From Acidobacteriaceae bacterium (GTDB lineage: Bacteria; Acidobacteriota; Terriglobia; Terriglobales; Acidobacteriaceae), in assembly GCA_030039675.1 (NCBI GenBank), contig JASHVE010000148.1, positions 1-36,748 of the forward strand: DNA of 36,748 nt, read 5' to 3'. Positions 1 through 36,748 of this stretch are shown one piece after another (the first letter of the stretch is position 1; each line of letters starts with the position of its first letter). Both the position numbers and the translations under genes were made by a program. The notes under the pieces are model-generated. The model had not been told where the DNA came from and ran no database searches. It saw only the letters and a program-made list of their open reading frames with translations.

Positions 1-82
1 CTATGCGCACGGTCGGCTGCGCAGACGCCACCGCTACCGCGGTGCTCGCTGCCGTCAACAGAATCAGACACGATTTCAGCAT
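1..82 (-). CDS. Secreted protein, N-terminal fragment cut by the window edge
   Basis: An ATG at 82 on the minus strand opens a frame that runs off the left edge. The 27 visible residues begin MLKSCLILLTAAST and read as a Sec signal peptide with a likely cleavage after an Ala-x-Ala type site (VASAQ). A GGGAGAG ribosome site lies about 6 bases upstream, and the previous gene stops only 2 bases before this ATG. It is therefore the fourth visible member of the leftward operon starting at 3826. The mature domain is outside the window, so no function can be given beyond export to the periplasm or outer membrane. Confidence 0.6.
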   Translation of the reverse strand, partial: MLKSCLILLTAASTAVAVASAQPTVRI

Positions 83-84
83 GC

Positions 85-954
85 TTATCTCTCCCACCGA
101 ATCTGATTCCCTAGAATCACACCGCTCGCGACGGTAATTGTCGCTCCGGGATGCGCAGGCATCTCTACCTGTGCGATACCGCGTTTCAGCGGAACGTCCA
201 CCGTGGACTGCACGCCGTTATAAGCCTCTGTGAAGGTCACGATGGTTCCATCCGGCACCGCATTTCCACTGCAGTCGCGCAGCGGGTCGGTCTCTAACCG
301 GATGTCGTTGCCCGCGGGCGTCGCGCTCATCTTCAATCCGCAAGGATCGCCTGGAACCTGGCCGATGACACGCTCACTTGAAACTGCGCCGCTGCGCGCC
401 ACAAACTTGTCTTTACCTTGCTTCGGCGTCGAGTCCATCGCTGTCCACGCCGCGCCATACCGCGTGCTCACTATGCGCGACTGCGTTTCGCCGGACGGAC
501 CCGCCAACGCAAACTCCACGGGCATCGATGCCGGGATCAGATTCTTATAAGCGTCGAAGACATAGACCGCGCCCGTGATGCCATCGTGAAGTCCAACAGG
601 AAGGCGAGACGGCCGTGCAAGAAAGCTGAGATCTGCGGGTTTATTCTCCGGCGCGACGTCGAGGGAGCCGCTTTCGTCTACGCCTTCTCCTGTAACAACC
701 ACCATGTAGTGGCCCGCGTTGTAGAGTGAGCCGGCCGCAAACCAAGTCGTCTCTCCGAGCTGTATATCGCGTTTGAGGACCTGCCCGAGCCCCACGATGT
801 AAAGCGTCCCCTTGCCACTGCCCGCGCTCTGAATTGAAAATGCGCCACCTGCTTCGATTGTTTTGGGAGCGGTGAGTTCTCCGCTCTGCGCAAAAACCGG
901 AAGCACAGTGAACGCGGCCGCGCTGATCAACAACCACACGCGTCCGGCTCTCAC
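85..954 (-). CDS. Secreted Ig-like-domain protein of unknown function
   Basis: This 289-residue protein starts with GTG at 954, overlaps the stop of the preceding gene by 4 bases (GTGA) and has GGGAGG 6 bases upstream, so the start is well supported and translation is coupled. Residues 1-22 form a signal peptide ending VFAQ. The rest is rich in beta-strand patterns and contains two stretches like bacterial invasin/Ig-like folds: one around residues 115-190 (phrases of the type VYVFDAYKNLIPASMPVEF) and one around 205-285 with a Cys pair near the DPCG and RDCSG segments. Such domains usually act as adhesion or structural modules in the periplasm or at the surface. It belongs to the operon of the polytopic membrane protein at 2075-3826. 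I do not recognise a named family. Confidence 0.75.
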   Translation of the reverse strand: MRAGRVWLLISAAAFTVLPVFAQSGELTAPKTIEAGGAFSIQSAGSGKGTLYIVGLGQVLKRDIQLGETTWFAAGSLYNAGHYMVVVTGEGVDESGSLDVAPENKPADLSFLARPSRLPVGLHDGITGAVYVFDAYKNLIPASMPVEFALAGPSGETQSRIVSTRYGAAWTAMDSTPKQGKDKFVARSGAVSSERVIGQVPGDPCGLKMSATPAGNDIRLETDPLRDCSGNAVPDGTIVTFTEAYNGVQSTVDVPLKRGIAQVEMPAHPGATITVASGVILGNQIRWER

Positions 955-2078
955 AGCGCACCTCCCGCAACATACGAAGCGACCACGGTGCGTTGGCTGC
1001 TCACCTTCCGAGCCAGATCTTCAGGAATATGAATGTCGAACGGCTCCGGCGTCTGCGGTAAGAGCGCATGGTCAACATACTGATCCGCTACCCACACCAC
1101 ATGGCCCGTACTGTCATAAAAGGTCCCTAACACATGAGCGACGTTCACCACCTGCCCGCTCTGATTGATCAACTGTCCGGTCAAAGACGCGTCCGGCGCC
1201 GGATTCAATTTCGCACTGTCGATCTCGATCACCGGATCTGCCGAAGCCGGGACGAGCGTCGAGAACGGCGTCATCCGGATACTCCGCACATCGGACAACG
1301 ATGCGTCGGGAAAGCTGATCAGAAACGGTGTTACCTGCTTTGGCAGCAGCAGGTGACAGATCTTGTCGAAACTTCCTTCGGTCGCCAAGGGAGCCTGATC
1401 TTTGCCCAGCAAGGTCGCCGTCACTGACACATAGGCCGGCACGACATCCTCATTCAAGAGCTCGCCGAGAACAACTACGCCCTCCGCGCGCTGCACGGGA
1501 TGCATGTCCACGATACGCACATGGGGCGCCTCCACATCCTGAGCGCCCCAGTCATCGCCGGCCCCACGATAGATTACGTCCCAGCGCAGGTAATTTACCG
1601 GAATCACCTGCGGCGGCACGATGGTCTTCTTGACAAGCGGCCACTCTACCTGCCAACGATCTCCATTTCTTACCACGTGTAAATTACGCGTGGTCACCGG
1701 TTCGCCCACCACGGTGGACCAGTAGAGCTTTAGCTGAACGTCCCCATCATTGGCTGACGCGTGCAGTGGAAACACCTCGATGTGATCCACGTCCGAATAG
1801 CTGCGAAGATTCGGATAATATCCTTTAATGTCGCCCACGAACTCCTGCTCAGTAAATTCTGCTTTGTTCGCCAGGCTGTCGTAGGCCTTGTCCCATGCCT
1901 GCAGGACGATTTCATCGCCCAGGTTCCGTACCGCTGCTTCAGGCGTAGAAGACTTCGGCATAAGGCTCTGGCCACCTGCGTAAGCCACGGCCTCTGGCAC
2001 CGGCCATATGGTTCCGATCGCAACCAGCGCTACGGTCGCTGCTCCCAGCGCTCCGGCAAGTAACGCTCCTTTTCTCAC
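951..2078 (-). CDS. Membrane-anchored NTF2-like/Ig-like protein, unknown function
   Basis: I place the start at the GTG at 2078, not at the ATG 210 bases further upstream. The GTG overlaps the previous gene's TGA in a GTGA junction and has GGGAGG 8 bases upstream; the upstream extension lies wholly inside the neighbouring gene. The 375-residue product has one N-terminal hydrophobic segment (about residues 5-24) that serves as signal anchor. Residues about 35-150 resemble an NTF2-like cone (STPEAAVRNLGDEI, then VVRNGDRWQVEWPL), a fold common in accessory envelope proteins. Residues about 165-375 look like two beta-sandwich domains of the FxLYD/DUF3426 sort (GELLNEDVVPAYVSVTATLL; GQLINQSGQVVNVAHVLGTF). 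It is probably a periplasmic partner of the GT-C-like membrane protein just upstream; that role is inferred from coupling only. Confidence 0.75.
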   Translation of the reverse strand: MRKGALLAGALGAATVALVAIGTIWPVPEAVAYAGGQSLMPKSSTPEAAVRNLGDEIVLQAWDKAYDSLANKAEFTEQEFVGDIKGYYPNLRSYSDVDHIEVFPLHASANDGDVQLKLYWSTVVGEPVTTRNLHVVRNGDRWQVEWPLVKKTIVPPQVIPVNYLRWDVIYRGAGDDWGAQDVEAPHVRIVDMHPVQRAEGVVVLGELLNEDVVPAYVSVTATLLGKDQAPLATEGSFDKICHLLLPKQVTPFLISFPDASLSDVRSIRMTPFSTLVPASADPVIEIDSAKLNPAPDASLTGQLINQSGQVVNVAHVLGTFYDSTGHVVWVADQYVDHALLPQTPEPFDIHIPEDLARKVSSQRTVVASYVAGGAL

Positions 2079-3826
2079 GAAGCCATCCTCCCGGGAACAA
2101 GATCTTCTTCGCTCGCGAAGCGATACCTCGCCCGCGCTTTCTGCTGCCGCTCTTCCGGAATGAATAGAACCAGGATCGCCAGGATATTGCTTCCGAACGG
2201 CAGCGTGCCCCAGAGCACACCCTGCCAATGCGGCGGCATCTGTGGCGAATTCAGCGGAGTCGCCGGTGGCACACCATCCTTGCTCCATATCGTGATGGTC
2301 TCTTCATCCAGCTTGTCCACTGGACGCCAGCCCGCAAAGGAAAGCAGCGGATCGTAATAGTGGTCCCGCACCAGCACCCACTTCAATCCATAGTGATCGG
2401 CATGCGTGAGTATGGCGCGCAGAGAATCGAGGCCCGGCTTGCCATAGTATTTCGCGCTGGTGAGCTGGGCGCCACCGTAGCGAGTCAGCTCGGGTAGCAT
2501 GCGGCCTGAATTCCACTCGCCGTCGACGCTGCCGGCATTGGTCAACTGCGCCAGCCGCGAAATTTCGTCTCCGAATCCCAGCGTCACGTACCGGTACTGG
2601 TCGTGCCCGTCGCGATTGAGCCATCCCGCCACGGAGGTTACATCGAAGGCTTCCGGATCCGCGGGATGATAGATCGTCCAACTGACAGCCAACGCGCAGG
2701 TCGAGATCGCGAGCACTCCCAAGCTCACAGCAGCCCGCGATCGATATCTGTCGATGAGCTCTGTGGCCAGCAGTCCGACGAACGGCAGCGCGAGCAGAGT
2801 GGCCCAGTAGCTGAAACGTTCCATCGTCAGAACATCAAAGGCGCGCCTCAACACAAGGTGGCCGACCGGGGTGGTTCCTCCGAGCCCCAGCAAAAACGCG
2901 ACCCAGAAGCCGAGCAGCAACGGACGAAGCCGAGTGACCATCGAACCCCGTACAAAAATAAACGGCAACGCGAGAGCCAGGGCCCCAAACGGCACGACGA
3001 AGTAATTCATGCCCCACTCAGGACTGAGAATGTAATTCGCCCGGCTGGGGTGCGGGATGGGAGTCTGCGTAACGGGATAGTGAATAAGCGCAATCCAGAA
3101 TGGAAGCAGCACGACCGCGATCGCTGCACCTACAACGATGACAATCGCGAGCGTGCGGGCGATAAAAGACGGCGTCGACACGCGCTCACCGTTCTCACGA
3201 TCGAGAAGTGCAAGGGCAAGGACAGGCAAAGCAAAGAAAAACGATCCGAACAGTAGAGTAAAGTGGTGCGCAGCCGCCGCTGCCGTAAATAAAATCGTCG
3301 CCTTCACATAAGAGCGCCAGCCGCCGCGCCGGATCCACTCGAAGAGGAAAGGGAGCGCGTTCAAATAAATAGGCGCTGCGAACGTGGTGGGCAGCTGACC
3401 GGCGCAATAAACCAGAAAGCTCTCCGAACCGAGAAAAACACTCGCCAGGGCCGCATAGGATGCCGCGCGCGGACTCACCCAAAGCTTTGCGAACCTGTAG
3501 ACACCTACCACGAACAGGAGGATTGCGGCCATCTGGACCAGCATGTAGGCCAGATCCAATCCAACAAGCCGGGATACTAGTGCCACCCATTGCTGCGGTA
3601 CAGGCGGATACGTGACCTGCGAAAACCCCGCGTACCATTTCGTATTCCAGGGATTAAACCAGTGGTGAAGATAGTGCGAAGCAAAAAAGATATGGAAATA
3701 GGTGTCGTACGACTTCAGCGGCAGCTTCATCAGCAGAAGCGGAAGATGCACCGCAAGTGCTGCCATGAGAAGAAGGCTCATCGGTATTGGGCGTTGGTAC
3801 GATTCAGGCAATTCCGTTTTTTGCAC
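2075..3826 (-). CDS. Polytopic membrane protein, PTPS-related / GT-C glycosyltransferase-like
   Basis: This 583-residue protein starts with GTG at 3826 with GAGAGG about 7 bases before it. It has about ten to twelve hydrophobic segments over residues 15-380 and again at about 545-565, with a soluble periplasmic-type loop between. Near the N-terminus, D41 and H45 in SYDTYFHIF, followed by a WYAGFSQVTYPPVPQQW stretch, match the first extracytoplasmic loop of the membrane family annotated as 6-pyruvoyl-tetrahydropterin-synthase related (PF10131). That family has a GT-C architecture like lipid-linked sugar transferases. Members are usually assigned to transfer of sugars from polyprenyl-phosphate donors outside the inner membrane; that activity is inferred here. 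It leads a coupled operon of at least four envelope proteins and faces a TPR-barrel exporter gene, which supports a role in envelope glycan or exopolysaccharide building. Confidence 0.75.
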   Translation of the reverse strand: MQKTELPESYQRPIPMSLLLMAALAVHLPLLLMKLPLKSYDTYFHIFFASHYLHHWFNPWNTKWYAGFSQVTYPPVPQQWVALVSRLVGLDLAYMLVQMAAILLFVVGVYRFAKLWVSPRAASYAALASVFLGSESFLVYCAGQLPTTFAAPIYLNALPFLFEWIRRGGWRSYVKATILFTAAAAAHHFTLLFGSFFFALPVLALALLDRENGERVSTPSFIARTLAIVIVVGAAIAVVLLPFWIALIHYPVTQTPIPHPSRANYILSPEWGMNYFVVPFGALALALPFIFVRGSMVTRLRPLLLGFWVAFLLGLGGTTPVGHLVLRRAFDVLTMERFSYWATLLALPFVGLLATELIDRYRSRAAVSLGVLAISTCALAVSWTIYHPADPEAFDVTSVAGWLNRDGHDQYRYVTLGFGDEISRLAQLTNAGSVDGEWNSGRMLPELTRYGGAQLTSAKYYGKPGLDSLRAILTHADHYGLKWVLVRDHYYDPLLSFAGWRPVDKLDEETITIWSKDGVPPATPLNSPQMPPHWQGVLWGTLPFGSNILAILVLFIPEERQQKARARYRFASEEDLVPGRMAS

Positions 3827-4108
3827 GCGAGCCTCTCACGAACTGCAACGTTCCAGCTTGGCCAAGGAAAAGAAAGTCGCCAACACCGCTCCAAACAGGA
3901 GGGCAAAGACAGGAGGGCGACTCGGCAATCACGCTACTCTATTCGATTAGTTAATGTGGCTCTGTGGTTGCTTTGCATCGCCTTTCGCCTCTTTCAGCTG
4001 CTCATAACAAATGCACGTTATGCCAAAAAGGTTTCATGTAGCCAACATTCGGCGCGTTTTGGGAATCAAAATCTCCATTGCCGAATTCCGGGCCCTGGTG
4101 ACCTCACC
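3827..4108. promoter_or_regulatory. Divergent intergenic region between the membrane-protein operon and the exporter gene
   Basis: About 280 bases separate the two divergent starts and must hold both promoters; I cannot assign -10/-35 boxes with confidence. The clearest structure is a direct repeat of ACAGGAGGGC at 3895-3904 and 3909-3918, a 14-base period. The open frame that extends the exporter gene leftward through this region has no plausible ribosome site and overlaps the opposite gene, so I treat it as chance. Confidence 0.4.
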
Positions 4109-7100
4109 TTGACTGCTAGATCTGCATTTCTCAAGGCTGCACTATTCATCGCACTGGCGTGCGACGCGAACGCGCAAATTTACCAAGTCGGAGGCGGAGC
4201 CTCTGACAATGCGAAGGCGCAATCGCGTCAAGCCTCGCCGGCCGCCCAGTCTCCCGACCAATCGCTTGGTTGGGGATCGAATATTCAAAATGCGCGTCTT
4301 GCAAGCGCGGCGGAGCAGGCGATCACGCGTGGCGATCACGCGCTCGCGTTTGAATACGCCCAACGCGCGGCGAACGCCGCACCGAACGACCCGCAGCTGT
4401 GGTTTCTCCTCGGCTATGCAGCGCGTATTGACGGACGCTATCAGGAATCTGTGGACGCGTATTCGCGAGGCCTTCGCTTAAATCCATCTTCTCTGGATGG
4501 GCTCTCCGGGCTTGCACAGGTTTATAGCGTGACGGGCCGAAACCAGGATGCTGAGCGTATTCTCAAGCAGGTTGTGGCGTCCGATCCGAGGCGTACGAAT
4601 GATCTGCTCATGCTCGGCGAAATGAATCTGCACACAAAGGACTATACAGGCGCAGTGGAATTGCTCAACAGAGCGGAACAACTTCATCCCGATCCGCGCA
4701 CCGAACTGCTATTGGCCCTTTCCTACCAACAGCTTAAACAAATGGATCTGGCGAGCCGTTATCTCAGCATGGCGGAGCAGCGCGCTCCCAACAACCCTGA
4801 CATACAGCGCTCGCTGGCAGGCTATTATCGCGAGATCGGCAAATATCCCGAAGCAATCGCGGCGCTCCAGTCGATCCATAGTCCGAGGCCTGACGTTGTC
4901 GCCGAACTTGCTTACACCTACCAGCTTGAGGGCAAGCTGGATGACTCTGCGAACTTCTATGCAAAAGCCGCGAATAGCGCGCCTAAGGATCTCAACTTGC
5001 AGCTCTCTGCAGCACAGGCTGAAGTTGCCGCTGGTGCCATTAGCGATGCAGATTCATTTCTGAATCGCGCGGCAAGCCTGAACAGCGATAGCTACCGCCT
5101 GCATTCGATCCGTGCACAGATTGCGCAGCTGCAGGAGCGCGATCAGGACGCCGTTAACGAATACAAAGCTGCTTTGGCGGTTTTGCCCGCAACTCCTGCC
5201 GAGGGGCCTCTCTACGGCATCCAACTGCACATGGACCTGGTAGCGCTCTATCAAAACCTTCACGATGACAATGCGGCACACAGCCAGCTCCAGATAGCAC
5301 AGGACGCCATCCGGTCCGTCGATGGTTCTGGGTCCGGCAGAGGTCAGTTTCTGCGCTTGCGCGCTCTCATCCGGATGAACGCCGGTGATCTTGATGGCGC
5401 ACTGTCCGACATCCATGATGCGCTCGCGCTCAGCTCGCTGGATCGAACCGATCTGCAGCTGGATGGCGACATCCTCATGAAGATGGGACGAACCGATGAT
5501 GCGATCGCGGCGTATAAGCAAATCCTCGCTAGAAATCCCGACGACCGTCTGGCGCTGACTTCCATCGGTTATGCCTCGCGCGCAGCCGGCCGCGATGACG
5601 ACGCGGAGCATTATTTTCAACGCCTTGCACAAACTGATCCATCGCTCTACATTCCCTATCTGGCGCTGGGCGATCTTTACACGGCACGGCGGGAATTCAC
5701 GAAGGCCCAGACGTCTTACAGTAAAGGCTATGCCCTCGCTTCCCGCAACGCGTTAATTGTGGCCGGCGGAATGAATGCCGGAATCGAGGCCCACAACCTC
5801 ACCGTTGCCAAAACGTGGTTTAACCGCGTTACCCAAGAGATGCACGCTCAACCACAGGTGCTCCGCGAAGAAGAGAGATATCTCAGCTTCGAGGGCAAAT
5901 ACACCGAATCTGCGGCCATCGGCGAGCAGGCAATCAAGGTGCTGTCTACCGACCGTGATGTGGTCGTCTATCTCGGATACGATATGCTTCACCTGGGCGA
6001 GTACGATGAACTGCTGAAGCTGACTACGAGCTGTCTCACTGTTCTTCCGAAAGAGCCCGACATACCGCTGCTTGAAGGCTATGTGCATAAACACCAGGGG
6101 CTCGCTGAACAGGCGCGCGAGGACTTTACGGAGACGCTCAACCGTGATCCGGAGGTGGTTACTGCCTATATCAACCGCGGTTACATGCTGAATGACCTTC
6201 ACCAGCCGCAAGCCGCTGCAGCTGATTTCGCGTCGGCGCTCAAGCGGGAGCCGAATAATGGTGAAGCGCATTTGGGGCTTGCGTACGCTGACCTCGATCT
6301 GCGCAAATTTAACGCAGCCGTTCGTGAGGCCAACCTTGCCGAACGCGCTGCGGGTGACTCCCTAGATGTTCACGTCATCCGCGCCAATGCTTATGGGAAC
6401 GAGGGCGCGCCCACCAGAGCGGCCACCGAATACCGGGCGGCCCTGAAGTTCACACCCAACGATGGGGTGCTTCACGTCGGGCTCGCCAACGCGCTCTTCT
6501 CTGAATTCAGATATCGTGACGCAATTGATGAATTGCAGGTTGCAGAAAAATCCTCGCCCCAGAACCCTGAGATCCAGGCGCTGCTGGCGCGTTGTTATGC
6601 AGACCTCGATGATCGCGACCAGTCCATGCATGCCGCGAGCCTTGCGGAGCAGTACGCAACCTCCAGCACACCCGTCAAGCGAAGCCAGATCTTTGTTTCT
6701 ACGGGAGAAGCTCTGGACACGTTGGGAGATCAGCAGGCCGCAATGCAGCGCTTTCAAACGGCGCTCGAGGTTCCGGGGAGCGATCGCATCGCAGTGCGCC
6801 TGGCCATCGCTCAGGTAATGGTCCAGCAGGAGCACAACGACGATGCCGAGCGGCAGATCGCGCTGGGGTGGATGGAAGCTGCGGCCGGAGAGACCACGGC
6901 GCCTACCGGAAGCCAGTTTGTTGCGGCCGCGGATGTTCTGCGCAGCGTACACGACTACGATTTGTCGCAAACCTATCTGCAGCGCGCCAAGCAGGCGGGC
7001 GCGCCGGACGATGACGTACGTCTTGGCTTGGCGAATAACTATCTGGCGGTGGGCGACACGGCCAGAGCACAGGCCGAGCTGAATGCAATCCGGGTGACCG

Positions 7101-8317
7101 GTGATGACCCACCGAGTTATCAGTACCTTCTTGCAGAAGCCAACGTCTTCAGCCAGGAGCACCAGGGTGCACAGGCGCTGACCGCGTTTGCCCAGGCTGC
7201 GAGCGCCGTCGGCAACGATGAAACAGCCGAGCAGAACATGCTCGCAACGAGCGGCGATGAAGGCCTGCGCGTAACTCCGAACGTGAGCGTGCTTTCTGAT
7301 TTCTCAGTACAGCCGATCTACGAAGATACGACGGTCTACGTGCTGGATTCCAAGCTGGACGCGACCTTCCCGGTTCCGAGTACGGACACTTCGTTGCTTC
7401 CACCGCCGCGTTCATCGCTGCAGACCGAGTGGACAGATGGTTTCCATCTGCACCTCCCGCACCTGGTCCCTTCAGGCGGGTTCTTTCAACTCCGCAACGC
7501 GCGCGGACCGATCTCTGTGCCGGCGACGAACTCGATCGTGAATCGCGATACGACGGACAATACGTTCAGCTACGGGCTCAGTCCTACGATTCACATCGGC
7601 GATAACTCGTTGACCTTCGACGCCGGCGTGCAGGCCACTATTCGCCGCGACTCCGAGTCCCCGATCCAAATGAACCAAAACCTATTCCGCACCTTTGCGT
7701 ATGTAACATCCAGTTCGTTCTTCAACGTGATTTCCTTCAGCGGGTACGTCATTCATGAAGCCGGCCCATTCACCGAGACCAATCTGCATTCCCGCGCGAT
7801 CACGGGTGCGCTGGATTTTCGCGTTGGAGCACCGTGGGGCAAAACGGCCCTGGTGACGGGATGGGGCATGAACGACGAACTCTTTTCGCCTGTGCACTAT
7901 GAGGATTACTACTCATCTGCGTATATAGGCCTTGAGCGCCGGTTTTCGCCGCGGTTGAACGTCAGAGCCATCCTGGAAGATCTGCGCGCGTGGCGGGTCG
8001 TGGGAACCAATTCCGGCATCGCGCAGGATCTTCGCCCTGCCGGCACCATCGACTTCAAGCCGAAGCGCAATTGGGATATGCAGTTCTCAACCGCATACTC
8101 CAACACCCGAGGATTTCATATCTACGATGCAATGCAAAACGGCTTTTCCATCTCCTATGCCAAGCCGTTCCATCGCCGATTCAACGACTCTTCCGGGCCG
8201 CTTAATCTCGAGTATCCCATCCGTTTTTCCGCTGGCATACAAGAAGAAACATTCTTCAATTTCTCGGGAGCTCAGAATCAGCAGTTCAGGCCGTACGTAG
8301 AAGTCAGCATATTTTGA
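4109..8317 (+). CDS. TPR-rich periplasmic / outer-membrane beta-barrel protein, PgaA/PelB/BcsC-like exporter
   Basis: The frame is open from 3590, but residues with a signal-peptide pattern begin only at the TTG at 4109 (MTARSAFLKAALFIALAC, cleavage near DANA-Q), so I use that start; it is the least certain point. The 1402-residue product has two parts. Residues about 50-1040 are a long series of TPR-like helical pairs (for example HALAFEYAQRAANAAPNDPQLWFLLG; period about 34), more than 20 units. Residues about 1055-1402 switch to alternating beta-strand sequence rich in Tyr/Phe/Trp and end in VEVSIF, the terminal Phe typical of outer-membrane barrels. A long TPR superhelix plus a C-terminal barrel of about 350 residues is the plan of the polysaccharide porins PgaA, BcsC and PelB. 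A glycosyltransferase follows 12 bases later. No synthase gene is nearby, so the substrate is unknown. Confidence 0.75.
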   Translation: MTARSAFLKAALFIALACDANAQIYQVGGGASDNAKAQSRQASPAAQSPDQSLGWGSNIQNARLASAAEQAITRGDHALAFEYAQRAANAAPNDPQLWFLLGYAARIDGRYQESVDAYSRGLRLNPSSLDGLSGLAQVYSVTGRNQDAERILKQVVASDPRRTNDLLMLGEMNLHTKDYTGAVELLNRAEQLHPDPRTELLLALSYQQLKQMDLASRYLSMAEQRAPNNPDIQRSLAGYYREIGKYPEAIAALQSIHSPRPDVVAELAYTYQLEGKLDDSANFYAKAANSAPKDLNLQLSAAQAEVAAGAISDADSFLNRAASLNSDSYRLHSIRAQIAQLQERDQDAVNEYKAALAVLPATPAEGPLYGIQLHMDLVALYQNLHDDNAAHSQLQIAQDAIRSVDGSGSGRGQFLRLRALIRMNAGDLDGALSDIHDALALSSLDRTDLQLDGDILMKMGRTDDAIAAYKQILARNPDDRLALTSIGYASRAAGRDDDAEHYFQRLAQTDPSLYIPYLALGDLYTARREFTKAQTSYSKGYALASRNALIVAGGMNAGIEAHNLTVAKTWFNRVTQEMHAQPQVLREEERYLSFEGKYTESAAIGEQAIKVLSTDRDVVVYLGYDMLHLGEYDELLKLTTSCLTVLPKEPDIPLLEGYVHKHQGLAEQAREDFTETLNRDPEVVTAYINRGYMLNDLHQPQAAAADFASALKREPNNGEAHLGLAYADLDLRKFNAAVREANLAERAAGDSLDVHVIRANAYGNEGAPTRAATEYRAALKFTPNDGVLHVGLANALFSEFRYRDAIDELQVAEKSSPQNPEIQALLARCYADLDDRDQSMHAASLAEQYATSSTPVKRSQIFVSTGEALDTLGDQQAAMQRFQTALEVPGSDRIAVRLAIAQVMVQQEHNDDAERQIALGWMEAAAGETTAPTGSQFVAAADVLRSVHDYDLSQTYLQRAKQAGAPDDDVRLGLANNYLAVGDTARAQAELNAIRVTGDDPPSYQYLLAEANVFSQEHQGAQALTAFAQAASAVGNDETAEQNMLATSGDEGLRVTPNVSVLSDFSVQPIYEDTTVYVLDSKLDATFPVPSTDTSLLPPPRSSLQTEWTDGFHLHLPHLVPSGGFFQLRNARGPISVPATNSIVNRDTTDNTFSYGLSPTIHIGDNSLTFDAGVQATIRRDSESPIQMNQNLFRTFAYVTSSSFFNVISFSGYVIHEAGPFTETNLHSRAITGALDFRVGAPWGKTALVTGWGMNDELFSPVHYEDYYSSAYIGLERRFSPRLNVRAILEDLRAWRVVGTNSGIAQDLRPAGTIDFKPKRNWDMQFSTAYSNTRGFHIYDAMQNGFSISYAKPFHRRFNDSSGPLNLEYPIRFSAGIQEETFFNFSGAQNQQFRPYVEVSIF

Positions 8318-8329
8318 AGGCGGATAACG

Positions 8330-9757
8330 ATGAAGATCTGTTTGGTGGCAACCTTCCCCCCCAGCGGGCGCCAATTAAACGAGTATGCGTTTCATATCGC
8401 GCGTGAGTTACAGCGTCATCCGGAAATTGAATTAACGATTCTGGCCGATGAACTGGCTAACTACGAGTTTGCCACGGATCAAGACGGCCGTCCGCTTTCC
8501 GTTGACGGCCAGACAGAGCTGCCCGGATTCAACGTGATACGCTGCTGGAAATTCGGCAGCGCACTGAATCCCTTACGTCTACTGCAGACGATCCGCCAGC
8601 TGAAGCCGGATGTCGTCTGGTACAACCTTGTTTTCTCGAGCTTCGCAACGCCTGATAATCCATTCGCGGCCTTCGCCGGCCTGTCAACACCAGCGCTAAC
8701 GCGAGCTGCCGGTTTCTTCACGCACATCACACTGCATCACATCATCGAACACGTGGATTTTGGTGCGGCCGGCGTAAAGCATGAAAAGCTCTTTCGTCTT
8801 GGCACGGACTTAGCCACCAAGGCGCTGCTTGCGGCAAACTCAGTGTCGGTGCTACTGCCCGGCTACCATCGCACGCTAACGACAAAATATTCTGCCCGCA
8901 ACGTGCTCCTTGGAACGCACGGAACCTTCGCAAGTTTTCCCACTCCTCCCGATTTCACGAAGCGTGGCAATCCCGATAAGCGAATCTTAGCCATTGGGCA
9001 CTGGGGTACGTACAAGCGGCTTGAAACCTTGATGGAGGCGTTTCCATCGGTCCTCGAGAAGGTTCCGAACGCCAGGCTCGTTGTCGCGGGAGCCAATCAC
9101 CACACCAAGGCCGGCTACTGGGAATCCATCCGGGCAGCACAGCCTGCCCATCTGCCCATCGAATTCCGCGGGTATGTTCCCGAGGAAGACATTCCCGAAC
9201 TCTACCAGACGACCTCGATTGTCGTGATGCCCTACGACTCCGCAACCGGATCGAGTGGCCCTGCACATCAGGCGTGCGAATATGGTGTTCCCATCGTGTG
9301 CGCCGACCTGGCCGACTTTCGCGGTATGGCGGCCGATGAAAACATGGCGATTCTCTTCCACGAGGTGGGCAATGCGGCCGAGTTGGCCGAGCAGCTTATT
9401 GCAATCCTGCGATCTTCCGAGCTGGAGCGCCAGATGGCGGAGCAAAACTTCGCTGCAGGAGTCGAAATGACCATGACCAACGTAGTCGCAAACTATCTTC
9501 GTTGGTTTGAACTCAAGAGAACCCAAGGCGCGGTTTCCAAGATAAGCAAGCTCTCGCGGCGCCGCCGAGCTTGGTTCGATATTTCCCGGCTCTCTACTCC
9601 CTCCTCGGGTCATGGCGCGTCAACGTCAGCGTTTCCACAAGAGCGGGAGGCAAGCAGTAACTTCCTCGATCTCGAGCCTGCCCGGCAATACGCCGGCATG
9701 AACGACTACGCCGCGCAGTGTGGCGAACGTGGCGCAGGCTCACGGGAAACTCGTTGA
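8330..9757 (+). CDS. GT-B fold glycosyltransferase (GT4-like)
   Basis: This 475-residue cytosolic protein starts with ATG at 8330, 12 bases after the exporter stop, with AAGGCGG about 7 bases before it; the two genes form an operon. The N-terminal half begins MKICLVATFPPSGRQLNEYA, the usual first strand and glycine turn of GT-B enzymes, with an acceptor domain to about residue 200. The C-terminal Glycos_transf_1 domain (about 215-385) shows ILAIGHWGTYKRLETLMEAF, an ARLVVAG strand, FRGYVPEEDIPELY, and a donor-site region PYDSATGSSGPAHQACEYG. The classical E-x7-E is not intact: the second Glu (ACEYG) is present while the first position is not. It should transfer a nucleotide-activated sugar onto a growing glycan. 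The last 80 residues (from about 395) are low in homology-like signal and basic, and may be a variable tail. Confidence 0.85.
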   Translation: MKICLVATFPPSGRQLNEYAFHIARELQRHPEIELTILADELANYEFATDQDGRPLSVDGQTELPGFNVIRCWKFGSALNPLRLLQTIRQLKPDVVWYNLVFSSFATPDNPFAAFAGLSTPALTRAAGFFTHITLHHIIEHVDFGAAGVKHEKLFRLGTDLATKALLAANSVSVLLPGYHRTLTTKYSARNVLLGTHGTFASFPTPPDFTKRGNPDKRILAIGHWGTYKRLETLMEAFPSVLEKVPNARLVVAGANHHTKAGYWESIRAAQPAHLPIEFRGYVPEEDIPELYQTTSIVVMPYDSATGSSGPAHQACEYGVPIVCADLADFRGMAADENMAILFHEVGNAAELAEQLIAILRSSELERQMAEQNFAAGVEMTMTNVVANYLRWFELKRTQGAVSKISKLSRRRRAWFDISRLSTPSSGHGASTSAFPQEREASSNFLDLEPARQYAGMNDYAAQCGERGAGSRETR

Positions 9758-9911
9758 TGCGTCCGGCGAACGCGCTTTAACGAACGGCTTTGATCCACGA
9801 GCCGACGCGGCTTCCTACCTATGGTCGCACCGCAAACGCCCGCTTATCGCGGCACGCGCGAGGCAGCCGTTCGGCAAGACATGAGTGAGTCTTCGGGAAT
9901 TCGGTTGGGGC

Positions 9912-10775
9912 TCATTCCGGCGTGATCTGGCTAGCCATGTAATGCAGGCCATCATATTCCGCTTTGACGCTCACATGTTCTCCCAGATGCAGTTCCTGCC
10001 CCGCCGGAATATGCGCGGCGTCGAATGAGATTTGATAGCTGCTTTGGTCTCGTGGATCGGTAAGAACCATCAGACCGGAATGCAGGTCGAGCGAGGAAAT
10101 ATTCCCGTTGAAGGCGAACGCTGCACCGGGCACGGCCAACACCAAGATTTTGCTGGCGATGCCATGGCCTCTCTGACCCGATGTGAATTCAATTGAAACG
10201 ATTGAACCCCTTTGAAGATCCTGCGGGCCTGAGCCAGCAGAGATAAAGCCGGGCTGCCCCTCGCGCTGGAAAGACGCATCCCTCGCGACCTGGACCGTAA
10301 ACGTCTCGCGGGAGGCGGAGGAGGCAATCGTCAGATCCCCGGTTCCTGGATCGTAGTTGACGACTCGGCCCTGGTAATCACCCTCAGGCGATTGCGACAG
10401 CGCGTGAATGCTCACCGCGAAAACACGCGTACCGTCGAGCGTCGTCTCAACTGCCGCGTGTTGTTGCGGACCGAGTGTGCGCAGAGGCATGCGTTTGCCG
10501 TCAACGTAAACGAGAGTGCGCTCGTCGAAAAGAATCTTCATCGGCTTCTGGCCATACACCTTCAGTGTCAGCTCGTCGCGTACAGGATCGACATTTTGAA
10601 TCTCCCCACCGAAGATCGTGCTCTTTCCTGATGGCGCGGGCGGCAGTGCGCGCGCATCGGAAGACGATTCCAAGATGGCCGCGGCAGACACCGGGCCCGT
10701 AGGCTTCGGTTGCGCACACCATGCAGACGGGATAAACGCCGCACTCAGAAGAATGGTTGCCAGAGTTCGTATCAT
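9912..10775 (-). CDS. Secreted DUF5666-like beta-barrel protein
   Basis: This 287-residue protein begins with ATG at 10775, with AAAGGA 9 bases upstream. It carries a signal peptide in residues 1-20 (LLSAAFIPSAWCA-Q). Residues about 55-130, 132-205 and 220-285 look like three related small beta-barrel units. Each combines a phrase such as GGEIQNVDPVRDELTLKV, GRVVNYDPGTGDLTIASS or GNISSLDLHSGLMVLTD with a later VYVDGK or LGEHVSVKAEY element. This repeated 'outline-value-shift' pattern is the DUF5666/OB-like type common in acidobacterial secreted proteins; its biochemical role is not known. It is transcribed towards the glycosyltransferase (convergent) and divergently from the TPR gene at 10934, with which it may share a control region. 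Confidence 0.7.
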   Translation of the reverse strand: MIRTLATILLSAAFIPSAWCAQPKPTGPVSAAAILESSSDARALPPAPSGKSTIFGGEIQNVDPVRDELTLKVYGQKPMKILFDERTLVYVDGKRMPLRTLGPQQHAAVETTLDGTRVFAVSIHALSQSPEGDYQGRVVNYDPGTGDLTIASSASRETFTVQVARDASFQREGQPGFISAGSGPQDLQRGSIVSIEFTSGQRGHGIASKILVLAVPGAAFAFNGNISSLDLHSGLMVLTDPRDQSSYQISFDAAHIPAGQELHLGEHVSVKAEYDGLHYMASQITPE

Positions 10776-10933
10776 GTCGGCTTTCCTTTACGTTCCCAAT
10801 TCAAGTATTTGGATGGCATGAAACGTATCCCGGTGGCCTGAGATCGAGCCGGACAACACAGCATCGCAGATCGCATCTAAGTTACTGTGTTTCTGTCTCC
10901 GTCTGTGCATGGAGGGCACTTACATTCAATAAG

Positions 10934-12112
10934 ATGAGCACACCAATCAAATTGATGGTGGTCCTCATGGTCGTCGCGGGTGCCGCATTGCCGCTGGCTT
11001 GGGCGCGGGATACGATCACCATCAACCTTCCCCGGCACAGCGAACTCAGCCCCGTGCAGCGCCTCAACCGCGAAGGCGTCGACGCCGTAAACAAGCATCA
11101 GTACGAAAAGGCGGAGGCTATCTTCCTGAAGGCGTATCTCTATGATCCGTCGGACCCGTTCACTCTCAACAATCTTGGCTACATCTCGGAGCTGGAAGGG
11201 CAGTTGGACCGGGCCAACCGGTTTTATCAACTCGCCGCGGAACAGGGTTGCACCGCGAATATCGACCTGAGCAGCGCAAAAAGCCTTGAGGGCAAACCGA
11301 TGAAGGCAGCTCTCGAAAACATCCAGGATCTTCCCATGCGGGTGAATCGGATGAACGTCGATGCCATGCGGCTCCTGTCGGATAATCGCGGCTTCGAAGC
11401 CATTGCACTTCTCGATCGGGCGCTGGCGTTTGATCCGAACAGCCCCTTCACGCTCAACAATCTGGGCGTGGCCAATGAGACGATAGGCGACCAGGCAAAT
11501 GCGCTGAAGTACTACCGGGCTGCTGCGGATACGCATTCCTCCGAGCCGATCGTTGTCACGGAAGACCGCAACTGGAGAGGGCGCTCTGTGAGTGCAATGG
11601 CCGCGGCCAGCGCCAAGCGGCTGGAACAACAGATGCAGCAGACCGACGCCAACTACTCGCGGGCGCTCATGCTCAATCTGCGCGGTGTCTATGCAGAAAA
11701 TCAGAACGATTGGGCGGCGGCAAAGCAGGACTTTATGAATGCCTACTCTCTCGATCCAAACAATGCGTTCTCGATCAACAATCGCGGTTATGTGGCTGAG
11801 AGAGAAGGCGACCTTGAATCCGCGAAGTTTTTCTACGAGAAGGCCCGCCGGTCCGGCGATTCGAGCGACCGCGTCGGATTAGCGACTGAGGACTCGGCCG
11901 AGGGAAAGACTATCTTTGCGGTGGCGTCAGACAGCAACCATAAGGTAGATGGCGAGCTCGCCAAGTACAGCTTGCAGCGCCATCAGGAAAATAACCCGAT
12001 AGAACTCACGCCTCGCGGCGCGTCAGGGCAGGAGTCTCCCGCGGCGCCTCCGTCACCTTCAACCCAAGATAAAACGGCGCCTGCAACCGCGGCGCCGCAA
12101 CCCCCTCATTGA
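10934..12112 (+). CDS. Secreted TPR-repeat protein
   Basis: The open frame extends back to 10757, but the first credible start is the ATG at 10934, directly followed by a signal peptide (MSTPIKLMVVLMVVAGAALPLAWA). The ribosome site is weak; a GGAGGG lies 17 bases upstream, too far for normal spacing. The 392-residue product contains three TPR blocks of nearly the same sequence, about residues 35-85, 145-190 and 240-290. Each has the phrase DPxxPFTLNNLG(Y/V) or DPNNAFSINNRGYVAE. The C-terminal 45 residues are Pro/Ala-rich and probably unfolded. TPRs act as protein-docking scaffolds; here it is likely periplasmic. It starts a co-directional run with a nucleotidyltransferase (22 bases later) and a TonB-like gene. 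Confidence 0.8.
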   Translation: MSTPIKLMVVLMVVAGAALPLAWARDTITINLPRHSELSPVQRLNREGVDAVNKHQYEKAEAIFLKAYLYDPSDPFTLNNLGYISELEGQLDRANRFYQLAAEQGCTANIDLSSAKSLEGKPMKAALENIQDLPMRVNRMNVDAMRLLSDNRGFEAIALLDRALAFDPNSPFTLNNLGVANETIGDQANALKYYRAAADTHSSEPIVVTEDRNWRGRSVSAMAAASAKRLEQQMQQTDANYSRALMLNLRGVYAENQNDWAAAKQDFMNAYSLDPNNAFSINNRGYVAEREGDLESAKFFYEKARRSGDSSDRVGLATEDSAEGKTIFAVASDSNHKVDGELAKYSLQRHQENNPIELTPRGASGQESPAAPPSPSTQDKTAPATAAPQPPH

Positions 12113-12134
12113 GTGAGTGCAAGGGCTCTCTACT

Positions 12135-13250
12135 ATGAGCAAAACAGATACACAGGCCCCTTCACAACAATGGATGGTTCTTCTTTCACGCCTGCTGTTG
12201 CCTTGGTCGATCGATAGCGATTTCAATTCACCTGCAGGGGAAGAACTCCGCCGGGAACTTCTTGGCCTGAGCCGCGATGAATTCGGCGAGCTGGTGGCTC
12301 TGGCCGGGGCAAACCATGTGATTGTGCGTGCGCTGGAGATAGTTCTCCGGCACCTGCGCGGTGCGCAGAGCGCCGCTCTGCGCGAGTGGGCTGAAGCTGC
12401 TCTCGCTGCCGAGCGAGGGCGCATCGCCATGGCGGTTATGTTCCTCGCCGAAATCTGTGAGGCCTTCGAGGCTCACGGGCTGCGTGTTGCGGTCATCAAG
12501 TCGCTCGATCACTGGCCCGATCTGGGCAGCGATCTGGACCTGTACATAAACGCGAGCCCGCGCGAGGTATGCAAGTTCATGAAGTCGCGCTTCAACGCGC
12601 AGATTGCGCCACGCAGTTGGGGCGATCGGCTCGCCGCAAAATGGAATTTTCTCATCCCTGGACTACCCGAAGCTGTTGAAATCCACGTGGGCCGCCTTGG
12701 GCAGACAGGAGAGCAGGTCGCTATCGCGTCTTCTCTTCTCGAACGCACACGACAGGTCGCCGCATGCGGTCACGGTTTTCGTGTTCCTTCCGTCTCCGAC
12801 CGGCTCATTCTATCGACGCTCCAGCGCATGTACCGTCACTTTTATTTCCGGCTGTGCGATATTGTTGACTCCACCACGCTTGCAGATCGGGGCGAGATCG
12901 ACTATGCGGATCTGCGCATGGTTGCATCCATCGCAGGCATCTGGGAGGGCGTGGCGACATATCTTGTCATCGTTTCGGATTACCTGCAGACTTATCGCGG
13001 CCCGGGGCTCAACCTGCCAAGGTTTGTCATCGATGCATCCCGGTTCGGCGGCAATTACATCTACTACGAGAAAAGCTTCCTGCGCGTTCCGATCATGCCG
13101 CAGTCAGCGCGCCTCTACGGAACGCAACTTGCCGGCGTACTCGGGAAGGGCGAATGGCACAACGGCGCCCGGCTCAGTCTGCTGCCATGGCTGGCTACGG
13201 CGGCAGTGGTCGGACAAAAGCTTACTGGAAGCGACAAGGGAATCTGGTAG
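12135..13250 (+). CDS. Nucleotidyltransferase-fold protein, NTP_transf_5-like
   Basis: I choose the ATG at 12135 because AAGGG lies 9 bases upstream; a GTG at 12117 is the alternative and has no such site. The 371-residue protein is mostly helical. A nucleotidyltransferase core around residues 112-190 shows GLRVAVIKSLDHWPDLGSDLDLYI, with the G-S-D133-x-D135 motif expected to bind metal and NTP, and VEIHVGR where a later strand residue is expected. The spacing matches the uncharacterised nucleotidyltransferase family PF14907, often found beside polysaccharide or peptide-modification genes. The substrate is unknown. The more usual K-G after the first strand is K-S here. It lies between a TPR protein and a TonB-like protein, so it may modify a component of the envelope system on its left; that is inference. 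Confidence 0.65.
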   Translation: MSKTDTQAPSQQWMVLLSRLLLPWSIDSDFNSPAGEELRRELLGLSRDEFGELVALAGANHVIVRALEIVLRHLRGAQSAALREWAEAALAAERGRIAMAVMFLAEICEAFEAHGLRVAVIKSLDHWPDLGSDLDLYINASPREVCKFMKSRFNAQIAPRSWGDRLAAKWNFLIPGLPEAVEIHVGRLGQTGEQVAIASSLLERTRQVAACGHGFRVPSVSDRLILSTLQRMYRHFYFRLCDIVDSTTLADRGEIDYADLRMVASIAGIWEGVATYLVIVSDYLQTYRGPGLNLPRFVIDASRFGGNYIYYEKSFLRVPIMPQSARLYGTQLAGVLGKGEWHNGARLSLLPWLATAAVVGQKLTGSDKGIW

Positions 13251-13347
13251 AAGCGCAAGATCCGTACATTGGAGAAAAAGGCAATTCGTTCTTCAACGAT
13301 AGAAGAGAGGGGGATGCCGGACACTTTCTGTGTTCCAGCTACAGGCC

Positions 13348-14382
13348 ATGGGGAATCGGATATCGGATACTTATACTACGGTCTCACGCGCACGGCGGCC
13401 GGACTCGAATGGGGGACCCTCGGATTTAGACGCTTACAACCGTTCCTCGCTCGCATTCGAGAGGTGGGACGCAGAGGCCTCCACCTGGCCGCATCCTATG
13501 CCCCGGCTGATTTCCGCGCGCTACGCCGGGGCAGGCGCCGCTCCGGACGCGGCTCTTTTCAGAAGCCTCGATGCGTCGGTATTGAAGCGAGACGGCAAAT
13601 CCAAGGTTGTATCGTTCATCATTCACTCTCTGATCGTGGCCGCAGTGGTGTGGTGGGGAATGACCGTCCATCCTCGTGTGATCGAGACGGCCACCGTTGT
13701 CACGCCGTTGCACTTCACGTTGTATGCTCCACCTCCGCCACCTCCTGAAGTGATGCCGGTGGCCAAGGTGCAGGGCGGCGGCGGCGGTGGTGGAGCACAT
13801 CACTTGATCGAGCCAACGCGCGGGCACGTGCCGAGGGTGGCGAAGATTCAGATGCTTCCACCGCAGATCGAGCGGATCAGCCGACCGAAGCTCGCTGTCG
13901 AGCCGACGATGCAGGTGAATATACCATCGAGCAGCTCTCTGCCAAATCTCGGCATGGCGCAGTCTCCGCAGATCGCGCTCGCTTCACAAGGCAATGGCGG
14001 CGGTTCTGGATTCGGTCACGGTTTGGGCGGCGGCATTGGCGCCAGCCGCGGCGCAGGCTTTGGCGCAGGAACGGGCGGCGGCTACGGCGGCGGCGTGATG
14101 AGCGTCGGCGGCGGGGTGAGCGCTCCGATACTCATCCACTCCGTCGAGCCGGAGTTCACGGCAGAAGCTCGGCAGGCAAATTATCAGGGCACGGTTTCCG
14201 TGCAACTCATCGTCGATGCGCAGGGCAATCCGCAGGATGTCCATGTAGCGCGTCCCCTCGGCATGGGACTCGACCAAAAGGCCATCGAGGCGGTACGACT
14301 GTACAGGTTCCGGCCATCGATGTATCAGGGCCACCCGGTTGCCGTGCAGATGATTGTAGAGGTCGACTTCCGCCTGCACTGA
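13348..14382 (+). CDS. TonB-like energy transducer
   Basis: Two starts are possible, GTG at 13330 and ATG at 13348; neither has a good ribosome site, and I use the ATG. The 344-residue protein has a long cytosolic N-terminus (about 85 residues), a single membrane segment at about 87-106 (VVSFIIHSLIVAAVVWWG), a Pro-rich stretch (LYAPPPPPPEVMPV), long Gly-rich linkers at about 145-150 and 220-260, and a C-terminal TonB domain from about 265 to the end. That domain shows SVEPEFTAEARQANYQGTVSVQLIVDAQGNPQDV, then AIEAVRLYRFRPS. TonB proteins couple the ExbBD proton motor to outer-membrane receptors; no exbB/exbD or TonB-dependent receptor lies in the window. The GG-rich linker in place of the usual Pro-Lys spacer is common in this phylum. 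Confidence 0.8.
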   Translation: MGNRISDTYTTVSRARRPDSNGGPSDLDAYNRSSLAFERWDAEASTWPHPMPRLISARYAGAGAAPDAALFRSLDASVLKRDGKSKVVSFIIHSLIVAAVVWWGMTVHPRVIETATVVTPLHFTLYAPPPPPPEVMPVAKVQGGGGGGGAHHLIEPTRGHVPRVAKIQMLPPQIERISRPKLAVEPTMQVNIPSSSSLPNLGMAQSPQIALASQGNGGGSGFGHGLGGGIGASRGAGFGAGTGGGYGGGVMSVGGGVSAPILIHSVEPEFTAEARQANYQGTVSVQLIVDAQGNPQDVHVARPLGMGLDQKAIEAVRLYRFRPSMYQGHPVAVQMIVEVDFRLH

Positions 14383-14799
14383 GCAGTACCGAAGGATCTG
14401 CCGCCGGGGCGCAGTTACACACAGCTGCCTCGGCGAGCAACTCGCGTCACGAGCTCGGAGATTAGACCTGTTCCACAGTTTATGCGCCCCCGCTGAAACT
14501 GAAGGAGGAGGAGGCTTCGAGATATAGCAACTGTGAAACCGCAATAGCCCTTCGACGGGGCGAAGTCTACGATCCAATCAATGATCCTGAACCAGAATCA
14601 GGTATACAAACTACCCTGTTATCGCGAGCTGCGTCTGGCCGCGCTTTTGGCAGCCAAATACTGCGGAAAGATCTGCGGTTCCGGCATTCTTCGCGAGGCT
14701 CGGACTACGGAATCCAGCCTAACTCGATAATTCACGCACCTCGCGCTCGCCAACTGGTGATCTATCCCACCGGAGCTTTGTGCTTTATCCATGCCGGTG
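14383..14799. other. Gene-free stretch between convergent genes
   Basis: About 417 bases lie between the ends of the TonB-like and VWA genes. They contain the short family B palindrome (14464-14543) and two small hairpins: CTTCG-ACGGGG-CGAAG at about 14551-14566 and CCTGA...TCAGG at about 14586-14602. The hairpins could help end transcription, but neither is followed by a T-run. I see no coding signal in the remainder. Confidence 0.5.
14464..14543. repeat. Family B palindromic element, shortened copy
   Basis: Outer arms TTCCACAGTT (14471-14480) and AACTGTGAAA (14529-14538) pair with one mismatch. Both arms and the adjoining sequence (ATGCGCCC on one side, GGCTTCGAGATATAGCAACTGTGAAACCGC on the other, in pieces) match the 112-base copy at 36334-36445 read in reverse. 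The central inner hairpin of that copy is missing here and replaced by a short GGAGGAGGAGG-type stretch. It looks like a deleted or diverged relative of the full element. Confidence 0.6.
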
Positions 14800-15936
14800 T
14801 TATGGTTTTGTCGCTTCGGCTGTTTGCGTCGGCTGCCGCTGAGCATAGTATCCGTGGCGCGTGATCACATTCAGCTTACCCACTCCCGGGGCATCTGCTT
14901 CAACGTGCACAACCCGATAGCCACCCAGGCTGACCGACTTGGTCGACCGGTAGGCGATGGTGTATTGGTTGCGGATGTCGTGCGCAATCTCCGCCGCGAT
15001 GCTATCCACTTCCTCTATGGACTGCGGAAAGTACGCCACGCCGCCCGTCTCTTCCGACAGCATTTCCAACGCACGCCGGGCCTGATCGGACTCGTCTTTG
15101 TCGGAATCGAAGAGCAGCCCGATGGTGTACACCACCGGCCCTCCCAGATCCTGGACCCGGCGAATGGCCTGCCGCAAATCGAGCTGTGACGCGTTGTCGG
15201 CTCCGTCAGTGATGATCAGCAGCACCTGCTTGCGATCCTTGGCATGCTTCGACAGCTCATCCGCCGAGGCCGCGACTGCGTCGTAGAGTGCCGTCGTTCC
15301 GTGAGAATCGAAACGTGACAATCCGCGATTCAGGGCCACCAAATCTGAAGTGAAGCCCTGGTCGAGATAGGCCCGGTCATTAAAGTTCACGACAAAGGAC
15401 ATATCGAGTGGATTCGATTGTCTAAGCAAATTCATGGCAGCCGCGTTGACCGCCGATCGCTTATCGCGCATCGATCCCGAGTTATCCACTAAGATGCCCA
15501 TCGATACCGGCCGGTCCTGATGCTCAAACCCGTTGATCGCCTGCGGAACGCCATCTTCCCATACACGAAAATCGCCTTGGGTCAGATTCGTCACCGTGTG
15601 CCCCTTGCTGTCGATCACCGTGCAGTTCAGCAGCACTTCATCCACGTCTGCGTGCAGGACATACATTCCGTCCTGACGCTTCTGCGGCTCTCCGGTCGCA
15701 GCCGGACCCGAGGCGGCATTCGCCGCTGCGGGCGGTGCTATCACCTCAGGGTCAGGAGAAGCAATCGGATCGCGATCCACGTCAAGCCGCGGCTGGATCT
15801 CGGGATGCGTCGGGTCCTGCAGCACAGTGGAAGGCGCGGATTGCGGCGCAGCCGGCACCTGTCCACTCCAGCAGAGCAACCCTCCGGCCATCCACAATAG
15901 CAACCAGCGTGATTTCAATAAACTAGTCGAGAACAT
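14800..15936 (-). CDS. VWA-domain protein, acidobacterial VWFA-related type
   Basis: This 378-residue exported protein starts with ATG at 15936 and has a signal peptide (about residues 8-30, WLLLWMAGGLLCWSGQVPAA). A Pro/Ala/Asp-rich linker follows to about 88. Residues 92-145 match the beta-rich lead-in of the VWFA-related acidobacterial family (LLNCTVIDSKGHTVTNLTQGDFRVWEDGVPQ, in pieces). The VWA domain covers about 146-340 with a complete MIDAS metal site: D151-N-S-G-S155, the Thr in SHGTTALYDA, and the Asp in ITDGADN. Such proteins bind a divalent ion and a partner protein, often in the periplasm or on the surface. No ribosome site precedes the ATG; instead a perfect 7-base inverted repeat abuts it (see 15937-15958). 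It is transcribed on its own, convergent with the TonB-like gene. Confidence 0.85.
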   Translation of the reverse strand: MFSTSLLKSRWLLLWMAGGLLCWSGQVPAAPQSAPSTVLQDPTHPEIQPRLDVDRDPIASPDPEVIAPPAAANAASGPAATGEPQKRQDGMYVLHADVDEVLLNCTVIDSKGHTVTNLTQGDFRVWEDGVPQAINGFEHQDRPVSMGILVDNSGSMRDKRSAVNAAAMNLLRQSNPLDMSFVVNFNDRAYLDQGFTSDLVALNRGLSRFDSHGTTALYDAVAASADELSKHAKDRKQVLLIITDGADNASQLDLRQAIRRVQDLGGPVVYTIGLLFDSDKDESDQARRALEMLSEETGGVAYFPQSIEEVDSIAAEIAHDIRNQYTIAYRSTKSVSLGGYRVVHVEADAPGVGKLNVITRHGYYAQRQPTQTAEATKP

Positions 15937-15958
15937 AAAGACGCAATGAGACGTCTTT
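15937..15958 (-). promoter_or_regulatory. Hairpin directly before the VWA gene start
   Basis: AAAGACG (15937-15943) and CGTCTTT (15952-15958) are perfect inverted repeats with an 8-base loop. The stem ends at the base next to the ATG of the VWA gene, where a ribosome site should be, and no Shine-Dalgarno sequence is visible. In the transcript this would fold as a small stem that touches the start codon. It could also be a dimeric operator. Confidence 0.35.
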
Positions 15959-16484
15959 GGGTTAGATGCGCATTCGGGCCGCGGCAGGTGTATCAGGCCT
16001 GGAAAATCGCCCCGAGATCACGACCCCTGTTTCCCATCCGAGGCATCGTGACTCTTAGAGCAGTTCCCGAATCAACGTCGACTTTTTGAGTGCCGTGCAA
16101 GGTGGCCCTTTCTTATGAAAGGGGCCACTCAAACATCTTCCGTCGGTATACACAAATTCGGGAACTGCTATAGCGCCTATCGCCACGAGATGCTGTTGGC
16201 GTAAATGGTACATACTGCAGCGTCCTACACGTATTGAGTCGGAGCGAATTCTTCTGTTTATGTCTTCTGTGGCTCGCGCAGTACAAATGTAATGATCCCT
16301 AGGTGTTATTGAAAAGAGTATTTGCACTAAAGTCCAATGCAATTGTGACAAGGGGCACATTAACAAAGTAACGATCGCAGGCTTCCACCCGCAGCCTTAT
16401 CTTATGCATCCCCTCACACAATGAACCAGGAACATTCGAACGCCGAAATAACGACCTCCGCCATATCGGAAAGGCACAGTCGAA
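15959..16484. other. Gene-free stretch upstream of the EAL gene
   Basis: About 525 bases without an intact gene. It holds the family A palindrome at 16056-16172. The last 100 bases, in the frame starting at 16453, read DLRHIGKAQSKCSWAK, which resembles the middle of a PAS domain of the type that normally precedes the first residues of the downstream protein, but in a different frame from it. The promoters for the VWA and EAL genes must lie here; I cannot place them. Confidence 0.4.
16056..16172. repeat. Family A nested palindrome, copy 1
   Basis: Outer arms GCAGTTCCCGAAT (16060-16072) and ATTCGGGAACTGC (16156-16168) are perfect inverted repeats. Inside lies a second hairpin: GTGGCCCTTTC from 16102 and GAAAGGGGCCAC ending at about 16128, around a 4-base loop. 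The 117-base unit closely matches the copy at 28651-28766 over its whole length in the same orientation, including the flank ACGTCGACTTTTTGAG and the segment GGTATACACAA. It is non-coding; short frames through it are artefacts. Confidence 0.85.
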
Positions 16485-18317
16485 ATGCAGTTGGGCCAAG
16501 ATGAAAATGAATGTTGGCGAGTACGTAAGCACGGCGGCCGCTTTTGGGCAAGCGTTGCCATTGACCCAATCTACGACAAAGGAAAGCTCATTGGCTTCGC
16601 GAAAGTCACAAACAACCCTTCGCGTCAACCCGAACCTGACGAACAGCTGGCCAGAGCCAATCATCACCTGGAGATAGCCTTGGCCTATATATGCCAGGGG
16701 GTCATGCTGTACGACGCATCAGGCCGCCTGGTCTTCGCGAATCCGCCTCTCAACGAGATCTTTGCAGTTCCTGACGGCAAGCTGCGCTCCGGGCTGACCA
16801 TCGCGAAAGCGATGGAGGCTCTCGGATTCTCGCGCGGCCAGGCAAGGCGCATGCATCGCTCGCTGAACTCGCAGCAGGCTGACGATCTGGTCTCGCGATC
16901 GTTTGAAACAACCAAAAACGGGCGCATCGTTTCGATGGCCATGCGGCGCCTTCCTGACGGCGGCTGGATTACGACCTTTGAAGATGTAACCGAGTTCCAG
17001 AAGGCCGAGCTGAAGGCGGAATACCTGGCGACCCATGATCCTCTTACCGGCCTCGCCAACCGCACTTTCTTTCGCAGGCGGCTTGAAGAGGCCGTGGCGC
17101 GCATGAAGCGCGGCATTCCCTTCGCGCTTCTCCTTTTAGATGTGAAGGACTTCTCTTCGATCAATGACGAGTTGGGAGAATCGGTAGGCGATGAGTTACT
17201 CAAATCCATCGCTCAGCGCGTCGAAGACTCCGTGCGCGAGATCGACACCGTCGCCCGTCTCGACGGTGACGCATTCGCGATCCTCCAGTGTAATCCGGAG
17301 TCACCCAAAGAGACTGAAGCGCTTGCTTCGCGCCTCATGGACCGCTTCAGCACTCCTCACAAGATCGCGGACTGCTCGGTTGCCGCTCCTGTGAGCCTTG
17401 GCATCGCGATGGGAACGAGCGACGGCTCCGACATGCACGAGCTTTTGAAGAATGCGGAGCTCGCGCTGCTCCAGGCGAGGAGATCGGTCCTTCCTACGTA
17501 CAGCTTTTTCAACTCAGAGACCGATTCGCATCTCAAAGCACGGCGAGCCTTCGCCAACGACCTTTACGAAGCATCGGCCCGCGGCGAATTCGCTCTCCAC
17601 TACCAGCCGGTTGCCAACGCCAAAACCGGGCAGGTGACGGGGTTCGAAGCGCTGCTTCGCTGGTGGCGCCCTTCGCGTGGGTGGGTTCCGCCCACGGAGT
17701 TTGTGCCGGTCGCCGAGGAATCGGGGCTGATTGTTTCTATCGGCGCGTGGGTGCTCGAAGCAGCCTGTGCGCAGGCAGCTCGCTGGCCAACGAGCCGGCA
17801 TGTTGCCGTCAATTTGTCGGCGCTCCAGTTTCAGGAAGACATTCTGCCCGACACCGTTGCCTGTGCCCTCGCGACTTCAGGATTGGAGCCGCACCGGCTT
17901 GAGCTGGAGATCACCGAGTCTGTCTTGCTGAAAGATAACGACGCCAATCTGGCCATTCTCACTCGGCTGCGCGAAATGGGAGTCCAGATCTCGCTCGATG
18001 ACTTTGGAACCGGCTATTCGTCGCTCAGCTACCTGCGGAGTTTTCACTTCGACAAGCTGAAAATCGATAAAAGCTTTGTCCAGGATCTTCCCCATAGCGA
18101 GCCGGCAAAAGCCATCGTGCGGGCGGTGACTGAACTCGGCAAAAGTTTTGGTGTCTCTATCGTGGCGGAGGGAGTGGAAACACAGGAGCAATTGGAATAT
18201 CTGCAGCAGCTCGGCTGCGATGAGATTCAGGGCTATCTTCTCGGCCTTCCCCAGCCGCCGGAGAAGCTAGGGGATTCCGAGCTCTCGGTCGCGGAAGTGA
18301 TGAACTCCGGCAGGTAA
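16485..18317 (+). CDS. PAS-(degenerate GGDEF)-EAL cyclic-di-GMP phosphodiesterase, N-terminally cut
   Basis: The 610-residue frame opens in the middle of a PAS domain: residues 10-44 (CWRVRKHGGRFWASVAIDPI...GFAKVTNN, in pieces) match only the C-terminal half of a typical PAS/PAC unit. There is no ribosome site at the ATG, so a truncation or frameshift upstream is likely. A second PAS (about 62-170, VMLYDASGRLVFANPPLNEIF) follows. The GGDEF domain (about 183-345) keeps HDPLTGLANR, but its active site is D260-G-D-A-F264 in place of GGDEF, so cyclase activity is not expected. The EAL domain (about 365-600) is complete: E388-A-L, NLSALQFQ, LELEITES, DDFGTGYSS with the following KIDKSF, and AEGVET. 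It should hydrolyse c-di-GMP to pGpG in the cytosol, possibly tuned by GTP at the dead GGDEF site. It stands alone, near the envelope-polymer genes. Confidence 0.85.
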   Translation: MQLGQDENECWRVRKHGGRFWASVAIDPIYDKGKLIGFAKVTNNPSRQPEPDEQLARANHHLEIALAYICQGVMLYDASGRLVFANPPLNEIFAVPDGKLRSGLTIAKAMEALGFSRGQARRMHRSLNSQQADDLVSRSFETTKNGRIVSMAMRRLPDGGWITTFEDVTEFQKAELKAEYLATHDPLTGLANRTFFRRRLEEAVARMKRGIPFALLLLDVKDFSSINDELGESVGDELLKSIAQRVEDSVREIDTVARLDGDAFAILQCNPESPKETEALASRLMDRFSTPHKIADCSVAAPVSLGIAMGTSDGSDMHELLKNAELALLQARRSVLPTYSFFNSETDSHLKARRAFANDLYEASARGEFALHYQPVANAKTGQVTGFEALLRWWRPSRGWVPPTEFVPVAEESGLIVSIGAWVLEAACAQAARWPTSRHVAVNLSALQFQEDILPDTVACALATSGLEPHRLELEITESVLLKDNDANLAILTRLREMGVQISLDDFGTGYSSLSYLRSFHFDKLKIDKSFVQDLPHSEPAKAIVRAVTELGKSFGVSIVAEGVETQEQLEYLQQLGCDEIQGYLLGLPQPPEKLGDSELSVAEVMNSGR

Positions 18318-18361
18318 GCTTCCGGCAACCGGCAGCGGTCAGCAGCAGAAGGAGAAACGGT

Positions 18362-18994
18362 TTAGGATCCGCTGGGCGCGGCCGCAACCGGCTGTCGAGA
18401 TTGGAGCGCAGGCGCGGATTCGAGGATTGGCGTTACCAGCCCAACGATGACAGGAACAATCTCCTCTGCCGGCGGCCTGCCTGGACTCCGGAACCACTCT
18501 TTCACCGCTCCATAGATGGCCCAGCTGGCTGCAGCCGCGACAATGCCTGCAGCAGGCTCAGGGACGCCATCGCCGTTCCTGGGCAGACCCACCAGAACGA
18601 CCCTGCGGATGGACGTAACGATAGCGGCATCGATCAGCGGCTGAAACGCGCTTTGCTGGTCGCAGCCCGCTTTGCCCGAATGGCCCTGTGTGAGGTAGTC
18701 GCAGGTGGCTAGAACGATAGCTCTCGCCGCGGAGGGGCAAGCCGCGTCGTACTGGACCCGCCGTTCAGCAAGCAGCTTGTGGAATCCGCCGGCGATCATG
18801 GCTTCGAGCAGCGCGTATTTGTCCGTGTAGTGGTCGTAAAACGTGGCCCGGTTCACGGTTGCAGCCTCGGCGATGTCCTGCACCGCAATCTCCTCAAAAC
18901 TGCGTGTTTCCATGAGGTTACGCAAAGCTGCCTGTAGTAGCTGCCGCGTGCGGCGGATTCGAGGGTCGCGGACTTCGCAATCAGAGATCGGCAT
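18362..18994 (-). CDS. TetR/AcrR-family transcriptional regulator
   Basis: This 210-residue protein starts with ATG at 18994. The N-terminal HTH (about residues 10-57) is typical: DPRIRRTRQLLQAALRNLMETRSFEEIAVQDIAEAATVNRATFYDHYTDKYALLEAM, in pieces, with the recognition helix around VNRATFYDHY. The helical ligand domain covers about 65-195; the last 20 residues are Ala/Pro-rich. TetR proteins usually repress a divergent gene until a small ligand binds. The FMN azoreductase gene starts 115 bases away in the opposite direction, with an inverted-repeat operator candidate between them (19059-19094). Control of that azoreductase is therefore the likely job; the ligand is unknown. Confidence 0.9.
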   Translation of the reverse strand: MPISDCEVRDPRIRRTRQLLQAALRNLMETRSFEEIAVQDIAEAATVNRATFYDHYTDKYALLEAMIAGGFHKLLAERRVQYDAACPSAARAIVLATCDYLTQGHSGKAGCDQQSAFQPLIDAAIVTSIRRVVLVGLPRNGDGVPEPAAGIVAAAASWAIYGAVKEWFRSPGRPPAEEIVPVIVGLVTPILESAPALQSRQPVAAAPSGS

Positions 18995-19058
18995 AAGGCT
19001 CCCTCCTATTAGAACCGGTTTCGGGAAAAAAAGAATCGAAAAAACAACGAGCGCTGTC

Positions 19059-19094
19059 TAACACAACAGATGTTGCTTATCCATCTTGTGTTGG
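19059..19094. promoter_or_regulatory. Candidate TetR operator in the divergent promoter
   Basis: Two nested symmetries lie between the regulator and the azoreductase. AACACAA (19060-19066) pairs with TTGTGTT (19086-19092), and CAACA-GA-TGTTG (19064-19075) is a tight inverted repeat. The second arm of the larger repeat ends 16 bases before the azoreductase ATG, next to its GAGAGGA ribosome site, so a bound repressor would block expression. Confidence 0.4.
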
Positions 19095-19108
19095 AGAGGA
19101 AGATTGAA

Positions 19109-19729
19109 ATGGCTACTTTATTGCAGCTCGATTCGAGCCCGTTGGAGACGTCTGTGAGCCGGGAACTGACCCGCGAGTTTGCCGCAAGCTGGCGCAACAC
19201 CCACCCCGGTGGCAGGGTGATCTACCGCAACTTGGCCGAGAATCCGCCAAAACCGCTGGACGCGGCGTGGATTTACGCATCCTTCACGCCTGAAGCGAAG
19301 CGTGCGGCGGAACAGAAGAGCGCCCTCGCTGTGTCGGACAAACTGATCGCCGAGCTTGAGGAAGCGGACGAATATGTGATCGGCGTCGCCATGCACAACT
19401 TCTCCATCCCTTCGGTGCTGAAGCTGTGGATCGACCAGGTCGTCCGCAACGGGCGCACGTTTGCGTATGGAGAATCGGGGCCACGGGGCCTGCTGCGCGG
19501 CAAGAAAGCAACGATCCTGGTTGCGAGTGGCGGCGTCTACGACCCGGAAACACCCGCGGCCGCTTTCAATTTCGTCGATCCATATCTCAAGACGGTTCTC
19601 GGATTCATCGGTGTGACGGATGTGAAGGTTGTGAGCGCCGCAGGGACGTCTCAACTCTTGTCTGGCGCCGTTGACAGGGCGTCCTTTCTGACGCCTACGC
19701 TCGAGGCTGTGCGCAACGCGGCAGCGTAA
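19109..19729 (+). CDS. azoR: FMN-dependent NADH-azoreductase / flavodoxin-like quinone reductase
   Basis: I place the start at the ATG at 19109, which has GAGAGGA about 8 bases upstream; the frame is open 39 bases further but without a ribosome site. The 206-residue product has the flavodoxin-like fold of AzoR: LLQLDSSPLETSVSRELTREF for the FMN phosphate loop, MHNFSIPSVLKLWIDQVVRNGRTFAY (in pieces) for the flavin-ring and dimer region around residues 98-125, and ILVASGGVYDP near 145-155. Members use NAD(P)H to reduce azo dyes and quinones by two electrons and protect against thiol and quinone stress. It stands divergent from a TetR regulator and 21 bases upstream of a DoxX-like gene, the usual electrophile-response arrangement. 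Confidence 0.9.
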   Translation: MATLLQLDSSPLETSVSRELTREFAASWRNTHPGGRVIYRNLAENPPKPLDAAWIYASFTPEAKRAAEQKSALAVSDKLIAELEEADEYVIGVAMHNFSIPSVLKLWIDQVVRNGRTFAYGESGPRGLLRGKKATILVASGGVYDPETPAAAFNFVDPYLKTVLGFIGVTDVKVVSAAGTSQLLSGAVDRASFLTPTLEAVRNAAA

Positions 19730-19750
19730 GCAACCGTCACAACGAACACA

Positions 19751-20140
19751 ATGGAAAAACGCATGAAAATCGCCGTCATTATCTCACGGCTCCTTCTCGG
19801 GGTCCTGTTTCTGGTCTTCGGACTCAACGGGTTTCTCCACTTCATTCACATGGCGTCACCGACAGGGATAGCCGGACAGTATCTCGGCGTGCTGTTTGTG
19901 TCGCATTATCTGGTGGCCGTCTTTTCAGTTCAGCTCATAGCCGGGGTGCTGCTGCTGGCGAACCGTTTTGTGGCGCTGGCGCTCATCCTGCTTGGGCCGG
20001 TGATCGTGAACATTCTGCTGTTTCACTCGCTGATGGCGCCCGAGGGCCTGCCCCTGGCTTTGTTCGCTACGCTGCTGTGGGTCATCGTATTTTGCGGAGC
20101 GTACCGGGCCTTTGCGGGCATATTTGCCGCGCAGGTGTGA
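19751..20140 (+). CDS. DoxX-like small membrane protein
   Basis: This 129-residue protein has four membrane segments (about residues 8-28, 48-68, 72-92 and 98-122), the layout of DoxX-type proteins. The first segment reads [21 protein letters not shown], close to the family signature of a helix ending in Gly-Asn/His. The frame starts with ATG at 19751; a second ATG at 19763, preceded by GGAAAA, may be the true start. DoxX proteins are inner-membrane proteins of poorly known function, linked to quinone or thiol redox stress, which fits the azoreductase 21 bases upstream and the flavin monooxygenase 43 bases downstream. The three genes probably share one transcript under the TetR regulator. Confidence 0.75.
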
Positions 20141-20183
20141 AGCAAATGTGCGGCCAGCTCCGTGCGGAAGAAAGGACATCCGT

Positions 20184-21248
20184 ATGCAGATCGGCATCGA
20201 CAGCTTTGTAGACAACACGCCTGATCCGCAAACCGGTGTAGTGCAGGATCCCGCCGATCGCATCGCGGATCTGCTCGAAGAGATCACGCTTGCCGATCAG
20301 GTGGGCCTCGACGTCTTCGGCTTGGGAGAGCATCACCGCCAGGAATATCTTTCCTCCGCGCCTGCGGTGTTGCTGGCCGCAGCGGCTGCGCGCACCGAGC
20401 GCATTCGCCTCACCAGCGCGGTTACGGTGCTCAGCTCCGATGATCCCGTGCGCGTGTTTCAGCAATTCGCTACGCTCGATCTGATCTCGCGAGGCCGCGC
20501 CGAAATCACGATCGGACGTGGCTCCTTCACCGAGTCGTACCCGCTCTTCGGCTTCGACCTCGAACACTACGACGAGCTATTCACCGAGAAACTCAATCTA
20601 CTCCTCAATATTCGCGCGTCGACCTATGTACGCTGGTCTGGCAAGCACCGTGCGCCGCTCACCGGGCAGCCCGTGTATCCGCGGCCCGTGCAGAACCCTT
20701 TGCCTGTCTGGATTGGCGTTGGCGGAACACCCGAATCCTTTGCGCGTGCCGGCTCTCTTGGCCTTCCCCTCGCCGTCGCCATCATCGGCGGCGAGCCGCG
20801 CCGCTTTCGGCCGCTTATCGATCTCTATCGCGAGGCGGGACGGCGCGCGGGCCACTCATCCGAACAGCTAACAGTGGGCGTGCACATGCTGGGCTTCGTT
20901 GCCGATACCACTGAGGAAGCGGCCGAAGTGTTCTTCCCGCCGTACGCGCGACTCTTTAATCGCATCGGACGCGAACGCGGATGGTCGCCCATCACTCGCG
21001 CGCACTTTGACGCAATGCGTGGGCCCACGGGCGCAATGGTCATCGGCGACCCGGAGACCGTAGCGGAAAAGATGCGTTACGTCGACGAGATGCTCGGCGG
21101 CATTTCGCGCATCACGCTGCAGCTCACCGCCGGAACACTTCCGCACGCGCAGGCAATGCACGCTGTCGAGCTGTTGGGAACGCGCGTGGCAACTGCGGTG
21201 CACCTGCCGAGCGCCGACAATGTAGCCGCCGGCGCTGCTGTAGATTAA
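20184..21248 (+). CDS. LLM-class flavin-dependent oxidoreductase (luciferase-like)
   Basis: The start at ATG 20184 is chosen because AAAGGA lies 8 bases upstream and the family's N-terminal strand begins there ([18 protein letters not shown]); the open frame reaches back 72 bases into the DoxX gene. The 354-residue product is a TIM-barrel bacterial luciferase-family enzyme: [45 protein letters not shown], and [12 protein letters not shown], all in pieces. Such enzymes use reduced FMN/F420 and oxygen to oxidise small organic molecules. The substrate cannot be inferred. It is the last gene of the azoreductase run and ends 13 bases before the convergent Old Yellow Enzyme gene. Confidence 0.85.
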
Positions 21249-21261
21249 ACTGCGCACTCGA

Positions 21262-22371
21262 TTATTCGTTGCTCTCAAACAGGCGTTTCAACTGTTGCGG
21301 CTGCGAGCGGAGATACTGGTTGGGGGCGCGGACCTGCGCGCCAAGCGCGGCTGCGGCGTGCCACGGCCAACGCGGATTGTAGAGAACCGTACGCGCCAGC
21401 GCAATCAGATCGGCATCACCGGTTGCGACGATTGCCTCCGCCTGCTCGAATCCGGTGATCTGCCCAACGGCAACCACGGGGATCTTCACAGCGTTTTTGA
21501 CAGCGCGGGCCAGCGGCACCTGGTAGCTCGGTCCGAGCGGTATCTTCTGTGCGGGATGCAGTCCGCCACTCGAAACATGGATCGCATCACAGCCGCGCCT
21601 TTCCAGCTCTTTCGCAAAAGCGATTGTCTGTTCGATATCCCAGCCGCCATCCACCCAGTCCGTTCCTGATACACGCACGGATACCGGCTTCTCCGCCGGG
21701 AACGCCGCACGGATCGCTTCGAAGACTTCGAGGGGAAAGCGCATCCTGTTTTCGAGAGAACCGCCGTATTCGTCGTCTCTCCGGTTGGACAGCGGCGACA
21801 GAAACTCGTGCATCAGGTAGCCATGCGCGGCGTGGAGCTGGATCAGATCGAGCCCGAGCTTCGCCGCGCGCCGAGCGGATGCAGCAAAGGCATCGCGCAC
21901 ACGGTGAAGCCCTTCGCGATCCAGCTCCACCGGAGAATTGTCGCCCTCGGCGAAGGCGATTGCGGAAGGCGCCACTGTTTGCCAGCCCAGCGGATTCTGC
22001 GGCGCAAACTGACGGCCGCCCTTCCAAGGCACCTCAGTCGAAGCCTTGCGGCCGGCATGAGCTAACTGCAGACCCACAGGAATTTCTGACCAGCGGCGCA
22101 CACCCTCTAACACGCGGCCCATTGCCGCTTCGGTTTCGTCGTTCCATAGCCCAACATCGGCGTACGTGATGCGTCCCTCCGGTAAAACAGCGGTCGCTTC
22201 GATCGTCAACAGCGCAGCGCCTGAAAGCGCAAGCTGGCCGAGGTGAATCAAGTGCCAGTCAGTCATGCGCCCATCCTCTGCCGAGTACTGGCACATGGGT
22301 GCGATCACGATGCGGTTGTGCAAATCAAGGCTCCGAACGCGGAGCGGCTGAAAAAGAGCGGGTCCTGTCAC
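21262..22371 (-). CDS. Old Yellow Enzyme family NADH:flavin oxidoreductase (YqjM-like)
   Basis: I prefer the GTG at 22371 (MTGPALFQPL) because AGGAGAG lies about 9 bases upstream; the ATG at 22395 adds eight residues unlike the family. The 369-residue TIM-barrel protein carries the marks of the YqjM/thermophilic-like class: C27 and Y29 in APMCQYSAEDGRM, LAHAGRK, the His pair in QLHAAHGYLMHEFLSP, SNRRDDEYGGSLENR, and a final phosphate-binding GDADLIALARTVLYNP. It transfers hydride from NAD(P)H through FMN to activated C=C bonds of enones or nitro compounds. It is convergent with the luciferase-like enzyme and 219 bases downstream of the FAD monooxygenase, in a group of flavoenzymes. Confidence 0.9.
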   Translation of the reverse strand: MTGPALFQPLRVRSLDLHNRIVIAPMCQYSAEDGRMTDWHLIHLGQLALSGAALLTIEATAVLPEGRITYADVGLWNDETEAAMGRVLEGVRRWSEIPVGLQLAHAGRKASTEVPWKGGRQFAPQNPLGWQTVAPSAIAFAEGDNSPVELDREGLHRVRDAFAASARRAAKLGLDLIQLHAAHGYLMHEFLSPLSNRRDDEYGGSLENRMRFPLEVFEAIRAAFPAEKPVSVRVSGTDWVDGGWDIEQTIAFAKELERRGCDAIHVSSGGLHPAQKIPLGPSYQVPLARAVKNAVKIPVVAVGQITGFEQAEAIVATGDADLIALARTVLYNPRWPWHAAAALGAQVRAPNQYLRSQPQQLKRLFESNE

Positions 22372-22614
22372 GATACTTTCTCTCCTGGGCGGCATCTACT
22401 CGCCGTTATTCCATTCTGATGAGCGACCCAGGTATCGCGATGCAATCCTGCACTCTCGCGCGATCCTTCAGAGGCGCAGAACTTTTCATCTTTTTCCAAG
22501 TCTGATTACGCGCGCAATGGCTGCGGCGACACGCCATGCTCTTTCGGAGCGTTAACCGCTCGCATCACAAAGGCGAATCGACCAATTGGGACTCCGTGGG
22601 CGCTGCCGAGCAGT

Positions 22615-23955
22615 TTACGCCTCGGCCTGAACCGCTTTATTCCAGGCCTTCCACGCCGCCCAACCGAAGGCAACAGCGGTAGCCGCGATGCCGATTCCCA
22701 CAAAAGCCGCCGCAAACACACACATCGGCCGCGATACAGCCTTCGCTTTCTCGCGCACGTGCTCGGGACGCGCACCAATGCCCACGGCGTATCCCAGCGC
22801 CGAGTGAATGCCGGGAACCCGCATCGCGACCTTCATCTGCCAGGGAGCCTGGATGGGCCCGGGGTTCTGAAACACGTGCGCGAAGCCTCGGTGAGCAACC
22901 AACTGAATCGCTTGCGTAACGCGGGTTGGAAACTCGCGGCGCCTCTGCACCGAGGCTAATTGCGTCTCCGAAACACGTCGATTCAGCAAGGGACGCGTCA
23001 ACAGGTTTGCAGCCGCAATGGCATCCTGAATCGCCAGATTGATCCCCACACCTCCAGCAGGCGACATAGCGTGCGCGGCGTCTCCAATGCACAGCAGCCC
23101 TGGTCTGTGCCACTGTCGCAGGCGATTGATCTGCACCGTAAGGATCTTGATCTGTTCCCAATCGCGCAGTTCGTTGACCCTCTCGCCAAGATAGGGCGCA
23201 ATCTGGCGAATGTCGGCGCGCAGAGCATCGAGACCGTGGGCTTTGATCTGTTCATACGAGTCCTTCGCGATGATCAATCCTGCCTGGAAATAATCCGAGC
23301 GGTTGATCAGGATCAGCGCCTTACCGTAATTCACGTTGCCGAGCACCTGCGCCGGGTCCTCCGGGTTGCGGCTGATCCTGAACCATAACACATCGATGGG
23401 CACGCCATGCTCGACGAGTTCGAGTCCCGCCGCACCGCGCGTCACGGAATGGCGTCCATCGCAACCGACGACAAGATCGGCACGCACCTGCACCTCCCGT
23501 TCTCCGTTTCGCGCCACAACTCCTGCGATGCGGCCGTCGTCTTTCACCAGAGCCGTCGCTTCGTGCCGCATGAGTAGCTGAAATGAAGAAAACTGCCGCG
23601 CACGGTTCGACAAAAAGTTCAGAAAATCCCATTGCGGCATGAGCGCCACGAATTTACAGCTTGCCGGAACGTAGCGGAAATCGGCCACCTTGAATGCGGA
23701 ATCTCCAAGGATGACCCCGGCCGACTCCACCTTTTGGTGCGGCAGAGTTAGAAACTCTTTCAACAACCCGAGTTCTTTGAGCACCTCGAGCGTGGACGGA
23801 TGCACCGTGTCACCACGGAAATCGCGAAAGAAATCCCCGTGCTTTTCGAGCACGGTTACGCGCACACCCTTCCGTGCCAGAAGGTATCCGAGCATGATGC
23901 CTGCGGGCCCGCCTCCTACTACACAGCAGGTCGTCTCCACACTCTCCGGCGCCAT
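22615..23955 (-). CDS. FAD-dependent monooxygenase, PheA/TfdB-like, with C-terminal membrane segment
   Basis: The start at ATG 23955 has a near-perfect AGGAGGT 7 bases upstream; the GTG at 23982 is less likely. The 446-residue protein begins with the FAD-binding Rossmann motif (CCVVGGGPAGIMLGYLLARKG), has the DG motif DLVVGCDGRHSVTR at about 155-170 and the second FAD motif CIGDAAHAMSPAGGVGINLAIQDA at about 285-308. These define aromatic-ring hydroxylases and related oxidases of the FAD_binding_3 family. Residues about 418-436 form a strongly hydrophobic stretch (VFAAAFVGIGIAATAVAFGW) with Lys-containing ends. This is an unusual single-pass anchor for a family that is normally soluble, so the enzyme may sit on the inner membrane with a lipophilic substrate. 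It is divergent from the sulfatase. Confidence 0.85.
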   Translation of the reverse strand: MAPESVETTCCVVGGGPAGIMLGYLLARKGVRVTVLEKHGDFFRDFRGDTVHPSTLEVLKELGLLKEFLTLPHQKVESAGVILGDSAFKVADFRYVPASCKFVALMPQWDFLNFLSNRARQFSSFQLLMRHEATALVKDDGRIAGVVARNGEREVQVRADLVVGCDGRHSVTRGAAGLELVEHGVPIDVLWFRISRNPEDPAQVLGNVNYGKALILINRSDYFQAGLIIAKDSYEQIKAHGLDALRADIRQIAPYLGERVNELRDWEQIKILTVQINRLRQWHRPGLLCIGDAAHAMSPAGGVGINLAIQDAIAAANLLTRPLLNRRVSETQLASVQRRREFPTRVTQAIQLVAHRGFAHVFQNPGPIQAPWQMKVAMRVPGIHSALGYAVGIGARPEHVREKAKAVSRPMCVFAAAFVGIGIAATAVAFGWAAWKAWNKAVQAEA

Positions 23956-24232
23956 ACCCACTACCTCCTGCGTCACACTCACAAGTTCTTCGATGATGCA
24001 CCACCGTTACCTGGATGGCATCCGTTGATGGAGGAATTGTCTCACAGGAAATATATATTTTCCCTCAACCGCAGCGGCACGCGAATCTTCCGGCGGCCTG
24101 ACGATCTCGATTTCCTCCCAACACGTTCACGTGCAACGGTCGCGACGATCCGCGCGCGACTGTTGCCAAGCCTGAAGTATGATTTCTAGTGCCAAGGCGC
24201 ACAGCGCGGAAAGAACCATTGGAGTAAAAACA

Positions 24233-25687
24233 TTGACGGTCAATCGCAGAAACTTTCTTCTTGGAACAGCGGCCGCCGCCGCACAGGCAGGCATTGCGTC
24301 TGCGCTCTCTAATCCAAAGCAGACACAAGGCAGTCCCGCCGGTGAGCAAAAGTCTAAACCCAATATCATCATTTATCACTCTGACCAGTTCCGCTGGGAC
24401 TTCGTGGGCGCCAATGGGCTCAACAGCTCAACGCGCACACCCAACCTCGATGCACTGGCCGGCAGCGGCACCAACTTTACGCATGCCGTAACCAATCAGC
24501 CCGTCTGTGCGCCATCCCGCTCCACCCTGGTCACCGGCCGCTATGCCACCGAAACCGGCGTGTGGCGCAACGGTCTCGGACTACGTGAAGACCTGCCCAC
24601 CATCGCTACGGAATTGCGCGAAGCCGGCTACACGGCGAACTACATCGGCAAATGGCACCTGGCTCCCGGCTCTGAGGCCGAAGGCGGCGGACGCGGTCCC
24701 GTAAAGGAGGAACATCGCGGCGGCTTCCTTGATCTGTGGGAAGCATCGAATGCGCTCGAGTTTTCGACGCACCCCTATGAGGGAACCATCTGGGATCGCG
24801 ACAACAATCCCATCACATTCAAGGATCAATACCGCGTAGACTTCATCACCGATCGCGCAGAGAAATTTCTCCGCCAGAGGCAGGACAAACCATTTCTGCT
24901 GATGGTCTCGCAGCTCGAGCCGCACCAGCAAAACGATCTGGGCCGCATGGTAGGCCCCAAGGGCTCGGCCGAGCGCTTCATCGATGCGTACGTTCCCGTG
25001 GATCTGCGCGGCTTCCCCGGCGACTGGCACAAGCAGCTGCCGGACTATTACGGCGCCTGCGAAGCGATCGATGCATCGGTAGGACGCCTGCGCAAAATTC
25101 TCGACGAAGAGGGTCTCGCCGAGAACACCATCTTCCTTTTCATGAGCGATCACGGTTGCCACTTCATGACGCGCAATCAAGAGTACAAGCGCAGCACGCA
25201 CAACAGCTCCCTGCGTATACCGCTGCTTGTCAGCGGTCCCGGCTTCGCGAATGCGCGACAGATTCAGGAACTCGTCGGCATCGTCCACATCGCGCCCACG
25301 CTGCTCGATGCCGTAGGTGTGACTGCGCCTGCATCGATGCAGGGACGGAGCTTTCTGCCGCTGCTGCGTGATGCCGACGCCCGCGCCGGGTGGTCCAACA
25401 AAGAACTGATCCAGATCAGCGAGTCCATGACCGGCAGGGCAATCAGGACTAAAGACTGGACCTACTGCGTGGCAGACCCGACCGGCATGACGGACCAGCC
25501 TGCCAGTGATAATTACCACGAGTATCAGCTATACGATGAGCGCAACGATCCACATGAACTCGTGAACCTGGCCGGCAGAAAGGAATACCGCGACCTCTCC
25601 AACGAACTGCACGAAGAATTGAGAAAGCTGATGGCCGCCGCCGGCGAACCCGATCCCCAGGTAACCCCGGCTAAGCTGTACCCATAA
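24233..25687 (+). CDS. Tat-exported type I sulfatase
   Basis: I use the TTG at 24233, with GGAG 8 bases upstream; this places the twin-arginine signal (NRRNFLLGTAAAAAQAG) at residues 4-20 as expected. The ATG at 24179 would push it to residue 22. The 484-residue enzyme belongs to the alkaline-phosphatase superfamily. Calcium-site residues appear in HSDQFRWD, the formylglycine motif is C92-A-P-S-R96 followed by TLVTGRY, then GKWHLAPG and FLFMSDHG. The Cys type needs a formylglycine-generating enzyme or radical-SAM maturase encoded elsewhere. It should hydrolyse a sulfate ester in the periplasm; glycan, choline or aromatic sulfates are all possible. No transporter or susC/D-like gene is adjacent. 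Confidence 0.9.
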   Translation: MTVNRRNFLLGTAAAAAQAGIASALSNPKQTQGSPAGEQKSKPNIIIYHSDQFRWDFVGANGLNSSTRTPNLDALAGSGTNFTHAVTNQPVCAPSRSTLVTGRYATETGVWRNGLGLREDLPTIATELREAGYTANYIGKWHLAPGSEAEGGGRGPVKEEHRGGFLDLWEASNALEFSTHPYEGTIWDRDNNPITFKDQYRVDFITDRAEKFLRQRQDKPFLLMVSQLEPHQQNDLGRMVGPKGSAERFIDAYVPVDLRGFPGDWHKQLPDYYGACEAIDASVGRLRKILDEEGLAENTIFLFMSDHGCHFMTRNQEYKRSTHNSSLRIPLLVSGPGFANARQIQELVGIVHIAPTLLDAVGVTAPASMQGRSFLPLLRDADARAGWSNKELIQISESMTGRAIRTKDWTYCVADPTGMTDQPASDNYHEYQLYDERNDPHELVNLAGRKEYRDLSNELHEELRKLMAAAGEPDPQVTPAKLYP

Positions 25688-25906
25688 CTCGCGAGACGGT
25701 CGTTGGTCCGATTGAAGCGATCCTCTGAACAGCCCCTTCTTGGACTTGAATTGCAGGAGTGCGTTTCATAAATAGCGAGTGAGTGACGGCACTTACGAGA
25801 ATAGCTGCGGCCATGGTATCTGATGGCCGAGCGCTGGCGGAACCGCGGCGGTAAACTCGCCCGCCACTATAAAAGAGGAAGACGCCCCTGGGTACATACA
25901 AAACAC

Positions 25907-26476
25907 TCAATAGACGCGGGGAATCAACCGCTTTGTGCTTCGGCAATAGTCTTCGTAATCAGCTCCAAAGGCCAGGCGCAGCGCAATCTCTTCAACATGA
26001 ATGCGATACAGCACGGCCAACGTCGGCGGAATAAACGCAACGGCAAGACAAGCCCAAGTGCGTGAGTGAACGGCAAGAGCTAGGAGAATCAGTTCCAGAC
26101 CGAGATACGTAGGATGGCGGATGAAGCCATAGAGTCCGCTGCGCTGCAATTTCTGCCCGGCGCGAAGCGCTACGTTAGCGCTGAAAGCTCTGCCCAGCAT
26201 GACGATTGCTACTACACGAATTGACAAGCCGAGAATCAAGACGCCAAAGGCCGCCGGCCGGAGCCAACTATAGCTACCCGGCATGTCGACCGGAAACAAT
26301 TTGTGCATCCACTCTTCGATCTTGAACGATCCAACAAGAACGACCCAGAGAATGATCTGCGTTCCGCGATCTTGGATCTTGCCCGCACCCTCACGCGTTG
26401 TTGTGAACAGAGCGAGGAGGAGTTCCCCCACAACCCACACATTTGTCAGCGCCCCGAAGAAGAATTCGAGATTCAT
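25907..26476 (-). CDS. Isoprenylcysteine carboxyl methyltransferase-family membrane protein (copy 1)
   Basis: This 189-residue protein starts with ATG at 26476 with AGGA about 6 bases upstream. It has about five membrane segments. The C-terminal half carries the family's cofactor motif: GLYGFIRHPTYLGLELILLA at about 114-133, then the Glu-rich VEEIALRLAFGADYEDY and the closing Arg-Leu-Ile-Pro. Bacterial ICMT/PEMT-like proteins use S-adenosylmethionine to methylate membrane lipids or small lipophilic groups; their substrates are mostly unknown. It is divergent from the sensor kinase at 26693 across a 216-base region with three copies of one 7-base motif, so the two-component pair may control it. 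A second member of the family lies at 29034-29615. Confidence 0.8.
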   Translation of the reverse strand: MNLEFFFGALTNVWVVGELLLALFTTTREGAGKIQDRGTQIILWVVLVGSFKIEEWMHKLFPVDMPGSYSWLRPAAFGVLILGLSIRVVAIVMLGRAFSANVALRAGQKLQRSGLYGFIRHPTYLGLELILLALAVHSRTWACLAVAFIPPTLAVLYRIHVEEIALRLAFGADYEDYCRSTKRLIPRVY

Positions 26477-26605
26477 GATCGTCCTGATTTACCCCCTCAT
26501 TTCATCTGAAAAAGCTTTTGGATTTGCCCGCGCTTTCGCGTGACGGTAAGAGAAGAATGCGCTGGAACGCAAGGGAAAAACAGTAGCAGATGTCAACGAG
26601 GAGAG

Positions 26606-26650
26606 ATGACAGCCGTCACCAAGACACCTGTCATGCATTGCCTATGACAG
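26606..26650. promoter_or_regulatory. Cluster of three ATGACAG/CTGTCAT boxes
   Basis: ATGACAG occurs at 26606-26612 and 26644-26650, and its exact reverse complement CTGTCAT at 26628-26634. The last two form a perfect inverted repeat with a 9-base spacer. All lie in the divergent region between the methyltransferase and the sensor kinase, 43-87 bases before the kinase start. This is what a binding array for the adjacent LuxR-type regulator would look like. Confidence 0.45.
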
Positions 26651-26692
26651 CTCTGGGTACCAGAACCGCTCATCTGGTGGGATGATGGAGAT

Positions 26693-27880
26693 ATGCACGA
26701 GGAGCCAGCACGGGCCCCAGAACGAAACGCGGCAGCGCCGGGGACGCACATCACCGACTCGGAGCGAAAGTTTCTCCGTGGCCGTTGGATCGTACGCTGG
26801 GTGGCGTTGCTTTATGCCGCATATTTCTTTGTCGTGCCGGCCTATCGGCACTCATTTGCGGTGTGGATGGAGTTCGCGGCTTTTTACGCGGCCTTCGTCA
26901 TTCTTTATTTTCTCGTCGCTGAACTTACAGGGCGCCGGCAGACGGCGGCGTTTGTGTTGTTCTTTTTCCTCGTCTTTCTTTATTACCCATTCAACCAACA
27001 AGCTTATGTAATATTTGTCTACCCTTTCGCAGTGCTTTGCCTTTTCCTCAGCCGTTTGCGCACCCTGTTCCTGGTGCTGGCCGCGCTGATGGCCGGAGTC
27101 GTGGCGGAGACTCAATCTCTCGGTCGCCCTTTTGCCACAACCGAAAGCGTCCTGTTCTACTGCGTGATCTTCGGGCTCAGTAACTTTGCCTTCGCCCAGC
27201 AGGCACGAACCAATTCTCTCCTGGAGCGCGCAAATTTTGAGATCGAGCGCCTATCTCAGGAAGCGGAGCGCGAGCGCATCGCACGCGATCTGCACGATGT
27301 TCTTGGCCATACTCTGACCGTTATTACGGTGAAGCTCGATCTCGCCCGACGCCTCCTGTCCCGCGACTTGGACCGCGCACGGAATGAGATCGTGGAGGCG
27401 GAACAGACTGCCCGCAATGCTCTCGCCGAGGTGAGGGAAGCCGTGTCCGGCTATCGCGCCGAGGGACTCGACGCGGAAATCGGTCGCGCCCGGAGAAGCC
27501 TGCTTTCTGCCGATGTCAAACTGACCGCGGATCTCGCGCCGGTGAATCTTTCATCGAGCCAGGTCAACGCGCTTTGCATTGCCCTGCGCGAGGCCGTGAC
27601 GAACATCGTCCGCCATGCTCACGCAACGGTCTGCCACGTGACGCTCCTCGAAAAAGACCGCACGATTCGTTTCACGATTGAGGACAACGGGCTGGGCGGA
27701 CCGATTCGTGAGGGCAATGGCCTGCGTGGAATGCGAGAGCGGCTTCAATCCATAGCCGGGGTCATGAAGCTGGCCGCTGCCGCAAATGGAGGAACAAGTC
27801 TTGAGATAACCTTGCCGCTCGAGAGTGAGTCACCGGTACAACCGGCGCCACAGATTGCGGGAGAAGCGGAGACCCTTTGA
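26693..27880 (+). CDS. NarL/DesK-type sensor histidine kinase
   Basis: This 395-residue protein has five to six membrane segments over residues 32-170 (for example WIVRWVALLYAAYFFVVPAY and AAFVLFFFLVFLYYP) with no sizeable extracytoplasmic domain, as in DesK-like sensors of membrane state. A short coiled coil (about 175-195) leads to the HisKA_3 box ERIARDLHDVLGHTLTV with phospho-acceptor H201. The ATPase domain shows ALREAVTNIVRHAHA (N box) around 297-311, FTIEDNGLGG (G1) and GNGLRGMRERLQSI (G2). It phosphorylates the response regulator whose ATG overlaps its stop by one base. The signal is probably sensed within the bilayer; the bordering lipid-type methyltransferases fit a membrane-composition response, but that is inference. 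Confidence 0.9.
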   Translation: MHEEPARAPERNAAAPGTHITDSERKFLRGRWIVRWVALLYAAYFFVVPAYRHSFAVWMEFAAFYAAFVILYFLVAELTGRRQTAAFVLFFFLVFLYYPFNQQAYVIFVYPFAVLCLFLSRLRTLFLVLAALMAGVVAETQSLGRPFATTESVLFYCVIFGLSNFAFAQQARTNSLLERANFEIERLSQEAERERIARDLHDVLGHTLTVITVKLDLARRLLSRDLDRARNEIVEAEQTARNALAEVREAVSGYRAEGLDAEIGRARRSLLSADVKLTADLAPVNLSSSQVNALCIALREAVTNIVRHAHATVCHVTLLEKDRTIRFTIEDNGLGGPIREGNGLRGMRERLQSIAGVMKLAAAANGGTSLEITLPLESESPVQPAPQIAGEAETL

Positions 27881-28491
27881 TGCAAAAGATACGCGTGGTG
27901 CTGGCGGAGGACCAAAGCATGCTGCGGGGAGCACTTGCAGCGTTGCTCTCGATCGAACCCGATATTGAGGTGCTTGGATCTTTTTCCGATGGGGAGCAGG
28001 CCCTTCAGGCCGTCGGAAAGCACGGACCGGAGGTTTTGGTCGCAGACATTGAGATGCCGAAGATGACCGGACTGGAACTCACCGCCCGTGTCAAAGAGCT
28101 TTATCCAGATACACGCATCCTTATACTAACGACCTTCGCTCGTCCGGGATATCTGCGGCGAGCATTAGATGCTGGAGCGTCCGGCTATCTGCTGAAGGAC
28201 CGGCCCTCAGAAGAACTCGCCGACGCGGTCCGGAGGGTAAGTCGCGGGGAACGCACCATGGATCCCCAATTGGCCTCAGAGATATGGAGCGCGGAAAAAG
28301 ATCCGCTCACGGACAGAGAACGTTTGATCCTACGCCGTGCGGGCGACGGCGAAACAACCGCTGAACTGGCGCGTTCGCTGCGACTGACTGAAGGGACTGT
28401 ACGCAACTATCTCTCCGAGGCCATCTCCAAGTTGCATGCTTCCAACCGATTTGAAGCGGCCCGGATTGCTCGCGATAAAGGGTGGCTTTGA
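27880..28491 (+). CDS. LuxR/NarL-family response regulator
   Basis: I use the ATG at 27880, which shares its A with the kinase stop (TGATG) and has GGAG 8 bases upstream. The 203-residue protein has a receiver domain (1-120) with acidic pocket E10-D11, phospho-acceptor D56 in LVADIEMPKMTG, the Thr in ILTTFARPGY, and the conserved Lys in GYLLKDRP. A LuxR-type HTH follows (about 140-200: PLTDRERLILRRAGDGETTAELARSLRLTEGTVRNYLSEAISKL, in pieces). When phosphorylated it should dimerise and bind direct or inverted repeats; the ATGACAG boxes upstream of the kinase are the obvious candidates. Translation is coupled to the kinase. Confidence 0.92.
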   Translation: MQKIRVVLAEDQSMLRGALAALLSIEPDIEVLGSFSDGEQALQAVGKHGPEVLVADIEMPKMTGLELTARVKELYPDTRILILTTFARPGYLRRALDAGASGYLLKDRPSEELADAVRRVSRGERTMDPQLASEIWSAEKDPLTDRERLILRRAGDGETTAELARSLRLTEGTVRNYLSEAISKLHASNRFEAARIARDKGWL

Positions 28492-28650
28492 GATGCGGCG
28501 GCAGATGCGCTATCCGCTGTCGAGTGGACGCCCGGATGCTGGTTGCCCAATGGTGATTTCAAGGCGCAGCTCTCATTGACAGGTTTACGGTCTGATGGTC
28601 GGCGGCTCCAATCTTTGCTGAAATCTGCGCCGTTCCGGCAGCCAAGACAC

Positions 28651-28766
28651 TAGAGCAGCTCCCGAATTAACGTCGACTTTTTGAGCGCGGTGCAAGGTGG
28701 TCTTTTCTTGAGGAAAAGGCCACTTAGACATCTTCCTTCGGTATACACAAATTCGGGAACTGCTAT
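28651..28766. repeat. Family A nested palindrome, copy 2
   Basis: Outer arms GCAGCTCCCGAATT (28655-28668) and AATTCGGGAACTGC (28750-28763) pair with one mismatch. The inner hairpin runs from GTGG at 28697 to CCAC at 28723. The sequence lines up end to end with copy 1 at 16056-16172, same orientation, with roughly a dozen substitutions, most of them in or near the inner hairpin, where some changes keep pairing. CTA occurs at both edges (28650-28652 and 28763-28765). Confidence 0.85.
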
Positions 28767-28984
28767 GGCCCAAGGAGGAAAAGCAAAATAAGCGGAACCA
28801 GTCCATAGACCCGTGGAGCCAGCCCAGCCCCGATGCAAACGTCACCGGCCTTCCAATGCTCCACGTTCGGTGAGAGCTTGCCGATTCATATTCTCTGCCC
28901 AGCATCCGTGACACCAGATGCAAAGAAGCCCAGAAGCGGAATGCTGAATCCTGACGCGAACTCCGTCTTACATTATTTATCGAA
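28763..28984 (-). pseudogene. Possible remnant of a small membrane-protein gene
   Basis: Read leftward, this frame gives FASGFSIPLLGFFASGVTDAG, a TGA at 28886-28888, then 40 residues ending GLVPLILLFLLGP and a TAG. The hydrophobic, Gly/Pro-punctuated reading looks like a membrane-protein C-terminus with one nonsense change. The final stop codon is formed where the family A element begins, so the element may have cut the gene. I do not recognise the family, and chance is possible. Confidence 0.2.
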
Positions 28985-29033
28985 CTGGACTGCCTCGACG
29001 AAATGCGGGTGAGAGTGAATCGTGACGTAGCGG

Positions 29034-29615
29034 TCAAAAAAGGTAGGGCACCAGGGCGGCGGTCTGATGGACATAGGTGGCATACGTGTCCCCAAATTGA
29101 GAACGCATCCACTCCTCCTCCATGCGGAACTTGGCCCAGAACACGAGGAGTACCAGGACGAAACCGATGATCCCGCGCACCTGGGAAAGCGCAATCGCAG
29201 TACCAAGAAACCCGGTCAGAATGCCGGTGTAGATGGGGTGACGGACCACGGCATAGGGGCCGGTCGTGATCAGCTCGTGACCCTGCTTGATGGTTACGGC
29301 GCGGCTCCAGTTGCTGCCGAGATGCTGGCGCGCCCAGACGGCGAAGAGAAGGCCGGCGACGGTAACAGCAGCTCCAACACAAAAGGACCAGAGGTTCGAC
29401 GGCCAGAGCTGGCGGTAGAGCCAGGGCAGCGGGATGCGAGTTGTCGAGAGCAGGACGATCACGATGAGGAAGGTGAGGGCCCGCAGGATGCGCGAGGCGG
29501 CCGGTTCGAGGCGCTGGGTGGTTTTGGTTTTGGTACCGACGGCCTTGATGATCTGCCAATAGAGAAGAAAGGCGATCCAGACCACGGGAAAGAAAGATTC
29601 GAAGAACCAGAGCAT
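29034..29615 (-). CDS. Isoprenylcysteine carboxyl methyltransferase-family membrane protein (copy 2)
   Basis: This 193-residue protein starts with ATG at 29615 with GGAGG 6 bases upstream. It has about five membrane segments (residues 3-23, 45-62, 72-95 and 130-158 are clearest). The family motif lies at about 117-134, TTGPYAVVRHPIYTGILTGF, followed by the catalytic-region Glu cluster FRMEEEWMRSQFGDTYATY. Like copy 1 it should be an inner-membrane SAM-dependent methyltransferase of unknown lipid-like substrate. The two copies are clearly diverged, so this is not a recent duplication. It reads towards the two-component genes and may be a second target of that system, though no ATGACAG box is visible before it. 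Confidence 0.8.
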   Translation of the reverse strand: MLWFFESFFPVVWIAFLLYWQIIKAVGTKTKTTQRLEPAASRILRALTFLIVIVLLSTTRIPLPWLYRQLWPSNLWSFCVGAAVTVAGLLFAVWARQHLGSNWSRAVTIKQGHELITTGPYAVVRHPIYTGILTGFLGTAIALSQVRGIIGFVLVLLVFWAKFRMEEEWMRSQFGDTYATYVHQTAALVPYLF

Positions 29616-29843
29616 TCAGGACCTCCGGCCGTTTTAGCTGTTTTCAAATTCTCCACAATGTCTACGTGGGAGAGCAAGGGGAAGTTCCATGGCGAGCGAC
29701 GCTTCGCCACGCGCCGTGGGCTACCCCGGAGCGAGGTGTCGGATCGAGGAGGGCAGCATGCCGGCTCTGCCTGGTTGGTGGCCCAATTGGCGGCCATTGT
29801 TCAGTTACCGATGCGATACTGAATGCGATTTGAGGCCTGGAGT

Positions 29844-32477
29844 TCATTCTTCGCGCATCAGCTTCGATGGATCAATATTGAGAGCATGTCGCGCCGGCAG
29901 CCACGTAGCTGTAATTCCCAGCAGGAGCATGGCCAGGACCGCGCTCGCAAGTACGAACGGATCGCGGGGCGACGCTTCGTAGACGATATAGGCAAGCACG
30001 CGCGCGGCAGCCATGCCCAGCACCAGCCCGGCTGCCGACCCGATGATAAACAGCCGAAAAGCAGGACCCAGCGCGGCGCGCAGCAATTCCGTCCGGCCTG
30101 CGCCCAACGCCATGCGGATACCCATCTCCTTGAGCCGTTTGCCCACCGAATAGCTGGCCATGCCGAAGATGCCCGTCGCGGCCAGGAGCGCGCCAAGCAG
30201 ACCCAATACTCCAAGTGCGATAGCCGCCATGCGCGCCGGAAACAGCGATGCATCCAGGTCCTTTTGCCACGCGAGAAGCGTGAACGGCAGCGCGCTATCC
30301 AGGCCGCGGAGGGTCCGGTATAGGTGCGGAGCGAGCTGGCCTAGATCGCGATCGGTGCGCACCACGTTCCAGGTGGAAATCGATGGAGCCTGTAACAGTG
30401 GCCGGAAGTAGACCGCCCATTGATCTTCGGTGAGGGAATTGTACTTGCCGTTCTCCACCACGCCTACGATCTCCAGGCGGGTTTTCGCGTCGAGCCGGAA
30501 GTGCCCGCCGATGGCATTCTCGACCGAACCGAAGACCTTGCGCGCAAATTCCTGGTTGACGACGGCAACAGGGATTGCACTTTTGTCGTCTGCCCAGGTA
30601 AAGGTTCGCCCGGCAAGCAGAACTGTTCCCGCCGCTTGGAAATATCCCGGAGACGCCGCGTAAGCGTAAGTATCCGCGAGCGCGTGCGACGGGCGGAAGT
30701 CGCTGACGTCGCTTCCGTACACGGAGACTTCGTCGGTTCCGAATGTGAGGGGCAGGTTATCAATCATCCCTGCGGCGGTGACGCCGGGCAGGGCTGCGAA
30801 AGCATCAAGCATCCGCCTTTGCATTGCCGGGGCGCGATTGGCGCTATATCCGGCCATGTTCAAATCAGTGCTTATCACGACGGTGCTCTCAGGCTGGAAA
30901 CCAAGCTTGCTGTGAAGCGAGTGCATCAATCCGCGCACGGCGACGAGAGAACCGGTCAACAGGACGGCGCAAACGGCTATCTGGACCACGAGCAGCGCCT
31001 CGCGGATCGTGAACCAGCGTCGCGTCGGCGATGCGCTGGCGGCTGCCTTTACTACGTACCAGGGAGCAGTTGCGAGGACTTGCCGCAGCGGGGCCAATCC
31101 GAAAAGAAAGCCGCTCATCAGCGCAAGGGCAACGGCCACCGCATAGGTGCGCGCATCGGGATTGACCGGCACGCGGATGGGAAACGTGGAAATAGGCTGC
31201 CATTTGCTGAGCGCGCGCAGCACGGCAACGCTGCCGGCAATGCCCGCCATTCCGCCGGTCAAAGAAATCAGCACAGCCTCGGTCAAAAGCTGGCGCAGAA
31301 TACGCCGGCGAGTGGATCCCAGCGCCACGCGCAGGGCAATCTCTCGCGCACGATCAGTGGCCCGGGCGGAAAAAAGCCCACCCAGGTTGGCACACGCCGC
31401 CAGCAGGATCAATCCGGCGAGTAGCATCAGGCCGGTCACGAAAGCGCGAATTGGCGGTCCCAGATAATTGCCGCCCAATCCGGGCTGCGTTAATTTGAAG
31501 AGCATCCCGTCGTCGTCCGTAGAGTAAGTCTTCTTCAGGTAATCAGCCACCGAGTACAGATCGGCTTGCGCCTGGGCCAGGGTCACGTCGGATCTGAGCC
31601 GGCCGATGAGGAACAGGTTGCGCATGTATCGTTCGTCCAGTGTGTTCGCTCCTTCAATCTCGGATTGCTCCACCAGAGGCGTCCACAAATCGGGCCAGAA
31701 GAACAGCTCGATGCCATGAAATTGCGGAGGGGCTACACCAATAATGGTGAAGGCGTGCCGATTGATCTGAACTGTCCGTCCCACAACGTCTCGGTCACCC
31801 TGGAACTGCGTCTTCCAGTACGGGTAGCTGAGGACGACGTAGGGGGCGCTGTCGGGCCCGTGCTCGTCAGAGCGTTGAAAGAACCGGCCCAGGTAAGGCT
31901 TGATGCCCATCACATTGAAGTAGTCCGCGGTGCATTCAATGTCCCAGACCTGAGATGGACTTCCGCCCAGGTTCAGGCCAGCCTCTGTGATGCCGTACGC
32001 TGCTATGCCATCGAAGCTGCGGTTACGGTCGCGGAGGTCGCGATAATCGGGATAGGAGTTGAGGAGTTCCTGCTGCTCGATGGTATAGAGCCGCTGTGGG
32101 TCGGGCAGGTTCAGCGGACGCAACACCAGGGCGTTAAGCACGCTGAAGACGACCGCGTTGGCGCAGATGGCCACCGCCAGCGTGAGTACCGCCGTCAGGG
32201 CAAAGCCAGGCGAGCGGCGTAACTGGCGCAAGGCATAACGCAGGTCAGCCCAGATGCTGGTCAGGCTCAGCGCAAGGTCGGCCGAGGCCACTTGCTCTTT
32301 GGCGGCCGTCGGATTACCGAAACGCACCAGCGCATCGCGCCTTGCCTCCGATGGCGGCATGCCGGCTGCTATGTTGTCTTCCACACGGAGGGCGATGTGC
32401 GCCTCAATCTCAGCAGCGATCTCGCGGTCCACGCGGGAGCGGAAGAATAGATTTGCAATACGGCGGGGAAGCACCAT
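29844..32477 (-). CDS. ADOP-type MacB-like ABC transporter permease
   Basis: This 877-residue protein starts with ATG at 32477; its GAGGTG ribosome site overlaps the PadR stop codon. Residues 1-70 form the soluble permease-prefix domain (DREIAAEIEAHIALRVEDNI, then SEARRDALVRFGN). Residues about 85-490 make the first MacB periplasmic-core plus FtsX unit, with a helix at 92-115, an extracytoplasmic domain, and helices around 340-455. Residues about 500-877 repeat this plan, ending in three helices near 755-870. This double unit without its own ATPase is the acidobacterial duplicated orphan permease class. Such proteins are thought to act in MacB-like efflux or lipoprotein transport with an ATPase encoded elsewhere; none is nearby. 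Its expression is tied to the PadR gene 9 bases upstream. Confidence 0.93.
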   Translation of the reverse strand: MVLPRRIANLFFRSRVDREIAAEIEAHIALRVEDNIAAGMPPSEARRDALVRFGNPTAAKEQVASADLALSLTSIWADLRYALRQLRRSPGFALTAVLTLAVAICANAVVFSVLNALVLRPLNLPDPQRLYTIEQQELLNSYPDYRDLRDRNRSFDGIAAYGITEAGLNLGGSPSQVWDIECTADYFNVMGIKPYLGRFFQRSDEHGPDSAPYVVLSYPYWKTQFQGDRDVVGRTVQINRHAFTIIGVAPPQFHGIELFFWPDLWTPLVEQSEIEGANTLDERYMRNLFLIGRLRSDVTLAQAQADLYSVADYLKKTYSTDDDGMLFKLTQPGLGGNYLGPPIRAFVTGLMLLAGLILLAACANLGGLFSARATDRAREIALRVALGSTRRRILRQLLTEAVLISLTGGMAGIAGSVAVLRALSKWQPISTFPIRVPVNPDARTYAVAVALALMSGFLFGLAPLRQVLATAPWYVVKAAASASPTRRWFTIREALLVVQIAVCAVLLTGSLVAVRGLMHSLHSKLGFQPESTVVISTDLNMAGYSANRAPAMQRRMLDAFAALPGVTAAGMIDNLPLTFGTDEVSVYGSDVSDFRPSHALADTYAYAASPGYFQAAGTVLLAGRTFTWADDKSAIPVAVVNQEFARKVFGSVENAIGGHFRLDAKTRLEIVGVVENGKYNSLTEDQWAVYFRPLLQAPSISTWNVVRTDRDLGQLAPHLYRTLRGLDSALPFTLLAWQKDLDASLFPARMAAIALGVLGLLGALLAATGIFGMASYSVGKRLKEMGIRMALGAGRTELLRAALGPAFRLFIIGSAAGLVLGMAAARVLAYIVYEASPRDPFVLASAVLAMLLLGITATWLPARHALNIDPSKLMREE

Positions 32478-32486
32478 CGCATCACC

Positions 32487-32813
32487 TCATGCAAACTTGA
32501 GCATCGCCCTCACACCCTTTACCAGCTGCTCGAAGCTCTCTTCGGCTTCCTGCAATTGTTTCCGGCCCGTTGCCGTCAACCTGTAGTACTTCGCGTTCCG
32601 GTTGGTCTCAGTGAGCGCCCACTCTGAGCTGATCCAGCGGCTCTGCTCCATGCGGTGCAGAGCCGGATACAACGAGCCCTCTTCCACGCGCAGCAGATCG
32701 TCAGAAGCTTTCTGGATATGAAGCGCAATTCCATATCCGTGGAGCTTGCCCCTCTGTGCGAGCGTCTTAAGAACCAGCAGATCGAGACTTCCCTGAAAAT
32801 CGTTCCGGGCCAT
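32487..32813 (-). CDS. PadR-family transcriptional regulator
   Basis: This 108-residue protein starts with ATG at 32813. It shows the complete PadR winged helix: GSLDLLVLKTLAQRGKLHGYGIALHIQ, EEGSLYPALHRMEQSRWISSEW, and ETNRNAKYYRLTATGRKQL, each in pieces, followed by a short dimer helix. It is the small acidobacterial PadR type that nearly always precedes an ADOP permease, as here. It probably represses its own operon in response to a small molecule; an inverted-repeat cluster upstream (32824-32862) is the likely binding site. Confidence 0.93.
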   Translation of the reverse strand: MARNDFQGSLDLLVLKTLAQRGKLHGYGIALHIQKASDDLLRVEEGSLYPALHRMEQSRWISSEWALTETNRNAKYYRLTATGRKQLQEAEESFEQLVKGVRAMLKFA

Positions 32814-32823
32814 TCATCTACCC

Positions 32824-32862
32824 ATATACTTCTTGGTATCTGGGAATCTAGACCTAGAAGTA
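32824..32862. promoter_or_regulatory. Candidate PadR operator
   Basis: Within 50 bases of the PadR start lie three symmetries: ATAC-TTCTTG-GTAT (32826-32839), CTAG-AC-CTAG (32848-32857), and the wider pair TACTTCT (32827-32833) and AGAAGTA (32856-32862). Autoregulated PadR genes usually carry such a site over their promoter. Confidence 0.4.
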
Positions 32863-33016
32863 GAGGGGTGTCAAGAGGAAATTTTGCCATTCAATTTGAT
32901 TGAACGTCTTGGTCCGGCCCCGGAACTTCTCCGCGGATCGGATCGATTCCGCGCCGGAAAGCACCGAGCGGCGCAGGTATCGACGCCAACCTATGAGAAA
33001 ACCGCTTGTAACGGGC

Positions 33017-33453
33017 TTATCCGAGCGTAGGGCTTAACGCGTCTTCCGTCTGTCCGATCTGGCATTCAAAATCGGGGTCTGCGCATAGGTTGTATCGAGC
33101 ACTTGCCGGGCCTGAAGCACGTCGAGCGTCGTTGCCACCCAGTGCTGGAGGCGCATCTGGGTTAGCTTGACCGAATCTTCCTGGGTGCGGACCGTTTCCT
33201 TTGTGATCTCGAGTTGCGGGTTAAGATCACGCGGCAGGAAATAATCGCTCGCGATATCGCTCACAAGCGTGAGGGTTACGATGTCCTGTGCGTCTTGCGT
33301 GCCCAGAAGGCGGGCGCGCGCTACTTCGGCTTCGCGCCGGGACACGCGGCCATCGTTCTCTTGCACGGCGTATTGCCACTCCCACAGCTGCGACAACCGC
33401 TTACCTGCCGAGTTCGCATATTCGGGAACACCTTCGACTGACATCCACGTCAC
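33017..33453 (-). pseudogene. Fragment of an efflux outer-membrane factor (TolC/NodT type)
   Basis: The readable part covers only the central coiled-coil half of an outer-membrane efflux protein: RREAEVARARLLGTQDAQDIVTLTLVSDIASDYF, then ITKETVRTQEDSVKLTQMRLQHWVATTLDVLQARQVL, in pieces. The first 150 or more residues of the family are missing, because the Wza-like gene ends only 50 bases upstream. Near 33073 the frame breaks. The annotated frame ends RSDRRKTR at 33034, while the neighbouring frame continues the family pattern (QIGQTEDALSPTLG) to a stop at 33017-33019. The intact protein would be the outer-membrane channel of an RND or MFS tripartite pump. Truncation plus frameshift make this a dead gene. 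Confidence 0.7.
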
Positions 33454-33503
33454 TGGCTTCTTGACCCCACCCTCCGCGTAGGTCCCGATGTTGCGACGAC
33501 TGG

Positions 33504-34157
33504 TCAGTACAGCGGAACACCGGAAGACATCGAGAAGTTTGGGATCCTCATGATTTTTCCAAACTGAGTTGCAGCATTCTCAGGAACGTACAGCACGTCT
33601 CCTGGTTGCAGGGCCATGTCGTGTTCCAGTTGAGCGGTCTTGTGGATCTTGTGCAGATTGAGAACATGCACTTCTGCCATATCCGATTTCGAGTTGAGGC
33701 GCCGGAAGAGCACAATTTTGGTTTCTTTCGCGCTGTCGCGAAAGCCGCCGGCCAGCATAATGGCTTGAATTGCCGTCATATCCTCGCGCATCTCGATCCG
33801 AGTTGGGTTCATGACTTGTCCGGCCACCACGACATAGGGCCTTTGGAAATCCTTGAGCTCAATATTCAGCTCAGGAGAATTCAAACGCGCCGAAGCAAGC
33901 TGCACAATCAGGTCGTGCGCTTCAGTAAGCGTGAGACCTTCCAGTTTTGCCGGTCCCGCGACGTTCAAATCGACGTATCCGTCGGGTCCGATGGTGACGG
34001 TTTGATTTAACTCAGGACTGAGCCTGTACTCGAGGAGCAGGGTATCTCCTGTGTGCAGATGATATCGATCACGCGGGTGCAGCCTGGGGTCCTGCACCTC
34101 ACACATTGCACTTGCGCTCGCCACGATCAGCAGCACGCTCAATAGAAAGTATTTCAA
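33504..34157 (-). CDS. Polysaccharide export protein, Wza/GfcE-like (Poly_export + SLBB)
   Basis: I use the TTG at 34157, where AGGAGAT lies about 6 bases upstream and a signal peptide begins directly (MKYFLLSVLLIVASASA); the GTG at 34196 would add 13 unlikely residues. The 217-residue protein has a Poly_export domain at about 30-105 (YHLHTGDTLLLEYRLSPELN, GPDGYVDLNVAG) and one SLBB beta-grasp domain at about 110-195 (PYVVVAGQVMNPTRIEM, then LQPGDVLYVPE). C19 sits near the cleavage point but the preceding SAM is a poor lipobox. Wza-type proteins form the periplasmic/outer-membrane conduit for capsule or exopolysaccharide. It stands 61 bases downstream of a broken GT4 gene, and no Wzc kinase or Wzy/Wzx is visible, so the pathway here may no longer be complete. 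Confidence 0.85.
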   Translation of the reverse strand: MKYFLLSVLLIVASASAMCEVQDPRLHPRDRYHLHTGDTLLLEYRLSPELNQTVTIGPDGYVDLNVAGPAKLEGLTLTEAHDLIVQLASARLNSPELNIELKDFQRPYVVVAGQVMNPTRIEMREDMTAIQAIMLAGGFRDSAKETKIVLFRRLNSKSDMAEVHVLNLHKIHKTAQLEHDMALQPGDVLYVPENAATQFGKIMRIPNFSMSSGVPLY

Positions 34158-34218
34158 TTTCTCATCTCCTGCACAGGCTGCCTGCGCAATACTCACCGAG
34201 CTATGGCTACAGTTCGCT

Positions 34219-35149
34219 TCAAAGCGAGGCCGCCATTGTCCGGGCCAGCACCGTCTCTATTCCACGCGAGACTGGGAGGTGCTCATTCATCGAAAGTAGA
34301 TCGCCGTCCCGCAAGGGAACACCAATGCGAGACAGGAACTGAAGCAAGCGCATACGAAAGATGGGCACACTGAAGCCTTCTGCGTGTCTGCGAATTTCAG
34401 TAGGTGACCAATCCAGGCGTTCAAAACGTTCGATTGCATCCATCAAGGATTCTGGCGTCCGCTCATCGAAGAACAAACCCGTCGCAGCGTCCACGATGGT
34501 TTCTGTGGCGCCACCCGCACGAAATGCAATGGTTGGCCTGCCTGCGGCAGCGACTTCTAGAGGGGCCATGCCGAAGTCTTCTTCTCCGGGGAATAAGAGC
34601 GCGCGGCAATGGGCCGCGAGATAAGTGACCTCCTCATCGCGCACCCGGCCCAGAAATTTTACGGTTGGGCCAGCTTTCGATTCCAAATGTCTGCGATAAG
34701 GACCGGTACCAACGACAATGAGTCTGCGGTTCAGCCGAGTGCAAGCTTCGACTGCGAGGTCGAGCCTCTTATAGGCGACCATGCGCGAAAGAACCATATA
34801 GTAGTCATCGATTCGATCCGCAGGATAAAACCGGTCGACATCGATCGGCGGATGAATGACCTCCGCTGTTCGTCCATAAACTCTCTGAATTCTTTCCGCG
34901 ACGACTTTGGAATTTGCAATGAAGTGGTCAGGTTGACGAGAAGCAACCATGTCCCACTGGCGCAGCATCCAGGTCAGTCCCTGCAGTGTGCTCTTCACCA
35001 CCGGACTCATTGCCTCGCGCTCTGAGTATCCATCGAAGTTCCATGCCCAGCGCATCGGCGTATGGCAGTAGCAGATATGCATCGCATCGCGGGAGGCCGA
35101 AACCCCTTTTACATATCCGGAAGAACTCGATATGACGAGATCGTAGTTA
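34219..35149 (-). pseudogene. GT4 glycosyltransferase beheaded at an IS element
   Basis: From the IS border at 35149 the frame gives about 310 residues of a GT4 enzyme: NYDLVISSSSGYVKGV, then HICYCHTPMRWAWNF, a Glycos_transf_1 domain with YYMVLSRMVAYKRLDLAVEA, VKFLGRVRDEEVTYL, and the E-x7-E donor site in PGEEDFGMAPLEVAAAG, ending at 34219. The first 80-90 residues typical of the family (acceptor-side Rossmann start) are gone. An open frame continues into the IS, but those residues are transposon sequence. Across the element, the right flank does not continue the enzyme for more than about eight codons (TAG). The locus was therefore cut by the insertion or an associated deletion. It probably once built the glycan exported by the Wza-like protein. 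Confidence 0.8.
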
Positions 35150-35158
35150 GAGGCTGTT

Positions 35159-35644
35159 TCATAAACACCGCCTGAGTGTAATCCAGAGGCAGGCGAGGTA
35201 GAAGAATGCGCGGTATGTGGCGAGCAGATGCTCATGTCTGACCAAGAGCCGTCGGAACTGGCCGAACCACGCGTTGGTTCGCTCGATGATCCAGCGGCGT
35301 TTGTAGCGGCGCAGTTTTCGTCCGTCCTCGTAGCGCCTCTGCTTGTTGTTCTTCCGATACGGGGCAATCAACTCGATGCCGCGCTTCTTCAGCCGCTCGC
35401 GCAACGGGTCCGAGTCGTAGGCGCGATCGGCGATCACGCGTTTCGGCTTTTGCCGCGGGCGCCCTTTGGCTCTGGGGACACGGACTTCGGCGAGCGCGGC
35501 TTCCGCAAGACGAGCTTCTCCGGGAGAGGCACTTTCAAGCCGAACTCCCAACGGAAGACCCTGACCGTCGACCAATACCATCCACTTCGTTCCCTTGCCC
35601 CGCTTGGTTTTACCGACGGCAGCGCCCCCTTTTTGGCGCAAAAC
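35159..35644 (-). CDS. IS5-family transposase, catalytic part (orfB)
   Basis: This frame has no start of its own that makes sense; residues upstream of about 35644 are off-frame relative to orfA. The family reading runs from KGGAAVGKTKRGKGTKWMVL through VIADRAYDSDPLRERL (second catalytic Asp) to RRWIIERTNAWFGQFRRL (catalytic Glu with the trailing Arg), ending ITLRRCL. To join orfA the ribosome must shift by +1 (or -2) near the run AAAAAGGGGG at 35625-35634. Such runs are used for programmed frameshifting in IS5/IS427 elements; a simple indel in the run is the alternative. Confidence 0.8.
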   Translation of the reverse strand, partial: VLRQKGGAAVGKTKRGKGTKWMVLVDGQGLPLGVRLESASPGEARLAEAALAEVRVPRAKGRPRQKPKRVIADRAYDSDPLRERLKKRGIELIAPYRKNNKQRRYEDGRKLRRYKRRWIIERTNAWFGQFRRLLVRHEHLLATYRAFFYLACLWITLRRCL

Positions 35645-35966
35645 TGCCGTCCAGAAAGGCTTCGTCCCACTTGAGCAGCCCCTCGCCGTCCAGTGCGCCG
35701 AGCAATGTGCGCCAAGCGTCAAGCCAAACATCTTGCTCTTCCCACTGCCTCAAGCGCCACCAGCAGGTCGCCGGAGACGGATACTTGTCGGGCAGAAACC
35801 GCCAAGCGGCGCCGGTCCACAATACCCGGAGAATGCCTTCCAGGCAGTCCCGGTTCGATGCCCACGGGCGACCGCGTTTATCCCGGCGGCGCTTGGGCTC
35901 AGGCAACAGTGGCTCAATCAGCGACCACTGCGAATCCGCCAACAGTTCGAATCGACGTTTGCTCAC
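35610..35966 (-). CDS. IS5-family transposase, N-terminal part (orfA)
   Basis: This 118-residue frame starts with GTG at 35966, 76 bases inside the right end of the IS. It carries the DUF4096-type DNA-binding region of IS5 transposases (RFELLADSQWSLIEPLLPEP, RPWASNRDCLEGILRVLWTGAAWR, in pieces) and the first catalytic Asp region (DEAFLDGSFAP). It ends 24 bases after leaving the family pattern at the A5G5 run, where the frame changes to that of orfB. Alone it would lack most of the catalytic domain. Confidence 0.82.
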   Translation of the reverse strand: MSKRRFELLADSQWSLIEPLLPEPKRRRDKRGRPWASNRDCLEGILRVLWTGAAWRFLPDKYPSPATCWWRLRQWEEQDVWLDAWRTLLGALDGEGLLKWDEAFLDGSFAPKRGRCRR

Positions 35967-36041
35967 CCAACCAGTGAGCCAAAATCAACCCCGCCTCAAA
36001 CACTACCTGCCTTAAGGCCGAACCTATTTATGAAACAGCCT

Positions 36042-36197
36042 CTAAGAACTTGTTGAAATAGGTACTATCTCTGCGAACCCTGTCTCGGCAACAATGTGCT
36101 CCACAGGAAGACGCGTCGTCTCCTGCAAAAACCAGCGCGCAGCGAACCCGTGGGCCGGAGCTCGCGGGACTGCGCACGCGTTAACGTCCCGCGTTGC
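36042..36197 (-). pseudogene. Scrap of an AraC-type HTH regulator
   Basis: Reading leftward towards the IS, the 51-codon frame contains LQETTRLPVEHIVAETGFAE, which resembles the last helix-turn-helix of GlxA/AraC regulators (a pattern like LLE-T-LPVE-IA---GF). It then runs out of pattern (IVPISTSS) and stops at a TAG formed at the IS junction. No start or DNA-binding first half is present. The match is short, so identity is tentative. Confidence 0.35.
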
Positions 36198-36213
36198 TCA
36201 GAGATCCCTCCAC

Positions 36214-36617
36214 ATGCGCGAGCTGGGTGTCGCTCCGCATGTGACGAAGAACGACAAGGGCCGCAGCAGCAACCTGGATCGGAGAACGACACGCCAGCCC
36301 GGCTATGCTGTGAGTCTGAGCCGTCGCTGGCTACAGCGGTTTCACAGTTGCTACATCCCGAAGCCACTGCTGCAAAGTGGCATTTTCCTCAAGAAAATGC
36401 CACCTTCCGCGGCTTCGGCAAGGGCACATCAACTGTGGAACCGCTCTAATCGAAAAAAGCTTCGGCTGACTGAAGCAGGCCGGGCCGCTGCGTCAGGTGA
36501 AGCTGCGCGGGCTGGACAAGGTGGACTGGCTGTTCGTCTTCACCTGCACACAACCTGCTGTGACTGCCGCGACTGATGGCCCTGCCGCCGGGAGGGCTCG
36601 CCGGGCAGTGTGCCTGA
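36214..36617 (+). pseudogene. Transposase C-terminal remnant split by a palindromic element
   Basis: The first piece (36214-36333) reads MRELGVAPHVTKNDKGRSS, then RRTTRQPGYAVSLSRRWL, typical of the C-terminal third of an IS5/IS1182-like transposase. The family B palindrome follows. The second piece resumes at 36449 with IEKSFG, a TGA at 36467-36469 where the family has Trp, then LKQAGPLRQVKLRGLDKVDW and LFVFT. After this a frame change leads to NLL-stop-LPRLMA (as in the family's YNLLRLPRLMA) and the final stop at 36615-36617. The N-terminal two thirds are absent. It carries a truncation, a nonsense change, a frameshift and an insertion, so it is dead. Confidence 0.75.
36334..36445. repeat. 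Family B nested palindrome inserted in a transposase remnant
   Basis: Outer arms AGCGGTTTCACAGTTG (36335-36350) and CAACTGTGGAACCGCT (36430-36445) pair with one mismatch. CCGAAGCC (36358-36365) pairs with GGCTTCGG (36411-36418), and GTGGCATTTT (36377-36386) with AAAATGCCAC (36394-36403) around a 7-base loop. CTA flanks it on both sides (36331-36333 and 36446-36448). Removing the element and one CTA joins RRWL to IEKSFG in one frame, as the transposase family requires. Confidence 0.88.
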
Positions 36618-36748
36618 ACCGTAGCTGCGGCCATCGGAGCGCCCTCTCCGATGCCCGCAAACCCAGTGAATACTGATCAAGCCCGCCATTCAGACGGAAT
36701 TTCAACCCGGCAGACTCGCAAATCCCCAGTAAATCCGCTGCACCGCAG
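36618..36748. other. Right-edge sequence without a recognisable gene
   Basis: The last 131 bases hold a clean hairpin, CATCGGAG and CTCCGATG (about 36632-36655) around a short loop, just after the transposase remnant. No T-run follows, so it may be an insertion-sequence end or a weak terminator. No coding pattern is visible. Confidence 0.3.

Follow-up and report, generated by a model that had tools for sequence, protein, structure and literature searches.

An abundant TA-flanked palindromic MITE in an acidobacterial genome, very probably moved by an IS630-family transposase

The closest described counterpart of the element reported here is RUP of Streptococcus pneumoniae, an imperfect palindrome of 107 bp that is present in about 110 copies and is flanked by a TA duplication. 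Its inverted repeats resemble those of IS630-Spn1, and it frequently lands in IS transposase genes (PMC2229807, PMC3049150). Correia/NEMIS and ERIC are palindromic MITEs of about 105-155 bp with TA ends and a TA-type target duplication (PMC2229807). For ISY100, the IS630 transposase alone suffices for excision and for insertion at TA, with duplication of the TA (PMC2170065). The acidobacterial element resembles RUP in its size, copy number, imperfect palindrome, TA duplication, ends of an IS630-like design and insertion in an IS transposase gene. It differs from RUP in phylum and sequence, in lacking an exact autonomous partner in hand, and in an internal hairpin that is conserved across genera. 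Size, palindromy and TA ends and duplication likewise recall Correia/NEMIS and ERIC, but the tips and cores are different; no sequence relation to either was found, and the element has no match in phage or plasmid collections. ISY100 and the bacterial IS630/Tc1-mariner elements use the same TA target with TA duplication (PMC2170065), but they are autonomous and about 1.0 kb long, whereas the palindrome carries no gene. By anatomy and target the element is an IS630-group MITE, a well-known kind. The MITE family is apparently new for Acidobacteriaceae, and both it and its unusually conserved central hairpin appear to be undescribed; a literature search that took in few subscription journals found no published report of such a family in Acidobacteria.

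The window, the whole stretch of 36,748 nucleotides that was analysed, is one contig (C354) of a 4.67-Mb draft genome in 623 contigs that is 75.8% complete. Positions 36332-36448 form a 117-bp block in which a 113-bp imperfect nested palindrome stands between two TA dinucleotides. The parts of this block, and the gene that it interrupts, are listed below.

36332-36333, no strand: duplicated target TA, left copy (C-TA-A target); the boundary holds for 80 copies whose flanks differ, and empty sites show a single TA
36334-36446, + strand: miniature element proper, 113 bp, one base off the genome consensus
36334-36350, + strand: left terminal inverted repeat, CAGCGGTTTCACAGTTG; position identical in all copies
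36358-36365, + strand: middle stem, left arm, CCGAAGCC; pairs with 36411-36418, not conserved between subfamilies (39.8% of cells paired)
36377-36403, + strand: core hairpin, GTGGCATTTTC-CTCAA-GAAAATGCCAC; the part conserved across genera
36411-36418, + strand: middle stem, right arm, GGCTTCGG; pairs with 36358-36365
36430-36446, - strand: right terminal inverted repeat, read inwards GAGCGGTTCCACAGTTG; matches the common copy boundaries
36447-36448, no strand: right copy of the duplicated target TA, from the copy alignment and empty sites
36214-36547, + strand: IS5-family (IS5_4, ISAzs10-like) transposase relic interrupted by the element; the frame stays open through the joined site and meets a stop right after it

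An earlier note on this DNA had described three nested inverted repeats, and the outer, middle and core repeats are all present. The outer arms (36334-36350 and 36430-36446) match at 15 of 17 bp, the middle pair is 8 bp long, and the core stem comprises 11 bp (36377-36387 with 36393-36403) around the CTCAA loop. Folded as DNA, the palindrome has a z of -6.2 against dinucleotide shuffles, none of 200 shuffles being as good. Copies with different flanks define the ends as TA-CAGCGGTTTCACAGTTG...CAACTGTGGAACCGCTC-TA. Irrespective of the left flank, 79 of the 80 copies have a C before the right TA; this C is thus part of the element, which is therefore 113 bp long and not 112 bp as first given. 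Its longest reading frame has 39 codons and matches no protein family, in agreement with the earlier statement that it encodes no enzyme. In the + direction the block 36332-36448 is stop-free in all three frames (38-39 codons each), and the net insertion of 115 bp shifts the frame.

The earlier note had also excised the element together with one of two flanking CTA trinucleotides and recovered a transposase reading RRWL-IEKSFG. CTA is indeed present left and right, and the flanks, once joined, give an open frame again, ...SLSRRWL/IEKSFG-stop-LKQAGPLRQVKLRGLDKVDWLFVFTC. However, the stop follows directly after the site (IEKSFG-stop-LK) and only a gene fragment remains; the host gene thus was, or is, a relic. 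The fragment matches IS5-family transposase profiles (NF033581, E 4e-4; PF13751, E 4e-4). Homologous transposases in 238 plasmid records are unbroken at the site; an example is Azospirillum sp. B510 with its ISAzs10-like transposase (55%). No empty paralogue of the host gene was found in the same genome. A further contig, C133, was considered as a second independent insertion in the same gene and rejected, being a dovetail overlap of contig ends: window 36268-36748 and C133 14056-14536 overlap over 481 bp at 98.75%. C133 probably continues the right side of the window, a case of strain variation or of an assembly break.

The element is one of about a hundred copies in this acidobacterium. A search of the genome gave 186 candidates, and the 40 that were scored are all 97-100% identical to the element. 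At up to 3 mismatches the left tip has 223 matches, a figure that counts both ends of each element, compared with 0 for the reversed control. Thirty-three copies in the genome were found with letter-perfect ends. From the examined contigs we extracted 80 distinct copies, representing 79 sites, as the window locus is also on C133. Sixty-one of these 80 are exactly 117 bp including TA, and their median identity to the consensus is 98.3%. Among the copies of this genome the core and the tips vary less than the intervening arms: non-consensus positions amount to 2.1% in the core and to 1.3% and 3.7% in the tips, against 6.0% and 7.3% in the arms between them. The nearest named records with the repeat are the Acidobacteriaceae MAGs JOPF027 and JOPF172, and DNA matches to the element occur in 15 of 150 family genomes.

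Other members of the family were seen as well. At 28651-28767 on the - strand, the window holds a member of another palindrome subfamily, the second and a related one (TAGCAGTTCCCGAATTTGTGTATACC...core GGCCTTTTCCTCAAGAAAAGACC...GGGAGCTGCTC-TA) whose left TA has decayed to CA, and at 14463-14546 a decayed 84-bp remnant in which both tips are recognisable and the core hairpin is lost. Elsewhere in the genome, two 136-bp copies (L138 11122-11257 and L141 8959-9094) are chimeras that have their outer parts from the main subfamily and their interior from a different one, which suggests recombination between subfamilies.

Of the 80 copies, 60 have C and 20 have T in front of the left TA; behind the right TA, 40 of 79 have A and 36 have G (together 76 of 79). 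The target is thus Y-TA-R. TA is found on both sides in 63 of the 80 copies. The proposed 3-base CTA duplication was rejected: the duplication is the 2-bp TA at YTAR, a quarter of the copies have TTA on the left instead, and CTA is the TA plus a common flanking C, a coincidence. Filled and empty sites, a comparison that the earlier note had suggested, could be paired in four independent contexts, and the empty site was always exactly TA. At L141 in the same genome, a copy sits within a related palindrome, of which six other instances in that genome lack the insertion. Further pairs are L042 with L066 and L053 with L055. At L045 a copy is nested inside a sister copy, as against dozens of intact sisters, the empty site again being TA, and at L057 a member of a different subfamily occupies that very TA in the same element. 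Both of these nestings, in JOPF027, are in sister elements at one internal TA beside the core hairpin, which makes this TA a recurrent hot spot within the element. Copies avoid open frames, the median spanning frame being 147 codons compared with 361 at control YTAR sites. On the evidence of copy number, different flanks and filled/empty pairs, the palindrome is a real, high-copy element and, as the earlier note had held, a mobile non-autonomous unit that was inserted in a transposase gene, and not a static terminator.

The element has several features of a MITE of the IS630/Tc1-mariner group: it is shorter than 200 bp, has no transposase gene, carries fixed terminal inverted repeats (17-bp tips in 80 copies) and shows the TA duplication at filled and empty sites. 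The RAYT-like Y1 transposase put forward earlier as a candidate mover is not supported; a duplicated TA combined with ends of IS630 type indicates a DDE transposase from the IS630/Tc1-mariner group. We consider it highly probable that this is an IS630-driven, RUP-like MITE moved in trans by an IS630-family DDE transposase. Such an enzyme would act on the protein-less element by recognising its two 17-24 bp ends, cutting it out and inserting it at Y-TA-R, where the TA would be duplicated.

In an unbiased search, TA-flanked inverted-repeat ends were taken from the IS630 (PF13358) and IS5_3 (NF033580) elements of the family. The end design TA-NAGCRKTTTC-n7-TGTA was found on one clade of two-ORF IS630-family elements in related genomes and not on other IS630 or IS5 elements. 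Members of this clade are 1.01-1.05 kb long, their proteins are IS630 transposases (NF033545, E 4e-41; PF13358, E 1.6e-36), and their ends read, for example, TTA-GAGCATTTTCAATCAAGGTGTA and CTA-GAGCGTTTTCCCTAATGCTGTA. L203 has the ends GAGCATTTTCAATCAAGGTGTA/GAGCAGTTTCATCGTAGGTGTA, and similar ends are found on L208, L209, L210, L212, L214, L237 and L240. The window tip is C-TA-CAGCGGTTTCACAGTTGCTACA; the consensus copy and JOPF027 read ...GCTATA / ...GCTGTA. These tips are in register with those of the clade, with AGC at 2-4, TTTC at 7-10 and a TGTA-like motif at 19-22, the agreement of the window tip being confined to the shared positions (about 13 of 22 against L203). A scoring matrix was derived solely from MITE tips and applied to automatically extracted end pairs. 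Of the 10 pairs from the clade, 6 were positive, compared with 0 of 24 from other DDE_3 and 0 of 21 from IS5_3 elements (Fisher p 7e-6). The four negative clade pairs were of the wrong length, shifted, or chance repeats. A rank test on all extracted pairs, chance ones included, gave p 0.02 against other DDE_3 and a weak p 0.13 against IS5_3. Tips typed by hand and those extracted automatically pointed in the same direction, with fewer tips from automatic extraction.

The host genome itself has a broken, frameshifted member of the clade on contig C422, 67% identical to the L209 protein. Its left tip, GAGCAGTTCCCGTAATAGTGT, closely matches the genome's own subfamily-2 tip, TAGCAGTTCCCGAATTTGTGT; as GAGCAGTTCCCG, it is the tip of that second palindrome subfamily (TAGCAGTTCCCG). 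We infer that a transposase of this clade binds and moves the subfamily of the window. A transposase gene flanked by the same arms, which the earlier note had proposed to look for, was not found with the exact window tips, either as long-range tip pairs in 1.4 Mb of examined sequence or on the DDE_3 genes of the host genome and JOPF027; the exact partner may be collapsed or missing in the 76%-complete draft, or extinct. Rejected candidates were the host's own IS630 at C225 (ends CTGTCCTGTCTCTGAA), the only IS630 of JOPF027 (L110, ends GTGTTTTGTCCC) and the IS630 genes of the same-genus genomes G008 and G124, which have other ends. The genes of G144 gave zero clade matches.

A MITE moved instead by an IS5-family (IS5_3 / IS427-like) transposase, which also uses TA-type targets and GAG ends, was an attractive alternative. 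IS5_3 elements have the same YTAR-type target and start with GAGC or GAGG, and one lies inside the window (35150-36042, TTA...TAA, ends GAGGCTGTTTCATAAA). Tip scoring led us to reject it as very unlikely: none of the IS5_3 end pairs was positive with the MITE tip matrix or had TGTA at 19-22 in register, and the IS5_3 and PF01609 elements of the host genome have other ends. Comparison of ends also bore out the earlier observation that none of the transposases of the window shares those of the element. The IS5_3 element of the window, on the - strand, has a T-TA...TA-A setting, apparently also a YTAR target, and its transposase is split in two frames.

The strong fold, the conserved core hairpin and the mostly intergenic location would also suit a static structural element, such as a terminator, attenuator or regulatory RNA, that had spread by duplication and recombination with the TA flanks as part of the repeat. 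Yet empty sites with one TA occur in unrelated contexts, and insertions are found inside a transposase relic and inside another copy. The T-run of an intrinsic terminator is absent after the core hairpin, CTTCC standing there instead, and a search of Rfam 15 gave only chance-level miRNA/snoRNA matches, far below the cut-offs. We regard a static origin as extremely improbable. A REP/REPIN-like element mobilised by a Y1 (HUH) transposase of RAYT type can practically be dismissed, for although the element is palindromic, of high copy number and mostly outside genes, HUH/Y1 transposition produces no target duplication, whereas every filled/empty pair has a clean TA duplication, and the ends are fixed inverted repeats at TA of a unit of 113 bp, not 20-40 bp.

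If, as we favour, the element is an IS630-driven MITE, its core is unusual. Elements of related genomes have the same anatomy, mostly 116 bp with TA, but other tips, such as CAGCGGTTTCGCTTCTG (G062), CAGCGTTTTCAGTTCAA (G104) and GAGCAGAAGCAGGGTTG (G089). The central hairpin, GTGGCNTTTTC-CTCAA-GAAAANGCCAC, is shared by 12 genera, whereas the tips have diverged with compensating changes. Of 398 genomes of the family, 45 contain the core GTGGCNTTTTCCTCAAGAAAANGCCAC with up to 2 mismatches; they represent 12 of 79 genera and have 1 to 185 matches each (168 in the host genome), with zero control matches among the genomes listed. The 185 matches are in G352, a 6.4-Mb, 98% complete genome of the same genus. 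In an alignment of 13 members, pairing amounts to 85.5% in the outer stem, where 11 of 17 pairs have changed on both sides, and to 92.2% in the core stem. The covariation score of 0.302 compares with 0.123 for shuffles and with no more than 0.114 under sliding. A transposon needs its two tips to change in a matching way, so that this pattern alone is no proof of an RNA.

The interior of a MITE is expected to drift and its ends to be kept. Between genera we see the reverse pattern, the ends drifting in step and the middle being kept. The core hairpin is absent from 10 IS elements, and an origin of the MITE by plain internal deletion from the IS630 clade was therefore rejected. The CTCAA loop is asymmetric, and hence one direction of the core hairpin has been preserved. 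Shared descent with recombination between subfamilies, as in L138 and L141, would explain the kept core, as would a function of the hairpin. The core presumably matters for the spread of the element, through folding or through binding of the transposase or a host factor. A more specific proposal, possible though doubtful, is that the core hairpin with its one-directional loop is a functional module in its own right (a site for the transposase or for a host factor of DNA bending or replication, or a part with an RNA function). It would have been retained by hundreds of elements in 12 or more genera, with the tips specific to the transposase swapped or re-evolved around it. If this is true, the family would be a modular parasite, changing its mover but keeping its core.

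Acidobacteriaceae are a dominant but poorly workable soil group, to which these results add an abundant, recently active MITE superfamily whose mover is probably an identifiable IS630 clade. Natural empty and filled sites and candidate transposases are supplied with it. The conserved core, absent from the putative parents, makes it testable whether the interior of a bacterial MITE, or only its ends, matters for spread.
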